From Candidatus Bathyarchaeota archaeon (GTDB taxonomy: Archaea; Thermoproteota; Bathyarchaeia; Bathyarchaeales; Bathycorpusculaceae): DNA of 64,000 nucleotides. Location of the stretch: positions 124,001-188,000 of the forward strand of contig JAOZIA010000022.1 in the NCBI GenBank assembly GCA_026014585.1, read 5' to 3'. The stretch's first letter is position 1. Each line of letters starts with the position of its first letter. Shown here in pieces: positions 1-64,000 of the stretch. The notes under the pieces were generated by a model. That model was not told the DNA's origin, did not search any database, and was given only the letters and a program-made list of their open reading frames with translations. The position numbers were made by a program, and so were the translations under genes.

Positions 1-2
1 TC

Positions 3-455
3 ACCACTATAGTGTTCCAAGCTGCCGGATACGGGTTACTATTCATAACTCCGCTAATCCTCTTCGTGTTGCTGCTGGGCTTAGGAATGGACTACAACAT
101 ATTCATCCTCACCCGCATCCGCGAAGAAGCAGCCAAAGGACAAAGCCTAAACGACGCAATCGTACACGCAATTCAGCAGACAGGTGGAATAATCACTGCC
201 GCAGCTGTTATTCTGGCGGGTTCATTGGGTGCGCTTATGCTGTCAAGTAACATGATGCTTCAAGAAATGGGCTTCGCCTTTGCCTTTAGCATCCTAATTG
301 ACGCGTTGGTGGTGCGAACCTATCTGGTGCCCGCAGTCATGTCAACGTTTGGCAAATGGAACTGGTACAACCCAATAAAACGCCTGCAAAGAATCAAAGA
401 CACAGACAGCAATCAAGACGTCAACAACGAAGAAACAGGTTCAACTCTTGAATAA
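3..455 (+). CDS. MMPL/RND-family exporter, C-terminal fragment
   Basis: This is the last part of a multi-pass exporter of the MMPL branch of the RND superfamily. The frame is open to the left edge of the window, so the 5' end is missing and the GTG at 12 is not the real start. The visible part has the hallmark LGLGMDYNIFIL segment (about residues 24-35 of the fragment) followed by a charged loop with R-x-R-E-E-A, then a transmembrane block with GGIITAAAVILAGS and a last helix rich in Phe and Val. The basic and acidic tail is cytoplasmic by inference. In archaea such proteins are thought to move lipids or hydrophobic compounds out of the cell by proton motive force; the substrate here cannot be told. 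The next gene is an MFS exporter, so this may be an efflux neighbourhood. Confidence 0.85.
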   Translation, partial: TTIVFQAAGYGLLFITPLILFVLLLGLGMDYNIFILTRIREEAAKGQSLNDAIVHAIQQTGGIITAAAVILAGSLGALMLSSNMMLQEMGFAFAFSILIDALVVRTYLVPAVMSTFGKWNWYNPIKRLQRIKDTDSNQDVNNEETGSTLE

Positions 456-620
456 TCAAGTTGACTGCTCTATCCCTATTTCTTTTTGTGTACTTTTTTA
501 AAAATCAAGCACCACCAACAACCGCCAAAATTGGTTTGAATCCGTTAGATATCCTATAATCTCCAAGTAATCTTTTTATAATCCTCAAGCTTAAAGCAAA
601 AATCTTCTAGATGACCTTCT

Positions 621-2297
621 ATGGTTCAATACAAATGGATTGCACTGTCCAACACGACGCTTGGTATATTGATGGCGTCAATCGACATGACTATTGTTTT
701 AATCGCCATGCCCTCCATCTTCAGAGGAATCGCCATTGACCCCTTCACCTCATTCCAGTACCTACTCTGGATATTGTTCGGCTACAGCATCGTAACCGCC
801 ACACTGCTCGTCACGTTTGGGCGGCTATCCGACATTTTTGGCAGAGTAAAACTCTACAATTTAGGCTTTGCAATATTCACCGTAGGCTCCATTCTGCTAT
901 CAATTACGCCTCATACTGGCGATGCAGGAGCCATCGAACTCATCGTTTTCCGAATCGTCCAAGGAGTAGGCGCCGCCTTCATACTCTCCAACAGCGCCGC
1001 AATCCTAACAGATGCCTTCCCAGAAAACGAACGCGGCAAAGCATTAGGCATAAACCAACTCGCTTTCCTTGCAGGCTCCCTTATCGGCTTGGTTTTAGGT
1101 GGTGTGCTCGCAGTTTTCGAATGGCGTCTTGTCTTCTTAGTCAGTGTACCAGTGGGCATAATCGGCACGATTTGGTCATACTGGAAACTCAAAGAACAAC
1201 ACGTCTGCAAAACAAAGCAGAAACTGGACGTTTGGGGCAACATAACTTTTGGTGCAGGTTTAACTCTTGTTTTGCTGGGTATTACGTATGGTTTAACTCC
1301 GTATGGGGATTCACCAATGGGCTGGGCTAACCCATGGGTCATAGGCTCCTTAATAACAGGTGCAGCCTTGTTGATTGCGTTTCCTTTCATAGAACGCAAA
1401 GTTGAGCAGCCCCTGTTCCGTCTTGAACTCTTCAAAAACAAAATGTTCACCGCAGGAAACATAGCTACATTCCTTAGTTCCATGTCCCGAGGCGGTATCA
1501 TGATAATGCTGGTTCTGCTCTTGCAGGGCATTTGGCTGCCACTGCACGGCTACAGTTACGAGGACGCACCATTCTGGGCAGGCATCTTTATGCTCCCCAT
1601 GACCTTGGGCATCGCATTGACTGGTCCAATCAGCGGCTGGCTATCCGATAAGCACGGTGCAAGATTGCTAGCGACACTGGGCATGGTTATTTCAGGCTTC
1701 ACGTTTTTAGCATTCATCGCATTGTCTGCAAACTTTGATTACATACCCTTCGCGCTGATTCTCTTCGTGATGGGTCTGGGCAGCGGCATATTCATGTCAC
1801 CCAACATGGCATCCGTCATGAACAGTTGCCCAGCAGAGCACCGAGGTGCTGCTTCAGGTCTGCGCGCTACCCTTCAAAACTGCGGACAAACCATTAGCCA
1901 AGCAATATTCTTCTCAATCGTTATAATCTCACTAAACCTGACGCTGCCAGGTGCGCTTTCCCAAGCTGTAACCGCTTCAGGAGCACCCCAACTTGCAACC
2001 GCCTTCGAGAATACTCCAGCATCAGGTGCACTCTTCGCTGCATTCCTCGGCTACAACCCCATAGGAACAATCCTTCAAAGCATGCCTGCAACATTAACAG
2101 CCGGCTTATCGCAAGCAACTCTAAACACACTAACAGGGCAAACCTTCTTCCCAAACACCATTGCAGCACCCTTCATGACTGCCCTAACACAAGCATTCAT
2201 CTTCGCCTCTGTCCTTTGCTTCTTAGCAGCAGCTTTCTCTGCAATGCGCGGTAACGGCAAACCAGCCAACAAAGATGCAACTCCCAAAAACCAGTAA
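621..2297 (+). CDS. MFS transporter, DHA2 (14-TM drug exporter) family
   Basis: A 558-aa major facilitator superfamily protein of the drug:H+ antiporter 2 type (EmrB/QacA-like). The N-terminal half shows the first helix ending in [16 protein letters not shown] (motif D1-like, with Asp in the membrane), then motif A in the loop after helix 2 ([17 protein letters not shown]), and motif C-like glycine-rich helix 5 ([21 protein letters not shown]). A second motif-A-like loop follows later ([16 protein letters not shown]). Length and hydrophobicity fit 14 helices. ATG at 621 is taken because the protein begins directly before helix 1; a TATA-like TTTTTATAATC lies at about 570-580. It probably exports hydrophobic cations or drugs using the proton gradient, with substrate unknown. 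The gene stands alone, with a GNAT gene 60 bp downstream on the same strand. Confidence 0.9.
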
Positions 2298-2359
2298 ACC
2301 CGCCCTTTTGTGCCTGAATTGCTGGCATCTTTAATTTAAAGCATGTAATAAGATAGGGT

Positions 2360-3193
2360 ATGTTCCAAATTGAAGTGATGCAGCCAAAAGATTTCGAATT
2401 CGCTATTGACCTTACTAACACGATGAATTGGAACCTGACTCAAGAGGAGTTCAAATTCAGCCTAATGCTGGAGCCAGATGGATGTTTTATTCTCCGTGAT
2501 GGTGCAGAACGTTTAGGGTTAATAACCTGTGTCAGCTATGGCGGTATGGGCTGGTTTGGCAACCTCATCGTAACTCCATCAGTAAGACGCAAAGGTGCTG
2601 GTCATCTGCTGGTTAGGCGTACACTCCAGTACCTACAAAACAAGGGTGCAGAAACCGTTGGAATATACGCATATCCCCAACTGGAAAGCTTCTACATGAG
2701 TTTAGGGTTTAAGCCTGATGCCGAGTTTATCGTAATGCATAACCCCCAAGTTAACTATAAAACTGCTGCTTCTGTTTCAAGGGTGACTATGCAGGATTTG
2801 CCTCTTCTAAACAATCTGGATTACACTTGTTTTGGTTGGGATAGACAAAAAACACTCTTAGCGATTCTTGAAAACACTGAAAACCCCGCGTTCTACATCA
2901 GAGAGAAAGAGGCGCTTGCAGGGTTTGTTGCCGCCAAGGTTTATGGCAAAACCGCCGAACTTGGACCCCTTGTCAGTAAATCACCTGAAGTTGCCCAGCA
3001 ATTTCTCTTAGCAGCCCTAAACAGCTTGGATGGGTTAGCTGTTAGCGTTTATTTACCTGCAAACCAGAAAAGTTTATGCGAAATATTAATTGGGCTGGGA
3101 TTTGTGGAAGACTTTAGATTAATCCGCATGTTCTGGGGCAAACCCAAACCATCAAGCTGCATATACATGGCGGAGTCGCTTGAACGAGGATAA
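2360..3193 (+). CDS. GNAT family N-acetyltransferase with a second C-terminal domain
   Basis: A 277-aa protein whose first 140 residues are a GNAT acetyltransferase fold: the acetyl-CoA binding strand and loop read NLIVTPSVRRKGAGHLLVRR (about residues 74-93, the R-x-x-G-x-G/A signature), and the C-terminal motif B has YPQLESFYMSLGFK. The second half looks like the extra domain seen in two-domain GNATs (Acetyltransf_18 type), with FGWDRQKTLLAI and a final CEILIGLGFVEDFRLIRMFWG. It should transfer acetyl groups from acetyl-CoA to an amine; the substrate is unknown. Only 6 bp separate it from the next gene, so the two probably share a transcript. The start at 2360 is ATG with a TATA-like TTAATTTAAA about 30 bp upstream, which fits a short leader. 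Confidence 0.85.
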   Translation: MFQIEVMQPKDFEFAIDLTNTMNWNLTQEEFKFSLMLEPDGCFILRDGAERLGLITCVSYGGMGWFGNLIVTPSVRRKGAGHLLVRRTLQYLQNKGAETVGIYAYPQLESFYMSLGFKPDAEFIVMHNPQVNYKTAASVSRVTMQDLPLLNNLDYTCFGWDRQKTLLAILENTENPAFYIREKEALAGFVAAKVYGKTAELGPLVSKSPEVAQQFLLAALNSLDGLAVSVYLPANQKSLCEILIGLGFVEDFRLIRMFWGKPKPSSCIYMAESLERG

Positions 3194-3199
3194 AAATTT

Positions 3200-4579
3200 A
3201 TGGAGCCTTACTGCAAAAATTTACTGTCTGATTTCTTAAAAAACAGTTGGTCAAGCATAGAAGCCCTAGTAGAAACACTCCACGACTTTAAGGAGCAAAA
3301 AAGCCGCCGTCAAGTGCAGCTTTTCCGTTACAAAAACGGCAAAAAAGTCACCGTGCCCTTTGATGGGAACCATTTTTTTCTACGGAGCTCTGTTGAGTAC
3401 AGTAACCCCCAATTAACTATTGAAGAACTTCAGGGAATCGTGGGAACACGTCTGCTTGAGGCTTGTGCAGATCATTTCTTTAAAACAGGCATACATCCCC
3501 CAACCAAAGACGATTTTAACCAACTTTGTGAAATCCTCTCCAAGCCACCTCAGGGCTTTATTGTTCCTTTCCTTTTGAACACAGATGATGTGGAAGCTAA
3601 CCGTTACAGTTCAAACCCGCTAAAACGCTCAATAACTGAAAGTGGACAAAGTGCCTATCCAGCCGCATACGTACGAACTGACCAGCTCAAAATTGACTCA
3701 GAGTTTACTAAAAAATATCAGGGCAAATTGATTTCTCAAAAAGAAATTGAGCTGATTAATTCTAAGCTGGATTGCTGTGGTGGTTCTTATCTGGATTTTG
3801 TTGAATCAGTAAAGTATGCGCGGCTAGATGAGCTTTCACGTTGTTCTGGTTTTGATTTGTCACTGTATTCATTGCGGATGCCTCTCTCAACGCTACAGTC
3901 CGAGGGCAAGGATGGGCTAATCCACTACATCATCAGCCAAAGCCACCATAACTACGACGCCGTCAACGAGGCTTACGCTTGCATGGGACGCAGCATGAAA
4001 AACCGCACCACGCTCCTAACAATTCCGCACTCCAGCAAGGGCTATGGCTCCAAACGTGCCGCGCGGGGCAGGCTGTATTTTGATGATGGCAAACTCTCAA
4101 ACGTTAACGTTACATACAAGGCAACCGCGCTTTACCCAACTGGCGTGGACAAACCTGACGTGGCAGTAGCGGAGTGCCAAGACAGTTTCACAGTTGCAGG
4201 CGAGAAGCTGGCAGATTACAGCTTTGAAGAAACGCCCTCTTCGCCCCAGTTTTTCCTTTATTCTATGGCTTCCCCTGAGGACGGCGCGGTCTGGCATGGT
4301 GTTGGCAAATTTGGCGCTTCCAAGTTGCTGCAAAGTTACTCTGCGGCTAGAGTCGCGTGCAAGGCGGGACGCTTTATTGGGGGTTTGGATGAGCGGTTTG
4401 GGGTGCGTTTAGAGGTGCCGCTGCAGTTTAATTTGGAGCCACAGGCTATGTGGAGCCATCCAGTCTACCATAATATTGATGCAGGTGTTGGCACCGTTGC
4501 GAGCTTGGCAGATTTGGTTCAAAAAGGCATGACCCTTGAACATCTCGCCCACTTCGAGCAACAACCTGCAGAGCAATAA
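3200..4579 (+). CDS. Protein of unknown function, 459 aa
   Basis: I do not recognise this family. The protein is soluble with no signal peptide or membrane helix. It starts with a helical, charged N-terminal part (residues 1-60), has a DKP-like turn and a Cys-Cys-Gly-Gly stretch near residue 192, a basic stretch SKGYGSKRAARGRLYF near residue 275-290, and a C-terminal half with many beta-strand-like segments (FFLYSMASPEDGAVWHGVGKFGASKL). The ATG at 3200 has GAGGATA a few bases upstream and sits 6 bp after the GNAT gene, so co-translation with it is likely. The gene ends 1 bp before the convergent glycosyltransferase. Codon usage and length (no stops over 1.4 kb) show that it is real; function is open. 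It could be a phage- or plasmid-type protein, but no neighbour supports that. Confidence 0.7.
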   Translation: MEPYCKNLLSDFLKNSWSSIEALVETLHDFKEQKSRRQVQLFRYKNGKKVTVPFDGNHFFLRSSVEYSNPQLTIEELQGIVGTRLLEACADHFFKTGIHPPTKDDFNQLCEILSKPPQGFIVPFLLNTDDVEANRYSSNPLKRSITESGQSAYPAAYVRTDQLKIDSEFTKKYQGKLISQKEIELINSKLDCCGGSYLDFVESVKYARLDELSRCSGFDLSLYSLRMPLSTLQSEGKDGLIHYIISQSHHNYDAVNEAYACMGRSMKNRTTLLTIPHSSKGYGSKRAARGRLYFDDGKLSNVNVTYKATALYPTGVDKPDVAVAECQDSFTVAGEKLADYSFEETPSSPQFFLYSMASPEDGAVWHGVGKFGASKLLQSYSAARVACKAGRFIGGLDERFGVRLEVPLQFNLEPQAMWSHPVYHNIDAGVGTVASLADLVQKGMTLEHLAHFEQQPAEQ

Positions 4580-4580
4580 G

Positions 4581-5759
4581 CTACAATCTTAACGCTTCAC
4601 GATACACGTCCAACATCCGCTGCGCGCACAAATCCCATGTGAAATTTTCCTCCACAAACCGCCTGCCCACAAAACCCATCTTTTCTCCAAGAGTTCTATC
4701 TGCGAGCAGTTTTACCAGTGCATTGGCTAACTCGTTTACGTTGCCGCCCTCTACAAGAAAACCCGTTTCACCGTTTTGCACTGCCTCATTTACGCCGCCT
4801 ACATCAAACGCCACCACGGGCTTCCCACATGCCTGCGCCTCCAACAACACAATCCCCTGCCCTTCTTGGATTGATGGCAAAACAAACAGGTCCGCAAGAT
4901 TGTAGAATGCTTGCAACTGTGTGTCTGGGATGTTATCTAAAAAGTGGAAGTGTCCTGTTAGGTAATGGTTTTGGATTTGGGTTTTTAGAGTGCTTTTTTG
5001 GGGACCATCACCAACGATTAGAAACTGGGCATCCTTGATTTGCTGGGTTACTTTTCTGGCAGCTTCAATTAGAAACGGCAAGCCTTTCCGAGGTACCAAA
5101 TTCCCAACAAACAACGCACACGGTTTGCCATCCACACCCAAACTACGCTTCAACTCCACATTGACGGGTTGAGGCTTGAATTTTTCGGTGTCTACCCCGT
5201 TTGGAACGAGGCGGATTTTTTCTTTGGGCACCGTGTAGTTTTGGAGGATTTTTTGGATTGAGTATTGGCTGATTGTGACGATTAGGTCGGCTTTTTTTGC
5301 GATTTCAGCTTCACGGTTTGCTAATCCCTGCATGAACTGGTTTGCAATCCAACCCCGCAAAGAACCCCTGCCTTCAGTTTTAGCCTGTAAATACTCATCC
5401 GCCAAAACTCCGTGGATAGTGTGAATAAAAGGTTTTTTCTGAGGTTCTTTAAGCAGTCCGTATGAGCTGACGTTGTGGCATTCATAAACGTCGGCTTGGA
5501 TTTTTGTGGCGTTTTTGGTGAGGTTGCGGTTAAAGGTCCAGTTGTCCAGCGGAAAAATCCTGTCCGTGGAAGTTATGGGTGCAAGATTTATCCCATCAAT
5601 TTGTGTGGGTGTGTTGAATCCTGCTTTTGTGCCGCTATAAACCGTGACTTCTGCATCTTTGGTTAATCGTTTGGCGGTTTCCATGATGCGCCGCTCAACG
5701 CCTCCACGATAAAGATGCGGAGGCTGCGTGTTGAAGACTGCTAAACGAAACCTACCCAA
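4581..5759 (-). CDS. Glycosyltransferase family 4
   Basis: A 392-aa retaining GT-B glycosyltransferase of family 4. The N-terminal Rossmann half begins with LAVFNTQPPHLYRGGVERRIME, where the Gly-Gly-Val-Glu-Arg loop binds the donor phosphate. The C-terminal half has FVGNLVPRKGLPFLIEAA and the E-x7-E motif in PSIQEGQGIVLLEAQACGK (about residue 300), which contacts the nucleotide sugar. It probably adds a sugar to a lipid or surface glycan in the cytoplasm at the membrane. The start is a TTG (5759) preceded by GGTGA at 8 bp. It is on the minus strand and its stop lies 1 bp from the stop of the upstream plus-strand gene, so transcription converges here. Donor and acceptor sugars are not predictable. 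Confidence 0.9.
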   Translation of the reverse strand: MGRFRLAVFNTQPPHLYRGGVERRIMETAKRLTKDAEVTVYSGTKAGFNTPTQIDGINLAPITSTDRIFPLDNWTFNRNLTKNATKIQADVYECHNVSSYGLLKEPQKKPFIHTIHGVLADEYLQAKTEGRGSLRGWIANQFMQGLANREAEIAKKADLIVTISQYSIQKILQNYTVPKEKIRLVPNGVDTEKFKPQPVNVELKRSLGVDGKPCALFVGNLVPRKGLPFLIEAARKVTQQIKDAQFLIVGDGPQKSTLKTQIQNHYLTGHFHFLDNIPDTQLQAFYNLADLFVLPSIQEGQGIVLLEAQACGKPVVAFDVGGVNEAVQNGETGFLVEGGNVNELANALVKLLADRTLGEKMGFVGRRFVEENFTWDLCAQRMLDVYREALRL

Positions 5760-5823
5760 CCAAAGTCACCATTTACCTGTTTATTGTTTGCTTAGCTTAA
5801 AAGCTCTCTTGCTTTCACTGTTA

Positions 5824-5886
5824 GACCCCTCTATGGTTTCTGCATGGAGTTTCTATTTGGAGCCTAATAGGTGGCTAATAGGAATG
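5824..5886 (+). repeat. Dispersed repeat, copy A
   Basis: One of three copies of an approximately 60-bp repeat (others at 34722-34780 on the minus strand and 54397-54460 on the plus strand). The shared parts are CCCCTCTATNGTTTCTGCAT followed by CTATTTGGAGCCTAATRGG. Copy A carries an internal 11-bp direct duplication (CTAATAGG twice, at 5864-5871 and 5875-5882) that copy B lacks. Its right end supplies the stop codon and last residues of the kelch gene on the other strand. A small hairpin AGCTT-AA-AAGCT lies about 25 bp to the left. Confidence 0.7.
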
Positions 5887-7117
5887 TTGAAGTTAACTGC
5901 GATGACGGCTGTTTGGATGATGAACGCCGAAAACGAAACACCACAACCGCGGCTCCCGCCAGAACCGCCACAGCAACAACCACACCCGCCACATAAAACA
6001 ACCAAGAATTCACATCGCCATCACTCGAGGAAGATGCACTGTAACCCAAAGGAACATAACGATAATCAACATTGACACTGACGGGTCCGCTTGATTTTAT
6101 AACTCTGCCTTCAGGTGTTGTCCACTGCTTATATAGTGTGCCGCTTGCCGCTCCGCCAATCAAGTAGAAAACATCATCAACAACCGCAACTTTGAAAGAT
6201 TGAAGAAAATTTCCAAAAGTAACATTTGGGTACTGAGCACTTTTATGTTCTGGAAAAGACACGTTATCGGTAAATGTTTCGGTTTGGGGGTCAAATATTT
6301 GGAGTGCCGAAACTCCGAAGAGGTATATTTTTTCTGATGTATACTTGTCTGATGTTGCTTTTGCGTCTTGGAATCCTTCGTTTGCTTGGGGTGCGGTTAG
6401 TGTTTTCCACTGGTCTGTTTTTGTGTTGTAGATTTGTATGTAGCCTCCTCCAAAAACATAAATCCTATCATCAACAGCAACCGACCCATGATATGATACA
6501 GGCTCATCCATCGACTTCTTAGTTACCCAAGTACCTGTTTGAGGATCATAAATTTCTAGCAATCCCGTAGGAGCTGTTTGTCTAAACTGCTCACCAGAAG
6601 GCACACCCTGATCAATTACTCCGCCTATCACGTATATTTTACCGTTGACAACGCAGGCAGATGGGTCTTCCCGCAGGTTTGGGCTAGGCGAAATGCTTGA
6701 CCATTGGTTGGTGCTGATGGAGTATGCTTTGTTGTTTAGAATGCCGTCTCTACATATTCCATATCCCCAAAAAAAGATGTTATCATCAACCGCTACCGCG
6801 GCGGTGTGCAGTATGATTTCTCCTCCTAAAGGCGTATCGAAGGTGGATGTTTTTGTGCTCCATGTTTCTGTCTGGGGGTCATAAATGTGGACAGTGATGG
6901 CATGTGTTGTCATGTTAAAGCAAAACGCATAAACTTTACCGTCTACGGCAGCGCATTGTAAGAATCCCTTTTTTTCATCCTCAGGCAAAACACTCCACGA
7001 GTTCTCCTCCAACGTGTCATCTGCTAGGGTGTGTGGGGCTTCTGATATGCAAAGAACAGCCAATAGAAGAATACAGAAAAGCACTTTCCAAATCTTGTTT
7101 GCTCTTTGCAGTCTCAT
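5864..7117 (-). CDS. Secreted, membrane-anchored kelch-repeat protein
   Basis: A 417-aa surface protein. Residues 1-32 form a signal peptide (LFCILLLAVLCISEA). The body holds about six kelch repeats, each with a strand like VDGKVYAFCF, VDDNIFFWGY, VNGKIYVIGG, VDDRIYVFGG, KIYLFGV or VDDVFYLIGG followed by a YDPQT-W motif, so a six-bladed beta-propeller is expected. Near the C-terminus there is a Ser-rich linker, one membrane helix (WLFYVAGVVVAVAVLAGAAVVVF) and a basic stop-transfer (RFRRSSSK). The propeller should lie outside the cell and bind a protein or glycan partner. The last codons come from dispersed repeat copy A, so the natural C-terminus may have been changed by that repeat. A decayed relative lies at 44571-45423. 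Confidence 0.85.
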   Translation of the reverse strand: MRLQRANKIWKVLFCILLLAVLCISEAPHTLADDTLEENSWSVLPEDEKKGFLQCAAVDGKVYAFCFNMTTHAITVHIYDPQTETWSTKTSTFDTPLGGEIILHTAAVAVDDNIFFWGYGICRDGILNNKAYSISTNQWSSISPSPNLREDPSACVVNGKIYVIGGVIDQGVPSGEQFRQTAPTGLLEIYDPQTGTWVTKKSMDEPVSYHGSVAVDDRIYVFGGGYIQIYNTKTDQWKTLTAPQANEGFQDAKATSDKYTSEKIYLFGVSALQIFDPQTETFTDNVSFPEHKSAQYPNVTFGNFLQSFKVAVVDDVFYLIGGAASGTLYKQWTTPEGRVIKSSGPVSVNVDYRYVPLGYSASSSSDGDVNSWLFYVAGVVVAVAVLAGAAVVVFRFRRSSSKQPSSQLTSTFLLATY

Positions 7118-7247
7118 AAGAATTAGTGGACAGTGTTGATTTTATAAAATTTGCCTGAAAAACCAGTTTCTTCTGTATTGATGGTTAACCGCTGGAAAAT
7201 GGGGTTGTCCTGTTTAGATTTTTAATAAAAATGGGGAGATGAGGTGT

Positions 7248-7826
7248 TTAATTGTGTTTTTTTCTTTCCCAGAAGCTGCCCGAGTACATTCCCCAGTTTT
7301 TGAGTCTGGGTGAGACCGTTCGGAGAAGTGCTGGGCTGGCAATTAGCACAAACGGCAAGTTAAGGGCAAAGGTCCAAGGCAAAAATGGCCATGCAAACTC
7401 GGGAGTGAACATTCCAACAAGAATGAATTGCCAAAGAATCGCTACTGTGCCTATGAAAAGTGATAGCGCATAGATGCTTCCGAGGATGGCTAAACCTTTT
7501 TTGGAATTGGCCTGGGCTGCACTTTTTGATGTGAGGAACCAGTTTATGGCAAAGATTAGCACTGCTGTGGTGATTTCTACCCATGCGAGGTGTGGGGGTA
7601 GTGCTTCGACGTAGATGCCGCCGACGTAGGCTCCGATGATGGTACCTATTAGTCCGCTCCAGCCGAACCAGATTGGGATTACGCCGAGTAGGATTATTGG
7701 TAGGTATAGGAAGGTGAAGTTTGGGAGTGCGACTATGTGGGATAGTTGGAAGAAGATGGCGAAGAGGGCTGCGGTCATGGCGATTATGGATACTTGTTTT
7801 GCTGTGCTGGGTTTGGTTTGGTTCAT
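7248..7826 (-). CDS. ECF-transporter S-component-like membrane protein
   Basis: A small integral membrane protein of about 192 aa with five to six hydrophobic helices (IIAMTAALFAIFFQLSHIVAL, FLYLPIILLGVIPIWFGWSGLIGTIIGAYVG split in two, ITTAVLIFAINWFL, a fourth and fifth helix near LGSIYALSLFIGTVAIL and FALNLPFVLIAS). The topology, the short length and the glycine-rich helix 3 resemble substrate-binding S components of energy-coupling factor transporters, which bind a vitamin or metal and dock on a shared EcfAAT module. That module is not in this window. I place the start at the ATG at 7826 (MNQTKPSTAKQ) instead of the longer frame to 7946, because the extension is unlike a leader and would run into the palindrome at 7880-7897. 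Substrate unknown. Confidence 0.6.
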   Translation of the reverse strand: MNQTKPSTAKQVSIIAMTAALFAIFFQLSHIVALPNFTFLYLPIILLGVIPIWFGWSGLIGTIIGAYVGGIYVEALPPHLAWVEITTAVLIFAINWFLTSKSAAQANSKKGLAILGSIYALSLFIGTVAILWQFILVGMFTPEFAWPFLPWTFALNLPFVLIASPALLRTVSPRLKNWGMYSGSFWERKKHN

Positions 7827-7879
7827 GTTGGTCAACTTTGGTTTTTGGTGTGGTGTTGAAAATAAAAGCATTATTGCTT

Positions 7880-7897
7880 GTATTACAAATGTAATAC
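7880..7897. promoter_or_regulatory. Palindromic operator candidate
   Basis: A perfect inverted repeat with 7-bp arms, GTATTAC-AAAT-GTAATAC, lies 54-71 bp upstream of the ATG of the S-component-like gene and 170 bp from the divergent RHH regulator gene. Dyad symmetry of this size is typical of a dimeric RHH or wHTH binding site. I infer that the RHH protein encoded at 8066 may bind here. Confidence 0.5.
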
Positions 7898-8011
7898 GTT
7901 GGTTGGGTGTTTGCGCAACAGACAACAAAAACACAATTTTATACACTTGAATATTAGTTTACCTAAAAACTGGATATGTGTATAGAAAAAAATCAAAGCA
8001 ATAGCATAATG

Positions 8012-8020
8012 TTTATATAA
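8012..8020 (+). promoter_or_regulatory. TATA box for the RHH regulator gene
   Basis: TTTATATAA at this position matches the archaeal TATA consensus. Transcription would begin near 8042, leaving a leader of about 24 nt that contains the AAGGAAAG ribosome binding site in front of the ATG at 8066. Confidence 0.55.
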
Positions 8021-8065
8021 CAACCGACAAAATGAACTGTTGTCAGCAAAAAGGAAAGTGTGCCC

Positions 8066-8647
8066 ATGGTAAACCCAACAAGAATAACAGTAGCATTTGA
8101 CAAAAACACAGCAGACCTGCTGGAAAAAATAAGCTCAGAAGACCAAGTTTCCCAAAGTGAAACAATGCGCAGAGCACTCAAATTCTACAACGAAAACAAA
8201 GCCCTAGAAGAGGTGGCAGTCAAGAAAAAAATCAACACATACATGGACATGCTCCTCAGCGGTGAACACGTAATCTTAGACGTTGACCACTGGTTATTGT
8301 TTCTGCGCCTTGTGCCCTCTTCGCCCGAAAAAGAGGCGTTCTGGAAGGAGCACCGTGAGGTTGCCCGAGCCCACTGGGAGCAATTAAAAACTAGGGTGTA
8401 CTCTACTGACGACCTGCTGATGCGTCTTGAAGCCTGCAACTTCTACCGCTTAATCAAAAACGCGCCAAACGACTACACGCTTATGTTGGTTTCGGAGACT
8501 TCGAAGGATTTCATAAAGATTTTCCTAGATGAGTACTTTGTTGCGATGGATGTTAAGGCTGAGATTAAGGAGAACTTGACTAAGCTGCGCATTACTGTTA
8601 CGCCACCGTCGGGGAAAAATGGTCGTTCAACTCATTTGCTGCGTTGA
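8066..8647 (+). CDS. Ribbon-helix-helix transcriptional regulator with C-terminal sensor-like domain
   Basis: About 193 aa. The first 50 residues are an RHH (CopG/MetJ-like) DNA-binding unit: strand NPTRITVAFDKNTADLLEKIS followed by the two helices with SQSETMRRALKFY. The remaining 140 residues are mixed alpha/beta, with no family that I can name (LMLVSETSKDFIKIFLDEYFVAMDVKAEIKENLTKLRITV), and are probably a ligand-binding or oligomerisation part. I prefer the ATG at 8066 over the in-frame GTG at 8060 because AAGGAAAG is then at normal spacing. The gene is divergent from the S-component-like transporter, with a palindrome between them, so local control of that transporter is a reasonable inference. 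It is longer than NikR and lacks an obvious ACT domain. Confidence 0.75.
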   Translation: MVNPTRITVAFDKNTADLLEKISSEDQVSQSETMRRALKFYNENKALEEVAVKKKINTYMDMLLSGEHVILDVDHWLLFLRLVPSSPEKEAFWKEHREVARAHWEQLKTRVYSTDDLLMRLEACNFYRLIKNAPNDYTLMLVSETSKDFIKIFLDEYFVAMDVKAEIKENLTKLRITVTPPSGKNGRSTHLLR

Positions 8648-8752
8648 TTGTCATTTGCACAACATTTCATAATTTTTATGAACAAACCTTAACTATATTT
8701 TTAAAATAGTAATCAAACAGAAACCGTAAAATGACTATAAAGAGCAATCATC

Positions 8753-9286
8753 ATGGCAACAACTACTCCTCTCCAAATAGAAATAAATCCTCAAAATCGC
8801 CTCACCAAAAGGTTAGCTGTAAAAGAAAAAATAAGTTTGGCCAACCTTGATGCAGTCGACATCAAAATTCTTAACCTGCTAAAAGAAGACTGCCGCATTA
8901 GTAACCGCAAAATAGCTCGAACACTACACCTGTCAGCTGCATTAGCTGCTGCAAGAATAAAAAACTTGGAGGATAAAGGGCTAATCAAGGGTTATACTGC
9001 TGTTTTGGATTCACTTAAGTTGGGGTATGATATAACAGCGGTGATTATGGTGCGGACTAATGGTGCGCATGTTGAGGATTTAGAAAGTTTTCTTGCACGT
9101 GTGGACAATATTATTGCGCTCTATGAGGTTACGGGGGATTTCGATGTGATTGCTATTGCTAAGTTGAAGGATAGGGTTAGTTTGAATTTGTTGATTAATG
9201 ATTTGCTTGTTAATCCTTATGTGAAGCGGACTGTAACCAATATTGCTTTTAACATGGTTAAGGAAGATTTTAGCGCTGTTTTTTAG
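8753..9286 (+). CDS. Lrp/AsnC family transcriptional regulator
   Basis: A 177-aa feast/famine regulator. The winged HTH spans about residues 32-80 (LDAVDIKILNLLKEDCRISNRKIARTLHLSAALAAARIKNLEDKGLIKGY is the classic AsnC pattern) and the RAM ligand-binding domain follows (DITAVIMVRTNGAHVEDLESFLARV and GDFDVIAIAKLKDRVSLNLLINDLL). An N-terminal extension of about 30 residues precedes the HTH. Such proteins form dimers and octamers and sense amino acids or related nitrogen signals. It lies 245 bp upstream of the first ammonium transporter gene on the same strand, so control of the nitrogen genes downstream is plausible but inferred. Confidence 0.9.
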   Translation: MATTTPLQIEINPQNRLTKRLAVKEKISLANLDAVDIKILNLLKEDCRISNRKIARTLHLSAALAAARIKNLEDKGLIKGYTAVLDSLKLGYDITAVIMVRTNGAHVEDLESFLARVDNIIALYEVTGDFDVIAIAKLKDRVSLNLLINDLLVNPYVKRTVTNIAFNMVKEDFSAVF

Positions 9287-9426
9287 TTGCTTTTTTTGAC
9301 ATCTGAATTTGTGTTTCACGTTCACTGCTTTTTATTTGTCTATTTTTTATACAAAAACATGTGTATTTTTTCATTTTGTCTTAAAAGTTATGAACATATC
9401 ACAACTACCCTTATATTGCCTGTAAC

Positions 9427-9452
9427 TACACCGTCCTGTAAAAAATGGTGTA
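9427..9452. promoter_or_regulatory. Inverted-repeat operator candidate upstream of amt
   Basis: TACACC (9427-9432) and GGTGTA (9447-9452) form a 6-bp dyad with a 14-bp spacer, centred about 90 bp upstream of the preferred amt start and next to an alternative ATG at 9457. A TATA-like CTTATATTG lies just upstream at about 9410-9418. The position right after a promoter suits a repressor site. The Lrp regulator encoded at 8753 is the nearest candidate to bind it. Confidence 0.4.
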
Positions 9453-9531
9453 ATAAATGAGAAAACCACGAATAATTACAAGAGCAACATCAACAGCAAC
9501 AAAAATTCTAGAAAAGCACTCAGAGATCTTC

Positions 9532-10986
9532 ATGAAGCGCAAATTCTTTATGCTCGCAGGCATTCTGGTAACTTGTCTTGCACTAAGTGTTGGTCAAGCC
9601 TTCGCACAAACAGGCGACCCACTAGCTGACACCGGCACAGCAGTAAGCATCGCTTGGACACTAACAATGGGTGGCTTAGTCTGGTTCATGCAGTTAGGCT
9701 TTGCCTTCCTTGGAGCTGGCTATATTCGGCAAAAGAACCAAGTAAACTACTGGACAAAGAGCTACATGGACTTTAGCATCGGTGTAGTAATCTTTGCTTT
9801 AGTCGGTTTCGGCTTGATGTTTGGTGGTTCGGGAGCAGCTTTCCCGACAGGCTTTGACTCTGCAGGAAACGCACTATTCACAACACTCCCAGGCTTGGAA
9901 GGCGGAAACGAATGGATCGGTTGGAGCGGCTTTGCACTCACAGGCGCAGCAGAAAACGGATTAACACTGGTATACTTCTTCTGGCAAGCAGTCTTTGCAG
10001 CCACATCAGTCACAATCGTGGCCGGAATGGTTGCAGAACGTATGAAGTTTCAAGCATACTTCCTATACACTGTACTCATCAACATCCTCATTTACCCAGT
10101 TTATGGCCACTGGGTTTGGGGTGGTGGATGGCTAGCAACATTGCCCTTTGGTGTTGGTGTCCGGGACTTTGCGGGTTCAGGTGTCGTTCACGCGGTCGGT
10201 GGTTTTACTGGTCTGGCCGCATGCATGTTACTTGGTCCACGTCTTGGCAAGTACACCAAGGATGGTAAAGTTCGCAGTTTCGGCTACACAAACGTTCCAT
10301 ACATCGTCATCGGTACTATGATCCTCTTCCTCGGCTGGTTCGGTTTCAACCCAGGAAGCACGCTGTCAACACTTGACTTCCGAACTCCACTCGTTGCAGT
10401 CACAACCTATCTGGCAGGTGGTGCTGGTGGTGTCATGGCATTTGCAATAAGTTGCCTTGACAAGAAGCACTTCTCAGGTCCAGACGTTCAGGTTGCATGT
10501 ATGGGTGCGTTGGCAGGCTTGGTTGCTATTACGGCGCCGTGTGCTTATGTGTCTCCATGGGCATCAATCATCATCGGTCTCATAGCTGGTCCACTGGCAA
10601 TCTACGGTAACCTATTCGTTGAACGCAAGCTGAAAATTGATGATCCAGTCGGCGCATTTGGTATCCACGGCATCAACGGTCTCTTCGGTCTACTAGCAGT
10701 CGGTCTATTCGCAGACGGTTCATACGGTGACGTCAAAGGTATCTTGCTGTGCGGTGCGGACGGTGTTGGACAGTTCATTGCGCAGTTCATTGACGTGTTG
10801 GTCGTTGCAGGCTTTGCTTTCGGTATGGGTCTGTTAATCTTTGGCTTAATCAAGTACACGATTGGGCTTAAGGCTCCAGTAAAGGATGAAGTCAAAGGCT
10901 TAGACCTTAGCGAACACGGCTTCAGTGCTTACCCCGAGCAGGAAATGAAGGCTGAATCGCCCGAGTTCGTGACTGAAGAAAAATAG
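9532..10986 (+). CDS. amt: Ammonium transporter (Amt/Mep/Rh family) with signal peptide
   Basis: About 484 aa from this start. A cleavable signal peptide is visible (MKRKFFMLAGILVTCLALSV then QAFA), followed by 11 membrane helices. The twin pore histidines are present in YPVYGHWVWGGGWLA and GAFGIHGINGLFG, so conduction of ammonium/ammonia should work. The cytoplasmic tail has GLDLSEHGFSAYP, the segment which in Amt proteins docks GlnK/GlnB, although no glnK is next to the gene. A longer frame starts at ATG 9457 with GGTG upstream at 6 bp; I prefer 9532 because the signal peptide starts there, but this is not settled. It differs from the two later amt genes in length and leader and is closer to the Rh-like or long bacterial Amt group. 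Confidence 0.92.
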   Translation: MKRKFFMLAGILVTCLALSVGQAFAQTGDPLADTGTAVSIAWTLTMGGLVWFMQLGFAFLGAGYIRQKNQVNYWTKSYMDFSIGVVIFALVGFGLMFGGSGAAFPTGFDSAGNALFTTLPGLEGGNEWIGWSGFALTGAAENGLTLVYFFWQAVFAATSVTIVAGMVAERMKFQAYFLYTVLINILIYPVYGHWVWGGGWLATLPFGVGVRDFAGSGVVHAVGGFTGLAACMLLGPRLGKYTKDGKVRSFGYTNVPYIVIGTMILFLGWFGFNPGSTLSTLDFRTPLVAVTTYLAGGAGGVMAFAISCLDKKHFSGPDVQVACMGALAGLVAITAPCAYVSPWASIIIGLIAGPLAIYGNLFVERKLKIDDPVGAFGIHGINGLFGLLAVGLFADGSYGDVKGILLCGADGVGQFIAQFIDVLVVAGFAFGMGLLIFGLIKYTIGLKAPVKDEVKGLDLSEHGFSAYPEQEMKAESPEFVTEEK

Positions 10987-11180
10987 CCTCATATATCCTA
11001 CCCTTTTTTCTTATTTTTTTTTAAAAATTTGTTTTCTGGTTATGTTGACTACTGTTTAGTTATTTTGTTATTAACTGGATGTTTGTATAGGTATTATTAA
11101 TTTGTATGAACAGTTCTTAACTAAGTTTATATTTGATTTGAGGGTAAGCTGGGTATAAACCTAAAGAGTTGGCTAAAGAA

Positions 11181-11468
11181 ATGGAAAAAACCTTTGGAAA
11201 AATGAGTGAAGCAATCACAACTTCAACAGCTACCCAAATAACAAGCGAAAACGTTGAAACCACCGGAATCCTTGGAACAAAATTCACAGTCTTTGCAATA
11301 GCCTTCAACATCATCGGATTAGCTGCAGTAACATTTGGAAACACAGCCTTCTCCGGAAACGTCGCGGCTGCCGACCTCGTTTTAGGGTGCTCATTAGCGT
11401 GCCTAACAGCATCAATGTTCCGCTCAAGCTTTAGCCAAATAAAACAAAAACTATGGAAAAGCAAATAG
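11181..11468 (+). CDS. Small two-helix membrane protein of unknown function
   Basis: A 95-aa protein with a polar N-terminus of about 35 residues rich in Thr, then two hydrophobic helices (FTVFAIAFNIIGLAAVTFG and ADLVLGCSLACLTASMF) and a basic end (FSQIKQKLWKSK). I use the ATG at 11181; a TTG at 11169 in the same frame is possible. A TATA-like GTTTATATTTG lies at 11126-11136. It sits between an amt gene and an antiporter gene on the same strand, so it may be an accessory subunit of one of them. I recognise no family, and expression is supported only by an intact frame and promoter-like sequence. Confidence 0.5.
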   Translation: MEKTFGKMSEAITTSTATQITSENVETTGILGTKFTVFAIAFNIIGLAAVTFGNTAFSGNVAAADLVLGCSLACLTASMFRSSFSQIKQKLWKSK

Positions 11469-11579
11469 TCACAACAACACTAAGGGCTTTTTTAGCGTTC
11501 TTTTTGGCTTAACAAGCGCCTAACCCTAAACACCCTTCAGTTCACAATTAACTTTTTAACGCGGGAGGGGGCGCAGTTC

Positions 11580-12797
11580 GTGCTAGATGAGGTAGTTAGG
11601 GCAATCATAACTATTTGTATTCTGGTTTTCTCCGCAAAAGTGCTTGGTGAACTTTTCACTAAAATAAAAATCCCCTCCGTTCTAGGTGAATTAACTGCAG
11701 GCATCATCCTTGGGCCTTTCGCCTTAGGCTCAATTCTCACGATAGGCGGTTCTCCCCTAATTGAAATAAACTCTATTGTTAGTGCTTTTGGAGAAATAGG
11801 CGGCATACTCATCTTGTTTGCTGCAGGGTTAGAAATGACTTTTTCAGATTTTATGCGTGTAGGTGCAACGGGTTTTACTGTGGGAACTATGGGTGTTGTT
11901 GTGCCTTTCATTATGGGTTATGGGCTTGCGGCGGCATTGGGTTTTGGGGTTGAGACAAGTTTGGTTGTTGCTGCATCCCTTGTAGCAACAAGCATATCCA
12001 TCACAGCGGTTGTTTTGCAGGAACTTAACCAGATTCACACCTCTGAAGCTAAGGTTATAATCAGTGCTGCCGTGGTTGACGACGTGTTGGCTCTTGCAGT
12101 ACTGGGGGTTATCATTTCCTTTATCGGCTCAGCAGCCTCCTCCATTAACCCCGTAAACATAATCCTCGTAATCTTAGAGTCCCTGGCAGTATGGTTAGCC
12201 ATGGTCATCTCCGCCTCAATAATTGTTCCGAAAATAATCAACTTTACCGCCAGCAAGGGCAAACATGAGTCAACCGTGGAGGCCGCAGCTACCGCTTCCT
12301 GCTTTGGAGCTGCCGCATTAGCTGCCTATGTTGGTTTGTCGCCTATTGTGGGGGCTTATGCTGCGGGGATGGCAGTTGCAAGTTCTAAAAAGATTGAGAA
12401 AATAAAAGAATACAGCAAAAAAATTACAGTTGTTTTTTCACCTATCTTTTTTGCTTTGGCTGGTGCTGCTTTTAACATTCGCAGTTTCATAACAACTGAT
12501 GTATTCTTTTATGTGTTTTTTGCGGTTCTCGTAGTTGTAGCCATTATTGGGAAGATTGTTGGTTGTGGTGGTTCAGCAGCTATTTTTCTTAAAGATAAAG
12601 ATAAGTCGCTTAAGGTTGGGATTGGCATGATTTCTCGGGGTGAGGTGGGGTTGATTATTGCTGGTGTTGCTATTACTTCGGGGGTTATTAGTCAGAGTAT
12701 TTACTCGGCGATTATTGGTATGATTATGATTACCACGGTGATTACGCCGCTGTTGTTGAAGGTGTCTTATGATAAAACATCTTCTTTGAGGCGTTGA
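11580..12797 (+). CDS. Cation:proton antiporter, CPA2 (KefB/NapA-like) membrane part
   Basis: A 405-aa membrane protein with 12-13 helices. It has the family markers LGELTAGIILGPFALG near residues 35-50, the GLEM segment of the core domain, AASLVATSISITAVVLQEL, and ISAAVVDDVLALAVLGVI with the paired Asp residues (about 163-164) that carry ions in NapA/NhaA-type exchangers. It ends after the membrane part and has no TrkA-N domain, so it is a simple Na+/H+ or K+/H+ exchanger. The GTG start at 11580 is set by a strong ribosome binding site, GGGAGGGG, about 10 bp upstream. It lies 140 bp before trkH, so the two genes probably work together in K+/Na+ balance. Ion choice cannot be read from the sequence. 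Confidence 0.88.
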   Translation: MLDEVVRAIITICILVFSAKVLGELFTKIKIPSVLGELTAGIILGPFALGSILTIGGSPLIEINSIVSAFGEIGGILILFAAGLEMTFSDFMRVGATGFTVGTMGVVVPFIMGYGLAAALGFGVETSLVVAASLVATSISITAVVLQELNQIHTSEAKVIISAAVVDDVLALAVLGVIISFIGSAASSINPVNIILVILESLAVWLAMVISASIIVPKIINFTASKGKHESTVEAAATASCFGAAALAAYVGLSPIVGAYAAGMAVASSKKIEKIKEYSKKITVVFSPIFFALAGAAFNIRSFITTDVFFYVFFAVLVVVAIIGKIVGCGGSAAIFLKDKDKSLKVGIGMISRGEVGLIIAGVAITSGVISQSIYSAIIGMIMITTVITPLLLKVSYDKTSSLRR

Positions 12798-12937
12798 TTG
12801 TTTTTTAATTAATTGGTTATGAGTGTGTCAATCTGGATAGAATGCTTGATAGTGGCAAAAATTATAAACATTTAATCAATTAAAGTTTAATCTATTGAAA
12901 CTATTTAGGCTATTGTGTTATCAAAAAGAACAAATGT

Positions 12938-14467
12938 GTGAATAAACCCGAAATTAGAGAAACCGTTAAAAAGACCTTCGCTGTAATCATTTCGCTAATG
13001 AGAAATACCTTAGCAGTCCTACTTGCAAACATGGGCTTTGTCCTACAAATATCAGGTGTATTCATCCTAATTCCCATAGTGGCCTCCTTCATCCTAAACG
13101 AAACCAACGCCACAATAGCCCTTTTCATAACTGCTATGACTTTCCTTGTGCTCGGTTTTATGACCAATGCGTTGTGCGAGAAAAAGGAATTAACCTACAA
13201 ACAATCCTGCACCCTTGTTGTTGCAGTTTTCATAACACTAAGCATTATCGGTTCAATACCCTACCTGTACATTAACGTGTCAGGCGGAGAAACTCTTTTT
13301 CAGCACATCACCGACAGCATTTTTGAGTCAGTATCAGGTTTCACCACTACCGGATTCTCCGTTATACCTGACTTATCAACACTGCCCCAATCAATAATCC
13401 TGTACCGCGCTTTAACTCAGTTTATCGGCGGCATAGGTGTTGTGCTTGTGTTGCTTGCTTTCTTTTATCCTGAAGCTAAATTACGTGAATTTGCAAAAAG
13501 CATGGGGCTAGACAAAAATAACCACAAAATCAAGAAAACATTCCTTTTCGTGGTCTCCATTTATTCAGCTTTTACTGCAATAATGATTGCGGCAGGTTAC
13601 GGTTTTGGTTATCATAATTTAATTAACTTAAGCTCACTTGTTTTTTCTGCAGTTAGCACGGGCGGTTTTTCTCCTGTTAATGACTTAACGCCTCTCATCA
13701 GCCAAGCACCCTTAAACTTTATACTTCCAGTATGCATGGTTTTTGGCGCCATAAACTTGATAATTTTCCTTAATTTATTTAGGAAAAAATTCAAAGAATT
13801 CTTCGACTCTGAAAACATGGCGTTTTTGGTGTTGGCTGTTATTTCATCGGGTCTACTGATTGCTTGCACTAGCTTCAATTATTATGATGCAGGTTTTCAT
13901 GTTATTAGCACAATGTCTGCTAGTGGATTTAGTTATTTGCCCCTTGCAAGCTTGGATGTTCCTGCTAAACTGTTTCTGATTTCAATTATGTTTGTTGGTG
14001 GCGCAAGTTTTTCTACGGCTGGCGGTATCAAAATTTTTAGGTTATTCTTGATCGTGAAAAGCGTTGGGAAATCAGTGGATTTCACTGTAACTGGGAAAGA
14101 TAAAAAAATGCGTTTATTTGGTAGGGACTATAATAACTCTGAAGTGATTCAGGCTGCGACTCTTGTTTTCCTTGCAGGTATTCTTGTTTTCATTTCTACA
14201 TTTGTTATGACTTGTTATGGGTTTACACCACTTGATGCGCTTTTTGATAGCACATCAGCAATTGCAACTGCTGGCTTGAGTGTGGGTGTAGTTGGTCCTG
14301 CGTTGGCTTTAGAGCTGAAGTGGCTTGTTGTTTTGTTGATGCTGCTTGGGCGTGTTGAAATTATAGCTTTTCTGGTGATTTTTTCACGCGGAAAGGTGCA
14401 AATTCGTAATCATTGTTCAAAAAAGAAAGAGTTGCCTGAGCCGATTAATCAAGTGTTTGAAGATTGA
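12938..14467 (+). CDS. trkH: TrkH-type potassium uptake channel subunit
   Basis: A 509-aa membrane protein of the TrkH/KtrB superfamily. The four pore-loop repeats are visible: SVSGFTTTGFSVIPD, SAVSTGGFSPVND, STMSASGFSYLPL and SAIATAGLSVG, each keeping the filter glycine. The protein has the usual M1-P-M2 repeats and a family-typical length. It starts at GTG 12938, directly before a polar N-terminus. TrkH needs a TrkA RCK partner to gate it; no trkA is in this window. Its position between an antiporter and two amt genes is notable because NH4+ and K+ are similar in size and compete in transport. Selectivity is presumed K+ from the filter residues. Confidence 0.92.
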   Translation: MNKPEIRETVKKTFAVIISLMRNTLAVLLANMGFVLQISGVFILIPIVASFILNETNATIALFITAMTFLVLGFMTNALCEKKELTYKQSCTLVVAVFITLSIIGSIPYLYINVSGGETLFQHITDSIFESVSGFTTTGFSVIPDLSTLPQSIILYRALTQFIGGIGVVLVLLAFFYPEAKLREFAKSMGLDKNNHKIKKTFLFVVSIYSAFTAIMIAAGYGFGYHNLINLSSLVFSAVSTGGFSPVNDLTPLISQAPLNFILPVCMVFGAINLIIFLNLFRKKFKEFFDSENMAFLVLAVISSGLLIACTSFNYYDAGFHVISTMSASGFSYLPLASLDVPAKLFLISIMFVGGASFSTAGGIKIFRLFLIVKSVGKSVDFTVTGKDKKMRLFGRDYNNSEVIQAATLVFLAGILVFISTFVMTCYGFTPLDALFDSTSAIATAGLSVGVVGPALALELKWLVVLLMLLGRVEIIAFLVIFSRGKVQIRNHCSKKKELPEPINQVFED

Positions 14468-14674
14468 TTGTGTGTTTAATTTTTTCATAGCTTACTGTTT
14501 ATTTGTGTATTTGCTGTTTTTTGGTTATTTAGTTGGTGCTGTATTTGAGGGTTTTTTGTACAGTTGTACTAAAATTTGTTTTATGGGTTGGTGGTGTTTG
14601 ACAAATGATTTGTTTTTAGTTAGGTTTTTGTTTTTTTGTCAGAAAAACTGTTGTTTGTGCGCTCAAACGGATAG

Positions 14675-14684
14675 TTTTAAATAC
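14675..14684 (+). promoter_or_regulatory. TATA box for the second amt gene
   Basis: TTTTAAATAC, preceded by a purine-rich BRE-like GGATAG, lies in a T-rich 270-bp gap after trkH. Transcription from about 14710 would leave a 40-nt leader. An almost identical box (AGTTTAAATATT, near 16229) precedes the third amt gene. A GTACA-GT-TGTAC palindrome lies upstream at 14558-14569. Confidence 0.45.
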
Positions 14685-14751
14685 TTGTATGGTATAAATG
14701 CACAATAAAAATCGTGATTGACTAAACAAGTGTCAAATGGAGAAACAAAAA

Positions 14752-16056
14752 ATGAGTGCAATTGTAACAAACTCTGGAGACATAGCTTGGGTAATAACAG
14801 CAACTGCCCTAGTTATGATTATGACCCCCGCATTAGGATTCTTCTACGGAGGCCTAGTACGAAAGAAAAACCTAGTATCAACAATCGCACAATGCTTCAT
14901 AATCTTTGCAGTAATGAGCATAGTCTGGGCGCTCTGGGGCTACAGCCTAGCCTTTGGACCTAGTTTCAACGGCGTAATCGGCAACCTATCCCTTTTCGCC
15001 TTAAACGGCATAGGAGTAGATACAGTTACGCCCCTGCTAGCGCCCACAATACCCACACTGCTATTCTTTGCCTTCCAACTAAAATTCGCAGCCATCACCC
15101 CTGCGCTAATAATCGGTGCCTGCGCTGAACGAGTACGTTTCAAATCCCTTCTGCTATTCATCATTCTATGGTCAACCTTCATCTACGTTCCAGTAGCCCA
15201 CTGGGTATGGAGCCCTGATGGATGGCTCAAAGCTTTAGGCTCAATTGACTTCGCGGGAGGCTTAGTCGTACACATAACCGCAGGTGTCTCAGCCCTTGCA
15301 GCAGCATTAGTTGTCGGTAGACGAAAAGGCGAAACTTGCCCAACAGGTGCTACCCCTACACAAGGCAGCTCAATACCCTGGAAAGAACACATGAAATCGC
15401 TAGATCTAAAACTTCCAACATTTAAGCCAACAAACATCCCATACGTCCTGTTAGGTGCAGCGCTTCTATGGTTTGGCTGGTTCGGCTTTAACGCTGGCAG
15501 TGCATTAGCAGCAAACAACTTGGCCGTTTCAGCTCTTGTTGTGACAAACTTAGCCGCAGCAGCAGCCGCAATAAGCTGGATGGCAATGGACTGGCTACTT
15601 AAGGGTAAACCCTCAGCAGTCGGCATGGCAGTCGGTGCAGTCGTTGGTCTGGTCGTTATCACGCCTGCCTCAGGCTTCGTTACCCCTTCAGCAGCAATAA
15701 TCATGGGCTTAATCGGCGGAGTAATCTCTAACCTGATAGCTAACTGGCGTACGGGCAGATCAAGAATCGATGATTCACTAGATGTCTTTGCATGTCACGG
15801 TGTTGGCGGTATCTGGGGTGCAATCGGTACAGGCATATTCGCATCTATTGGTGCAACTGGTCTGCTTTACGGAGGCTTAGATCAATTCCTTGCCCAGCTT
15901 GCAGCTGTGGCAGTTGTGGTGCCGCTTTCGTTCTTTGGCTCCTATGCATTGCTTAAACTGGTGAACTTGATTTCACCTTTGCGTGTTAGTGAGGAAGCAG
16001 AAGAGTCAGGTTTGGACCTTAGCGAGCACGGCGAAGAAGCCTATCAGCTTGATTAA
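14752..16056 (+). CDS. amt: Ammonium transporter (Amt), second copy
   Basis: A 434-aa Amt with 11 helices and no signal peptide. Helix 1 begins right after MSAIVTNSGDIAW. The twin-His residues are in YVPVAHWVWSPDGW and FACHGVGGIWGAIG, and the Phe gate region AACAERVRF-type segment is seen as GACAERVRFKSLLLF. The tail GLDLSEHGEEAYQ matches the GlnK-binding end of the other two copies. I choose ATG 14752 because GGAG lies 9 bp upstream and because the N-terminus then aligns residue for residue with the third copy; ATG 14737 is the alternative. Amt2 and Amt3 are clearly tandem duplicates, with a unique insert of about 15 residues here (CPTGATPTQGSS) in the central cytoplasmic loop. Confidence 0.93.
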   Translation: MSAIVTNSGDIAWVITATALVMIMTPALGFFYGGLVRKKNLVSTIAQCFIIFAVMSIVWALWGYSLAFGPSFNGVIGNLSLFALNGIGVDTVTPLLAPTIPTLLFFAFQLKFAAITPALIIGACAERVRFKSLLLFIILWSTFIYVPVAHWVWSPDGWLKALGSIDFAGGLVVHITAGVSALAAALVVGRRKGETCPTGATPTQGSSIPWKEHMKSLDLKLPTFKPTNIPYVLLGAALLWFGWFGFNAGSALAANNLAVSALVVTNLAAAAAAISWMAMDWLLKGKPSAVGMAVGAVVGLVVITPASGFVTPSAAIIMGLIGGVISNLIANWRTGRSRIDDSLDVFACHGVGGIWGAIGTGIFASIGATGLLYGGLDQFLAQLAAVAVVVPLSFFGSYALLKLVNLISPLRVSEEAEESGLDLSEHGEEAYQLD

Positions 16057-16270
16057 TCTCCCTCTTTTCCTTTTTTTGTTTTGAACATTTGATTTTTATA
16101 TGTTGATTTTTTGGACAATTATTTGTTTTCTCTCTTTTTACACTTTTTTTACTGCACAAATATTGCTGAATAGGTTGATTTATTGGATGATTATTTAAAA
16201 TTGTGTTTATTATAGATGCGAATGTATAGTTTAAATATTACAAATCCTAACTGAGCAGAAAAACAGACAA

Positions 16271-17575
16271 GTGAACCTTATGGCAGCAAACCCCGCAGAT
16301 ATCGCATGGATACTAACCTCAACAGCCCTCGTAATGCTCATGACACCAGCACTCGCATTTTTCTACGGCGGTTTAGTCCGACGAAAAAACCTCGTCTCAA
16401 CTCTTGTCCAATGCATAGCCATCTTCGCCGTCGTCAGCCTCGTATGGTTCTTCTGGGGCTACAGCATGGTTTTCGGACCCAGCATCCACGGCATAACCGG
16501 CGACCTTTCACTATTTGGGTTAAACGGCATAACCATAAACAAAGTAAACTTAACCTATGCACCTGCAATTCCAGAAGTTCTCTTCTTTGCATTCCAACTT
16601 AAATTTGCCGCCATCACACCCGCCCTTATCATCGGAGCATGCGCTGAACGCATCCGCTTCAAATCCTTGCTGGTCTTTGTGGTTTTGTGGTCAACCTTCA
16701 TTTACTCTCCCGTAGCCCATTGGGTGTGGAACACGAATGGCTGGTTACACATGCTTGGTGCAATGGATTTTGCAGGCGGTATCGTTGTGCATGTTACTGC
16801 GGGATTGTCTGCGTTGGCTGCTGCATTAGTTGTAGGTAGACGAAACGGTTGTGTTTACTGGAAAGACCAGCTCAAAGCCTTAGACCGCCAAACCCACCAG
16901 GCGTCAACAGCCAATCTGGGTACCGAATTTAAACCCACAAACATTCCCTACGTCATTTTAGGCGCAGGGTTACTTTGGTTTGGGTGGTTCGGATTTAATG
17001 GTGGAAGCGCCTTAGCGGCGGATAGTATCGCGGTTTCAGCGGTTGTATGCACGAACTTGGCGGCGGCAGCTGCTGCGGTGAGTTGGATGATTCTGGAATG
17101 GTTAACCAAGGGCAAACCATCCGCGATTGGCATTTCAGTTGGGGCAGTTTGCGGTATGGCAGCGGTCACGGCTGCGGCGGGTTACATAGACTTCACAGCT
17201 GCAGTCATAATTGGTTTAGCTGCAGGAGTTGTCTCTAATTTAATTGCTAATTGGCGTGCTGGTAGAAGTCGAATTGATGACACCTTGGATGTGTTTGCTT
17301 GCCACGGAATCGGAGGCGTAATCGGTGCGGTAGCAGTGGGGTTGTTTGCTACAGCCATGGTTAATCCTGCTGTGACGGGTTTGTTCTCTGGTAATGCTTA
17401 CCAGTTGGGTGTGCAGGTTTTGGCGCTTGTGGTTGTTGCAATATTTGCGTTTGTGGGTTCCTATTTGCTGTTGAAGTTGGTTGACAAGTTTTCACCCCTA
17501 CGTGTTAGTGCACAGGAAGAAGATGAAGGTTTAGACCTTAGCCAGCATGGAGAAGAAGCGTATCATTTAAACTAA
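16271..17575 (+). CDS. amt: Ammonium transporter (Amt), third copy
   Basis: A 434-aa Amt closely related to the upstream copy. The pore histidines are in YSPVAHWVWNTNGW and FACHGIGGVIGAVA, and the C-terminal tail GLDLSQHGEEAYHLN is conserved. The GTG start at 16271 makes the N-terminus MNLMAANPADIAW, which is as long as the N-terminus of the second copy; ATG 16280 is the other option. A TATA-like AGTTTAAATATT lies about 40 bp upstream, so the gene may have its own promoter although it is 214 bp after amt2. The polyferredoxin gene begins only 14 bp after its stop, which suggests one transcript running from an ammonium transporter into a redox protein. Confidence 0.93.
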   Translation: MNLMAANPADIAWILTSTALVMLMTPALAFFYGGLVRRKNLVSTLVQCIAIFAVVSLVWFFWGYSMVFGPSIHGITGDLSLFGLNGITINKVNLTYAPAIPEVLFFAFQLKFAAITPALIIGACAERIRFKSLLVFVVLWSTFIYSPVAHWVWNTNGWLHMLGAMDFAGGIVVHVTAGLSALAAALVVGRRNGCVYWKDQLKALDRQTHQASTANLGTEFKPTNIPYVILGAGLLWFGWFGFNGGSALAADSIAVSAVVCTNLAAAAAAVSWMILEWLTKGKPSAIGISVGAVCGMAAVTAAAGYIDFTAAVIIGLAAGVVSNLIANWRAGRSRIDDTLDVFACHGIGGVIGAVAVGLFATAMVNPAVTGLFSGNAYQLGVQVLALVVVAIFAFVGSYLLLKLVDKFSPLRVSAQEEDEGLDLSQHGEEAYHLN

Positions 17576-17589
17576 ATCCACCTTGTTTT

Positions 17590-19263
17590 GTGCTTATTCA
17601 GCAAAAACTTAAGAAGACTAACGTTGTAGCATGGGACATGGGCTTTAGGAAAACACCCCTTGTCCAGTTAATTATTGTAGCAGCTATTGCAATTTGTATT
17701 CTAAGCCCCACTATTGCTATAACTAACTCCTGCTATGGACCCTCAATAATCTCCAGCATAGACAAAACCGAAATCCTGCTCTATGAAAACGTGACAGTAA
17801 CAGGTAAAATTTGCCCTCCCGAAGAAAACAAAACCATACGCGTCTCCTTCACAAGACCCGACCTAAGCTACATCAGCGTATATGTTTTAACTGACCCTGA
17901 AACTGGAAACTTTACAGCGACAACAGAACTTGACATGGCTGGGTTCTGGAACGTTTTCCCCATAAACGGCGTGATTAACGACCGCCTATTTGTCACCGTA
18001 ATCGACCCCGACAATCCTAATCCTACTGAGCCACCAGCCCACATTCCCCTAAAATACACTGCCAACATATCCCTATTGTCCTTAACCGCTATCTCCTTAG
18101 GTGTAGGTACTGCGGTTTTCTTGTATGGTCGAAAAAAGAAATCCATCAACATCAGCTCATTTAGGCTATTTTTCCAAATTGGCATTGTTTTTCTTATTTT
18201 CTTTGGCATGTTCATTGACCATCAGTACCTATCTTTGCCCGATGGCGAAATCTCTGTTCATGAAAACCTGCTCGGCGAAAACGTGCTAGGCGTAGGCATG
18301 CCAGATGGATTGCCGCTGCCGTTTTTTGGCTGCTATTACCCCTGCGGAAGAGTCGGCACCTGCGCTTTATGGGAACTTCAAACATACATTTACCCCTTCT
18401 TTGATGCTGGTGCTGGCTGGGGCGTAAGCTACAACACCCCTGGGCTGATTCGTTTAGGCGTGGTTTTTGGTATAATAATTCTTGCCGCGGTGCTGCTGGG
18501 TAGGTTCTGGTGTGGCTGGGTCTGCCCGTTTGGATTATACATGGATTTAATGACGCGATTAAGAAAAGTCCTCAAGGTGAAACATCGGCAGTTCTCCGAC
18601 AAATTCAACAAGCACTTCCACCAGTTAGGATATGTTATACTTGCCTTAATCATTATAATCTGCATTATTTTTGGTTCTCAAGCCATCGCAGGCGTGCAAC
18701 TGGTGGATGGAACCGAAAAAACTGGGTTCGTGTGGACGTATTTCTCAGCGCCTTTCTGCCAAGTTTGCCCCATGAAACCCCTCTGCATCATGGGCGATGT
18801 AGCGGTTGGTTTGATGCGACCTAACTGGGCTACCATGAGCACAACAGGAGACTTCCTCCATCTGGGCTACTACCTAACCTCAATTAATCTGACAATTCTG
18901 GTAATCGTTACGGTTGCGGCATTCTTTTTCAGGCGGTCATGGTGCCAAATCTGCCCGCTCGGTGCATTAATCGCGTTGTTTAACCGTTTTCCGCCTTTCA
19001 AATGGATTTCAGGTGTCCGAATAGAAAAAACCAAAGAAAAATGCAACAGTTGCGGCATCTGCAAACGCGTCTGCCCCACACAAGTTAAAGAGGTTTACGA
19101 GGCAAAAGAGGGCGATATTATGACGTCCCAGTGTATCGGGTGCTTGCGTTGTGTGGAGATGTGCCCGCAGGATGAATGCCTCAAATTCAAGTTCGCGGGG
19201 AAAACGGTTCTTAAATCCCGCAACTGGCTAAACAGTTCTGGAAAATCAAAGGTGAAATCATGA
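17590..19263 (+). CDS. Membrane polyferredoxin of the NosR/NapH/CcoG type
   Basis: A 557-aa membrane iron-sulfur protein. After an N-terminal anchor (about residues 22-45) there is a beta-rich extracytoplasmic domain (to about residue 155) and then five or more helices. The two CxxxCP motifs typical of NosR/NapH/RdxA proteins are WCGWVCPFG near residue 307 and WCQICPLG near residue 452, and a cytoplasmic pair of [4Fe-4S] motifs follows: CNSCGICKRVCP near 484 and CIGCLRCVEMCP near 514. A further Cys pair is in CYYPCGRVGTC. It should pass electrons across or along the membrane, but there is no FMN-binding domain as in full NosR. GTG 17590 is 14 bp after amt3; ATG 17638 is an alternative start. 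It overlaps the next gene by 4 bp (ATGA), so the two proteins are translationally coupled. Confidence 0.85.
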   Translation: MLIQQKLKKTNVVAWDMGFRKTPLVQLIIVAAIAICILSPTIAITNSCYGPSIISSIDKTEILLYENVTVTGKICPPEENKTIRVSFTRPDLSYISVYVLTDPETGNFTATTELDMAGFWNVFPINGVINDRLFVTVIDPDNPNPTEPPAHIPLKYTANISLLSLTAISLGVGTAVFLYGRKKKSINISSFRLFFQIGIVFLIFFGMFIDHQYLSLPDGEISVHENLLGENVLGVGMPDGLPLPFFGCYYPCGRVGTCALWELQTYIYPFFDAGAGWGVSYNTPGLIRLGVVFGIIILAAVLLGRFWCGWVCPFGLYMDLMTRLRKVLKVKHRQFSDKFNKHFHQLGYVILALIIIICIIFGSQAIAGVQLVDGTEKTGFVWTYFSAPFCQVCPMKPLCIMGDVAVGLMRPNWATMSTTGDFLHLGYYLTSINLTILVIVTVAAFFFRRSWCQICPLGALIALFNRFPPFKWISGVRIEKTKEKCNSCGICKRVCPTQVKEVYEAKEGDIMTSQCIGCLRCVEMCPQDECLKFKFAGKTVLKSRNWLNSSGKSKVKS

Positions 19264-20186
19264 AGAAAAAAACTCTTACCCACATAGTTGTCTTGATTGC
19301 TTTGATAGCCTCCTCCCTTATTATTACCTCACCCGCATCAGCAGTGGCTCCAACTAACACTACAACCATTACCATCAACGCAGACGGCACAGTATCACCC
19401 TCAGATGTGCCCATCCAACGCAATGGTGACACATACACTTTAACAGGTGACCTAAACAGCCAAATCCGAATCATGAAAGGCGGCATCACCTTTGACGGAG
19501 CAGGCTACACGCTTCGTGGACCCTACAATGGAACGCCCACGTGGGTTGTAGGTGAGGGACCTGACCAGTTACCTGAAGGACAACTTGCCCAATTCAGTAT
19601 CGGCGTGGATTTAGGTGGCTATGCCGTGAAAGACGTTACTATCAAGAATTTGGTAGTTGAAAATTTCAGTGTAGGCATGTACATTTGGACTACAAACAAT
19701 CTTGTAACTGAGAATTGTTTTTCAGAAAACCAAATTGCAATTTTGCTTTCTGGCGACTTTAATAATTTAACCCGCAATTATATCTCAAAAAGCGATGAAG
19801 CAGGCTTGTTTCTGGGTATAAATAGCCCCGGTGAGATACCGCCCAACTTTACGCTGTCCCAAAACACTTTTGACCACAATCGCCTACAGTTCGCCGCCTG
19901 CATCTGCGACTCTTACAACGAGTCCGAACCCATTCACGTTTGGGATGATGGACAAGTGGGCAATTACTGGAGCGACTACACCGGAGTTGATGCCAACGGC
20001 GATGGCATAGGCGACACACCCTACATTATTGATGAGAAAAACCAAGACCGCTACCCCTTAATGTTGCCCGCTGTGGAGTTGCCTATTGAAGAGGCACCGT
20101 TTCCGGTTACTTTGGTGGCGGCGGTTTTAGCGGTGATAGTGCTTGTGGCTGTGGGGTTGGTTGTTTTTTGGAAAAGAAAAAGATAA
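19260..20186 (+). CDS. Secreted NosD-like parallel beta-helix protein, membrane anchored
   Basis: A 308-aa protein with a signal peptide (residues 1-28), a right-handed parallel beta-helix of the CASH/NosD kind, and a C-terminal membrane helix (PVTLVAAVLAVIVLVAVGLVVFW) with basic stop-transfer KRKR. The helix repeats show ITFDGAGYTL, VTIKNLVVENFSVGMYIW and NLTRNYISKSDEAGLFLG. The family-typical ending is present: GNYWSDYTGVDANGDGIGDTPY and then DRYPLM. In bacteria NosD helps copper delivery to nitrous-oxide reductase together with NosR; in archaea many NosD-like helices simply bind surface glycans. ATGA overlap with the polyferredoxin gene argues that the two act together. No nosZ, nosF or nosY is present here. 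Confidence 0.85.
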   Translation: MKKKTLTHIVVLIALIASSLIITSPASAVAPTNTTTITINADGTVSPSDVPIQRNGDTYTLTGDLNSQIRIMKGGITFDGAGYTLRGPYNGTPTWVVGEGPDQLPEGQLAQFSIGVDLGGYAVKDVTIKNLVVENFSVGMYIWTTNNLVTENCFSENQIAILLSGDFNNLTRNYISKSDEAGLFLGINSPGEIPPNFTLSQNTFDHNRLQFAACICDSYNESEPIHVWDDGQVGNYWSDYTGVDANGDGIGDTPYIIDEKNQDRYPLMLPAVELPIEEAPFPVTLVAAVLAVIVLVAVGLVVFWKRKR

Positions 20187-20222
20187 GCATAACCCCGCCC
20201 TAAATTTTCAAGGTGAAGTAAA

Positions 20223-20801
20223 TTGAAGGTTATCGCTTTTAACTCAAGTCCAAGAAAAGACGGCAACACAAACCGCCTAATCCAGCAATCACTCAAAGCC
20301 CTCCAAGAAGAAGGCATCCAAACCGAACTCATCCAAATCGGCGGACAAACTCTCCATGGATGCACCGCGTGTGGAACCTGCCGTACCCTCAAGAACAAGC
20401 AATGTTCAATCACAACCGATGACGTTAACAGTTACATCCAAAAAATGATTGAAGCAGACGGAATCCTTCTGGGTTCACCCACGTACTTTTCCATGATGAC
20501 CCCAGAATTAAAGGCGCTTATTGACCGTGCAGGCTACGTTGCAATGTCAAACGGGGGAATGTTCAAACGTAAAGTCGGCGCGGCAGTTGTCGCAGTTCGC
20601 AGGGCAGGGGCTATGCCAACTTTTGATGCCATCAATCACTTCTTCTTAATCAGTGGAATGGTTGTTCCCGGCTCAAATTACTGGAACATTGGCGTAGGCA
20701 GAGCAGTGGGTGAAGTGGAAAATGATGAAGAAGGGATGCGAACCATGACAAATCTTGGCAAAAATATGGCTTGGTTGCTCAAAAAAATAAATCCGCCCTA
20801 A
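20223..20801 (+). CDS. Iron-sulfur flavoprotein, NADPH-dependent FMN reductase family
   Basis: A 192-aa flavodoxin-fold protein. The FMN phosphate loop is NSSPRKDGNTNRL (about residues 7-19), and the second FMN loop is GSPTYFSMMTPELKALIDR. A compact Cys motif C47-x2-C50-x2-C53-x7-C61 matches the [4Fe-4S] binding site of archaeal iron-sulfur flavoproteins (Isf), which take electrons from ferredoxin and can reduce O2, H2O2 or other acceptors. The start is TTG at 20223 with AAGGTGA 6 bp upstream. It follows the NosD-like gene by 36 bp on the same strand and precedes a small Cys protein and hcp, so a role in handling oxidative or nitrosative stress is a reasonable inference. Confidence 0.88.
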   Translation: MKVIAFNSSPRKDGNTNRLIQQSLKALQEEGIQTELIQIGGQTLHGCTACGTCRTLKNKQCSITTDDVNSYIQKMIEADGILLGSPTYFSMMTPELKALIDRAGYVAMSNGGMFKRKVGAAVVAVRRAGAMPTFDAINHFFLISGMVVPGSNYWNIGVGRAVGEVENDEEGMRTMTNLGKNMAWLLKKINPP

Positions 20802-20857
20802 ACCATACAAAAGCGATAACTTAATTACAAAATATCGCCTCTTTTTTTGTAGGTGTG

Positions 20858-21220
20858 ATGATTTTGTCAAATACGACTAAGAAAAAGAATCCATCTAACT
20901 GCCCCGATTGCCACGATGAATGTACCCTTGAAGTTGCCAAGGCTCTTAAAAGCGACAACTGGGACGTAAAAGCCAACTTGCCCGGCTGGGAAAAACCCGA
21001 AAAACTTGGTCCTATGATTCCTGATGTTGAAGCCAGCAAGAAAGGCTGCCTAAAGCGGATTTGCCAAATCGCAACCAAAGAAATGTTTGAGGGTAACGAG
21101 AAAAACTATCGGGACTTCAAAAACTACTGCGCCGACTACGACTTTCAATTCTTCATGATAAAAGACGGCAAACGCGTCCCCATTGACCCAGCCACGTTTG
21201 GCAAAGAAAACAAAAAATAA
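20858..21220 (+). CDS. Small cysteine-containing protein of unknown function
   Basis: About 120 aa with a polar, soluble composition. It has a zinc-ribbon-like start (NCPDCHDEC, about residues 13-21), a further pair of cysteines in KKGCLKRICQIA, and an acidic, aromatic C-terminal part with YRDFKNYCADYDFQFFMIKDGKRVP. Spacing is not that of a ferredoxin. The ATG at 20858 follows a GTG at 20855 in the same frame, with TTTTTGTAGGTG upstream. It lies between the iron-sulfur flavoprotein and the convergent hcp gene; the shared strand and a 56-bp gap suggest co-transcription with the flavoprotein. I do not recognise a family; a metal- or cluster-binding partner of the neighbouring redox proteins is only a guess. 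Confidence 0.55.
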   Translation: MILSNTTKKKNPSNCPDCHDECTLEVAKALKSDNWDVKANLPGWEKPEKLGPMIPDVEASKKGCLKRICQIATKEMFEGNEKNYRDFKNYCADYDFQFFMIKDGKRVPIDPATFGKENKK

Positions 21221-21239
21221 AGAGAAGTCGCCTTGGCGG

Positions 21240-22856
21240 TTACTTCATTATTTCTTTAAGGTCTTCGTCAGCTGTTTTGATGGGCATGATGTTGAATTTC
21301 TCAACCAGCACTTTGAGGATGCCAGGTGATACGAAGGCGGGTAGGCTTGGACCTAAGCGGATATCTTTAATGCCCAAATGTAGCAGTGACAGCAGAATCG
21401 CGACAGCTTTTTGTTCATACCATGACAACACCAACGAGAGCGGCAAATCATTAACGCCCACCCCAAACGCATCTGCCAGTGCCTGAGCAATTTTAACTGC
21501 TGAGTAAGCATCGTTACATTGCCCAATATCCAGTAAGCGGGGGATTTCATCGATTGTTCCCAGTTCATTATCAAAGAATCGGAATTTACCACATGCCAAC
21601 GTAAGGATTATGGTGTTTTTAGGTGCCTTCTCAACCAGCTCAGAGTAGTAGCTACGTCCAGGTTTTGCTCCGTCGCACCCACCAACTAGTATGAACCGTT
21701 TAATATGCCCCGCCTTAACTGAATCAATGATTTTTCCTGCTACACTAAGCGCCGCGTTATGACCAAAACCCACCAGCACAGACTTTCCCTCTATGTCCTC
21801 GTGGAATCCGGGCAGTTCTTGTGCTTTTTGGATGACTGCGCTGAAGTCTTTGCCGTTGATGTGGGGAACGTTTGGGTAGCTTACTGGTCCACTGGTGAAA
21901 ATGTTGTCTTTGTAGCTGTCCATTGGGCGTTGTATGCAGTTGGTGGTCATGAGAATCGCACCGGGGAACGCAGCGAATTCTTTTTGCTGGTTAAACCATG
22001 CTGTGCCGTAGTGTCCGTAGAAGTTGGGGTAGGCTTTGAGTTTGGGGTATCCGTGAGTGGGTAGCATTTCGCCGTGAGTATAAACGTTGATTCCTGTACA
22101 TTGGGTTTGTTTAAGGATCTCCTCTAAGTCAATTAGGTCATGTCCCGATACGAGGATGGCTTTTCCTTTTTTGTGTCCCAATGGCACTTTAGTGGGAACA
22201 GGATGCCCATATGTCTCTGTATTGCCTGTATCCAAAAGCTCCATTGCGCGCAGGTTGACTTCACCGCACTTGAAAACTAACCCGATAAAATCGTTCACGC
22301 CCAAACTCTTATCCATTGGTGCCGCGAGACCCTGATAGATAAAGTAAAAGACGGTTTGGTCTTTTTTGCCCAGCACGTACGCGTGATAAATGTAGGCGGC
22401 TACACCTTTTAGCCCAAAAGTAAGCAACCACTGAAGCGAATGCAAATCCTCATTGATTGTGGGGTCAGCGTTTATGCCATGCTGTTTTCCTTGTTCGGCT
22501 AATTCGTCGATGCTGGTTTGGAGTTTTAGGGTTGGAGTGTTGACTTGACTTTTGGTTTTTAGTTTTTGAATATATTTTTCTGTTTGGTTTATGTACTCTG
22601 CGATGGATTTGGGGTCAAAGTTCACGTTTGTTAAAGTAACAAAAAGCGCCTCCGCAGTGAAAACGCTCATCTGCTCATCCGTGACGCCCTGCTTTTGGGC
22701 TTGGATGGCGAGTTGGCTGAGTTCTCGCAACTTGTAGACGAGTAGGTCTTGGAGGTTGGCGACTTGCGCGTTTTTACCACAGACACCTGCAACGGTGCAG
22801 CCTTGTCCTTTGGCTGTTTGTTCGCATTGGTAACAGAACATTTGATTTTGACTCAT
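21240..22856 (-). CDS. hcp: Hybrid-cluster protein (hydroxylamine reductase / NO reductase)
   Basis: A 538-aa Hcp of class I. The N-terminal [4Fe-4S] site is C8-x2-C11-x8-C20-x5-C26 in FCYQCEQTAKGQGC, the same spacing as the Desulfovibrio enzyme. Downstream residues that hold the 4Fe-2S-2O hybrid cluster are in the segments VSGHDLIDLEEIL, YTHGEMLPTHGYP, MTTNCIQRP, GGCDGA and LTLACGKFRF. It reduces hydroxylamine in vitro and nitric oxide to N2O in cells, protecting against nitrosative stress; it needs an electron donor such as Hcr or a ferredoxin-type protein. No hcr is adjacent, but the iron-sulfur flavoprotein gene 420 bp away on the other strand could fill that role. The start is set at MSQNQMFCYQC (22856), two codons after a less likely ATG. 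Confidence 0.96.
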   Translation of the reverse strand: MSQNQMFCYQCEQTAKGQGCTVAGVCGKNAQVANLQDLLVYKLRELSQLAIQAQKQGVTDEQMSVFTAEALFVTLTNVNFDPKSIAEYINQTEKYIQKLKTKSQVNTPTLKLQTSIDELAEQGKQHGINADPTINEDLHSLQWLLTFGLKGVAAYIYHAYVLGKKDQTVFYFIYQGLAAPMDKSLGVNDFIGLVFKCGEVNLRAMELLDTGNTETYGHPVPTKVPLGHKKGKAILVSGHDLIDLEEILKQTQCTGINVYTHGEMLPTHGYPKLKAYPNFYGHYGTAWFNQQKEFAAFPGAILMTTNCIQRPMDSYKDNIFTSGPVSYPNVPHINGKDFSAVIQKAQELPGFHEDIEGKSVLVGFGHNAALSVAGKIIDSVKAGHIKRFILVGGCDGAKPGRSYYSELVEKAPKNTIILTLACGKFRFFDNELGTIDEIPRLLDIGQCNDAYSAVKIAQALADAFGVGVNDLPLSLVLSWYEQKAVAILLSLLHLGIKDIRLGPSLPAFVSPGILKVLVEKFNIMPIKTADEDLKEIMK

Positions 22857-23003
22857 GCATATCACTAAAAATAGTAAGGTGGTTTTCTCAGATAGTATTT
22901 GTCCCGTATATGTTAGGGATAATTATGTTATGGAGAAACTCATTTTTAGTGTTGACTAACGCTTTTATTACGACTTGTCCTTTTCCTTTCTGAGGTGATA
23001 ACT

Positions 23004-23105
23004 ATGATGGACTTATGTTCTACGTTTGGCGTGGTGCTTCCTTGTTGTGTACTTTTTGCCCTATTTTCGTTAGCGGCTAGCTGGCTCTTTAAGCGCAGTA
23101 AATAA
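23004..23105 (+). CDS. 33-aa single-helix membrane microprotein (candidate)
   Basis: An ORF of 33 codons with a very good ribosome binding site, GAGGTGAT, 5-6 bp before the ATG. The peptide starts MMDLCSTFGVVLPCC, continues as a hydrophobic helix (VLFALFSLAASWLF) and ends in the basic KRSK, so it is a typical short membrane protein with three cysteines on one side. It lies in the 280-bp space between hcp and the Bat-type regulator gene, on the opposite strand from both. The strong SD and ordered hydrophobic-then-basic layout argue against chance. The function is unknown; the cysteines and neighbours suggest a redox or stress link. Confidence 0.5.
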   Translation: MMDLCSTFGVVLPCCVLFALFSLAASWLFKRSK

Positions 23106-23139
23106 CTGAAATACTGTTAAAGAGCAACAGCCACAAAAG

Positions 23140-23760
23140 CTACAGTTCTTGCTTAAAATAATGCTCCAGCAATCGTCTTGTGCCCCGCCGCATAATCTCC
23201 GACAACGTCGCTGCACTAATCCCCAACTTCGACGCCAACTCCACCATGCCAATCTGCCGAGGATAATCAAAAAAGCCACTCTTCAGCGCCAACCAAAAAA
23301 TCCGTTCCTGATTTTCCGTTAAAACCTCAATTTGCGCTTTGAACTTACCAACTTTGCGCACGTTCACGTTGTATCCTGCATTTTTTAGGTCGCTGATGAT
23401 GCCTTGATACGCCTCGAAGGTGGGTACCATGAAATTGTACGTGATGAGGTTACCTTGGATGCTTTTGCCTGAAACCAAAAACGCGTCATGCCCCAAAATC
23501 GTGTTGCAGACTTGGCAGCCCTCGCTTTGCAGCCACACAGAGGATTTGCTCTCAAGCCCTTTTTTGAATTGTTGGCTGGCTTTTTTGGCTTGGTCCTCGC
23601 CCACATCCATTAGGTGCCGTACTTTGCCACTGCTGGAGCTGCGTACATCCACAACTTTGAGGTGCTTGTAGCCCAAAGAAGCCAGTTTACCGACCATTTT
23701 GCAGTCTTTGTTTTCGACCTCTATTACTACGTGGTAGGGTTCACGCCAGGCATCAACCAA
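23140..23760 (-). CDS. Bacterio-opsin-activator-type HTH regulator
   Basis: A 206-aa archaeal regulator. The C-terminal 55 residues are the HTH-10 domain of the Bat family: ERIFWLALKSGFFDYPRQIGMVELASKLGISAATLSEIMRRGTRRLLEHYF has the usual FDYPR and GIS-x-x-TLSEIMRR signature. The N-terminal 145 residues hold a mixed beta/alpha sensing part with a CQVC pair (residues 85-88) in SEGCQVCNTILG that might bind a metal or cluster. The start is a TTG (23760) and the protein begins MVDAWREPYHVVIEV, as in relatives. It is next to hcp and the microprotein and reads on the same strand as hcp, so control of the hcp region by a redox signal is a fair inference. Confidence 0.85.
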   Translation of the reverse strand: MVDAWREPYHVVIEVENKDCKMVGKLASLGYKHLKVVDVRSSSSGKVRHLMDVGEDQAKKASQQFKKGLESKSSVWLQSEGCQVCNTILGHDAFLVSGKSIQGNLITYNFMVPTFEAYQGIISDLKNAGYNVNVRKVGKFKAQIEVLTENQERIFWLALKSGFFDYPRQIGMVELASKLGISAATLSEIMRRGTRRLLEHYFKQEL

Positions 23761-23827
23761 TTAAATCACAAAGAAAAATGTGTAAACAGACGTTAAAACC
23801 TTAACTAAAAAGAAAAGAAGTGATGGT

Positions 23828-24973
23828 TTAGACTTTGAAGTATTTTCCGTACAGCACTATGCCCACTGCTAAGATTGCCACGCACGAAACCACAACAACC
23901 CCAAAGTCCAACAGCACCGTTGCACTTGTGATTGAGGCTCCCCGAAGGAACAGTGATGTGAGGGCGTCGGTGACGTAGTAGCTGGGTACCACTTTACCTG
24001 CTTCTTGTGCTGCGCCTGATAGGGATGCTCCTACGAAGGTGCCAAGGAACATTTGCGGTAGCAAGAACAGGAAGCTTAAGCCTGTGGCTGCACCTGAAGA
24101 TTTTGTAATTGTTGCTGTGATTAAGCCAAAGCCCACGTTGGATACGCTAAATACCAGCACCATCAGGAACGCGAAGGTGTACACTGGGATGCCTACTTCT
24201 GGTCTAAAGCCCAAAGCGTAAATCATGCCAAACATTATTGCTGCCTGAATAAACGCTATTGCTAAGTATGAAACTACCTGGCTGGTGATGAATTCGGTGG
24301 GTGTTGTTGGTGTTATGCGGATGCGTTTCATCATGCCGCTTTCCCTATCACCGGTGAAGGATTGGGCAACAATCATAATCATGAACACGGATGCAAACGT
24401 GAACATGCCCGGCGCAAAATAATCAAACGTGGATGCCTGCTTAACGGTCAATGAAGCACTTTGCAGCTCAATGGGGCTCTGGTTTGTCTGCTGGTTTTGG
24501 CTAAAGAGTCCTCCGAGCACCTGTTGGATGATTGGCGGAATCGCTTGCGTGGCAACTAGTGAGCCTTGGTCAAGATATAATGCGACGGTTGAGTTGACCC
24601 ATTGGCTGGAATCATCGGGGAACGTGTGGTAGGTGGTTATGCTTTCGCTAAAGGTTTGGGGTATGATTATTGCTGCTTGAATTTTTCCTTGACTTAAATC
24701 ATCCTGCACGGTTTGGTTGCTGTCATAAAGGTTGACGTTTAGCATAGTCACGTTTGAGAGGACATCAGTAAATGGCTGAGCGCCTTGACCATCAAGGTTG
24801 ACAATGCCCACCTGATATGTTACTGTTGCATCGCCGCCGACGCCGCCAAAAGACAAACCAAACGCAAGCACAAACACAATTGGGAACAAAAAAATCATAA
24901 ACAGTGCTGCGGGTTCACGGATGGTTTTTTTGAGTTCCTTTTTGGTTAATGCCGTGACTCTTTGCAGTTTCAT
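23828..24973 (-). CDS. ABC-2 type exporter permease
   Basis: A 381-aa permease of the ABC-2/DrrB type. One helix at the N-terminus (ALFMIFLFPIVFVLAFGLSFGG) is followed by a large extracytoplasmic domain (about residues 45-185, with VGIVNLDGQGAQPF) and five C-terminal helices; FTGDRESGMMKRIRITPTTPTEFITSQVVSYL is the family-specific coupling region. It should export a drug, lipid or polymer with the ATPase encoded directly upstream. Its ATG shares a base with the stop codon of the ATPase gene (TAATG), and GGAGG lies in the end of that gene, so translation is coupled. Substrate unknown. Confidence 0.9.
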   Translation of the reverse strand: MKLQRVTALTKKELKKTIREPAALFMIFLFPIVFVLAFGLSFGGVGGDATVTYQVGIVNLDGQGAQPFTDVLSNVTMLNVNLYDSNQTVQDDLSQGKIQAAIIIPQTFSESITTYHTFPDDSSQWVNSTVALYLDQGSLVATQAIPPIIQQVLGGLFSQNQQTNQSPIELQSASLTVKQASTFDYFAPGMFTFASVFMIMIVAQSFTGDRESGMMKRIRITPTTPTEFITSQVVSYLAIAFIQAAIMFGMIYALGFRPEVGIPVYTFAFLMVLVFSVSNVGFGLITATITKSSGAATGLSFLFLLPQMFLGTFVGASLSGAAQEAGKVVPSYYVTDALTSLFLRGASITSATVLLDFGVVVVSCVAILAVGIVLYGKYFKV

Positions 24974-25722
24974 TAGATTTCCTCCCTCATGTTGCGTCCT
25001 GTGAGCTGGATGAAGACTTCTTCAAGGTTTTTGACTCCTGCTTCTTTGATGAGGTCTTTGGGTGTGCCCAGCGCGATGAGTTTGCCATGGTCAATTATGC
25101 CGACTCGGTCGCAGAGTTCTTCGGCTTCTTCCATGTAATGCGTGGTTAGGATGATGGTTTTGCCTTGGGCTTTTTGTTCTTTAATAAAATCCCAAACTGC
25201 ATGTCTTGACTGTGGGTCTAACGCTACGGTTGGTTCATCCAGAAACTCGATTTGTGGGTCATGGATAAGCGCTAATGCGAGGCTGAGCCTGCGTTTCATG
25301 CCGCCACTGTACTTAGCCGTTAACCTTTTCGCATCTTCCGATAAACCCATTTTTTCCAGCAGCATTTTGCTTCTTTGACGAATTGTTTTCTTGTTCATGC
25401 AGTAGAGTTTGCCGAAAAGCTCAAGGTTTTCGTACGCATTTAGGTATGGGTAAATGGCGGTTTCTTGAATGCAAACGCCAAGTAGTTCTTTGACTTTTTG
25501 TGTGTCTTTTTGCACGTTGTAGCCCATGATGTTGGCTGTGCCGCTGGATGGTTTGATTAGGCCGCAGATGATGCTTATTGTTGTTGTTTTGCCTGCGCCG
25601 TTGGGCCCCAGAAGCCCGAAGAGTTCCCCTTTCGCAACTTGAAGGGTGAGGTTGTCCACGGCGGTTTTATCTTCATATTTTTTGGTTAAATTCTCAATTA
25701 CTATTGCTGATTCACTCAACAT
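24973..25722 (-). CDS. ABC transporter ATP-binding protein, DrrA-like
   Basis: A 249-aa ATPase. Walker A is LLGPNGAGKTTTIS, the Q-loop follows in GVCIQETAIYPYL, the signature is YSGGMKRRLSLALALIHD, Walker B is IEFLDEPTVALDPQSR and the switch His is in ILTTHYMEEAEELCDRVGII. It belongs to the daunorubicin-resistance type and forms an exporter with the downstream permease. The start is placed at ATG 25722 (MLSESAIVIENL) because GGAGG stands 5 bp upstream; the frame extends nine codons further but without a ribosome binding site. Upstream, divergently placed only by distance, is an Lrp-like regulator gene on the same strand 128 bp away. Confidence 0.95.
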   Translation of the reverse strand: MLSESAIVIENLTKKYEDKTAVDNLTLQVAKGELFGLLGPNGAGKTTTISIICGLIKPSSGTANIMGYNVQKDTQKVKELLGVCIQETAIYPYLNAYENLELFGKLYCMNKKTIRQRSKMLLEKMGLSEDAKRLTAKYSGGMKRRLSLALALIHDPQIEFLDEPTVALDPQSRHAVWDFIKEQKAQGKTIILTTHYMEEAEELCDRVGIIDHGKLIALGTPKDLIKEAGVKNLEEVFIQLTGRNMREEI

Positions 25723-25849
25723 TAATCCTCCATACCGTGACATTATCAATTAAACATTTAGTTTCATGTTCACCCCAAACAAAACAAAAGAGCACTATCA
25801 ACAGGCAAAAAGGGCGTTTTCGACATTGTTCGATTAAGAAAAAGGACAC

Positions 25850-26746
25850 CTAAAAATCGTTTTTGCGCCAGCACGGTAAAATGTAGCCTGTATAAATGAT
25901 GTTTGGCGCCACGCACTCAACAGCCGGTTCAGTTTCGAAGCTTTCTCGAAGTTGCTTTAGCTCTTTGGTTGTGGGTGTCCAAACCATGAAAATGCATTCG
26001 TCAGGTATGTTGCTAAATGCCCAGTAGAAGAGTGTGTTGGGGTAGTGTTTTTGTAGAATCTGAAGGGACATGTTGGGTGTGGTTTCTTTTTTTAGTTTAA
26101 CGTGGAAAATCGTTATTATGTCATGGTCGTGGTCAGGGTACCAGTCTATCGATAACTCAACCAAGTAATTGTTTATCATCCGTGTAAGTCTGCGCCTAAC
26201 CGTTTTAGCTGAAACCCCCAATTCTTCAGCTATGATGCTTGTTGCCTTGCGTGCGTCGTCTTTGAGGGAGCGGATGATTTTGTAGTCCAACTCGCAAAGC
26301 TTTGGCACCTTATCGATTTGGATATTTGCGGGCAGAGGCGAAACTGTTAACCCAACAGTGGGTTCAGAAATTTCCGCATTTTCTCTCACAAAACGCACCA
26401 GCGCATCCAACTCCGCAATATCTCTCAAATATGCGCCAATGTAGAGAACGTTTCCGCCTCCCACAGCTAACCAGTAAATTGACCCATGTGCTTCCAGTTT
26501 GGGCTTTACTGCCCTGATTATGTTGGCTTTTGAGTTGCCGAAAATGATGACGTGGACGGCGTTTTGTGCTAGGAAACTGGGTGAAGCGTTGAATCTTGGG
26601 ATTACTCCGTGGTCGATTAGGGCTTGAATGCGGTTGTGCACGGCGGTTACGGAGAGGTCAAGTTTGTCAGCGAGTTCTCTATATGAGCGCCGCGAATTGT
26701 ACATCAGTAGTTGGCATAGGATAATGTCAACTTTATCCAAAGACAC
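25850..26746 (-). CDS. Lrp/AsnC-like regulator with two winged-HTH units
   Basis: A 298-aa regulator with two DNA-binding units. The first AsnC-type HTH is at residues 1-50 (VDIILCQLLMYNSRRSYRELADKLDLSVTAVHNRIQALIDHGVI) and is followed by a RAM-like part (AVHVIIFGNSKANIIRAVKPKL). The second HTH is at about 150-200 (LDYKIIRSLKDDARKATSIIAEELGVSAKTVRRRLTRM) and a second effector-like part with IITIFHVKLKKE follows. This arrangement is like other archaeal two-HTH Lrp proteins. The start is a GTG at 26746. It sits between an ABC exporter and a secreted protein gene on the same strand; either could be a target, but the sequence does not show which. Confidence 0.85.
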   Translation of the reverse strand: MSLDKVDIILCQLLMYNSRRSYRELADKLDLSVTAVHNRIQALIDHGVIPRFNASPSFLAQNAVHVIIFGNSKANIIRAVKPKLEAHGSIYWLAVGGGNVLYIGAYLRDIAELDALVRFVRENAEISEPTVGLTVSPLPANIQIDKVPKLCELDYKIIRSLKDDARKATSIIAEELGVSAKTVRRRLTRMINNYLVELSIDWYPDHDHDIITIFHVKLKKETTPNMSLQILQKHYPNTLFYWAFSNIPDECIFMVWTPTTKELKQLRESFETEPAVECVAPNIIYTGYILPCWRKNDF

Positions 26747-26831
26747 ACACCCTTAACTCATCTGTAACCACAGCCTCATAAAACTTTAGCAAACAGACAT
26801 TAGGGTGAGGGGGGTCTATAATTTTTGTGTT

Positions 26832-28040
26832 TTATTGATGCCTTTTTCTCAGCAGAAGCAAGGTTATCACTGAAATTGCAGCCACTATTATAATAGCATA
26901 AAATATCTCCACTGGTATTGGGGAGCCTTTTTCTGTTGTGGTTGGTGTGGGTGTTGGTTGTGGGGTGCCGTAGTATGCGTATTTGTTTTCATAGCTTAAA
27001 TGGGGGTTACCCTGAGTGTCTATGGTTAGCGATGGTGAAACTTGGGGGTCAACAAAGGCATCTACGGTTTGAAATGTCCAGTATGTGTTGTTTAAGATAG
27101 TATATCTTAGCCTGTTTGTTGAATCAATATAGGCAATATGCGGAACCCCCTGCGCGTCTAAAGCAATTGAGGAATGAGTTGAGTAACTTGTGAAGGCTTT
27201 TACTAAAGTTTGAATACTCCATGATGCGCCGTTCCAGTAGGCGTATTTTAAATCAGGAATAATATTGTGTCCAGACTCTGTGGGGTACGCAAAGCTGTAG
27301 CTTACGTGAGGATGCCACGCACCATCCAAAACAAGAGAAGGACTACTACCGCCTTCGTTATCTATGGTTTGTATGTTCCATGCTGAGCCAGTCCAGACAG
27401 CATATTTCAATTCTCCCTCTCCATTATAGCATATATGTGGGTTTTCGGCTGAATCCAAAGCAAGAGCTGACTGAAAACCGTGAGGGGCTACTATTTGAAT
27501 GTTCCATGTTGTTCCATTCCAGCTTGCATATTTAACAGAACTAAATATTCCTGTATCATTTACAAATTCGAAATTATAACTTATGTGGGGGTTGTTATTT
27601 GTGTCTAAAACTAACGAGGAAAAGGCACCATATTCGGTTTGGTCAACTGTTTGTATGTTCCATTCTGTACCGTTATAGTTGCCGTACATTATTTGATAAG
27701 TTGAAGAATTGTAGGTGAAAAAGCATATGTGTGGTTTGTCACTGGAATCCATCACAATTCCTATCGTAGCTTGATAGAGTACATTGGTGTCTACAATTTG
27801 TCTGTTCCATGTTGAATCAACTTGATAGGCATACATCAATTTGCGCTGGTTATTATAGCATATATGGGGGCTATTATTAGAATCCAAAGCAATACAGGAT
27901 GAATAGAAATAACTGATATGCGACTCGTGCTCTACAGTTTCAATATTCCAAGTGGAGTTTTCTATTTGGGCAACCGCTATACATGGTAAAAGCATTACCA
28001 GAACAAGTGCCATTGTTGCAGTAACAATTTTTTCGCCCAT
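26832..28040 (-). CDS. Secreted membrane-anchored protein with seven beta-propeller-like repeats
   Basis: A 402-aa surface protein. Residues 1-25 form a signal peptide (MALVLVMLLPCIAVAQ). The body has seven repeats of about 48-55 residues, each with a core such as ALDSNNSPHICY, VMDSSDKPHICF, VLDTNNNPHISY, ALDSAENPHICY, VLDGAWHPHVSY, ALDAQGVPHIAY or TIDTQGNPHLSY, followed by a W-x-IQTV strand. Seven such units strongly suggest a seven-bladed propeller. A Thr/Pro linker, a membrane helix (FYAIIIVAAISVITLLLL) and RKRHQ end the protein. The propeller should face outward and bind a ligand. The gene is single, with 170 bp of empty sequence upstream, and the same anchor plan is used by the kelch and NosD-like proteins of this window. 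Confidence 0.85.
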   Translation of the reverse strand: MGEKIVTATMALVLVMLLPCIAVAQIENSTWNIETVEHESHISYFYSSCIALDSNNSPHICYNNQRKLMYAYQVDSTWNRQIVDTNVLYQATIGIVMDSSDKPHICFFTYNSSTYQIMYGNYNGTEWNIQTVDQTEYGAFSSLVLDTNNNPHISYNFEFVNDTGIFSSVKYASWNGTTWNIQIVAPHGFQSALALDSAENPHICYNGEGELKYAVWTGSAWNIQTIDNEGGSSPSLVLDGAWHPHVSYSFAYPTESGHNIIPDLKYAYWNGASWSIQTLVKAFTSYSTHSSIALDAQGVPHIAYIDSTNRLRYTILNNTYWTFQTVDAFVDPQVSPSLTIDTQGNPHLSYENKYAYYGTPQPTPTPTTTEKGSPIPVEIFYAIIIVAAISVITLLLLRKRHQ

Positions 28041-28208
28041 GCTTATCCTATTTTATGGTAACCTGCTTATGTTTCTATCGCAAAACAAGTTGAATCAAAA
28101 AGCAACAAATCCTCATAATTGAGATACCTATATTTTTCTATCAGTTTCTTTCCTTGACTTAAGGCTAATGAGTGAATACTCCAAAAAATAAGAAAGGGTG
28201 GGTTGGGT

Positions 28209-29450
28209 TTAGTTGCGGATTTGCCCCGTTCCCACAATAACATATTTGATTGTGGTTAGATGTTGAATGCTCATCGGTCCTCTGGCATGCAGTTTCTGCG
28301 TGCTGATGCCAATTTCCGCACCCAATCCGAACTGGTTGCCGTCGGTGAAGCGTGTGGATGCGTTCCAGTATACTGCTGCGGAGTCGATTTCTCGCATGAA
28401 TCTTGTGGCTTTGGTGAAGTCTTTGGTGATTATGGATTCGGAATGTTTGGAGCTGTACTTGTTTATGTGGGCGATTGCTTCGGAAATGTCTTCAACAACT
28501 TTTACGCCGATGATTAAGTCCAGGTATTCTGTGTACCAGTCTTGCTCAGTAGCAGCTTTTACGGTTGGCACGATTTTTCGGGTTTGCTCATCGCCGCGGA
28601 CTTCCACACCCTTCTTTTGCAATTCAGCAATAACTATGGGTAGATAAGCCTGTGCGATTTTGCTGTTAACCAAAAGTTTCTCAGCTGCATTGCAGACGCC
28701 AGGACGCTGCGTTTTAGCGTTAATGACAATGGGGGTTGCCATCGCTAAATCTGCGTCTTCTTCAACATAAATGTGACAGTTACCCGTGCCTGTTTCGATA
28801 ACGGGTATTCTGGATTTTTCTATCACTGTACGAATCAAATCAGCGCCGCCTCGGGGAACAAGCAAATCAACATACTGGCGCATACCCATTAGTTCCTCTG
28901 CGTCTTTGTGGTCCGCAGAATTAACCACCTGAACCGCATCCATAGGCACCGCAGTATCCGAAAGCGCTTCACGTAGCACTTCGCCGATGGCGACATTAGA
29001 GTTCAGCGCGTCTGAGCCCCCACGCAGTATCACAACGTTTCCTGATTTGATGCAGATTGAAGCGGAATCGGATGTTACGTTGGGTCGGGACTCGTAAATT
29101 ACGCCGATTACGCCCATGGGAACACGGATTTGGCTGATGATTAATCCGTTGGGTCTTGTCCAAGTTTCCAGAACCTTTCCGATTGGGTCATCCATCGTGG
29201 AAACTTCACGGATTTCTTTAGCCATGTTCTGGATTTTCTTTTGGTCCAAGGCTAAACGGTCAAGCAGTGACGCTTTAACGCCTCTGGCTCTTGCGGCTTC
29301 TACGTCCAGCTTGTTTGCATCCAAAATTTTCTGGCTGTTGGCTTCTATTGCGTTTGCCATTTTGCACAGCGCCACATTTTTCTGCTCAGTGCTGAGCGTG
29401 GTCATTTCTGTGGCGGCTGCTTTGGCTTTGATGCATATCTGCTCTATCAT
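28209..29450 (-). CDS. proA: Gamma-glutamyl phosphate reductase
   Basis: A 413-aa enzyme of the aldehyde dehydrogenase superfamily that reduces gamma-glutamyl phosphate to glutamate semialdehyde with NADPH, the second step of proline synthesis from glutamate. The family-typical start has ALCKMANAIEANSQKIL, the substrate region has VIYESRPNVTSDSASICIKSGN, and the catalytic cysteine is in KTQRPGVCNAAEKLLV (near residue 250). The end has FGLGAEIGISTQKLHARGPM, the proA signature. Its ATG shares a base with the stop codon of proB (TAATG), so proBA is a coupled operon on the minus strand. No proC is present in the window. Confidence 0.97.
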   Translation of the reverse strand: MIEQICIKAKAAATEMTTLSTEQKNVALCKMANAIEANSQKILDANKLDVEAARARGVKASLLDRLALDQKKIQNMAKEIREVSTMDDPIGKVLETWTRPNGLIISQIRVPMGVIGVIYESRPNVTSDSASICIKSGNVVILRGGSDALNSNVAIGEVLREALSDTAVPMDAVQVVNSADHKDAEELMGMRQYVDLLVPRGGADLIRTVIEKSRIPVIETGTGNCHIYVEEDADLAMATPIVINAKTQRPGVCNAAEKLLVNSKIAQAYLPIVIAELQKKGVEVRGDEQTRKIVPTVKAATEQDWYTEYLDLIIGVKVVEDISEAIAHINKYSSKHSESIITKDFTKATRFMREIDSAAVYWNASTRFTDGNQFGLGAEIGISTQKLHARGPMSIQHLTTIKYVIVGTGQIRN

Positions 29451-30577
29451 TATTCTTCTTCCTCGATTAAATGTATACTCTTATGACCTATTGCTTCTTT
29501 AGGTTTATTATTACCCAGTTTTGCTTGAACCTCAGACACCTGCAAGCCCCTGATTTGATTAAGCTGGCTACTGTTGAAATTAGGGTTACCCCGAGCAAAC
29601 TCTACGCCGTTCTCATCTTCTAAGCTTACCACGTCGCCCTCATCAAAAATGCCCACAACATCAACAATACCCACAGGCAACAAACTGGAACCCTCCAAAA
29701 TCGCTGTTTTCGCGCCTTCATTAACCCTGATTTTGCCTTTCACTGCTGCACCGTAAGCAATCCAGCGTTTCACTGCAGGCAACCGCTCCTGAGCTTTGAA
29801 ATTGGTGCCCACGTCTTTTCCAGCTAAAATGTCCAAAATCACGTTTTTTTGTCGACTGTTGGCTATGACCATGGGGATTCCGCAGGAGGTGGCGATTTCA
29901 GCGGCTTTGATTTTGCTTTGTATTCCGCCTCTGCCTCTTTTGCCTTTGCCGCTTAGGGAATCTTTGAGTTCCGTGGTTATTGTCTCGACGGTTTTGATGA
30001 GTTTGGCTTCGGGCTTGGCAGGGTCAGCGGTGTATAAGCCGTCAACGTCTGAGAGAATAATTATGATGTCGGCGCAGATAGCTCCAGCAACCAAAACGGA
30101 CAGGAGGTCGTTGTCGCTAAAGTTTACCTTGTAGCCTTCCGTACGCATGAGTTCGTCCACGCTGGTTACGTCGTTTTCGTTGATGATGGGAACCACGCCG
30201 ACTTTAAGCAGTAAACCCAGCACATCACAAGTATGAACGTACGAGGCACGATTAGACAAATCCTCAGCTGTGAGCAGTATCTGGGCAACTTTAACGCCGT
30301 ACTCTCGGAACACATCACGATATTTTGCCATAAGCACGCTTTGCCCTGTCGCGGCGGCTGCTTGCTGAAATGCGACGTCTTGGGGTTTAGGGGGAATGCC
30401 CAGTTCCGCGATGCCTGCAGCTACGGCGCCTGACGTTACCAACACGATTTTGTCGCCTTGTTTGGTGGCGGCTACGATTTGGCTGGCGAGGTTTTGCATT
30501 TGTTCTAAGTCAAGGTTTCCTTGGCTGTTGGTTATGCCGATAGTTCCAACTTTTACTACGATTAATCTTTGAGGCAT
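29450..30577 (-). CDS. proB: Glutamate 5-kinase
   Basis: A 375-aa kinase that phosphorylates glutamate at the gamma-carboxylate, the first step of proline synthesis. The amino-acid kinase fold covers about residues 5-255 (VVKVGTIGITNSQG, LVTSGAVAAGIAELG, NFSDNDLLSVLVAGAICADIIIILSDVDGLYTADP and GRGGIQSKIKAAEIA). A PUA domain follows at the C-terminus (KGKIRVNEGAKTAILEGSSLLPVGIVDV), which is typical of full-length ProB. I take ATG 30577 (MPQRLIVVKVG), with AGGGA upstream, rather than a start 18 codons earlier. Feedback by proline is expected from the family. Confidence 0.97.
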   Translation of the reverse strand: MPQRLIVVKVGTIGITNSQGNLDLEQMQNLASQIVAATKQGDKIVLVTSGAVAAGIAELGIPPKPQDVAFQQAAAATGQSVLMAKYRDVFREYGVKVAQILLTAEDLSNRASYVHTCDVLGLLLKVGVVPIINENDVTSVDELMRTEGYKVNFSDNDLLSVLVAGAICADIIIILSDVDGLYTADPAKPEAKLIKTVETITTELKDSLSGKGKRGRGGIQSKIKAAEIATSCGIPMVIANSRQKNVILDILAGKDVGTNFKAQERLPAVKRWIAYGAAVKGKIRVNEGAKTAILEGSSLLPVGIVDVVGIFDEGDVVSLEDENGVEFARGNPNFNSSQLNQIRGLQVSEVQAKLGNNKPKEAIGHKSIHLIEEEE

Positions 30578-30738
30578 CGCTTTTTCCCTTAGTATTTGAT
30601 GTATGTTTGTCTGGCTTTTAAATGCAACCAAACCTGTAGACTAAAACATGGCTTATTTGAGAAAAAATGGTGTAAACAAAAAAATTTCTTCAATAAAAAT
30701 CGAAAATTTTATAAGAGTAAGGCGAGAGGTTGTTCACC

Positions 30739-32958
30739 ATGTTAATACCTTTACAATCCCTAACTGCATTAACAATAGATTCTCCCTACATTTTTTGGAT
30801 AGCCCCAATAGCTGGTATAATCGCCGTAATAGCCTCGCTTATACTCATGAACCGAATCGGCAAAATGAGCCAAGGCGGAGCTAAAGCGGTTGAAGTCGGC
30901 AACGCCATCAGAGAAGGCGCATACGCTTTCCTGAAAAGGCAGTACAAAACCATCGGTATAATCACGGCGGTGCTGTTTGTGCTGCTGTGGATAGCTCTGC
31001 CAACAGGACCGTTTGGCGTGGGCACGGCGGCAGCGTTTCTGGTGGGAGCAGTCGCGTCACTGGCGGCTGGCTACATCGCCATGGACAACGCAACCAAAGC
31101 CAACGTGCGAACCGTCGCGGCAGCCAAAGAAAAAGGCGCAGAAGCTGCATTAAAGACAGCGTTTTACGGCGGCGCCACTATGGGTATGGCAGTTGTTGGT
31201 TTATCACTTTTAGGTGTAAGTTTTCTGTTTCTGCTCTACGGCGGATTTGACGCAATGTTCGGCGGCATCGCTGATGTTACCGAAGCTGCTGAACTTGGCA
31301 GAGCCGCAGCAAGCGGAATCGTCGGCATGGGTTTTGGAGCATCACTAATCGCGCTGTTCGCCCAGCTTGGCGGAGGACTCTACACCAAAGCAGCTGACGT
31401 AGGCGCAGACCTCGTCGGCAAAGTTGAAGCAGGCATCCCCGAAGATGACCCAAGAAACCCCGCAGTAATCGCCGATAACGTCGGTGACAACGTGGGTGAC
31501 AGCGCTGGCAGAGGCGCAGACCTCTTTGAGTCAGCAACAGGCGAGAACATCGGTGGCATGATCATCGGTGGCTTAATCAGCATCGCCACAGGCAACCTGA
31601 TTTTCCTGTTCTTCCCACTGATTGCACGCGCCTTGGGTATCTTCGCGACATTTGTCGGTATGCCCTTTGTCAAACTAAACGAAAAAGAAGCAAAGCAGCC
31701 AATGAAAGCCCTACGCAAAGGTATGTTGGTTACAACTGTTGTTGCAGGTATACTGTTCTTTATTGCAACAGTATTTTTGTTGGGTAACATGAACCTGTTC
31801 TACTGTTTACTTGCAGGTCTAGCAGCTTCAGTAGCAATTGACTACATCACAGACTACTATACAGGACGCGACCGTGGGCCAGTCGTAAAGATTGCCCGCG
31901 CAAGCGAAACAGGCAGTGCAACCAACATCATCACAGGCTTTGCAGTCGGATTAGAAACCACTGCTCTACCAGTAGTCTCACTAGTTATCGCGTTGATAAC
32001 TTCATACTGGTTTGGAACACAATTCGGTATGGAAATCGGCATCGATCCCTTCATAGGTGGAATCTACGGAACAACCCTTGCAACAATGGGTATGCTCGCA
32101 GTTATGGGCATGGTCTTAGCCCTTGACGGCTTCGGACCAATTGCCGACAACGCAGCAGGCATCGCAGAGATGTCAGGTGAAGGCGGCGCAGAAGAAACCA
32201 TGGAAGCCCTTGACGCAGTGGGTAACACAACTAAAGCCCTAACCAAAGGCTTTGCGTTGGGTTCAGCCTTACTTGCAGCACAACTGCTATTCCAAACATA
32301 TATTGAAGAAGTCGTAGCAGCGGTTGAAAATGGTACATTGTCACCTAATGCAATCCCTGGAATAGACCTTTCCAATCCTGTATTGGCGATAGATATTTCA
32401 AATCCTGCAGTGCTCGTCGCAGGTTTCATCGGTGCAATGATACCCTTCTTCTTCAGCAGCCAAGCCATCAGTGCAGTAGGCAAAGCAGCAGCCGAAATGG
32501 TCGCAGAAGTCAGACGGCAATTCAAAGAAATACCCGGTATCATGGAAGGCACAGGCAAACCAGACTATGGCAAAGCAGTAGACATCAGCACAAAATCCGC
32601 GCTTAAAGGCATGGTGCTCCCAGGAATAATCGTCGTGGTAGTTCCATTAATCGTTGGTATCCTGATGGGTCCAGCAGCAATCGGTGCACTAGTTATAGGC
32701 GCAACACTCTCAGCGGTTCCACTGGCTCTATTCATGAACACTGGTGGTGGCGCATGGGACAACGCTAAGAAACACATTGAAGCAGGTAACTTCGGTGGCA
32801 AAAACAGTCCAGCTCACCAAGCAGCAGTCGTCGGCGACACAGTCGGTGACCCACTCAAAGACACAGCAGGACCAAGCCTACACGTGCTCATTAAGCTCCT
32901 TAGCACACTTAGCATCGTGTTCATCCCGCTGTTCTGGAACCTGCTACAGCTGATATAA
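30739..32958 (+). CDS. hppA: Membrane-bound pyrophosphatase, H+-pumping type
   Basis: A 739-aa ion pump with about 16 helices that splits pyrophosphate and moves protons (or Na+) outward. The catalytic motif is DVGADLVGKVEAGIPEDDPRNPAVIADNVGDNVGDSAGRG in about residues 228-268, with Mg-PPi binding Asp residues, and a matching set is at the C-terminus (KKHIEAGN...HQAAVVGDTVGDPLKDTAGPS). The residue deciding K+ need is Lys in the GNTTKA segment, where K+-dependent pumps have Ala (GNTTAA), so this should be a K+-independent pump. ATG 30739 has GAGAGGT about 8 bp upstream; a TTG nine bases earlier is less likely. PPi from biosynthesis thus helps energise the membrane. Confidence 0.97.
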   Translation: MLIPLQSLTALTIDSPYIFWIAPIAGIIAVIASLILMNRIGKMSQGGAKAVEVGNAIREGAYAFLKRQYKTIGIITAVLFVLLWIALPTGPFGVGTAAAFLVGAVASLAAGYIAMDNATKANVRTVAAAKEKGAEAALKTAFYGGATMGMAVVGLSLLGVSFLFLLYGGFDAMFGGIADVTEAAELGRAAASGIVGMGFGASLIALFAQLGGGLYTKAADVGADLVGKVEAGIPEDDPRNPAVIADNVGDNVGDSAGRGADLFESATGENIGGMIIGGLISIATGNLIFLFFPLIARALGIFATFVGMPFVKLNEKEAKQPMKALRKGMLVTTVVAGILFFIATVFLLGNMNLFYCLLAGLAASVAIDYITDYYTGRDRGPVVKIARASETGSATNIITGFAVGLETTALPVVSLVIALITSYWFGTQFGMEIGIDPFIGGIYGTTLATMGMLAVMGMVLALDGFGPIADNAAGIAEMSGEGGAEETMEALDAVGNTTKALTKGFALGSALLAAQLLFQTYIEEVVAAVENGTLSPNAIPGIDLSNPVLAIDISNPAVLVAGFIGAMIPFFFSSQAISAVGKAAAEMVAEVRRQFKEIPGIMEGTGKPDYGKAVDISTKSALKGMVLPGIIVVVVPLIVGILMGPAAIGALVIGATLSAVPLALFMNTGGGAWDNAKKHIEAGNFGGKNSPAHQAAVVGDTVGDPLKDTAGPSLHVLIKLLSTLSIVFIPLFWNLLQLI

Positions 32959-32972
32959 GCACGGAAAAACAA

Positions 32973-33000
32973 GGGAAGTTTTTCTTCCCAACCCTTTTAT
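32973..33000 (+). terminator. Hairpin terminator after hppA
   Basis: GGGAAG (32973-32978), a TTTTT loop and CTTCCC (32984-32989) form a perfect 6-bp hairpin 15 bp after the hppA stop, followed by a pyrimidine-rich AACCCTTTTATT run. It would end hppA transcription and separates it from the convergent small wHTH gene. Confidence 0.6.
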
Positions 33001-33010
33001 TATTTTTAGT

Positions 33011-33343
33011 TTATTTTTCAGAGATTTTTGGGCTTTCAGACAGTTCGTCAGTGTAACTTTCTTCTTTAAGTTGTAGTGCCATTTCTCTGCCTAAATCGGT
33101 TAAATAGAAAAGTTTGTAGCGATTACGTCCATCCCTTGTAAGTTTGACTTCTTCACGGAAAAGCAGTGCTTCAGTTAGTATCTCACAGTTTCGTATGTCT
33201 ATAGATGAACTGGTTGTTCCTAAACTGTCTTTTAAGTAGCTCAGGTGCTGTTCTTGATTGTCTAATGCTGCGGTTAAATAACTCTTAAAAATGCCTGTTT
33301 TGTGCTGAAAAAATTTTAACATGTACTGCTCAAAATTTTCCAT
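33011..33343 (-). CDS. Small winged-helix-like protein
   Basis: A 110-aa soluble protein. The middle and end resemble a wHTH fold used by archaeal PadR/ArsR-like regulators: helices around YLKDSLGTTSSSIDIRNCEILTEALLF are followed by a wing-like hairpin (EEVKLTRDGRNRYKLFYLTDLGREMALQL). The ending is acidic and polar. No effector domain is present, so it might act as a dimer that binds DNA alone. The ATG at 33343 is directly preceded by a purine-rich region. It faces hppA tail to tail and is divergent from a DUF996-like membrane protein gene, whose promoter region it could control. The family assignment is weak. Confidence 0.55.
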   Translation of the reverse strand: MENFEQYMLKFFQHKTGIFKSYLTAALDNQEQHLSYLKDSLGTTSSSIDIRNCEILTEALLFREEVKLTRDGRNRYKLFYLTDLGREMALQLKEESYTDELSESPKISEK

Positions 33344-33484
33344 AAAAACACCACAAATGCCTAATTAAAAATCTGTTTTTGAATGCTTTAAGTATTTCTA
33401 CTTCAAAAATGCGGGTAATGTCTTTTTATTGGGCAGGGAAAACCTTATCAGCAAAACCAATCAATAAAGGGCAAGAGGGTTTAC

Positions 33485-34249
33485 ATGTCATTTGAGTCCG
33501 CAAAGAAGTATGGGTACATTTCAAGTTTGTTAACAGTGATTTTTCCCGTAATTGCCCTCGCGGTTCTATTAGTGGTTATTTTGCCTTTAAGTTTGACTAT
33601 ATCAATTTTTAGCCCTGATACTGCGATTACGACTATGGTTGGAATCCTATTAACTGCATTAATTATCAGCTTAGCCAGTGTCTGCGCAATAACCTTTTTA
33701 TTCCTATCAGCAATGTACCGGTTATCCAAACATTACAATGAACCAACTCTGTTCATGTATCCAATATACGCCTTAATCATTGGAATTGCAGGAGCAATCT
33801 GTACCGTTATATTCCAATTACTATTATATCCCATTTACTCGTACACAACTTTCACAGCATTAACAACTTACCCAAACACGATGCTTTACTCGATTTTTTC
33901 AATAGGAATAAACCTGTTAATCTCCATAAGTTCAGGTTACCTTTACATGCGTACCTTCAACAAACTCGCCGAAAAATCAGGCGTTGACAACTTCAAAACT
34001 GCAGGTTTACTCTACATTATCGGCGCAGTACTAACCATTGCTCTTGTTGGTGGTCTAATAATTTGGATTAGCTGGATTTTTGTAACTCTGGGATTCCGAA
34101 AACTCACACCTACGCCCCAAACAACAGCAGCCCCCACAACAACAGTGACAGGAGTTCCAATGGGACAAAACCTTTACTGCCCACAATGCGGCACAGAAAA
34201 TCCCCAATACGCCATATACTGCCAATCATGCGGCAAACAACTAAAATAA
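33485..34249 (+). CDS. DUF996-like membrane protein with C-terminal zinc ribbon
   Basis: A 254-aa protein with six hydrophobic segments between residues 10 and 205. The ordering (FESAKKYGYISSLLTVIFPVIALAVLLVVILPL, then AITFLFLSAMYRLSKHYNEPTLF, and GLLYIIGAVLTIALVGGLIIWISWIFVTLGF) resembles the DUF996 family of archaeal membrane proteins. After a Thr/Pro linker comes a zinc ribbon, YCPQCGTENPQYAIYCQSCGKQLK (split over the last 25 residues), with the usual CxxC-x10-CxxC pattern. The ribbon is likely cytoplasmic. The start is ATG 33485. Function is unknown. The next gene follows after only 25 bp and also carries cysteines, so the two may be expressed together. Confidence 0.75.
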   Translation: MSFESAKKYGYISSLLTVIFPVIALAVLLVVILPLSLTISIFSPDTAITTMVGILLTALIISLASVCAITFLFLSAMYRLSKHYNEPTLFMYPIYALIIGIAGAICTVIFQLLLYPIYSYTTFTALTTYPNTMLYSIFSIGINLLISISSGYLYMRTFNKLAEKSGVDNFKTAGLLYIIGAVLTIALVGGLIIWISWIFVTLGFRKLTPTPQTTAAPTTTVTGVPMGQNLYCPQCGTENPQYAIYCQSCGKQLK

Positions 34250-34273
34250 ACGCCAAAAACGAGCGGGACACAA

Positions 34274-34702
34274 ATGAAACATGCCTTCACTAACCAACGC
34301 TTTTGCAGACAATGGCAAACCACCGCTGATATAACCGACAATCAATACTGCCGAAAATGCCCAAGCCAGCCATGCCAACAGCTTTGGCTAATGATAAAAA
34401 AGTTGGCTTCAAGCAATAATTATGAGGGTATAGAAGCAAAGACTCTTTCTGCTCAGCATCGGTTTAGGCTCTTTACGACACCTCGGCAGGGTGAGTACCG
34501 GTGTAGTTTTCAGGTGCTTGAACCTTTCCGCGTGGGAAACCCTTGGGGAATATCCAAAGAGGACTTCATGTATGTCCTCAAAACAGGCGATGACCATACA
34601 CCCTCGCAGACTAGGCAGAAATCTCATGTTGAATCAATAATCAGCCTGCTAAACACTCAAGAAACCAGTAGAAACCTAATCAACCAAATACTAAAAAAAT
34701 AA
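34274..34702 (+). CDS. Cys-containing protein of unknown function
   Basis: A 142-aa soluble protein. A Cys cluster at the N-terminus (FCRQWQ at about 10-15, and YCRKCPSQPC at about 25-34, giving four to five cysteines) could bind zinc or an iron-sulfur cluster. A middle beta-rich part (FRLFTTPRQGEYRCSFQVLEPFRVGNPWG) and a helical end (SIISLLNTQETSRNLINQILKK) follow. I do not know the family. The ATG is 25 bp downstream of the DUF996-like gene with GAGCGGGA upstream, which suggests co-expression. Dispersed repeat copy B lies 20 bp after its stop. A radical-SAM-like role cannot be claimed, because the needed CxxxCxxC motif is absent. Confidence 0.55.
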   Translation: MKHAFTNQRFCRQWQTTADITDNQYCRKCPSQPCQQLWLMIKKLASSNNYEGIEAKTLSAQHRFRLFTTPRQGEYRCSFQVLEPFRVGNPWGISKEDFMYVLKTGDDHTPSQTRQKSHVESIISLLNTQETSRNLINQILKK

Positions 34703-34721
34703 ATACTCAATAGAATGCTTT

Positions 34722-34780
34722 CCACATTCCTATTAGGCTCCAAATAGTTGATCTATGCAGAAACTATAGAGGGGAGGTCC
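34722..34780 (-). repeat. Dispersed repeat, copy B
   Basis: The minus-strand copy of the three-copy repeat. Read on the minus strand it shares CCCCTCTATAGTTTCTGCAT and CTATTTGGAGCCTAATAGG with copies A (5824-5886) and C (54397-54460). It lacks the 11-bp duplication seen in copy A. It lies in the gap between two plus-strand genes. Confidence 0.7.
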
Positions 34781-34875
34781 CTAATGACACATTTCTCAGC
34801 CAAAAATCATCTGCAAAGTTGTGCTGATGTAAGTTTAAATCTTTTATCCAGCATAAACCTGTAGGAACAAGCGCT

Positions 34876-35697
34876 ATGTCAGTCCCATTCACTTTCAACA
34901 TTCCCTACCGAAACAACCCCAAACTCAAAGCCATAATGGAAAAAGTCAGAGAAGACAAAAAATTACAGATGTACTGGAAATGCGCTAACGTCATGGCAAT
35001 CGAACGCATGGGCTACACTGATCATGGACCAACCCACGTAAAAATCGTCTCCAATCTCGCCCTAAAACTGCTACGGATACTGGTTGAAAAAAACCGTATT
35101 ACCCCAAGCATCGTAGAAAACTACGCCGGCTACGGCATGAAAACTGAGGACGCTGAGGTTGTGGTGGTTTTAGGCTCAATTTTTCATGATTTAGGCATGA
35201 TAGTGCAACGCAATAACCACGAAAAATACAGCGCAACTCTCGCACTGGAGTTTCTGGAACGCTGCCTCAACCCAACCTACAATGAAGAAGAACGCGCCAT
35301 AATCACCTCTGAAGTTCTCCACTCCATCGTTTGCCACGAAGAACCCAAATTCGGAGAAGCACCAAACAAAATCCTAACAAAAGAAGCGGGACTCGTGGGG
35401 ATTGCGGATGCTTTGGATATGGAAGCTGGTAGGGCACGGATTCCTTTTAACGCGGGCAAAGTTGATATTCACGCTGTTTCTGCGCTCTCTATTGAGAAGG
35501 TTGTAGTTGAAGCTGTAGAGGATAGTAGTAAGCCGATTGTTATAAAAATTGAAATGTCCAATTCTGCAGGTGTATTCCAAATTGATGAACTCTTAAAACC
35601 CCGTATAGCACGCTCAGGACTTCAACAGTACTTCCACGTCATCGCAGAAATCACAGGTGAAAAAGAAAACCGCATCATAGAAAAATTCGAAATCTAA
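34876..35697 (+). CDS. HD-domain metal-dependent hydrolase
   Basis: A 273-aa member of the HD superfamily, likely a phosphohydrolase of nucleotides or related phosphoesters. The metal ligands are visible: H50/H54 in DHGPTHVKIV, H104-D105 in SIFHDLGMIV, H149 and H154 in EVLHSIVCHE and D178 in GIADALDMEAGRARIP. The C-terminal part (residues 200-273) is beta rich and ends IIEKFEI. The start is ATG 34876, with TTTAAATCTTTTA (TATA-like) at about 34832-34845. The nearest downstream gene is aspA, 90 bp away on the same strand. Substrate is not predictable. Archaeal relatives have been annotated only as HD-domain proteins. Confidence 0.85.
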   Translation: MSVPFTFNIPYRNNPKLKAIMEKVREDKKLQMYWKCANVMAIERMGYTDHGPTHVKIVSNLALKLLRILVEKNRITPSIVENYAGYGMKTEDAEVVVVLGSIFHDLGMIVQRNNHEKYSATLALEFLERCLNPTYNEEERAIITSEVLHSIVCHEEPKFGEAPNKILTKEAGLVGIADALDMEAGRARIPFNAGKVDIHAVSALSIEKVVVEAVEDSSKPIVIKIEMSNSAGVFQIDELLKPRIARSGLQQYFHVIAEITGEKENRIIEKFEI

Positions 35698-35787
35698 CCC
35701 TCCTGGATGCGCCCGTGTCCAAAGAAGATTAAAGCAACGCATAACATACTACCCCTAAACAGGCAAACACTCACAGGAGAACCTGAA

Positions 35788-37173
35788 ATGGAAACCCGCA
35801 GAGAAATTGACCCCTTAGGCGAAAAACAAATCCCAAAGAACGCTTACTATGGAATCCAAACTTTTCGGGCAACAGAAAACTTTCCAGTCAGCGGCATAAA
35901 AGAACCCGCTGTATTCATCAAATCTTACGTGCAAATCAAAAAAGCCGCTGCAATCGCCAATCAGCAAGTTGGATGGCTTAAACCTGAACTTGCAGAAGCC
36001 ATAATCCAAGCCTGCGATGAGGTGCTCAGTGGGAAACTGCTGGACCAATTTGTTGTTGATGTTTTTCAGGCGGGTGCAGGAACCAGCTTTAACATGAACG
36101 TTAACGAGGTGTTGGCTAATCGGGCTTTGGAATTACTAGGTAATGAAAAGGGTGACTACAAAACCGTCAGCCCAAATGACCATGTGAACATGGGGCAATC
36201 AACAAATGACACCTTCCCAACTGCTCTGCACGTATCAGTTCTAACCGCTCTACAGCCCCTGCTCACAGAGCTTGATAGGCTTGCTGATGCCTTCAACGTT
36301 TTAGGCGAAAAGTATGAGGATGTTTTGAAGGCAGGACGGACGCATTTACAGGATGCAGTTCCCGTCACTTTGGGGCAGGAGTTCTCTGCTTATGGTTCAG
36401 TTATCAAACACGCGGCTGATGAGCTTGGACGTCGTCAAGAGAACCTATACAGCGTCGCGTTAGGCGGTACCGCAACAGGCACAGGCGCCAACACTCACCC
36501 TGACTACAAACGGCTCGCAATAGCGGAACTTGCCAAAATCTCAGGCTTTCCTCTCAAGGCAGCAAGCAACAATTTTGAGGCATTGCAAAGTCACCGCGCC
36601 GCCCAGTCAGTGTCCAGTGGGCTTAAGGAGTTGGCTTTAGAGCTAATTCGCATCGCAAACGATTTACGCTTGTTGGCTTCTGGTCCAACTACGGGCTTAA
36701 ACGAGATAACCCTGCCACCCGTTCAGCCAGGAAGCTCAATTATGCCGGGTAAAGTGAATCCTGTAATGGCAGAATGCCTTGATATGGTTGCTTTCCAAGT
36801 TGTTGCTTGTGACACTGCGGTTTCACTTGCAACTCAAGCAGGACAAATGGACCTCAACGTGATGACCCCAGCAATCGTCTACAACATGCATTTCAGCATT
36901 CAAATCCTCACTAATTACCTGCCTGTTTTCCGACAAAAATGCGTTGAAGGCATAACCGTGGACAAGGACTGCTGTCAAAACTATCTTGAAAAGAATCCGT
37001 CGTTAGCGACTCTTTTGGCGCCAAAAATTGGCTATTTAGAAGCTGCAAAAATTGCAAAGCAAGCCCAAGCTGAAAAACGCTCAGTTAAGGAGGTCGTGCT
37101 TGAGCGGGGACTGCTGTCTTGCGAGGAGCTGGACCAGATTTTTAGCCGTAAAAACCTGCTAAATGAAAAATAA
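35788..37173 (+). CDS. aspA: Aspartate ammonia-lyase (fumarase/aspartase family)
   Basis: A 461-aa enzyme that splits aspartate to fumarate and ammonia. METRREIDPLGEKQIPKNAYYGIQTFRATENF at the start has YYGIQT-x-RA, the pattern of aspartases, while class II fumarases have a different GAQT/RS sequence there. The signature loop GSSIMPGKVNPVMAEC (about residue 315) holds the catalytic Ser, and HDT-like NMGQSTNDTFPTA is present. ATG 35788 follows ACAGGAGAACC, a good ribosome binding site, so a longer frame starting at 35707 is unlikely. It makes ammonia from aspartate and may supply or balance the nitrogen flow handled by the three Amt proteins. Confidence 0.9.
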   Translation: METRREIDPLGEKQIPKNAYYGIQTFRATENFPVSGIKEPAVFIKSYVQIKKAAAIANQQVGWLKPELAEAIIQACDEVLSGKLLDQFVVDVFQAGAGTSFNMNVNEVLANRALELLGNEKGDYKTVSPNDHVNMGQSTNDTFPTALHVSVLTALQPLLTELDRLADAFNVLGEKYEDVLKAGRTHLQDAVPVTLGQEFSAYGSVIKHAADELGRRQENLYSVALGGTATGTGANTHPDYKRLAIAELAKISGFPLKAASNNFEALQSHRAAQSVSSGLKELALELIRIANDLRLLASGPTTGLNEITLPPVQPGSSIMPGKVNPVMAECLDMVAFQVVACDTAVSLATQAGQMDLNVMTPAIVYNMHFSIQILTNYLPVFRQKCVEGITVDKDCCQNYLEKNPSLATLLAPKIGYLEAAKIAKQAQAEKRSVKEVVLERGLLSCEELDQIFSRKNLLNEK

Positions 37174-37328
37174 GCTGACGGTGACTCCAAAAGAGAAATC
37201 TGCAAACCTAAAACATAAGGTTAACCCTTCTTTTTTGTTTCAAATCACCGTTAAATTGTTCGGAACGATGAACATGCTTTTAAGTAACTTGTGCCATTCT
37301 GTTTTCACGTTAAATAGGGGTTTAGTGT

Positions 37329-37634
37329 TTGGGAAAGAAAAAAGTCTTAAATGAAGGCGCAATAAGCGAACTAGTTTACCCCGGTCAAGGCGAAGTTCTA
37401 GGTGTAGTTACCAAACTGTTAGGGTTTGACCGTATTCAAGTTAAATGTCAAGACGGCGCCGACCGATTGTGCCGTATCAGGGGAAAAATGAAACGCCGCG
37501 TCTGGATACGCGAAGGCGACATAGTTATCGTGAGTCCATGGGACTTCCAAAGCGATAAACGCGGAGATGTCGTGTGGAGATACACCCACGCACAAGTAGA
37601 CAACCTAAGACGCAAAGGCGTCCTAACTCTTTAA
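37329..37634 (+). CDS. eif1A: Translation initiation factor aIF-1A
   Basis: A 101-aa S1/OB-fold protein that helps the small ribosomal subunit scan for and select the start codon. The OB core reads GEVLGVVTKLLGFDRIQVKCQDGADRLCRIRGKMKRRVWIREGDIVIVSPWDFQSDKRGDVVWRYTHAQVDNLRRKG in sequence, with the basic GKMKRRVWIREGD signature. The TTG start at 37329 yields MGKKKVLNEG, the usual N-terminus of archaeal proteins of this family. It leads a group with RIO1 and a KH protein; this order is conserved in many archaea and belongs to ribosome assembly and start-site selection. Confidence 0.96.
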   Translation: MGKKKVLNEGAISELVYPGQGEVLGVVTKLLGFDRIQVKCQDGADRLCRIRGKMKRRVWIREGDIVIVSPWDFQSDKRGDVVWRYTHAQVDNLRRKGVLTL

Positions 37635-37758
37635 CCATTTTTTCTGGTTTTGATGCTTTTCTTTGTGTTTTCTAAAGCTGGTAATACCCTTTTTCTAAGA
37701 ATTTCAGATTTTTCTCGATTTGTTTTAATACCTAAAGACAATATCATGGTTGACTATT

Positions 37759-38544
37759 ATGTCCCATAATGCCCGAAAACGCTTAGCACACCGAGAACGC
37801 ACAGTGGAACGCCGCGACAAAATGCTCATCCACAACCACAGTGACGAGCGCGCTACGGTAGAGGAAGTTTTTGACCAAACCACACGCCTAGTCGTTTTCA
37901 GTTTACTCAATAGTGGTGTGCTCTACGAGGTTAACGGCGTAGTTAGCTCGGGCAAGGAAGCTAAGGTGTACTGGGGCAAAAACAAGGAAGGCACTGACCT
38001 TGCAGTGAAAATTTACTTGACTTCTTCTGCCGAATTTAAGAAGGGCATGGTAAAATACATCGAAGGCGACCCCCGGTTCAAAAACATAAAAAAAGATACA
38101 CGTTCACTTTTTGCAATTTGGGCGTCTAAGGAGTTTCGTAACCTCAAAGAAGCTTTGGAAGCCAAGGTTCCTGTTCCAAAACCCATCGCGGTAAAAAGCA
38201 ACGTGGTGGTTATGGAGTTCATTGGCAAAGAAGGCGTGAGTGCACCATCATTTAAAGAAAACCCGCCAGATGACCCCCAAAGAGTCTACAAACTAATAAT
38301 TACGTATCTTAAACGGTTATATCGGAAGGCAAAGCTTGTTCACGGTGATTTGAGCGAGTATAACATGATGATGTGGAAGGGTAAACCGATGATTTTTGAC
38401 ATGTCCCAGTCCGTATCTGTTGAGCATCCTATGGCGGAGTTTATGTTACGGCGGGATTTAACGAATCTTAACAGGTTCTTTAAAAGGCTTGATGTAGAAG
38501 TAATTGAAGTTGAAGAATTGTACAGGATGATTGTTGGAAAATGA
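37759..38544 (+). CDS. rio1: RIO1-type atypical serine kinase
   Basis: A 261-aa RIO1 kinase, needed in late small-subunit ribosome maturation. The ATP loop is SSGKEAKVYWGKN (about residues 62-74), the conserved Lys is in LAVKIYLTS, the catalytic loop is HGDLSEYNMMMWKG (about 195-208) and the metal Asp is in MIFDMSQSV. The RIO-specific N-terminal helix and the lack of an activation loop fit. The start is ATG 37759 because the frame start at 37750 is a TTG without a ribosome binding site. The KH protein gene overlaps its end by 4 bp (ATGATGA), so the two are coupled. Confidence 0.96.
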   Translation: MSHNARKRLAHRERTVERRDKMLIHNHSDERATVEEVFDQTTRLVVFSLLNSGVLYEVNGVVSSGKEAKVYWGKNKEGTDLAVKIYLTSSAEFKKGMVKYIEGDPRFKNIKKDTRSLFAIWASKEFRNLKEALEAKVPVPKPIAVKSNVVVMEFIGKEGVSAPSFKENPPDDPQRVYKLIITYLKRLYRKAKLVHGDLSEYNMMMWKGKPMIFDMSQSVSVEHPMAEFMLRRDLTNLNRFFKRLDVEVIEVEELYRMIVGK

Positions 38545-39125
38545 TGACAGGTAGACCAGACGCATTTATACGAATTCCAAGAGAACGCGTCGGCGTTTTG
38601 ATAGGTCCAGACGGCAAAGTCAAAAGCCACATAGAAGAAAACATGCAAGTAACACTAGAAATAGATACAGAAGGCGAAGTAAGACTCATACTGGGTGAAA
38701 AAGCTGCTGACCCATCTGTGCTACTGCGAGCAAAAGACCTTGTAACCGCTATTGGGCGAGGCTTCAAACCCGAAGATGCTTTCCGATTAATCCGCAACGA
38801 AGATGAAATCTTTGACTTGGTCGATTTACGCTTGACTTTTGGGCGGTCAGAAAGCGACATACGACGCGTAAAAAGCCGCATAATCGGCTCAGATGGCAAA
38901 ACCCGCAAACTTATCGAGGAACTCAGCGAATCCAGCGTCGTGGTTTACGGTCACACTATCGGAATCATCGGCACCTTTGAGCAAGCGGACACTGCACGCA
39001 ATGCAGTTCAGATGATTATTGATGGTTGTCAGCATCACACAGTGTATAAGTACCTGCAAAAGAAGCGCTCTGAGTTTAAGAAGCAGAAGCTGGAGATATG
39101 GGAAAAACCTGAAAGTGAAAGATAA
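38541..39125 (+). CDS. Two-KH-domain RNA-binding protein (Dim2/PNO1-like)
   Basis: A 194-aa RNA-binding protein. The first KH domain is at residues 8-75 with FIRIPRERVGVLIGPDGKVKSHIE and its GxxG loop (GPDG), and the second is at 100-170 with VKSRIIGSDGKTRKLIEELS (GSDG). This is the archaeal ortholog of Dim2/PNO1, which binds the 3' region of pre-16S rRNA next to RIO1 during small-subunit assembly. The ATG overlaps the rio1 stop codon by 4 bp. The tail is rich in Lys and Glu. In many archaea a topoisomerase VI gene follows, but not here. Confidence 0.93.
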   Translation: MMTGRPDAFIRIPRERVGVLIGPDGKVKSHIEENMQVTLEIDTEGEVRLILGEKAADPSVLLRAKDLVTAIGRGFKPEDAFRLIRNEDEIFDLVDLRLTFGRSESDIRRVKSRIIGSDGKTRKLIEELSESSVVVYGHTIGIIGTFEQADTARNAVQMIIDGCQHHTVYKYLQKKRSEFKKQKLEIWEKPESER

Positions 39126-39139
39126 ACTGCTGATTGCTA

Positions 39140-39664
39140 ATGACAGACACTAACGAGCACAAAGAAAACCTCAAAACTGCGACGGAAAGTACGAAATCTT
39201 GGACGACAGAAGCTGACAAATTTCTGTTTACCAATTTTTTAGGCATGACTGATGAATCCTTAGCCGCTGAACTGGGAAAGCCCATTGAAGTCATTGGGCA
39301 GCAAAGAGAAGATTTGGGTTTGATGCGTCCCCGAATAGTGCAAAGAACAACCACCAGCTTTAGAATCCAAAAAATTGTTTTCCACTTAAAAGCTGGGCAA
39401 AAAATATCGGGCAAAGTTAAGGTTGATGGCGGAAAAAAAGACATTATATACGGATTCTTTCAATACCAAGGTCGCCTATCCAAGCTTTCACCTAACAATC
39501 AGGAAAAAATTGTGGCACAAAAAAACTACAGCTACCAAATTAGCACAACAGGGTCACACTGTTTCTATTTTAGCAACGCTATCTCCTTGATTACTTCAAA
39601 GACGGTTGAGTTTATTTACCGAGTAGGCAACGGAAAAAAGGTCTCCATAACCTTCAAAATATAA
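39140..39664 (+). CDS. Unknown protein with a Myb/SANT-like N-terminal helix bundle
   Basis: A 174-aa protein. Residues 20-65 (STKSWTTEADKFLFTNFLGMTDESLAAELGKPIEVIGQQREDLGLMRPR) resemble a Myb/SANT-like or related HTH unit because of the W-T-x-E-x-D-K-F start and the E-L-x-x-P-x-x-V-x-x-Q-R end, which resembles a recognition helix. The second half is beta rich with FRIQKIVFHLKAGQKISGKVKVDGGKKDIIYGFFQYQG and resembles a small beta-sandwich. I use ATG 39140; a TTG at 39134 is possible. The gene starts 14 bp after the KH gene, so it may be read from the same transcript as the ribosome-assembly genes, which hints at an RNA- or DNA-binding part. No family is assigned. Confidence 0.5.
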   Translation: MTDTNEHKENLKTATESTKSWTTEADKFLFTNFLGMTDESLAAELGKPIEVIGQQREDLGLMRPRIVQRTTTSFRIQKIVFHLKAGQKISGKVKVDGGKKDIIYGFFQYQGRLSKLSPNNQEKIVAQKNYSYQISTTGSHCFYFSNAISLITSKTVEFIYRVGNGKKVSITFKI

Positions 39665-39727
39665 CTTATCTACATGCTAAAGAAATAAAAGCATGCGCCA
39701 GACAACACTTTTCAGAAGCGACCGCCC

Positions 39728-40435
39728 TTGAACCCCGAGAAAATCCTAAAATTCGACCTAAATGCTGTTGAGCAGTCGCTTTTGGGTGTAGAGCAGAACT
39801 GGAAAAAAATTGATGATAAATTGGCTTTGGAAAAAATTGGTCGTCGCGACACTCCTTTTGACTCTATTGTTCGAACACGAATGATGAAGGCTTACACACA
39901 CTTGGACGGTTTGCTTAGGCAAGAGCTGGAGCCTTTTTCACCCAAGAGTCTTACGGAAATGATAGAGCTCAATAATCTGGTTCATTATGGTTTAGATTGG
40001 GAGTTGCGTCTGCAGTATCATAAGGCCATATTGGCTAATACTGAAAAGTTTTACGCTCAAATCGTGCCCATAGAGCGATGGTACAAAAAACATATGAAAG
40101 GTGAACCACACCCGCTTAAGGTCGCCGCCGAAATCTACGTTGCCATTCTGGGTCATCCTCAGCTTTTCATAGAAGGCAATCACCGAACAGGCAGTATGAT
40201 TTGCAGTTGGATAAGCATGTACTATGGGCATCCACCGTTTGTGCTCAGCGTGGAGAACGCCATAAGATACTTTAGACCATCGGCAGAAATCAAAAAGTTC
40301 GCGGACAAATCCACTTGGCGTGGTCGCTCAACACTGCCCAAGTATCGGCGACGGTTTAAGAAATTCTGGGAAGAAAACATCGACAACAACTACGTTCTTA
40401 AACCAATTAACCCTAAACAAAAAAACAGTACTTAG
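39728..40435 (+). CDS. Fic-like protein with a divergent Fic motif
   Basis: A 235-aa helical protein. The segment at residues 143-155 (HPQLFIEGNHRTG) resembles the Fic motif H-P-F-x-x-D/E-G-N-G-R-x-x-R: the His, the Phe, the acidic residue, Gly-Asn and Arg are kept, but the residue after Asn is His instead of Gly and two residues are inserted after the Pro. Fic proteins transfer AMP or other phosphate groups to target proteins. There is no clear inhibitory helix (S/T-x-x-x-E-G/N) nearby. The start is TTG 39728 with an upstream purine-rich stretch. The gene converges with the lipid reductase gene and ends 4 bp from it. The family call is a moderate inference from this motif. Confidence 0.5.
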   Translation: MNPEKILKFDLNAVEQSLLGVEQNWKKIDDKLALEKIGRRDTPFDSIVRTRMMKAYTHLDGLLRQELEPFSPKSLTEMIELNNLVHYGLDWELRLQYHKAILANTEKFYAQIVPIERWYKKHMKGEPHPLKVAAEIYVAILGHPQLFIEGNHRTGSMICSWISMYYGHPPFVLSVENAIRYFRPSAEIKKFADKSTWRGRSTLPKYRRRFKKFWEENIDNNYVLKPINPKQKNST

Positions 40436-40438
40436 CAT

Positions 40439-41635
40439 TTATTTTTGATGACTGTAACGCGCTATTAGTTGCAGTTTTGTTGAAAGAGGAATCTTTTCTA
40501 CCATGTTGGGAATTGACAAATCCTTGGATAACTCCTCAGTAACCAGTTGTTTTAAGGGTTGGTTGCGGTTTAGTTCTTGAACTGTAAAATTCCACAACCT
40601 ATCCATGCGGCTGCCGTAGGCTCTTTTCTGAATTCTTCGTCCATAATGGATCTCCTTGCCCAATTGTCTCGCCCAACGTTTCTGATAATCGTGCAGTTTA
40701 CGCGTCGAAAAATCAGAATCATACTGTTCATCAAAAACGTCCAAAGCTATATCAGCGGATTTAAACGCGAAGTAGATGCCTTCCCACGTGGGTGGGTCTA
40801 TCATTCCTGCAGCGTCACCTATCAGCATGAAGCGGTCACCGTAGGTCTGCTTAAGCGTTGTATTCGGCAGCATGGCTCCTTCTAGTTTCAAATCATCAAA
40901 ACGGCGTGGTAAATACTGCTTAAGGTTAGGGTATAATGAAGTGTAGTTGCTGATAAAATCCCAAAGGCGCTTTTTTTTCTGGGGGTTATCGGGATTGGTG
41001 ACGAGCCCTAAAGAGAGTGTTTGTTTTTTGGGGAAAACCCAGCTGTAACCTGACTTGCTGTATCGGGTGTTAAAACAAAATTCTATTTCGTTACCGATTA
41101 AATTGTCAATTTCCCCTTCTGGGACAGTCAGTTCTGCTTGTAAGCCGATGCTGAATTCAGGCATTTTCAATTCAAGCTGCTTAAAAACCTGCGGCGACAT
41201 CCCAAACGCACCAACAATCAATCGACTGTTAAGAGTTTGGTTGTTGCTGAGGTTGACTTCTGCATAGTCTTTTTTGATGGTTATGTTTTTGACGGCTACT
41301 TCAAATAATGCCTCACAACCGCTGTCTGTTGCCTGCTCAAGTGTCCATTTATCAAACTGTGCCCGATTAACTGTTATGCCTGCGGTTTTGTTGAATTTTA
41401 GCTGGGTTTTTTCTCCGACTGGTGAAACCATAGCGAAACTGCTGATTTGCCGCTCAACCAGTTTAGAGGGAACAGTGTATGATTCAAGAAACCGCCCTGA
41501 AAGACCACCTGCACAGCATTTAGCCCTGCCCAGTTGGTTCTTCTCAATTAAGGTAACGGAGTAACCTTTTTTTGCTGCTTGTGCTGCAAAGTGTGCACCA
41601 GATGGGCCGCCACCGATTATCAGGACGTCTCTCAT
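40439..41635 (-). CDS. Geranylgeranyl reductase family flavoprotein
   Basis: A 398-aa FAD-dependent oxidoreductase of the geranylgeranyl reductase family. The FAD-binding Rossmann motif is DVLIIGGGPSGAHFAAQAAKKG (split at residues 3-24), with the acidic end of beta-2 in VTLIEKNQLGRAKCCAGGLSGR, where the conserved Cys pair lies, and DRFMLIGDAAGMIDPPTWEGIYFAFKSAD is the second FAD-contacting motif (about residue 272-300). In archaea such enzymes saturate the double bonds of isoprenoid chains of membrane lipids. Paralogs act on chlorophyll-like or menaquinone-like substrates, so the exact target is not fixed. The gene follows the 123-nt structured RNA candidate on the same strand. Confidence 0.9.
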   Translation of the reverse strand: MRDVLIIGGGPSGAHFAAQAAKKGYSVTLIEKNQLGRAKCCAGGLSGRFLESYTVPSKLVERQISSFAMVSPVGEKTQLKFNKTAGITVNRAQFDKWTLEQATDSGCEALFEVAVKNITIKKDYAEVNLSNNQTLNSRLIVGAFGMSPQVFKQLELKMPEFSIGLQAELTVPEGEIDNLIGNEIEFCFNTRYSKSGYSWVFPKKQTLSLGLVTNPDNPQKKKRLWDFISNYTSLYPNLKQYLPRRFDDLKLEGAMLPNTTLKQTYGDRFMLIGDAAGMIDPPTWEGIYFAFKSADIALDVFDEQYDSDFSTRKLHDYQKRWARQLGKEIHYGRRIQKRAYGSRMDRLWNFTVQELNRNQPLKQLVTEELSKDLSIPNMVEKIPLSTKLQLIARYSHQK

Positions 41636-41701
41636 GCGTTCTCAGACCGTACTTTTGTTGTTTTCACTTAGCACTTGGCTGGATAATAATTTTGTTTATT
41701 A

Positions 41702-41824
41702 GGTGGGCTCTTAGGGCGTTAACTCAGCGTTCAAGTCAAGCCTGAAGCCTTCATAGTTAGCGTCGTTCGCACTCAAGATCTACATCATCTGGTGTCTGCG
41801 GGGCCAGACTCGTCATCGCCCACC
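41702..41824 (-). ncRNA. Candidate structured noncoding RNA, about 123 nt
   Basis: A gene-free segment closed by a perfect 7-bp terminal stem, GGTGGGC (41702-41708) with GCCCACC (41818-41824). Inside are an 8-bp stem (CGTTAACT with AGTTAGCG, one G-U pair), a TCTGG/CCAGA stem and an AGAT/ATCT stem, giving a multi-branched fold. On the minus strand a TATA box (ATTATAATC, 41849-41857) is about 26-29 bp before the 5' end, as expected for archaeal initiation. The minus-strand RNA has a GCGATGA element (box-C-like with one mismatch) next to the 5' stem, a TGATGT (box-C'-like) and a CTGA (box-D-like) near the 3' stem, so a C/D-like sRNA is possible. It is not a tRNA, and I cannot place it in a known class. 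Confidence 0.45.
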
Positions 41825-41848
41825 CAGCAATTGAACAGCGGTTTGAAG

Positions 41849-41857
41849 ATTATAATG
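41849..41857 (-). promoter_or_regulatory. TATA box for the structured RNA candidate
   Basis: Read on the minus strand this is ATTATAATC, with its centre 26-29 nt before the closing GGTGGGC stem of the RNA candidate at 41824. The spacing equals normal archaeal TATA-to-start distances, and no protein frame begins in this gap. Confidence 0.4.
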
Positions 41858-41962
41858 TTTAGGTTGTTTTGGGTTTTGTTGTTCAGAAACCTGTTTAAAC
41901 AAAACCTGCAGTATTAAAAAGTGTACAGTTTTATAGAAAGGGTTCAAAGAGAAAGATTGAAA

Positions 41963-42175
41963 TTACTTTTTCTTTTCTTTCTCTTCTTCTTGAATTTCGC
42001 ACTGTAACCGTTTGATAATTTCATCAGCGCGTATAGGCTCAATTTTGAGCGTGTAGAGTTGACCTACTGTTCTTAGTTTTAGTTTGACTGTTTCTTTTAG
42101 CCTCTTTACTTTGCAGTATTTTGCTTTGGCGCTCATGGCGACAAATTCATCAATATTTGTAATTTCGGATGGCAT
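41963..42175 (-). CDS. rpl38e: Ribosomal protein eL38
   Basis: A 70-aa protein that fits eL38 of the large ribosomal subunit: MPSEITNIDEFVAMSAKA has the M-P-x-E-I-x-x-x-x-x-F start, then VKRLKETVKLKLRTVGQLYTLKIEP matches the K-V-K-x-x-x-R-x-x-x-x-L-Y-T-L core, and the end (ADEIIKRLQCEIQEEEKEKKK) is helical and charged. Length and order agree with crenarchaeal and eukaryotic relatives. eL38 occurs in TACK and Asgard genomes and eukaryotes but not in most Euryarchaeota, so it supports the organism placement. Such short genes are often missed by annotation. It lies alone upstream of the RNA candidate on the same strand. The call rests on motif resemblance only. Confidence 0.75.
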   Translation of the reverse strand: MPSEITNIDEFVAMSAKAKYCKVKRLKETVKLKLRTVGQLYTLKIEPIRADEIIKRLQCEIQEEEKEKKK

Positions 42176-42328
42176 GAGTTTTCCTCTTTAAGTACCGCTC
42201 TGATGGATGCAAAAGCGAGTTTTTATCTGTTTTGGTGCAACAGGCACTTTTACCCTTTTTAGCAGCAAAAATAAATATTTTTAAATCACAAATCAACCAT
42301 GATTAAACTAATGTAGACTACAAGTGTC

Positions 42329-43543
42329 ATGGTGAATAAGCTGACGAACACAAAAACATACGGGTTTATACTGATTATAGTTTTGGCGGTATCAGGCATA
42401 GCCTTTTTTGGAGCACAGCCCAAAGCTCAAACAGCCACCGAACAACCATATATTGGCGTAAGCTTTTGCGGCAACACAACCCAGCAAGCAATCACGCTTA
42501 TTGACCGTGTTAAAAACTTCACCAACCTTTTTGTGGTTCAAACCGGTGAAACATCTCACAACCAAACCTTACTAACAGAAATATGCGATTACGCCATAAA
42601 CTCGGGATTGGATCTTATCGTATTTTTTGGCTGGCTTGAACCCACGCAGCCCTGGCAGTTCCCATGGATATTAAATGCCCAGCAAAAGTATGGGGACCGG
42701 TTTTTGGGAATTTACTATTATGATGAACCTGGCGGGATTGAGATGGATTATGATTGGCCAAGCTATTTTACAATGATGAAGATGCTGCACATGAATCGAA
42801 CACAGTTTTACCACAACACCACCGAAGCAATCCAAGGATTCACAGACGAAACCAGCCGTAACTACACTGACGCAACCCAACGATACATTAACTTCATGAA
42901 AGGAGACTCCAACATGACACGCCTACACCAATATGACATCAACGTATTCACCTCCGATTATGCCCTTTACTGGTTTGACTACAAAATGGGGTACAACACA
43001 ATTTTCGCAGAGTTCGGTGCCAACCAATCCATAGCCCAAGATATCGCATTGGCGCGTGGAGCAGCAAACATACAAAACAAGACATGGGGTGCCATCATAA
43101 CCTGGACTTATCGGCAAGCGCCCTACATAATCGAAGCGCCAGAAATGCTTTCCCAGATGAAGATGGCTTATGTATCAGGAGCACAATACATCGTAATCTT
43201 CAACCACCCCTACCTTGACGATAACCCCTACGGCGTACTAACCGAAGACCACCTCGAGGCAATGGAGGAATTTTGGCAATTCACACAAAACAATCCTGCA
43301 GAATACAACTCCATTAAAGCTGATACCGCTATGGTTATGCCTGAAAACTATGGGTTTGGACTGCGTAGTGCTCAGGACCACGTTTGGATGTGGGGTCCAG
43401 ACAGCAAATCTGCCCAGGTATATGATCAAGCGCAACGGCTTCTTTCTCAGTTTGGGTTACGGTTGGATATTGTTTATGATGACCCCGAGTTTCCGTTACA
43501 GGGAAATTATACACGGTTAATCTGGTGGAACCAGACCCACTAA
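42329..43543 (+). CDS. Secreted or membrane-anchored TIM-barrel-like protein
   Basis: A 404-aa protein with an N-terminal signal or anchor helix (TYGFILIIVLAVSGIAFFG, residues 10-28) and an extracytoplasmic domain of about 370 residues. The segments YIGVSFCGNTT, GLDLIVFFGWLEP, RFLGIYYYDEPGGIEMDY, YTIFAEF-type NTIFAEFGANQSIAQDI and GAIITWTYRQAPYI are spaced like the strand ends of a TIM barrel, and YYYDEPGG resembles strand-end acidic motifs in glycoside hydrolases and related sugar-binding barrels. Family is not recognised. Substrate could be an external polysaccharide. ATG 42329 starts it and a TATA-like TTTTTAAATCAC is at about 42280-42290. Many N-x-S/T sites suggest glycosylation outside the cell. 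Confidence 0.6.
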   Translation: MVNKLTNTKTYGFILIIVLAVSGIAFFGAQPKAQTATEQPYIGVSFCGNTTQQAITLIDRVKNFTNLFVVQTGETSHNQTLLTEICDYAINSGLDLIVFFGWLEPTQPWQFPWILNAQQKYGDRFLGIYYYDEPGGIEMDYDWPSYFTMMKMLHMNRTQFYHNTTEAIQGFTDETSRNYTDATQRYINFMKGDSNMTRLHQYDINVFTSDYALYWFDYKMGYNTIFAEFGANQSIAQDIALARGAANIQNKTWGAIITWTYRQAPYIIEAPEMLSQMKMAYVSGAQYIVIFNHPYLDDNPYGVLTEDHLEAMEEFWQFTQNNPAEYNSIKADTAMVMPENYGFGLRSAQDHVWMWGPDSKSAQVYDQAQRLLSQFGLRLDIVYDDPEFPLQGNYTRLIWWNQTH

Positions 43544-43564
43544 AAAAGCAAAGGGGTTTAAGAG

Positions 43565-43756
43565 CTATTTTTTCTTGGGTTTAATGCCAAGTTTTAGAAT
43601 TACCTCAACAGTGTATTCTTCTTCTGTTTTGCCCACGTTAAAGTTCCACTGTTTAACTTCTACTTCCATGTCCTTTAGGCGTTCAACTACAGCATCTCTG
43701 TAGTCTTGAGCGCTTTCGCCAATCTTTGCCAACTTTTCAGATATGCTTTCACTCAC
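43565..43756 (-). CDS. Small alpha/beta protein of unknown function
   Basis: A 63-aa protein, MSESISEKLAKIGESAQDYR then helix DAVVERLKDMEVEVKQWNFNVG and a strand EEEYTVEVILKLGIKPKKK. The predicted order is helix-helix-strand-strand. I place the start at the GTG at 43756, because a strong GGAGGTG ribosome binding site lies 6 bp upstream; the frame also contains an ATG five codons earlier that is part of this very ribosome binding site and is thus unlikely. The gene is divergent from the ncRNA element R1 and shares the promoter gap with it. The function is unknown, and homology is not recognised. Confidence 0.6.
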   Translation of the reverse strand: MSESISEKLAKIGESAQDYRDAVVERLKDMEVEVKQWNFNVGKTEEEYTVEVILKLGIKPKKK

Positions 43757-43846
43757 ACAATACACCTCCATACAAGCTCTTTTCTACTGTAGCATCTCAC
43801 AGCTTACTGCTTTAAAATTATGTGACTGTACACATACAACAGCAAC

Positions 43847-43871
43847 TAACAGCCAGCTTAAAAGGCTGTTA
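43847..43871. other. Hairpin between small gene and ncRNA element R1
   Basis: A perfect 8-bp stem, TAACAGCC (43847-43854) with GGCTGTTA (43864-43871), closes a 9-nt loop. It lies 27 bp upstream of the TATA-containing box of R1. It may be an operator for the divergent genes or the end of a short leader. Confidence 0.35.
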
Positions 43872-43897
43872 AAAAATTGCAAAATAACGAAATTCCT

Positions 43898-44282
43898 CGA
43901 ACCTTATATAATCATGAAACCAAAAACTGAAAACAAACAAACTTCCAACTCAACAATCAGCAGTCACACAAAACAGAACCCCTCCAAACCCCCAAACAAA
44001 GTAACCCTAAAGCGACCTCCGCCACATTGAGGCAGATATTACAGTTTTCTGTTTTTTCAAGGCTATGTTTAATCAATTTTAAGCCTGTGTAGCTTCGTTT
44101 TTACCATTTTTAATGCTCCAAACACGTGTTCGTTTTCATTTCAGCAGAGCACAACCCATTTTTTACAGCTCAAAAATCACTAAACCTGTTTTGTAAAAGC
44201 CAAACTTGTTAGGGTACAGTGTAATCTTTGCGGAATTGGTAGTTGAGGTGGACGAAAATTTTTCGTATGGTCACTTTTTACA
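43898..44282 (+). ncRNA. Candidate noncoding RNA gene R1, member of a two-copy family
   Basis: A gene-free 385-bp element that is colinear with R2 (51007-51366, minus strand). Shared blocks in order: (i) an identical 23-nt box starting CGAACCTTATATAATC, which carries a TATA element, at 43898-43920; (ii) TGTAGCT...GTTTTT near 44086-44105; (iii) CAYGTGTT ... TTTCAGCA at 44123-44146; (iv) AATCTTTGC at 44223-44231; (v) a 15-nt palindrome ACGAAAATTTTTCGT directly followed by ATGGTCACTTTTTAC, ending at 44282. Spacing from (i) to (ii), from (ii) to (iii) and from (iv) to (v) is equal or nearly equal in both. No frame is conserved between them, so an RNA product is the simplest explanation. An ORF of 37 codons at 43914 is not kept in R2. 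Confidence 0.5.
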
Positions 44283-44570
44283 CTAAAAAGCTAAAAACAA
44301 GCAGGTTTTCCTTCTAAAATTTCAGCAAATTGTTAAAGCAGCATGATGATTTTTGTTCGGTTGGCTGTACGAGTAGCGAAGTGGAGACAAAAAGTTTAGT
44401 TTTGAAGAAACTGTAAATGAACTGTGACGGTCCAAGAGTCAGGTGCTGATTTGCCAAAAACAAATTCCTGCAACTAATCAGCATAAGCACCACCTAACTA
44501 ACCAAACAAAACTTCAACTAACAGTAAGTTTTATAGGAGCACCCCCGCCAAACTTGTTCATAGGAAAAGT

Positions 44571-45423
44571 ATGAAAAAACTTCACTTCAGGTATTCTTTG
44601 CTTTCTTTTGGCAGTTGCATGCATTGTTTTTCTACAAATTTCAAAGTACTCAAGCATCAACAGATACCACTTGGCACCAATGCCCGAGCGAGCTTCAGGG
44701 ATTTAAGCTGTTGCAGTTAACGATAAAATCTACGTTTTTCACTGACCAGTCACCTACGTTATATGACCCAACAGCAACACTGGAGTCCAAAAAACAGTAT
44801 GCTACCTTGTTATTGATTTGGGGTTGATCAAAGGGCAATGAGATATAGATTATCGGAGGAAATAAACAATTTCCCTCAAACGATAACAGTCTACAGTACC
44901 CTCTCTGATTCTTGAAGCATAAAAAGCAAGCACTGACCTTGCGGGAGCACGGTAGCCAACTGTTGAAGGAAAAAGTTCTGCCATATAATGTTTAAAAGTC
45001 AATGTTACGGGGTTGATGATTGCTACGGCACATATTGGATGTTTATGACCCAGAAATAAATCTACACCGTAAATACTCCTACATAGGATGTGGGTGCCTC
45101 TAACCTGAACCTTGAAGCCTCAATGATATTGCAACCACGGGACTGCATGCGCCACAGAGCTACGGTATAGACAGCACTAAGCAACAACACTTTAGCGGTA
45201 AACAAACAGAGGCAGTAGAAACATGTACCACTTTAAGATATGGCGCAGCAATGCCACCAGCAGCCCAGAAAAGCACACACTATCCTAACAGAAAACATTA
45301 CACTAATCGCTGGAGAAATAGTTGCAGCAGTTATCACAGTCACAACTGGTACAGCACACCATTTCAAGCTTCCTAGGAAACGCCTCAAAGTCAACCATCA
45401 ACATGTTTCTTATTTTAGATAAG
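44571..45423 (+). pseudogene. Decayed secreted kelch-repeat protein gene
   Basis: Translation in alternating frames gives a surface kelch protein of the same plan as the intact gene at 5864-7117, but with many frameshifts and stops. In order: ATG 44571 followed by a signal-peptide-like stretch (LCFLLAVACIVFL in one frame), DTTWHQCP in the next frame, then AVAVNDKIYVFH (about 44711-44746), which is a typical kelch strand, YDPTATLES, then VYDPEINLHRKYSY (about 45040-45081) in another frame, and finally a C-terminal anchor TLIAGEIVAAVITVTTG followed by a basic end near 45300-45395. The order of signal peptide, repeats and anchor is kept. A ribosome binding site (TAGGAAAAG) is still in front of the ATG. 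I conclude that it is a relic of a once-expressed paralog. Confidence 0.6.
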
Positions 45424-45572
45424 GAACAAAAGAACAAGATAGTACGCAGGCTAGTTTAAACAAGGTTAACTGTCTGTAAACACAAACGCTTGCGCAGGTT
45501 TTAAGCAGAAAAAATTTTTGTTTAGCTTTGATTGCTGCACTCCAGAGCATATACCGCCGGCTTTTGAGTAGC

Positions 45573-45639
45573 TTTACCTGTTGACATCACCAGACCCCGC
45601 CAACTAAGTTGTCTATCAACAGGGGCATCACCAGGTAAA
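45573..45639. other. Two competing hairpins in noncoding sequence
   Basis: TTTACCTG (45573-45580) is complementary to CAGGTAAA (45632-45639), while the overlapping CCTGTTGA (45577-45584) is complementary to TCAACAGG (45616-45623). The two perfect 8-bp stems share CCTG, so only one can form at a time. A small palindrome CAACT-A-AGTTG (45601-45611) is inside, and CATCACCAG occurs twice (45585-45593, 45626-45634). This is the pattern of a structural switch or of the remains of a mobile element. Confidence 0.35.
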
Positions 45640-46067
45640 AACAAAAAATCTGCCTTCCAAACCTGCACAAAACAGCTCACCCCCAAAAAAGTCATGGCCA
45701 AAAACCAGATCCAACCCAGCAGAGATTAACATTTTTTCTTACTTGTGCAATGTTGCCTTCTTATGGTTTTGTGCACACCTGTTGCTTGTCTGATACACTG
45801 CTGGATGGGCTGGGGGATGATAAATCATGAGCTCAGGTCGGGCTAAAAATTTCGGCTACTCGATAAAATTATTTGTGCAAAAAACAGTCATTTTAAGCTT
45901 ATTTTGGCATAGCGACGAGTTTTTTGCGTTGTTTTATAACGAAACACAATGCCTCAAAAATCAGCAAATGTTTTATTGTCAAAACACAAAACAAAAAGCC
46001 CTAAAAACCCCCAAAAAACAAAAACCAACCTGATTTAGCCTTATTTGCCTTTCCCTTGGGGTATTGG

Positions 46068-46115
46068 CATGGAGAATATCGGGGCCTCATATAAGTACCT
46101 ACGAAAATCTCCATG
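46068..46115. other. Long-loop hairpin in noncoding sequence
   Basis: CATGGAGA (46068-46075) and TCTCCATG (46108-46115) make a perfect 8-bp stem closing a 32-nt loop with a TATA-like CATATAAG in it. It lies left of the minus-strand motif copy at 46282 and could end a short transcript from there. Confidence 0.3.
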
Positions 46116-46281
46116 CGAAGCAAAAATTGGGTTTTTCGAGAACCCTTCGAGTAAAATAATTGCTTTTGGGATCTTTTTGCAATCTTTGAGTTTCTAGAGA
46201 GAGGCGCTCTGGTTTTTTCTGATTGCTGAGGTTTGCTTTGAAAAATTTTTGCGGGGGTTGGGAAGCGAATTTTTTGTTGAA

Positions 46282-46311
46282 TGTGTTGGTTTGGTTGATG
46301 CTTTTGTATAT
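46282..46311 (-). promoter_or_regulatory. 26-nt motif, copy 1
   Basis: Read on the minus strand: a TATA-like TATACAAAAGCATCAACC followed by AAACCAACACA, a four-base longer variant of the motif also found at 46532, 50417, 52178 and 54322. No protein gene starts downstream on the minus strand, so it may drive a short RNA or be a decayed copy. Confidence 0.4.
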
Positions 46312-46531
46312 GGTTGATTGTGGTTGCGTGTTTTGCATGTGTTGGGTGGTTTTGTTTGTGTTGCTTTCTTGTATGGGTGCTTGGTTTGTTGGCGTTTAGT
46401 GTAGCCTACAGCAACCATATTTTTATTGCATTGATGTTGAGAAATTCATTTGTGGTGGTTCTGGTGAATTCAGTATTGTCATTTGGTTTATCCATCACCA
46501 TGAGTTTCCGCAGTCACCCAAACCAAAACCT

Positions 46532-46557
46532 GTATACGAAAGCATCACCCAAACACA
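46532..46557 (+). promoter_or_regulatory. 26-nt motif, copy 2, promoter of hjc
   Basis: GTATACGAAAGCATCACC followed by CAAACACA. Its TATAC part is 76-80 bp upstream of the hjc start, so transcription would begin near 46559 with a leader of about 55 nt. Confidence 0.5.
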
Positions 46558-46613
46558 GTTTCCACAGCAACTTTTATCTCTAAAGCAATACAAACAGGAA
46601 AGAGGCATTAAGG

Positions 46614-47048
46614 ATGAGTAAAGAAATCGACCGAGTGCGCCTAAGACGCTGGCGCAAAAGAGGATTCTACAGTGAAACTGTCCTAGTTAAGCTTCTTCAG
46701 AAAAAAGGTTACCATGCCGTACGCATCCCCGTAAGCAACCCCAGCCTAAGCCCACTACCGGACCTTATTGCTCGAAGAGGCATACACACCTACGCGTTTG
46801 AGGTAAAAAACGCCACCTACTACGCATACTATCCTCAATCACAAATCGACAAACTCTTCCGTTTCCTAAACGAGTTCATCACCTCAAACAAAGAATACAA
46901 ACACGCCGTTGTAGCTGCTCATCTTGGTAAGCGATGGCTATTCAAAGAAATTGCATGGGACGATTGGGAAAAAGGCAAGCTCCCAGATAAAGTGCGGATT
47001 TTAAAGCGTGACCGCGGAAACTTTAACGCAGACACCAGCTACGCCTAA
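46614..47048 (+). CDS. hjc: Holliday junction resolvase Hjc
   Basis: A 144-aa archaeal resolvase of the PD-(D/E)XK nuclease superfamily that cleaves four-way DNA junctions during recombination and fork repair. The active-site residues are E21 in RKRGFYSETVLVKLL, D50 in LSPLPDLIARR, E63 and K65 in YAFEVKNATYYAYY, and the conserved Q-x-x-K-L in SQIDKLFRF. The N-terminal basic R-x-R-R-W-R-K-R-G is typical. The first ATG after AAAGAGG is used. The length is that of the family. The gene stands alone with the 26-nt motif as its likely promoter. The C-terminal tail from residue 110 onward is longer than in the smallest Hjc proteins. Confidence 0.93.
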   Translation: MSKEIDRVRLRRWRKRGFYSETVLVKLLQKKGYHAVRIPVSNPSLSPLPDLIARRGIHTYAFEVKNATYYAYYPQSQIDKLFRFLNEFITSNKEYKHAVVAAHLGKRWLFKEIAWDDWEKGKLPDKVRILKRDRGNFNADTSYA

Positions 47049-47117
47049 GCGGTAAATGAGTGTACCTCAAAACTATATAATAAGAAAGGAAACATAGCAA
47101 CAGAGGAGACGCAACCA

Positions 47118-47801
47118 TTGAACGATTTGATAATGGTGCAAACAAAGTCGCTAACAAAAAATTACCCCATAGGCGAAACCCAAGTTGACGTCTTAAAAAA
47201 CATCAATCTCACCATCCCCAAAGCCCAATTCACAGTAATCTATGGTCCCTCAGGCGCAGGAAAAACGACGCTGCTAAACATCATCGGCGGAATCGACAAG
47301 CCCACCAGCGGAGAAATCATAGTTGCCCAAAAAAACCTAACCGCACTGGATGAAAATGCGCTTTCAGATTTTAGATGTAATCAAATAGGCTTTATTTTCC
47401 AAGCATACAATCTGGTTTCCACTTTAACGGTGGCTGAGAATGTTGCTTTTCCCATGGAGTGGACACGAAAACCCGCAGAAGAAATAGAACAAAGAGTCCA
47501 GCAGCTTCTGCAAACCGTCGGTTTAGAGAGTAGAGCCAACCATTTTTCATCCCAACTAAGCGGCGGCGAACAGCAACGGGTCGCATTTGCCCGAGCCTTA
47601 GCCAACGACCCACCCGTCATTCTTGCAGATGAACCCACAGGCAATTTAGACACAAAAAATGCCAAAAAAATCCTTCAAGTTCTCCAGTTACTCAAATCTG
47701 AAGGCAAAACTGTTATTATTTCAAGCCATGATGTGGAGATTCGAGGCTTAGCAGATCAGGTTTTGATGTTGGACAACGGGGTTTTGGCGGTTAAAAAATG
47801 A
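47118..47801 (+). CDS. ABC transporter ATP-binding protein, LolD/MacB type
   Basis: A 227-aa ATPase. Walker A is [15 protein letters not shown] (about residues 36-50), the Q-loop [19 protein letters not shown] and the signature [19 protein letters not shown] are typical of the MacB/LolD/FtsE group, and Walker B is [17 protein letters not shown] with the switch His in [10 protein letters not shown]. Together with the overlapping FtsX-like permease it should form a mechanotransmitting ABC system that exports or extracts molecules at the membrane. TTG 47118 has AGAGGAG 10 bp before it; ATG 47133 is an alternative. A TATA box CTATATAATA is at about 47076-47085. Confidence 0.95.
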
Positions 47802-49645
47802 GCAGTACTTCTTTTCCTGTTAATGATTTGTTGCGTAGAAGGCTTCAAACAGGTTTAACTGTTACAACATTGACGTTGAGTGTTGCTTCAACGCTGTTTT
47901 TGTTGCTTTTCAGTTTAAGAGTTGAGTTTGATATTAGGGCGCAAGGTGTTTTGACTATTGGGTCAGCTATTTATACGCAGTTTTTGCTTTTTATTTTAGT
48001 CATAATTTTCATTGTTGGCGCTGTTCTTACTTCGTTTATCATTTTTTTGATGATGCACCAGCGCACACGCGACATCGGATTAATCAAGGCTGCAGGCTGC
48101 CCAAACCGCTTAATCGCAGGCTACTTCATCACAGAACTGCTAACCGTAACCGCAATAAGCTGCATTTTAGGCGTCATATCGGGATTTTTAGCGGATTTTG
48201 CCGCAGCAAACTTGATCCTGCAAACCAGTCAAATGCCAAATTTGTGGTGTGGTCTGTTTGTTTTTGCACTTTTTTTCGGTTTAGCCCTATTTTTCGGGCT
48301 TAAACCCATATCAAACGCTGCCAAAATGTCCCCTATAGCCGCGCTTTCACCTGTTACCTATTATCATCCAACTGCAGAAAAAAAGCATAAAGCGCTCTCA
48401 AAGCGGGGTTTAACTTGGAGAATTGCTCAGCGAAGCCTGTTTAGGCGTCAATCGGCAAATGTACGCATTATTGTTTTGCTTTCAGCAGTTTTTGTTTTAC
48501 TTACCATTTCGATTGCGGGAAGCATTATTGCCCGTGATACCACAACAGTTTGGGTTCAAGGTGCTGTGAATAAAGATGCGGTGGTTATAGCGCACAGTAG
48601 CATGGGCGCGCAGTATGTTAATTTGTTGTCAACGTTTAGCGGTGCAACGATGGTGGAAAATTTTAACTATTTAGACCCCAAGCTTGCTATCCCTGACACT
48701 GTAACTCAACAGTTGAACGCTATGGAGGAGATTGCTTTTGATGCAAGATTAATTCTTGAAAGCCATGTTTACGAAATCGGAAACTACACAATTATTGACC
48801 AAGTAACCTATTCTGTGGGAGACAATAGGGAAGGAGACTCCTTAATAATAGGTCTTAATCCAGAAACTTTTGATTCCGCCAACCTTAACGGGCACACAAT
48901 AACCAGTGAACATGAAGCAATCATTGGCGATTCTCTGGCAAACCTTATGTATTCTCCCTCAGGACAAAAAATTGCACGTGCAGACCCCCTTGTTGAAGCC
49001 ATAAAAATCCAAAACACAACCTACAACATTGTAGGCGTAACTGTAGACCCAACAATGAACGGCATAGTAACCTACATCCCACTAAAAGCCCTGCAAAACA
49101 CCCTCAACTACACAGGACACACCCTCATCTACGTACAAATAACCAGCGCTGCCGACAGAGACACCGTGATTTCCCAGTTAAAAAGCACTGTTAAAGCGGT
49201 TGATACTGACTTGGACGTGTTCACTCTTGATGGCGTTGTTGCAGAAAATGTTGCGTTTCTTGCTTCTACATGGTCTTTGATTCTGCTTTTGCCTCTGTTT
49301 TCCATGGTTTCAGCTGCGCTTTGTCTTGCAGGTTACATGATGCTTGCAGCAGATGAGCAACGTCAGGAACTGGGGGTTTTACGTGCAGTAGGCGCAAAAC
49401 CAGGCATCATCACTTCGGTTATGTCAATTCAGGCTTTAATTGTGCTTTTTTCAAGCTTTGGGGCTGGATTAACGCTTGGGGCTTCTATAACGGTTATGAT
49501 TCTGATGCCCAATCCCGTTATCTCAGCATTCACGATCATCGAGATTGCAGTCTGGTTCTTTGCAGCTATAACGGCAATGTTTGTTTTGTGCCTGTACCCA
49601 GCGTTGAGGCTTCAAAAATCATCCATTCTACGACTCATCGCTTAG
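47798..49645 (+). CDS. MacB/FtsX-type ABC permease
   Basis: A 615-aa permease. Helix 1 is near residues 18-35, the first FtsX-like three-helix block spans about 60-190 (IVGAVLTSFIIFLMMHQRTRDIGLIKAAGCPNRLIAGYF is the coupling region), a further helix is near 225-245, a large extracytoplasmic domain covers about 250-485, and the second FtsX block is at 490-612 (LCLAGYMMLAADEQRQELGVLRAVGAKPGIITSVM). The doubled FtsX block is like LolC/E- or YvrN-type exporters. The ATG overlaps the stop of the ATPase gene by 4 bp (ATGA). Its 3' end overlaps the convergent nuclease gene by 18 bp. Substrate unknown; lipoproteins or peptides are usual. Confidence 0.92.
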   Translation: MSSTSFPVNDLLRRRLQTGLTVTTLTLSVASTLFLLLFSLRVEFDIRAQGVLTIGSAIYTQFLLFILVIIFIVGAVLTSFIIFLMMHQRTRDIGLIKAAGCPNRLIAGYFITELLTVTAISCILGVISGFLADFAAANLILQTSQMPNLWCGLFVFALFFGLALFFGLKPISNAAKMSPIAALSPVTYYHPTAEKKHKALSKRGLTWRIAQRSLFRRQSANVRIIVLLSAVFVLLTISIAGSIIARDTTTVWVQGAVNKDAVVIAHSSMGAQYVNLLSTFSGATMVENFNYLDPKLAIPDTVTQQLNAMEEIAFDARLILESHVYEIGNYTIIDQVTYSVGDNREGDSLIIGLNPETFDSANLNGHTITSEHEAIIGDSLANLMYSPSGQKIARADPLVEAIKIQNTTYNIVGVTVDPTMNGIVTYIPLKALQNTLNYTGHTLIYVQITSAADRDTVISQLKSTVKAVDTDLDVFTLDGVVAENVAFLASTWSLILLLPLFSMVSAALCLAGYMMLAADEQRQELGVLRAVGAKPGIITSVMSIQALIVLFSSFGAGLTLGASITVMILMPNPVISAFTIIEIAVWFFAAITAMFVLCLYPALRLQKSSILRLIA

Positions 49646-50335
49646 GTGCCCAAAACTTTTGGGGATAAACCGTAGAGTGTTTGCATATGCGGGCAACTGA
49701 AGAAGAAAATCTTGGAGTTGCAGAACTGGCACGATGGGCACGTCAAAGACGAATTTGAAACTACTGGGCAACAGGCTAAGCACTGCAGGCACAAACTTGG
49801 CGCTGTCCCATTGTGTACAGTCCAGGTTTAATTTGGGGTTTGGCAAGGTGTCTGCAAGGGCTTTGGTGCGGTCAATTTGGCTGTTGACAATCTTTTTGAG
49901 TGCAGATGGCGCAATTGCATGATGGTAATGTTTGCAGTCTATGCATATGACCAGAGGTTTTTTGCATCCCACTACATCTATTTCCCAGCGGCGACCGTTG
50001 CCTTTGAAGCGCACGTTTTTGGAGACAGAAAAATTGTTGTTACGAAGGGCTGTTGCGGCGATTTCTTCGAATTCTTGCCAGCAGAGTAAGTTGCTTATGT
50101 CTTCGATGTTGTAGCCTGATGTGGCTGAAAGCACGGCTAATTGAAGCCTACCTTGCGTTTCTACATGCACAGAATCACCTGTTAAATATAGGAGGTTTTG
50201 GTTTTGTAGTTTTTGAAGCAACTTTTCAACAATATCCAAAGGCAAGCGTGAGTCATTTTTAACATCTTTAATTAAAGCAGGCGTTTCTTTGGTGAGTTTA
50301 AGCAGCGAAATAAACAATTTACACTCAAAACTCAC
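49628..50335 (-). CDS. Mrr-like restriction endonuclease fold protein with N-terminal wHTH
   Basis: About 235 aa. The N-terminal 75 residues resemble a winged helix (LLKLTKETPALIKDVKNDSRLPLDIVEKLLQKLQNQNLLYLTGDSVHV). The C-terminal part has the PD-(D/E)XK pattern of the Mrr-cat/RecB group: helix LCWQEFEEIAATALRNN, then strand GNGRRWEIDVVG with the active-site Asp, and CIDCKHYHH with the catalytic Lys. The D-x13-DCK spacing fits archaeal Mrr-like nucleases. The start is a GTG at 50335 because GGGGGTGAT stands a few bases upstream; the frame goes 12 codons further. Mrr proteins cut modified DNA, while archaeal relatives may act in repair; neighbours (hjc, an ABC exporter, YjbQ) do not decide. 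Confidence 0.75.
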   Translation of the reverse strand: MSFECKLFISLLKLTKETPALIKDVKNDSRLPLDIVEKLLQKLQNQNLLYLTGDSVHVETQGRLQLAVLSATSGYNIEDISNLLCWQEFEEIAATALRNNNFSVSKNVRFKGNGRRWEIDVVGCKKPLVICIDCKHYHHAIAPSALKKIVNSQIDRTKALADTLPNPKLNLDCTQWDSAKFVPAVLSLLPSSFKFVFDVPIVPVLQLQDFLLQLPAYANTLRFIPKSFGHLSDES

Positions 50336-50416
50336 AACATCACCCCCAACAATTAAACAAATAACATGCAATTTTTGGTTTTTTCAAGATTTAAAGGCAA
50401 CACCCGCAAGTTTTTG

Positions 50417-50442
50417 GTATACAAAAGCATCAACCAAACACA
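50417..50442 (+). promoter_or_regulatory. 26-nt motif, copy 3, promoter of yjbQ
   Basis: GTATACAAAAGCATCAACC followed by AAACACA, the consensus form of the motif. With TATA at 50418-50422 transcription would begin near 50445, about 37 nt before the ATG at 50482. Confidence 0.5.
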
Positions 50443-50481
50443 CTAATAAAGCCTTAAGCTCAAATAATCTTGGAGATGAAC

Positions 50482-50898
50482 ATGTCTGAATTCAAGGTTT
50501 TCAACCAAACAATCCATTTTAGCACCCAAGGCGATATCGACTTTATAGACCTAACCGAAAAAACTCAAAATGCCGTAAACACCTCAGGCATCAAAAACGG
50601 CATCGTCCACGTCTTTGCCCCCCACGCAACAGGCATCCTAATCCTAACCGAAAATGACCCCGACCTGCTCAGCGACATCAAAGACTTCCTCCAAGAACTC
50701 GCACCCAAACACGGCACCTATAATCACCCTTCAAATGCCCATGCACACCTACGCTCTATGATGCTGCCACCTGACAAGACGTTGCCTGTAATCGGGGGAC
50801 GCGTGGAATATGGAACGTGGCAGTCGTTGCTTTTTGTGGAAACCGACGTTTACCCACGCAAACGAATGGTTATAATTCAGGTTTTAGGTGAGCAGTAG
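50482..50898 (+). CDS. YjbQ/UPF0047 family protein
   Basis: A 138-aa protein of the YjbQ family, for which weak thiamine-phosphate synthase activity has been shown in bacteria. The family signature is complete: GIVHVFAPHATGILILTENDP (two parts), with His in PHATG, then HGTYNHPSNAHAHLRSMMLP and GRVEYGTWQSLLFVETD, followed by RKRMVIIQVLGE at the end. Several histidines probably bind a metal. I use ATG 50482, with GGAG 6 bp upstream; TTG 50470 and ATG 50476 lie in or before the ribosome binding site. The length is exactly that of the family. Real role in archaea unknown. Confidence 0.93.
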   Translation: MSEFKVFNQTIHFSTQGDIDFIDLTEKTQNAVNTSGIKNGIVHVFAPHATGILILTENDPDLLSDIKDFLQELAPKHGTYNHPSNAHAHLRSMMLPPDKTLPVIGGRVEYGTWQSLLFVETDVYPRKRMVIIQVLGEQ

Positions 50899-51006
50899 TT
50901 TCTGCTTTTCGCTTTTCACATTCTGGCTTTTCGTAATTTACCATGCTATTTTACCTATTAAATGATAAACGCATAAGTTAGTAAGCAATTTTTTAACTGT
51001 TTATTG

Positions 51007-51366
51007 TAAAAAGTGACCATACGAAATTTTTTCGTTCACTATCACAGTTTCTACGGCAAAGATTTCAATCCAACAAAACAAATTCAGCCACAACAAGACC
51101 GCCAGTCACCTCATGCTGAAACAAAAAAGGAAAAACACATGAACAAACCAACGTCTTCAACCAAAAACCTCAGCTACAAGTACACAAATAAAAAAATCTC
51201 CCAAAATTTATGTCTTCATGTCAGTAGGTTACCAAAAAAATGCTGACAGAATCCTGAAAATCAGCAAAAACCCGGACAGTCACATGAAAAAAGAGGTTTG
51301 ACCAGAAACGCGACCGCAAAGTCTTAAGGGACTAACTTTTACAGTTTCATGATTATATAAGGTTCG
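51007..51366 (-). ncRNA. Candidate noncoding RNA gene R2, member of a two-copy family
   Basis: A minus-strand element of 360 bp colinear with R1 (43898-44282). The 23-nt TATA-containing box is at 51344-51366 and identical to that of R1; block (ii) lies near 51161-51180, block (iii) at 51114-51141, AATCTTTGC near 51056-51064 and the 3' palindrome ACGAAAAAATTTCGT with the following ATGGTCACTTTTTAC at 51007-51035. The palindrome differs inside from that of R1 but keeps its 6-bp arms. A possible stem TGCTGA/TCAGCA is in the first half (near 51241-51270). The pncA terminator directly precedes the box, so R2 should be an independent unit. No open frame is shared with R1. Confidence 0.5.
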
Positions 51367-51375
51367 TTTTACTTC

Positions 51376-51398
51376 GAAAAATGGGAGCTTATTGCTCC
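51376..51398 (-). terminator. Hairpin terminator at the end of pncA
   Basis: GGAGC (51384-51388 on the plus strand) and GCTCC (51394-51398) form a 5-bp stem that contains the pncA stop codon in its AATAA loop, followed on the minus strand by ATTTTT. This is a compact factor-independent terminator right before the promoter box of R2. Confidence 0.5.
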
Positions 51399-52168
51399 GT
51401 TTTTATGCGGGTTGAGCCTTTTGGTCGCATTCGGGCTTTCTTTTTGCTGTCCTGTCGTGCAAGGGGTTTTTCTCCCAGAACATCAGATTCAAGCTCATCC
51501 AGCGAGAGCACATCAACAGCCTCTTGAAAATCCGTTGAAACAGCCTGTTCAGCGCCAGCCTTAACCATCTCCTCAACTGCACGCTCCACATCTCCCGGGT
51601 TCACATCTATACCCCTGATAGCATCCATGAGCACAATTGTTGGGTACCCAAGCTTTCTTGCATCCAAAACCGTGTTCACAATACAGTAATCAGTTGCCAA
51701 TCCACCGACAAAAAATCGTACAACATCCTTCTTTTTGAGTTCATCTGCAAGGTTTGTTCCGTCAAAGGCTGAATAGGCTTCTTTATCTGCACGTGTCGCT
51801 TTTGAAACGATTACAGTTCGTCTTGACAGTTTAAGGTCAGAATGAAACTCGGCACCTCTAGTGTTTTCGACGCAGTGAGATGGCCATGGTCCGCCTTGTG
51901 CTTTGAAGCTCATGTGGTTTGGCGGGTGCCAGTCGCGGCTGGCGATTACAGTAGCCTTTGCATTTTCAAAAATTTTTGAGTATGCATTTAGGATTGGTAT
52001 TACCTGGTTTCCGTTCGGGACGGGAAGTGCGCCTTTGTCGAGAAAATCATTTTGGATGTCAGTTATCAACAAGGCGTCTTTGTTTGAGACTATGAAGTTT
52101 TTTTGCAAAAGTTCACTCTCAAAAATATTTAGTGAAAGGTTCCGAAATAAACTTTTCTTGAAAAACAA
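51389..52168 (-). CDS. pncA: Nicotinamidase (isochorismatase family)
   Basis: A 259-aa cysteine hydrolase that converts nicotinamide to nicotinate in NAD salvage. The catalytic triad is visible: D37 in LLITDIQNDFL, K123 in VIVSKAT and C162 in GGLATDYCIVNTVLDA. Metal ligands are D79 and H81 in IASRDWHPPNHMSF and H98 in WPSHCV. A basic tail of about 40 residues (KKKARMRPKGSTRIKTEQ) and an N-terminal extension of about 28 residues are unusual. ATG 52168 is 31-35 bp from the TATAC of the 26-nt motif, so the message would be nearly leaderless. It is divergent from nnrDE, another NAD-related gene. Confidence 0.9.
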   Translation of the reverse strand: MFFKKSLFRNLSLNIFESELLQKNFIVSNKDALLITDIQNDFLDKGALPVPNGNQVIPILNAYSKIFENAKATVIASRDWHPPNHMSFKAQGGPWPSHCVENTRGAEFHSDLKLSRRTVIVSKATRADKEAYSAFDGTNLADELKKKDVVRFFVGGLATDYCIVNTVLDARKLGYPTIVLMDAIRGIDVNPGDVERAVEEMVKAGAEQAVSTDFQEAVDVLSLDELESDVLGEKPLARQDSKKKARMRPKGSTRIKTEQ

Positions 52169-52177
52169 GGTTACAAC

Positions 52178-52203
52178 TGTGTTTTGGTGATGCTTTTGTA
52201 TAC
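52178..52203 (-). promoter_or_regulatory. 26-nt motif, copy 4, promoter of pncA
   Basis: On the minus strand GTATACAAAAGCATCACC followed by AAAACACA. The motif covers the region from the TATA box to the probable start of transcription of pncA, as an operator would. It lies in the gap shared with nnrDE, whose own TATA-like CTTATATTTTC is at about 52216-52226. Confidence 0.55.
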
Positions 52204-52246
52204 GAGACAGTTAGGCTTATCTTATATTTTCACTCAATAGTACCCC

Positions 52247-53776
52247 ATGCGACCTCAAAAGACAATAACAAGCAACCAAATGAGAACCCTAGAAACCAAC
52301 GCACAATACTTTGGCATCACACTTACCCAACTCATGGAAAACGCTGGCGCCAACATAGCAAAAGAAATAGTAGAACGCGTCAGCAAAGACAAAAAAATAG
52401 CCATTTTCTGCGGACTAGGCGGAAACGGCGGCGACGGTTTTGTTGCTGCACGACATCTACTCGCCCAAGGCTACAATGTGCAAGTGTTTTTGGCTGGAAA
52501 AAGCCGTGACATCAACCATGAATCCGCCAAAACAAACTTTACCATACTGCAAAACCTAAACGGAGCTGTCCCAATCAGGGAAATCACGGACAGTTCAGCA
52601 ATTCCCAAGGTTGAAGCCGATACCCTTGTAGACGCATTGTTGGGAACAGGCAGCAAAGGAGCCCTCAAAGCACCCATAGCTCAAATAGTTCATCAGATTA
52701 ACAACTTAAAACACTACACCATCGCCATAGATGCCCCAACTGGAATCAACTCAGACACTGGTGAGGTGCTGGGCACAGCAGTCAAAGCTGACTTAACCAT
52801 AACATTCCATAAGGCAAAAGCTGGCTTAGATAAAGCCAAAAAGTACGTGGGTCAACTGGTTGTTGCAGACATCGGATTACCCAATGAACTAGAAGGTTTT
52901 GCGGGCCCAGGCGATGTAGACGCAGTGGTTAAGGGTCGCGAGGCATCTGCTCATAAGGGCGATTTTGGCAGGTTACTGGTTGTTGGCGGTAGCGAAGTGT
53001 TTAGTGGAGCACCCACACTAGTGGCGTTGGCTGCTATGCGTGTTGGCGTGGATATTGTTTATGTTGCGGCTCCTGAACGGGCGGCGGTTGCGATTTCTTC
53101 ATTGAGCCCTGACTTAATCACCATCAAACTCAAAGGCGCAAACCTAAACCCCGACAACATAGCCGAACTCAAACCCTACCTTGACACAGTCGACGCCGTA
53201 GCGATTGGTCCAGGTTTAGGCTTGGCAGCGGAAACTAAAAAGTTCGTTAAAGCTTTCATCGAGGAAGTTGAAGCTGCAGGTAAACCGCTTTTGATAGACG
53301 CTGATGGACTAAAAGCGTTTGCCACATTCAAACGTGCCCTAAAGGTACCCGCAGTTTTGACACCGCATGCCAGCGAATACGCGATTTTAACAGGTGACAA
53401 ACTACCGGGTACAGAGCAGGAAAATGTTGAGGCAATTATGAAGGCTGCTAAGAAACTCAAAGCTGTCCTGCTGGTTAAGGGTAAAGTGGACATAATCTGC
53501 AGTGCTGACCAATCAAAACTGAATTTCACAGGCAACCCAGGCATGACCGTGGGCGGCACAGGTGATGTTCTCTCTGGCGTGGTTGCAGCGTTGTTAGCAC
53601 AAGGCATAGACCCGTTTGCGGCGGCGGTTGCTGGAGCGTTTGTGAATGGGGCTGCAGGCGATTTTGTTGCAAATCAGATGGGTTTTCACATGGTTGCTAC
53701 AGATGTGGTTGAGTGGATTCCTGCGGTTTTGGAGGATCCAATGAGCCACTTGAAGGTGAAAGTGCCTGGAAAATGA
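52247..53776 (+). CDS. nnrDE: Bifunctional NAD(P)HX epimerase / ADP-dependent NAD(P)HX dehydratase
   Basis: A 509-aa fusion protein that repairs hydrated NADH and NADPH. The N-terminal YjeF epimerase part spans about residues 1-215, with LMENAGANIAKEIVERV and the phosphate loop CGLGGNGGDGFVAARHL. The C-terminal ribokinase-like dehydratase part (about 225-500) has GGSEVFSGAPTLVALAAMR, IGPGLGL, LTPHASEYAILTG and NPGMTVGGTGDVLSGVVAALL, where the GTGD segment binds ADP. This fused form is common in bacteria and archaea. ATG 52247 follows a TATA-like box by about 25 bp, so it may be leaderless. Stop and tsr3 start region overlap. Confidence 0.96.
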   Translation: MRPQKTITSNQMRTLETNAQYFGITLTQLMENAGANIAKEIVERVSKDKKIAIFCGLGGNGGDGFVAARHLLAQGYNVQVFLAGKSRDINHESAKTNFTILQNLNGAVPIREITDSSAIPKVEADTLVDALLGTGSKGALKAPIAQIVHQINNLKHYTIAIDAPTGINSDTGEVLGTAVKADLTITFHKAKAGLDKAKKYVGQLVVADIGLPNELEGFAGPGDVDAVVKGREASAHKGDFGRLLVVGGSEVFSGAPTLVALAAMRVGVDIVYVAAPERAAVAISSLSPDLITIKLKGANLNPDNIAELKPYLDTVDAVAIGPGLGLAAETKKFVKAFIEEVEAAGKPLLIDADGLKAFATFKRALKVPAVLTPHASEYAILTGDKLPGTEQENVEAIMKAAKKLKAVLLVKGKVDIICSADQSKLNFTGNPGMTVGGTGDVLSGVVAALLAQGIDPFAAAVAGAFVNGAAGDFVANQMGFHMVATDVVEWIPAVLEDPMSHLKVKVPGK

Positions 53777-54314
53777 TGAGCAATCTCCCGTTTCTTTTCC
53801 TGTAAAAATCAGCATTTACCATGCAGCGCAGGATGACCCAAAAAAGAACACCGCACTACGGCTAAAACGTCGTGGAATCGCTCGCATCGTTTCAAAGGTT
53901 CGGTTTTTGCCCAAGCGCTCCATTGTGCTAAACCCGTTTAGTGAAATTGCGTTGTCGCCTGCTGACCATGACCGCATAGGCGAGTTTGGAGTGGCAGCGC
54001 TAGATTGTAGTTGGGAGCAAGCGCAGAAAGTCATGGGTGAACACGTAAGAGGCACCAGCCGATGCCTGCCGATTCTGCTAGCAAGCAACCCTGTGAACTT
54101 TGGCAAACTCACCAAGCTCTCCACAGCGGAAGCGATAGCGGCGGCGCTCTATATTGCAGGCTTCAAAGAGGAGGCGCAGATGGTTTTGGAGATTTTTCCG
54201 TGGGGTCACACGTTTTTTGAGCTTAATCAAAAGTTTCTTGACAACTATGTGCAGGCTAAGGATAGCGCTGAGGTTGTGCAGATGCAAAAGCGTCTTTTTG
54301 AGGGTAAACGTTGA
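53766..54314 (+). CDS. tsr3: rRNA aminocarboxypropyltransferase Tsr3 without a canonical start codon
   Basis: The product (about 182 aa) is the archaeal Tsr3, which moves the aminocarboxypropyl group of SAM onto a pseudouridine of small-subunit rRNA. The N-terminal family signature KISIYHAAQDDPKKNTALRL and RRGIARIV are encoded at about 53805-53880, upstream of the TTG at 53907, so a start there would delete essential residues. In this frame no ATG, GTG or TTG occurs between the stop at 53757 and 53907. A CTG at 53766 has GGTGA 6 bp upstream and gives a natural-looking ENDEQSPVSFPVKI. The other option is ATG 53773 (overlapping the nnrDE stop) with a -1 shift in TTTCTTTTCC before the stop at 53803. 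Both, or a sequencing error, are possible. Confidence 0.85.
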   Translation: MENDEQSPVSFPVKISIYHAAQDDPKKNTALRLKRRGIARIVSKVRFLPKRSIVLNPFSEIALSPADHDRIGEFGVAALDCSWEQAQKVMGEHVRGTSRCLPILLASNPVNFGKLTKLSTAEAIAAALYIAGFKEEAQMVLEIFPWGHTFFELNQKFLDNYVQAKDSAEVVQMQKRLFEGKR

Positions 54315-54321
54315 GTAGAAG

Positions 54322-54347
54322 TGTGTTTTGGGGATGCTTTTGTATAC
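54322..54347 (-). promoter_or_regulatory. 26-nt motif, copy 5
   Basis: On the minus strand GTATACAAAAGCATCCCC followed by AAAACACA. A transcript from here would run antisense into tsr3; no minus-strand gene is present, so the copy may serve an antisense RNA or be a relic. Confidence 0.4.
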
Positions 54348-54366
54348 CGAAGGCATTTTCAACATT

Positions 54367-54390
54367 TAATGGCTTGAAATATAGCCATTA
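54367..54390. other. Hairpin between tsr3 and repeat copy C
   Basis: A perfect 8-bp stem, TAATGGCT (54367-54374) with AGCCATTA (54383-54390), has an 8-nt loop. It lies 7 bp to the left of dispersed repeat copy C and could end tsr3 transcription, although no T-run follows. Confidence 0.4.
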
Positions 54391-54396
54391 CAGACC

Positions 54397-54460
54397 GACC
54401 CCTCTATCGTTTCTGCATAGATCAACTATTTGGAGCCTAATGGGTGCCAAATAGAAAGGT
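54397..54460 (+). repeat. Dispersed repeat, copy C
   Basis: The third copy of the repeat that is also at 5824-5886 and 34722-34780. It contains CCCCTCTATCGTTTCTGCAT, then ATAGATCAA as in copy B, and CTATTTGG-N13-CCAAATAG, a perfect 8-bp inverted repeat that could fold. It lies between tsr3 and a HAD gene. Confidence 0.7.
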
Positions 54461-54570
54461 TGTTTGAAAGTTGCTATTCACTTAGCGACAAATAAACTGT
54501 GGTTTACCGTAAAGTATATGTTTGTTGCCAAATCTGAAAAAGCAAAACCACCCTAAAGGATGCATCAGCA

Positions 54571-55242
54571 ATGGCAATAAAAGCAGTAATTTTCGATTTA
54601 GATGGCACATTAGCCAATTTCAACCTTAACTACAAAACCCTACGTGCGGAAGCCCGAGGCATCCTCCTTAAGGCAAGCGTGCCCGCCTCACTTTTAGCAG
54701 TTAACCAAAGCATCTTTGAAATGCTCAAACTCACAGAAATCTACTTCAAAAAATCACCTTCAGCATACGAGCAGGCGCGAATCAAGGTTTTGGAAATCAC
54801 AGATAAGTTCGAGCTGGAAGCTGCCCAAACCACCTGCCTAATGTCAGGCGCTGTTGAAACCTTAAAAAACCTAAAAAAGCAGGGCATAAAAATGGGGTTA
54901 TGCACCATCAGTAGCCAAAAATCAGCTAATCATATTCTGCACCGTTTCAAAATCGCGGAGTATTTTGAGGGGGTGGTTTCGCGTGAGCAGGTCAAGCATG
55001 TTAAGCCGCATCCTGAACAGGTTGAGTTGGCACTCAAAGCCCTTGATGTCGCCGCAGAGAACACTTTGGTTGTAGGGGACAGCATCGCAGATGTTAAGGC
55101 AGCCCAAGAAAGCAAAGCTGTGGCCGTTGGCATTCCAACAGGTTATAATACGCCCCAGCAGCTTACAGAAGCAGGCGTAAACTACCTAATCACAGCCTTA
55201 ACAGATTTGCCAGTGTTGATAGAAGAAATAAACAAAGCTTAG
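54571..55242 (+). CDS. HAD superfamily phosphatase, phosphoglycolate-phosphatase-like
   Basis: A 223-aa HAD hydrolase. Motif I is AVIFDLDGTLANFN with nucleophile D9 and acid D11, the C1-type helical cap covers about residues 15-85, motif II is in LCTISSQKS (Ser/Thr) and the Lys is in VKHVKPHPEQVELALKAL, and motif IV is VVGDSIADVKAAQESKA. It is of the beta-phosphoglucomutase/phosphoglycolate phosphatase group and should remove phosphate from a small metabolite. ATG 54571 follows GGATGCATCAGCA. The gene converges with the helicase-nuclease gene at a 22-bp distance. Substrate cannot be predicted. Confidence 0.9.
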   Translation: MAIKAVIFDLDGTLANFNLNYKTLRAEARGILLKASVPASLLAVNQSIFEMLKLTEIYFKKSPSAYEQARIKVLEITDKFELEAAQTTCLMSGAVETLKNLKKQGIKMGLCTISSQKSANHILHRFKIAEYFEGVVSREQVKHVKPHPEQVELALKALDVAAENTLVVGDSIADVKAAQESKAVAVGIPTGYNTPQQLTEAGVNYLITALTDLPVLIEEINKA

Positions 55243-55264
55243 CTGTAACAAAAAAGGGAAAGGG

Positions 55265-58200
55265 TTAGGCTGCGGTTAGCACGTTGTCCTTGTAGACAAG
55301 ACGTCGTTCCCGTACGAGTTGCTCCAGAATCTCAGAAAACCGTTCTTTAGCAGACTCGCCTGAATGGTTGATGCCAAACACTTTGGCGGTTTCTGAAATC
55401 AAAGATTCCTCGCCTATGCCTAAGGCGTATTTGGCGATTTGTGTCATGGCTTCTTCGACTTCTTCAGGTGGGATGTATTCAGGTTTGCGTCTGCTCTCGG
55501 GGATGCCTTCAACTGGAACGCGGATGGGGACTTTTTTGAGCAGTGGAGGCCAAATAAAACTGCCTCTAAAATCAGCTTTCTGTTCCCGAATCAGGTTATT
55601 GAGCGCATCTTTAACCGCATGAGTAACATTAACCGTGACTCGTTCTACACCCCAAGCAGCGGCTAAGCGTTCTACGGCGTAGTCAAAGTGAATTGGTCCC
55701 TCGTTTTCGATGAGCTCCTGTAGTAGGCGGGTTTGGATTGAGTGATTCTCAGGGTAGTGGAACTCATTTTTCTGTTTGGAGTTAATGCTTCCTCTTGCAC
55801 TGTCAACTCGAATGTAGGGGTCATAGACTGCTTTGATTGGGTGAGTTTTGTAGGGAACGCCGAGTTTTTCGATGCCGCCGAATTTGACTTTGCGGAAAGT
55901 GTTCTGTGCCAACATGTCTTCACGGGTTTCCACGATGGGTTTTTGCGCTACATTGTCGAGGTGGAGTTTATGGGCTTGTGCTAATGCCTCTTTTAATCGT
56001 TTAATTTCGCTGTCTCGTCTTGAAACCCACGCGGGACTCCAGACACGGTAAATATGCCAGCCTAAATTGTGCAGGACTTGCTCGCGGAGGCGGTCACGGT
56101 CTCGGGCGCTGTTGCTGCTCTTGTAGCTTGCACCATCACATTCCACACCCATAAGGTAATATCCGGGGTTTACGGGGTCAACTACGCCAAGGTCAATACG
56201 GTAGCCGCTGCAACCCACCTGTGGAACTACTTGGTAGCCCATCTTTTTGATTTCCGCCGCGATGTCCTCATCTAAGGCTGAGTCAAACTCGCCACGTTTC
56301 ACCTTTGCCAACTGCAAGGCTTCAGGACCTTTCTCAGCATATTCCAGATAGCCTCTAATGGTTTGCACTCCGACGGCTTTCACGTCGGGGTCGATGTCGG
56401 TTGCTTTTATGGATGTTACCAGTACGACTTTTTCGCGTGCTCTTGTGACGGCAACGTTTAATCGGCGTTCTCCTCCAGGCTTGTTGAGGGGTCCAAAGTT
56501 CATGGTTATGTTGCCGTTTTGGTCATATCCATAGCCTACACTGAAGAATATGACGTCGCGTTCGTCTCCTTGCACATTTTCAAGGTTCTTTACAAAGAAG
56601 CCTTCGAGGCGGTCTTCGATGAAGAACTTTTCAAACTCGGGATTGTCCTTTAAGCGTCGGTCAATGGCTTCCTGCACGGTTTCCATCTGAGCAATACTAA
56701 AGGTAACTACGCCCAATGTTTTGTTGGGGTAACGACTGAAGTGGTCAAATACGAGATCAGCGAGACGTTCAGCTTCTTTGGGATTGTCACGTTTGCCGCC
56801 GCGGTCATAAATGCCGCCTTTTACATAGTCCAGTTTTACGCCTAAATTGTCAGTTTTTGCAGAGGCTGACGGGAAGGTGATGAGTGTGTTTTCGTAGAAG
56901 CGGTTATTGGAGAATGCGATGAGTTCTTCATGTTTGCTTCTGTAGTGCCAACGCAACGTCTTCACGGGCAAACCAACACCCAAACACTCGTCAAGGATGC
57001 TATCAAACACTTCCACGTCATCATCGCTGATTTCATCCCAGTCAAAATCTTCCAGTAGGCTCTTTTGGAAGAACGAGGTTGGGGGAAGTTGCTTGTTGTC
57101 TCCTGCAACCACAAGGGTTTTGCCGCGGTATATGGAGCCGATGGCGTCTTCGGGGACAATTTGGCTGGCTTCGTCAAAGAGTATTAGGTCGAATTTGGAG
57201 GATTCGGGTGAGAGGAATTGGCTTACGCTGATGGGACTCATGAGGAGGCAGGGTTTTAGTTTGACAAGTAGGTTGGGGATTTTCTGTAGCAGGGTGCGGA
57301 TGGGCATGAGGCGGCGTTTTTTGGCTGCTTCTTTGAGTAGGATGTTGGCTTCAGAGTCGCCTGCTTGGATGATGATATCTTGTGGTTTGCGGCTGTTGGC
57401 TTCAGAGATTACCCTGTAAGGAGTTAAGCGAATGAGGTCTTGGTCGAGTTTTTTGAAGTCCGCGATGAGTTGTTCATGGTTTTCGCGGCGGAACTGCCCC
57501 AGCAGGGGGTCTTGGGTGTAGAGGTTGTTTATCCAGTCCTGTAGGGCACCCCGTTTGAACACGTCAACAAGGGTTGGTGATGCGGGATGGTTTTCAACTA
57601 AGGCATCAAAGAATTTGTCTAAGCCGCGTAGGCTGAAGCGGTTTTTGATGTCTTTAAAGTCAATCCAAACTTGCAACTCATCCACTCGAGCACGCAAACT
57701 CATAATCCGCTCAATGATAACGGCAGTTTGGAGGGTTTTGAGTGGCTGGTTCTGATACATCAAGTCTGATTCGAAACGGTTCTCAAGGCTTGTGATTGCT
57801 CTTTGGGAAGCCTCAAGCTGGGTAATTAATGCCGTGTTTTTAGGTGCGGCAGCGGGTCCTTGAGCGGCAATTTCTGCGTAAGCCATGGGTACCGCAACTT
57901 CGCCAAAAACCGCTTTGATTTTGCCTGCCCAATCCAGAACTAAGAGGATTCCTGCCCAGTCCGTATCTAAGCCTTGGTATCTTTGGCCGTATTTGGAGGT
58001 GAGTTGGGCGCGTTCATCAATAATGGATGCTTCTTTGATGCGTACGTTTTGGGCGTCTTTTAAGTCGCTTATTAGTTGGTTGTATGTTTTGGGCTGTTTG
58101 ATGCAGGTGTCTAGGGTTTCATTGGTTAAATCCTGTAGGTAAACGAGGTGGCGCTCGATTTGGTTTGCCCACTCTTCCAACTCGGGGAAGGAGCTGTGGG

Positions 58201-60892
58201 TTATTGCTCGGTCGGAGGTAGGAAGTTTTTCTGGGATGATGTCTGTTAGGTCTTTGCTTTGAGTTTCCCAAGTGATAATGGACTCGTTTAGTTCATTGCC
58301 CAGATGTTTAACCATGGGTGAGGGGTTAGCTTGGCATGTGCACAGTTTAGTCAAAGTCTCAGGCAGAGGTTTAACCCATGAGAGCCTGTGTATTTCCTCG
58401 GTTGCTTCTATCGCCTTATTCACTCGTGACCACGAAGTTGAAGTGCCATTGTAGAAGCGCCCCAGCACTGCTTTTACCTTTTCAGCATTAGCTTCAATTT
58501 CATCATCTAGCAACACAAGTTTTCTGGCATATACCAAGTCTTCAGCTACAGTTTTGGGTACCCTACCGTCTATAGTGACTTTGCTGATTTCTTTTTGGTC
58601 ACTGCGGAAACTGCCGCTTAAGAAACGGCTAACACCCTGGTAACTGTTGTTGTAGCGTGAAATTAACTCGTCAAGGTCTAAATCAAAAAGTTTAGGCGTA
58701 TAAAGCTGCTCAAGACGCTCCTTGATGCTGTTGTATTCTTCATAGGTTTTTTCTGCTTTAGCCGCCAAAGTCTTTAGCTGCTCAAACGTGACGGGATTAA
58801 ACCATTCTAACTCGGGCTTGTCCTCGCCAAAACAGTAAACCGACAACTTCGAAAGTGCCTTTGCCTGCTCAATTGTTAAGTGCTCAGCAGTTAACCCGTA
58901 GATTCCCGCAAGCGCGGTGGCGCTATCAAGCCATTTTCTGGATTGCGCCCCAGTGGTTTTGATGAAGGTTAAAAGTTTTTCATATTTCGCCAGTAGTTCA
59001 CTCTCACCCAAATCCGTATTTGATAGAGGCTTGCTTAGCGCGTGTAGGGTCTGAGTAAGTTCTTGTGCGCGGTTTAATACTAAACTAAAGATGCTGGGTT
59101 GGTAGCAGGTCATTAGCCGTGCTTTGGTGGTTTTTATATAATCGCAGGTTTGGCTGTATTCTTGGGCTTCTTCGATGAGTTTAGCAGTATCCTCGGTTAA
59201 CCAGTTTGCTTCGGGCTTAGGACTTTCAAAGAGGTACTTGCCTACAGAGAGTAACCAGCTGACCCGTTCAAAACTGTCAGGTGCCTCAAGACCCAGCTTA
59301 GATGCGTATGATGCACCTTCAGCTTGGAACTGCGTTAGGGTTTGTGCTATGTCTTCAAGAAACGTGAGTAGTTCGGAACGAACTTCAAGATTGTATTTGC
59401 TTGTTCGGTAGCCGCGCCATGGAAAATCTGGCTCCTCAACCACTTGCCAAACCTTGCTAAGCTGAGAAACTAACTCCTCAATATCTTGCATTTTCTGAGG
59501 CGTCAACAAGGCAACACCAGATAAGCCCACAGGGATAAATGGCACCCGCTCTAGACTGGAGATTTCACCCAGCACATCATAGGCGCTCCGTTGCAGATAC
59601 GGGCGTTGCTCATGCAAAGCGGTTACATACCCGTTGAGTTTGTCTCGGTAATCAGTCATTTTCTGGAAATCATGCTCAGCAGGCAACTTCTTTGGAACCA
59701 AATGTTCCTCCAAAGCACGTTTGAGTTCCGCCACGACCTGTTGCTTGTTAGCTTTGCTGCTGTGAAGTTCTAAACAAAAATGTGATAATCCGACCTCGTT
59801 GAGGCGTTTGTAGACAACTTCGAGCGCAGCCATTTTGTCGCTGACAAACAGGACGGATTTGCCATGTGCGATGCATTCGCCGATTATGTTGGCGATGGTT
59901 TGGCTTTTTCCTGTGCCGGGTGGGCCAATCATTACAAAACTTTGGCCACGTAGTGCGTATTCGATGCTGACGCGTTGGCTGCTGTCTGCGTCTAGCACTT
60001 GGAAGGTTTTTTGGGGCTGCTCGATTTTGTCTACGTCTTTTTCTTCAGGCAAAGAATTCACGATGAGACTGTCCTCTTTTATGCCTGTTATTGCGCGCAC
60101 GATTGGATGCTGAGTGACCATGTCAGCGTTAGCTTCAAGGTCTTTGTAAATAACTAGCTTGTAGAAAGAGAAAAGGCCTAAATCGATGGATTGCTCGACT
60201 TTCCAACCGTTTTCCGCAACCGCTTTTGCTACTGCGTCAAAGTAGCTGTTTAGGCTTTGGTCTTCCCAGTCCTCTGGAGGTTCAGGTAATGTTACTTTGA
60301 AGTCAACTTTTAATTTAACTTGCAGTGCAGGGTTCAAAATCACGTCTTCTTCAACAGGTGGTATGTTGATTGTGTAGGGTTTACGCATGGATTCTCGTGT
60401 TATCTCGATAGGCACCAACAGTAACGGTGAAGAAACAGACTCCTTGTCAAGGTCAATCCAGTTTAACCTGCCAAATGCCACGTACAAAATGCGAACACCA
60501 CGTTCACGGTAATCAAGAAGTGCTCGTCTCTGCAAGTTTTTGATAATTTTTTCTAACTCTTCCCTCTTTACCCCTTCACTAACCAGTTGTCCAGGCAACG
60601 GACTTTTAGGTTCCTCGGGCAGGACTGCTTTTGCAGATTTTTTAGGAGGTTTGTAACCGTTTTTTTCGGGTTCGTCTGCTTTTTTCTCTTCTGGTGGCAG
60701 CCAGAACTCAATGTGTTTTTTATTGTTCACAAGCCCTTTAAAAATTGATTCAGCATCAGGTGCAGTGATGCGTAGGCTTGTGCGTTTTGTTTTGTGAAAG
60801 TATAAGAGGTTATTTTTTCTGGATAGGTCGATGAGTCTGGATTTCCAGTCTTCAACTCGACGCATAGGTTGAGAAGTAAGAGTTTGCGCCAT
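55265..60892 (-). CDS. Giant DUF4011-type superfamily-1 helicase with C-terminal nuclease and DUF3320 parts
   Basis: An 1875-aa single-chain enzyme. The N-terminal DUF4011-like part (RVEDWKSRLIDLSRKNNLLYF) is at 10-300; Walker A is MIGPPGTGKSQTIANII at 321-337; a coiled middle insert of about 800 residues follows; Walker B is LILFDEASQIVPEDAIG near 1236 with GDNKQLPP; further SF1 motifs are RWHYRSKHEELIAFSN, NVQGDERDVIFFSVGYG near 1444 and NVAVTRAREKV near 1482. A Vsr/DUF559-like nuclease (YRIDLGVVDP, then GVECDGASYKS near 1586, with an HNLGWHIYRVWS end) and a DUF3320-like HTH end (near 1740-1800) complete it. Such proteins are found in anti-phage islands and may sense and destroy foreign DNA. 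Here it is alone. Confidence 0.9.
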   Translation of the reverse strand: MAQTLTSQPMRRVEDWKSRLIDLSRKNNLLYFHKTKRTSLRITAPDAESIFKGLVNNKKHIEFWLPPEEKKADEPEKNGYKPPKKSAKAVLPEEPKSPLPGQLVSEGVKREELEKIIKNLQRRALLDYRERGVRILYVAFGRLNWIDLDKESVSSPLLLVPIEITRESMRKPYTINIPPVEEDVILNPALQVKLKVDFKVTLPEPPEDWEDQSLNSYFDAVAKAVAENGWKVEQSIDLGLFSFYKLVIYKDLEANADMVTQHPIVRAITGIKEDSLIVNSLPEEKDVDKIEQPQKTFQVLDADSSQRVSIEYALRGQSFVMIGPPGTGKSQTIANIIGECIAHGKSVLFVSDKMAALEVVYKRLNEVGLSHFCLELHSSKANKQQVVAELKRALEEHLVPKKLPAEHDFQKMTDYRDKLNGYVTALHEQRPYLQRSAYDVLGEISSLERVPFIPVGLSGVALLTPQKMQDIEELVSQLSKVWQVVEEPDFPWRGYRTSKYNLEVRSELLTFLEDIAQTLTQFQAEGASYASKLGLEAPDSFERVSWLLSVGKYLFESPKPEANWLTEDTAKLIEEAQEYSQTCDYIKTTKARLMTCYQPSIFSLVLNRAQELTQTLHALSKPLSNTDLGESELLAKYEKLLTFIKTTGAQSRKWLDSATALAGIYGLTAEHLTIEQAKALSKLSVYCFGEDKPELEWFNPVTFEQLKTLAAKAEKTYEEYNSIKERLEQLYTPKLFDLDLDELISRYNNSYQGVSRFLSGSFRSDQKEISKVTIDGRVPKTVAEDLVYARKLVLLDDEIEANAEKVKAVLGRFYNGTSTSWSRVNKAIEATEEIHRLSWVKPLPETLTKLCTCQANPSPMVKHLGNELNESIITWETQSKDLTDIIPEKLPTSDRAITHSSFPELEEWANQIERHLVYLQDLTNETLDTCIKQPKTYNQLISDLKDAQNVRIKEASIIDERAQLTSKYGQRYQGLDTDWAGILLVLDWAGKIKAVFGEVAVPMAYAEIAAQGPAAAPKNTALITQLEASQRAITSLENRFESDLMYQNQPLKTLQTAVIIERIMSLRARVDELQVWIDFKDIKNRFSLRGLDKFFDALVENHPASPTLVDVFKRGALQDWINNLYTQDPLLGQFRRENHEQLIADFKKLDQDLIRLTPYRVISEANSRKPQDIIIQAGDSEANILLKEAAKKRRLMPIRTLLQKIPNLLVKLKPCLLMSPISVSQFLSPESSKFDLILFDEASQIVPEDAIGSIYRGKTLVVAGDNKQLPPTSFFQKSLLEDFDWDEISDDDVEVFDSILDECLGVGLPVKTLRWHYRSKHEELIAFSNNRFYENTLITFPSASAKTDNLGVKLDYVKGGIYDRGGKRDNPKEAERLADLVFDHFSRYPNKTLGVVTFSIAQMETVQEAIDRRLKDNPEFEKFFIEDRLEGFFVKNLENVQGDERDVIFFSVGYGYDQNGNITMNFGPLNKPGGERRLNVAVTRAREKVVLVTSIKATDIDPDVKAVGVQTIRGYLEYAEKGPEALQLAKVKRGEFDSALDEDIAAEIKKMGYQVVPQVGCSGYRIDLGVVDPVNPGYYLMGVECDGASYKSSNSARDRDRLREQVLHNLGWHIYRVWSPAWVSRRDSEIKRLKEALAQAHKLHLDNVAQKPIVETREDMLAQNTFRKVKFGGIEKLGVPYKTHPIKAVYDPYIRVDSARGSINSKQKNEFHYPENHSIQTRLLQELIENEGPIHFDYAVERLAAAWGVERVTVNVTHAVKDALNNLIREQKADFRGSFIWPPLLKKVPIRVPVEGIPESRRKPEYIPPEEVEEAMTQIAKYALGIGEESLISETAKVFGINHSGESAKERFSEILEQLVRERRLVYKDNVLTAA

Positions 60893-60999
60893 TTAGTGTG
60901 CCACCTTAAGAGACAGTAAAATGTATTGGTAATCTGTATCTTTAATACTTGCGGTTTCCCCGCCGAAAATTGCAGGGACTAAACTACACAGTAAAATCG

Positions 61000-61605
61000 C
61001 TACTTCTCAATTGCTTCCATGAGCACTTTTTTGAGTTCTTCAAGCCCAATATTTCGTGTTTCCAACAAACAAAGCCCCATATCCAGCTTTTCCAGTTCCG
61101 CCTCAAGCTTTGAGGCGTTCTCGCAAGTGTCTAAAAGCACGACTCCTTTAATGCCGCTGAACATGTTTTTGTACGTCGCTTCATCAAGACCTTCTTTTAC
61201 AAATTTTTCTTTCGCATCCATGAAAAAATCTACCATGCCTGGACCCATAAACATCAAATTATGATTGGGGTCTGCGTCAAAAAATTTTCCTTTCCCACCC
61301 AATTGGCAGTCAATACAGTTTACAGCATCCACTTTAGCAACGCTGTATTCCTCGGCGAGTTTTTTCATTTCGTTGTCTTGTCCCAAACACAAGTCACCGT
61401 AAACCAGCACGATTTTGCCCTTAAACCGTTTCTTGGTGTACTCTAAAACTTTGCGCAGGTTACTTTCAAGCGCGTTGTAGTCCACATGGAAGTTTTTACT
61501 GACAAACACTAATTCAGCATCCAAACAACCCTGCTTAACTAATTGTTGAAGTTCACGTTTTAGGACACTGCAAGAAACCAAACAAATCTTGTCTTGACTA
61601 TTCAA
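61000..61605 (-). CDS. DUF1638 family protein
   Basis: A 201-aa soluble protein that I place in DUF1638, a family found in methanogens and other anaerobes, often near corrinoid methyltransferases. The markers are CSVLKRELQQLVKQG at the start, LVYGDLCLGQDNEMKKLAEEY in the middle, with VDAVNCIDCQLGGKGKFFDADPNHNLMFMGPGMVDFF following, and the end with VVLLDTCENASKLEAELEKLD. Conserved cysteines (residues 8, 12-like, 97 and 100) could bind a metal. It is alone, with the helicase gene 107 bp downstream. No methyltransferase for methylamines is in the window, so its partner is unknown. Function uncharacterised. Confidence 0.75.
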   Translation of the reverse strand: MNSQDKICLVSCSVLKRELQQLVKQGCLDAELVFVSKNFHVDYNALESNLRKVLEYTKKRFKGKIVLVYGDLCLGQDNEMKKLAEEYSVAKVDAVNCIDCQLGGKGKFFDADPNHNLMFMGPGMVDFFMDAKEKFVKEGLDEATYKNMFSGIKGVVLLDTCENASKLEAELEKLDMGLCLLETRNIGLEELKKVLMEAIEK

Positions 61606-61666
61606 TTTAACTCTTCAAAAAGAAATAGTATTTATCGGCATAAGTATTTTCCCTGCTAAAAACGAT

Positions 61667-62773
61667 TTAGGACCTGTTTTCCTCTGTTAGGTTTACAGGC
61701 GGATTTACAGGTTCAGTCTCTTTAACAGGTAGCTTGGTGCGTGGCGAAAAAACTACGTGGTGGAACGCAACATAAGAAATTGCTGTTTTCAGCCAGAAAA
61801 TCACGACGCCGCCGAGCAACGCCACAGAAACGCCTAACGCAAAGGGCACGCCTAAGGCTTTGTAGATTTCGCTGGTTATGATTTGAGCGTACCCGATGAA
61901 GGCGTATCCTTGGGCTTCAATGTTTCCTCCGATTGCCCTAACAATTATGACTTTATCAACAGGGATTAACTGTCCAAGCGATGCAAATACGAGCAGCAAA
62001 GTTAAAATTTCAAAGCCCCACGCAAAAAATGAAAGTATCATGGGTTTAGTGAGCATTTTTGGGTTTTTAAGAAGGATAACCATTCCTTCGTGATAATCGC
62101 CCAATGCCTTGAGTATCTTTGACTGTAAAGCAACCAGAGAAGGTCGCTTTTTGCCGTTGCTGGTTAAGAAATCAAAAAAGGCATTTACTACTTTTTGGGC
62201 TGCCGAAGGCTTAAAGCTGGCGGCAAGCAGGATAAGCAAGGGTAAAGTCAGCATAATCATTATGCCGCCAATTGTAATGAGAAGTACACCTTCAAAACGG
62301 TAATTTAACAAAAGCAATGCCACGCCAACAAGCATGTTGCCCAAATTGAATATTGCTTCGTACATGTTTTTTGCAACAACTGAAGCCACAGCCTTGCCGC
62401 TTTGCACGTTTGGGTCCCTATTTAGCAAATAAGCCTTAAACAGGTCACCTGACCAGCCGCCTGGAATCAGGTTATCGATGAATATGCCTACCCAGTATAG
62501 GTTGAAGGTTCGGCGGAAACCCAGTTTAATGGATAAGGCTTTGAGAAGTTCAAACCAGACAAGCGCATGCAAAGTGAGAGAGATGATTACGCTTATTATT
62601 GCAAAAACGTAAAAGGCCACATTAACTTTTGAAATGACAACAAACAGTTGCCCTATGCCGACATAATAGAAAAGATACAAGACCAGAGCAGTGTAGCCTA
62701 TTAAAGCTGCAAGAAGAATCCATTTTTTAACAGAAGGAGAAATAATGGGAGAAGTACTTACTGCCATTTTCAT
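61667..62773 (-). CDS. Lysylphosphatidylglycerol-synthase-TM / UPF0104 family flippase-like protein
   Basis: A 368-aa membrane protein with eight or more helices. The family signature is visible as LHALVWFELLKALSIKLGFRRTFNLYWVGIFIDNLIPGGWSGDLFKAYLLNR (about residues 65-115, with the conserved I-P-G-G/G-D pattern) and VASVVAKNMYEAIFNLGNML. Proteins of this UPF0104 group include AglD-type domains and are thought to flip lipid-linked sugars or serve in lipid synthesis. The end is polar (KLPVKETEPVNPPVN). ATG 62773 is used; ATG 62767 is the alternative. The next gene upstream is a methyltransferase on the same strand, 62 bp away, so they might form an operon. Confidence 0.85.
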   Translation of the reverse strand: MKMAVSTSPIISPSVKKWILLAALIGYTALVLYLFYYVGIGQLFVVISKVNVAFYVFAIISVIISLTLHALVWFELLKALSIKLGFRRTFNLYWVGIFIDNLIPGGWSGDLFKAYLLNRDPNVQSGKAVASVVAKNMYEAIFNLGNMLVGVALLLLNYRFEGVLLITIGGIMIMLTLPLLILLAASFKPSAAQKVVNAFFDFLTSNGKKRPSLVALQSKILKALGDYHEGMVILLKNPKMLTKPMILSFFAWGFEILTLLLVFASLGQLIPVDKVIIVRAIGGNIEAQGYAFIGYAQIITSEIYKALGVPFALGVSVALLGGVVIFWLKTAISYVAFHHVVFSPRTKLPVKETEPVNPPVNLTEENRS

Positions 62774-62835
62774 TTAATAATTAATGGCGGGCTTATTTCA
62801 GCGTTCCCTAATAAAAGCAAAAGAAACCCTGAAGA

Positions 62836-63579
62836 TTATTGCAGCTTAGAAACCACTTTTTTGCCCACCACAAAGATATCCCTTGCAGAAGCTACTGGGC
62901 CATCACTTGAATGGAAAAGAGAATAATCCACTATGGAAAAACCAGCTTTCTGCAACTGCTCACGCAACGTCTCTAAAGAAAAAAAATGAACAGGCAACTT
63001 ACCCTGCTTATTGTCAATAAGCGCGTTGAAGTCTTCTTTGCTGATTTGGGTCTCACAAAATACGCCGTTGCAGAGTTCATCTTTAGCATAATAATCCTGC
63101 CCTTCAGAATACGACACAAGCAAAAACAGCAATCCATCAGGTTTAGCAACCATGTTTAACTTTTGCAGGATTAAAGAAACCAAATCTGTGTTAGTGTGCT
63201 GGATTATGTGACTGCACAAAATTACATCAAAACTTTCGCTACTCCAATTTAATTCCTCAATGGCGGAGATTTTAAAGGTAACCTTTTGAGTAAACCCCTG
63301 CTCTTTAACAAGAAGCATTGCTTTTTCAATTTGGCTAAAGTCAGGGTCAACAGCTAAAATTTGGTCAAAGAACCCTTGAAAACGTGGAAGCAGTCGTCCT
63401 GTTCCGCATCCTGCGTCTAAAAGCCAAGAGCGCGGTTTTTCTTTTATGTATGTTTCTATTTGGTTGAGGATTTGGTTCTCTTCATTTTGCCATTGCTCTG
63501 GGAACTGTTTGATTAGTGAACCTGTGATTTTGTCGTCTTTGTCGGGGTAAGTGTAGGTTTCTTTTTTTGGTTTGGGCAT
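62836..63579 (-). CDS. SAM-dependent class I methyltransferase
   Basis: A 247-aa methyltransferase with the Rossmann fold. Motif I is WLLDAGCGTGRLLPRF (about residues 53-68), motif II ILAVDPDFSQIEKAM and motif IV IEELNWSSESFDVILCSHIIQH, where HIIQHTN stands in the place of the usual HVLEH. The type is that of ubiquinone/menaquinone or sugar-lipid methylation (Methyltransf_11/25). The C-terminal end is extended with VHFFSLETLREQLQKAGFSIVDYSLFHS. The target is unknown. It overlaps no gene and starts 5 bp after the stop of the partly visible secreted-domain gene, so these genes are probably co-transcribed. Confidence 0.9.
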   Translation of the reverse strand: MPKPKKETYTYPDKDDKITGSLIKQFPEQWQNEENQILNQIETYIKEKPRSWLLDAGCGTGRLLPRFQGFFDQILAVDPDFSQIEKAMLLVKEQGFTQKVTFKISAIEELNWSSESFDVILCSHIIQHTNTDLVSLILQKLNMVAKPDGLLFLLVSYSEGQDYYAKDELCNGVFCETQISKEDFNALIDNKQGKLPVHFFSLETLREQLQKAGFSIVDYSLFHSSDGPVASARDIFVVGKKVVSKLQ

Positions 63580-63584
63580 TTTGT

Positions 63585-64000
63585 TTACTCTGACAACGGG
63601 TTTTTTGTGACTTCAGCTTTTTTGTCATGAACAATAAAAGAGTACTTGTTGCAGTCATTATGCCATACGCCGTCTTCAGTTTTGCAAGCTATAAAGGCAT
63701 ACCACGCCTTATCTAGATATGTGGGGTCTGGACGATTTGTCCAGTTTGAATCAATTGTTTGCTCTTTTTTGATTTCAATCTCCTGATTAGGTTTGATTAC
63801 TTGTCCAGGAAACGCAAAAAAATCAAAACCTAAGGGTCCACCTTCAGGTGTTCCACCTGGGGGTCTGAGCGCTATCACGATACTTTCTAAAGTTACGGGT
63901 TTATCACCCACATTTCGAAGAGTCCCCTTCATAGTGACTTTTTGACCAAGAGAAACTTCTTTGGGAATCTCAAGTTGTCCATACCGTATCGGAAAAAGAG
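63585..64000 (-). CDS. Ig-like or beta-sandwich protein, C-terminal fragment
   Basis: The frame is open to the right edge of the window, so this is the last 138 codons of a longer gene. The visible part has the pattern of CARDB/NEW3 or COG1361-like beta-sandwiches: IPKEVSLGQKVTMKGTLRNVGDKPVTL is followed by IVIALRPPGG and FPGQVIKPNQEIEIKKEQ, then AWYAFIACKTEDGVWHNDCNKYSFIV. Such domains lie on secreted or surface proteins and bind polymers. The two cysteines could form a disulfide. The methyltransferase gene follows after 5 bp. The ATG at 63932 is internal and not the start. Confidence 0.6.
   Translation of the reverse strand, partial: LFPIRYGQLEIPKEVSLGQKVTMKGTLRNVGDKPVTLESIVIALRPPGGTPEGGPLGFDFFAFPGQVIKPNQEIEIKKEQTIDSNWTNRPDPTYLDKAWYAFIACKTEDGVWHNDCNKYSFIVHDKKAEVTKNPLSE

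What the first reader, a model, noticed from the sequence alone, without database searches (positions are those of the whole stretch)
43898..44282. Two-copy family of noncoding elements with shared promoter box and 3' palindrome (R1)
The element at 43898-44282 (+) and that at 51007-51366 (-) share, in the same order and strand sense, an identical 23-nt box that begins CGAACCTTATATAATC, the internal blocks TGTAGCT..GTTTTT, CAYGTGTT..TTTCAGCA and AATCTTTGC, and a 3' end with a 15-nt palindrome followed by ATGGTCACTTTTTAC. Box-to-block-ii spacing is about 193 vs 191 bp, ii-to-iii about 32 in both, and iv-to-end 41 in both. Between the blocks the sequences differ strongly and no reading frame is kept. 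This looks like selection on a promoter, a fold and a terminator-like end: an undescribed ncRNA family, roughly 330-360 nt long.
Basis: seen in the sequence. Interest (0 to 1): 0.78.

Follow-up and report, generated by a model that had tools for sequence, protein, structure and literature searches.

The report
Helically phased curved-DNA elements in Bathyarchaeia
The two matching stretches are copies of a conserved DNA element (two fixed boxes separated by freely changing but rhythmically bent DNA, held on the same face of the helix) in one chromosomal locus of an uncultured archaeal family; they look like an undescribed site for a DNA-wrapping protein complex, not like genes for a folded RNA.

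Summary
The two copies are real and belong to a family found in all 32 genomes of the genus (related named records: Candidatus Bathycorpusculum, Bathyarchaeia) and in several sister genera. There are up to three syntenic copies per genome, converging on a single-copy conserved core.

What is conserved is geometry of double-stranded DNA. The distance between the 5' box (CGAA-N6-CGAA-NN-TTATATA-NN-CAT) and the 3' box (CGAA-N7-CGAA...TTTTTACANTAAACAGTTAAAA) varies from 179 to 437 bp, but in steps of 10.4 bp (p<5e-5). A- and T-tracts inside recur every 10.4 bp, in phase with each other and with both boxes (z about 20). Other intergenic DNA lacks this. Both results were repeated in 21 elements from other genera.

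Best explanation: a bipartite, intrinsically curved nucleoprotein site whose ends are bridged on one helical face, with looped or histone-wrapped DNA between them, in a locus laid out like a replication origin or centromere. The structural part is well supported; the role is inferred and untested.

The parts
43888..43915 (+). R1 (position E3): BOX5, CGAA-N6-CGAA-NN-TTATATA-NN-CAT
43916..44252 (+). R1 interior: unconserved sequence with phased A/T-tracts; box-to-box distance 365 bp
   Evidence: weaker with the AAA/TTT measure alone (p=0.26)
44253..44296 (+). R1: BOX3, CGAA doublet 11 bp apart + TGGTCACTTTTTACA.TAAAAAGCTAAAA
51349..51376 (-). R2 (position E2): BOX5
51035..51348 (-). R2 interior: strongest 10.4-bp A/T-tract periodicity in the 64-kb window; box-to-box distance 342 bp
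50991..51034 (-). R2: BOX3
46064..46150 (+). Single-copy conserved noncoding core between the converging elements, ending in an inverted CGAA doublet (TTCG-N7-TTCG, 46135-46149)
46297..46311 (-). 'tatac' motif (GTATACAAAAGCATC), left member of the divergent pair
46532..46546 (+). 'tatac' motif, right member of the divergent pair (235 bp apart; pair spacing is also helically phased in relatives)
50417..50431 (+). 'tatac' motif between the NERD and UPF0047 genes
52189..52203 (-). 'tatac' motif between isochorismatase-family and nnrD-like genes, where relatives carry element E1 (absent here)

Best explanation
Each element is a bipartite architectural DNA site. A sequence-specific protein (unidentified) binds the CGAA doublets at both ends; BOX5 also carries a TATA-like core. 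The 180-440 bp between the boxes is under selection not for sequence but for helical phase: boxes on the same face and in-phase A/T-tracts, so that the DNA is intrinsically curved and can be closed into a loop or wrapped on archaeal histone, which this genome encodes. Two or three such sites converge on a single-copy core with an inverted pair of 'tatac' motifs, and together form one large nucleoprotein locus whose layout is that of a chromosome-maintenance site (replication origin or centromere-like locus). Shown here: conservation, synteny, phasing, phased A-tracts, absence of fold and frame. Inferred: protein bridging, looping or wrapping. Conjecture: the origin/centromere role (about 0.4).
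For: Box spacing periodic at 10.4 bp, R=0.57, n=70, p<5e-5; E1, E2, E3 and unplaced copies show the same phase, 9.1-9.6 bp; survives thinning and group-jitter nulls, p<=0.0011. A/T-tract periodicity z=19.7 and locked to both boxes; 2.67-fold over shuffles versus 1.02 in other intergenic and 1.13 in coding DNA; AAA and TTT in phase to 0.14 bp, 82% of 91 elements above 95% of own shuffles for the AA/TT vector sum. Repeated in 21 elements of other genera: spacing p=0.001, tracts z=11.7. Fixed synteny around a single-copy core. Histone gene present.
Against: No protein, binding or curvature experiment. R1 taken alone is not significant with the AAA/TTT measure. Phase in other genera is shifted by about 1.7 bp (V-test z=1.9). 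GC-skew does not settle origin versus terminus and Orc1 genes lie on other contigs. One other distance (tatac to BOX5 of E3) also gave p=0.003.
Confidence: 0.7

Rival explanations
1. An undescribed structured ncRNA family with promoter and terminator.
For: TATA/BRE-like 5' box, T5 run in the 3' box, fixed strand sense, no frame.
Against: No fold signal in 70 elements, no Rfam match, no sequence homology between interiors; helical phasing is unexpected for an RNA.
Confidence: 0.07
2. A transcription unit whose act of transcription matters (promoter plus terminator, RNA sequence irrelevant), with bent DNA and a looped upstream/downstream site regulating it.
For: Only the ends are conserved; BOX5 resembles an archaeal BRE/TATA promoter, BOX3 contains a T5 run like archaeal terminators (from general knowledge). 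Compatible with looping.
Against: The CGAA doublet is in BOX3 too and is not seen at tRNA promoters of these genomes; no conserved start-site signal about 25 nt after the TATA.
Confidence: 0.2
3. A replication fork trap / terminus: polar sites in convergent orientation stop forks between them.
For: E1/E2 face E3 across the core in nearly all genomes; in G016 genes tend to point towards the locus and cumulative GC-skew has its minimum there.
Against: Known polar terminator sites are short single sites (from general knowledge), not bipartite phased elements; gene-orientation bias is weak and reversed in G014.
Confidence: 0.08
4. A non-autonomous mobile element (MITE-like) with conserved ends.
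For: Conserved ends, variable inside, two to three copies.
Against: At most three copies, always at the same syntenic places; ends are direct, not inverted; no hit in the viral contig collection.
Confidence: 0.02

Closest known systems
Archaeal replication origins with inverted origin recognition boxes (reviewed in PMC4010727; only the abstract was read here)
   Same: Noncoding chromosomal locus with several copies of a roughly 27-nt motif, inverted pairs around unwinding-type DNA, single copy per genome.
   Different: The 'tatac' motif was not matched to any known ORB; Orc1 genes are on other contigs; helically phased bipartite elements are not a described part of archaeal origins as far as I know.
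Budding-yeast point centromere, CDEI-CDEII-CDEIII (from general knowledge)
   Same: Two conserved boxes around an AT-tract-rich spacer whose length, not sequence, is constrained, wrapped on histone.
   Different: Spacer here is 180-440 bp and only moderately AT-rich; two to three copies in one locus; no kinetochore-like protein identified.
SegB sites of Sulfolobales (PMC12284271, abstract read)
   Same: Archaeal DNA sites for a segregation/organising protein that compacts and loops DNA.
   Different: SegB sites are scattered over the chromosome and mostly intragenic; these elements are intergenic, bipartite and confined to one locus.
DNA-loop operators with helical-phase dependence (lac, gal, ara; from general knowledge, and titles)
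   Same: Two binding sites that need the same helical face.
   Different: Here phasing is an evolutionary signature over 91 elements, with phased A/T-tracts between the boxes and no regulated gene evident.
Archaeal dif sites (PMC2958812)
   Same: One conserved noncoding site per chromosome, with flanking conserved sequence and polar motifs pointing to a place in the chromosome.
   Different: The core is not an 11-6-11 bp inverted repeat, the defining form given in that paper.

Membership tests
Structured ncRNA family | Folds more stably than shuffled sequence | tested here: not met
   mean z -0.20 +/- 0.15 over 70 elements; window copies -0.04 and +0.08
Structured ncRNA family | Match to a known RNA family | tested here: not met
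Structured ncRNA family | Covarying base pairs | tested here: inconclusive
   interiors are not alignable, so covariation could not be counted
Structured ncRNA family | Stable transcript | not testable with these tools
   no RNA data
Intrinsically curved / wrapped DNA element | A/T-tracts phased at the helical repeat, beyond genome background | tested here: met
Intrinsically curved / wrapped DNA element | Anomalous gel mobility or wrapping in vitro | not testable with these tools
   needs experiment
Same-face (looped) two-site element | Spacing between sites restricted to multiples of the helical repeat | tested here: met
   repeated
Archaeal replication origin | Adjacent orc1/cdc6 gene | tested here: not met
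   Orc1 genes lie on other contigs, or hundreds of kb away on the same contig (G016:C1), in the six genomes searched
Archaeal replication origin | Inverted copies of an origin-recognition-type repeat | tested here: inconclusive
   inverted, phased 'tatac' pairs are present, but binding by Orc1 is unknown
Archaeal replication origin | Replication-strand skew switches at the site | tested here: inconclusive
   V in G016, mixed elsewhere, dominated by coding-strand bias
Xer/dif site | 11-bp arms with 6-bp spacer, one per chromosome | tested here: not met
   the core is single copy but lacks that form (definition)
Mobile element (MITE-like) | Varied insertion sites and terminal inverted repeats | tested here: not met
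   fixed syntenic sites, direct ends

The most novel reading that the evidence does not exclude
The locus is an archaeal point-centromere or origin organiser: a single chromosomal site where paired CGAA-bound boxes close histone-wrapped, sequence-free curved loops. The same design logic as CDEI-CDEII-CDEIII would then have arisen independently in an archaeon.
Probability: 0.25. Interest if true: 0.93.

Novelty: new variant of a known kind. Interest (0 to 1): 0.73.

Why it matters
It shows selection on DNA shape and helical phase while sequence drifts freely, recorded over about 90 natural variants in one archaeal family. If the locus is the origin or the segregation site, it gives a handle on chromosome maintenance in the largely uncultured Bathyarchaeia. 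It also warns that conserved ends with a variable middle need not mean an RNA gene.

Tried and rejected
Rfam at strict and permissive thresholds: nothing. RNA folding of 70 elements on both strands: no signal (a first version, timed out). Multiple alignment of interiors: no family-wide motif beyond the boxes; 7-mer enrichment weak. Origin by GC-skew: a clear V in G016 but largely due to gene orientation, so not used as proof. tRNA-type promoter: tRNA upstream regions do not carry CGAA-N6-CGAA. dif: the core lacks the 11-6-11 form. Mobile element or virus: no viral contig hit and fixed synteny. Literature: no description found, in an open-licence library only.

Full report
What was checked. The window lies on contig C21 of a 2.3-Mb archaeal genome. 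Close matches to its Hjc-like protein are in records named Candidatus Bathycorpusculum and Candidatus Bathyarchaeota. R1 and R2 are present as described, with the same order and strand sense. They need correction: an invariant second CGAA sits 10 bp upstream of the reported 5' box, and the 3' box extends to TAAACAGTTAAAA.

Family and synteny. The 5' box pattern occurs in 32 of 32 genomes of the genus, 75 matches against 1 for the reversed control. A sequence-only model of the 3' box gives strong hits in nearly all of them and in one sister genus, and in further genera of the family. The copies occupy fixed places: E1 between an nnrD-like gene and an isochorismatase-family gene, E2 between that gene and UPF0047, E3 next to the NERD-domain gene. 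E1 and E2 point towards E3. The window keeps E3 (R1) and E2 (R2); E1 is missing from its place at 52169-52246. Blocks between the elements are inverted in some genomes relative to others (compare L053/L056 with L061/L063 and with the window).

Not a folded RNA. Over 70 elements the mean folding z-score is -0.20 +/- 0.15 on the sense strand and -0.09 +/- 0.12 on the other; the window copies give -0.04 and +0.08. There is no Rfam match. Open stretches are hardly longer than in shuffles (56.9 against 53.5 codons). The internal blocks that suggested RNA homology occur only in the two window copies (one, CAYGTGTT, also in a single other element). They may reflect gene conversion between the copies, or chance.

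Helical phasing. The start-to-start distance from BOX5 to BOX3 runs from 179 to 437 bp in two groups (up to 272, and from 312). The distances are strongly periodic: best period 10.4 bp, R=0.57, n=70, none of 20,000 jittered sets as good. E1, E2, E3 and unplaced copies separately give phases of 9.5, 9.1, 9.6 and 9.5 bp modulo 10.45. Three of four other distances in the same loci show no phasing (p=0.85, 0.42, 0.23); tatac to BOX5 of E3 gave p=0.003, on a narrow cluster of distances. Jittering groups of near-equal lengths together, or thinning them, leaves p<=0.0011.

Curved spacer. A-tracts and T-tracts inside the elements recur every 10.4 bp (z=19.7), with AAA locked to BOX5 and TTT to BOX3. 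The excess over shuffles is 2.67-fold, against 1.02 in other intergenic DNA and 1.13 in coding DNA. AAA and TTT are in phase to 0.14 bp, A-tracts dominate the 5' half and T-tracts the 3' half, and 82% of 91 elements beat 95% of their own shuffles in the planar AA/TT vector sum. In-phase A-tracts are the recognised mark of intrinsically bent DNA (PMC3372288). R2 carries the strongest such signal in the whole window. R1 alone is weaker with the AAA/TTT measure (p=0.26) but above all its shuffles for the AA/TT vector.

Independent repeat. Twenty-one further elements from other genera, collected after the finding, again show phased spacing (p=0.001; unique values p=0.007) and phased tracts (z=11.7). 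The phase itself is shifted by about 1.7 bp, so a test against the genus phase is only marginal (z=1.9).

The rest of the locus. Between the converging elements lies a core kept at about 95% identity over 61 bp among several congeners. It is essentially single-copy: found in 27 of 30 sampled genomes of the genus, 20 of 49 others in the family, and none of 72 in other families of the order. It carries an inverted CGAA doublet 11 bp apart. Near it, in most genomes, is a divergent pair of about 27-nt 'tatac' motifs whose spacing is also phased. The tatac motifs and parts of the gene cluster reach other families of the order. A few single tatac copies lie roughly 10-15 kb from one Orc1 gene and point towards it.

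Mechanism. Best supported is a double-stranded DNA element: two boxes with the same CGAA doublet, presumably bound by the same unidentified protein, kept on one face of the helix by a curved spacer that can be looped or wrapped. The genome encodes an archaeal histone, which makes wrapping plausible. The single-copy core, inverted motif pairs and converging elements suggest a chromosome-maintenance locus. Whether it is an origin, terminus or centromere could not be decided: GC-skew is dominated by coding-strand bias and Orc1 genes lie elsewhere. Transcription from the TATA-like box is possible and untested.

Comparison with the known. It works like a looped or wrapped two-site DNA element and has the layout of origins or point centromeres, but it is not filed as a member of any of these: no Orc1 gene is adjacent, the core is not dif-like, and SegB sites (PMC12284271) are scattered and mostly intragenic. 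As an RNA family it fails the fold test.

Limits. All evidence is computational; genomes are mostly fragmented metagenome assemblies; relatedness was handled only by thinning, grouping and an independent set. The literature search covered an open-licence library only.

Noticed in passing
window 46297-46311 (-), 46532-46546 (+), 50417-50431 (+), 52189-52203 (-), 54333-54347 (-): A roughly 27-nt motif, GTATACAAAAGCATCAMCMAAACACA, recurs in intergenic DNA of this locus, with a divergent pair 226-269 bp apart whose spacing is helically phased; single copies elsewhere in the genome point towards an Orc1 gene. Candidate origin-recognition-type motif.
   Followed up: partly
window 46064-46150: Single-copy conserved noncoding core (TTGGCATGGAGAATATCGGGGCCTCATATAAGTACC...CGAAAATCTCCATGCGAAG), found in the family but in no other family of the order.
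   Followed up: partly
window 43888-51376 against L053, L056, L061, L063: Segments between the elements are inverted in some genomes relative to others; inverted repeated elements at both ends may promote this.
   Followed up: partly
window 44300-46060: About 1.8 kb without a credible gene between R1 and the conserved core, almost unconserved in relatives.
   Followed up: no
window 46614-47048: Hjc-family Holliday-junction resolvase-like protein (PF01870) encoded next to the divergent motif pair in nearly all relatives.
   Followed up: no
downstream of BOX3, e.g. window 44297-44355: A further weakly conserved stretch (about AAA..AA..TAAATTTT-CAT, A/T-tracts about 10 bp apart) 60-90 bp after the start of BOX3, so the element may be longer than the two boxes.
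   Followed up: partly
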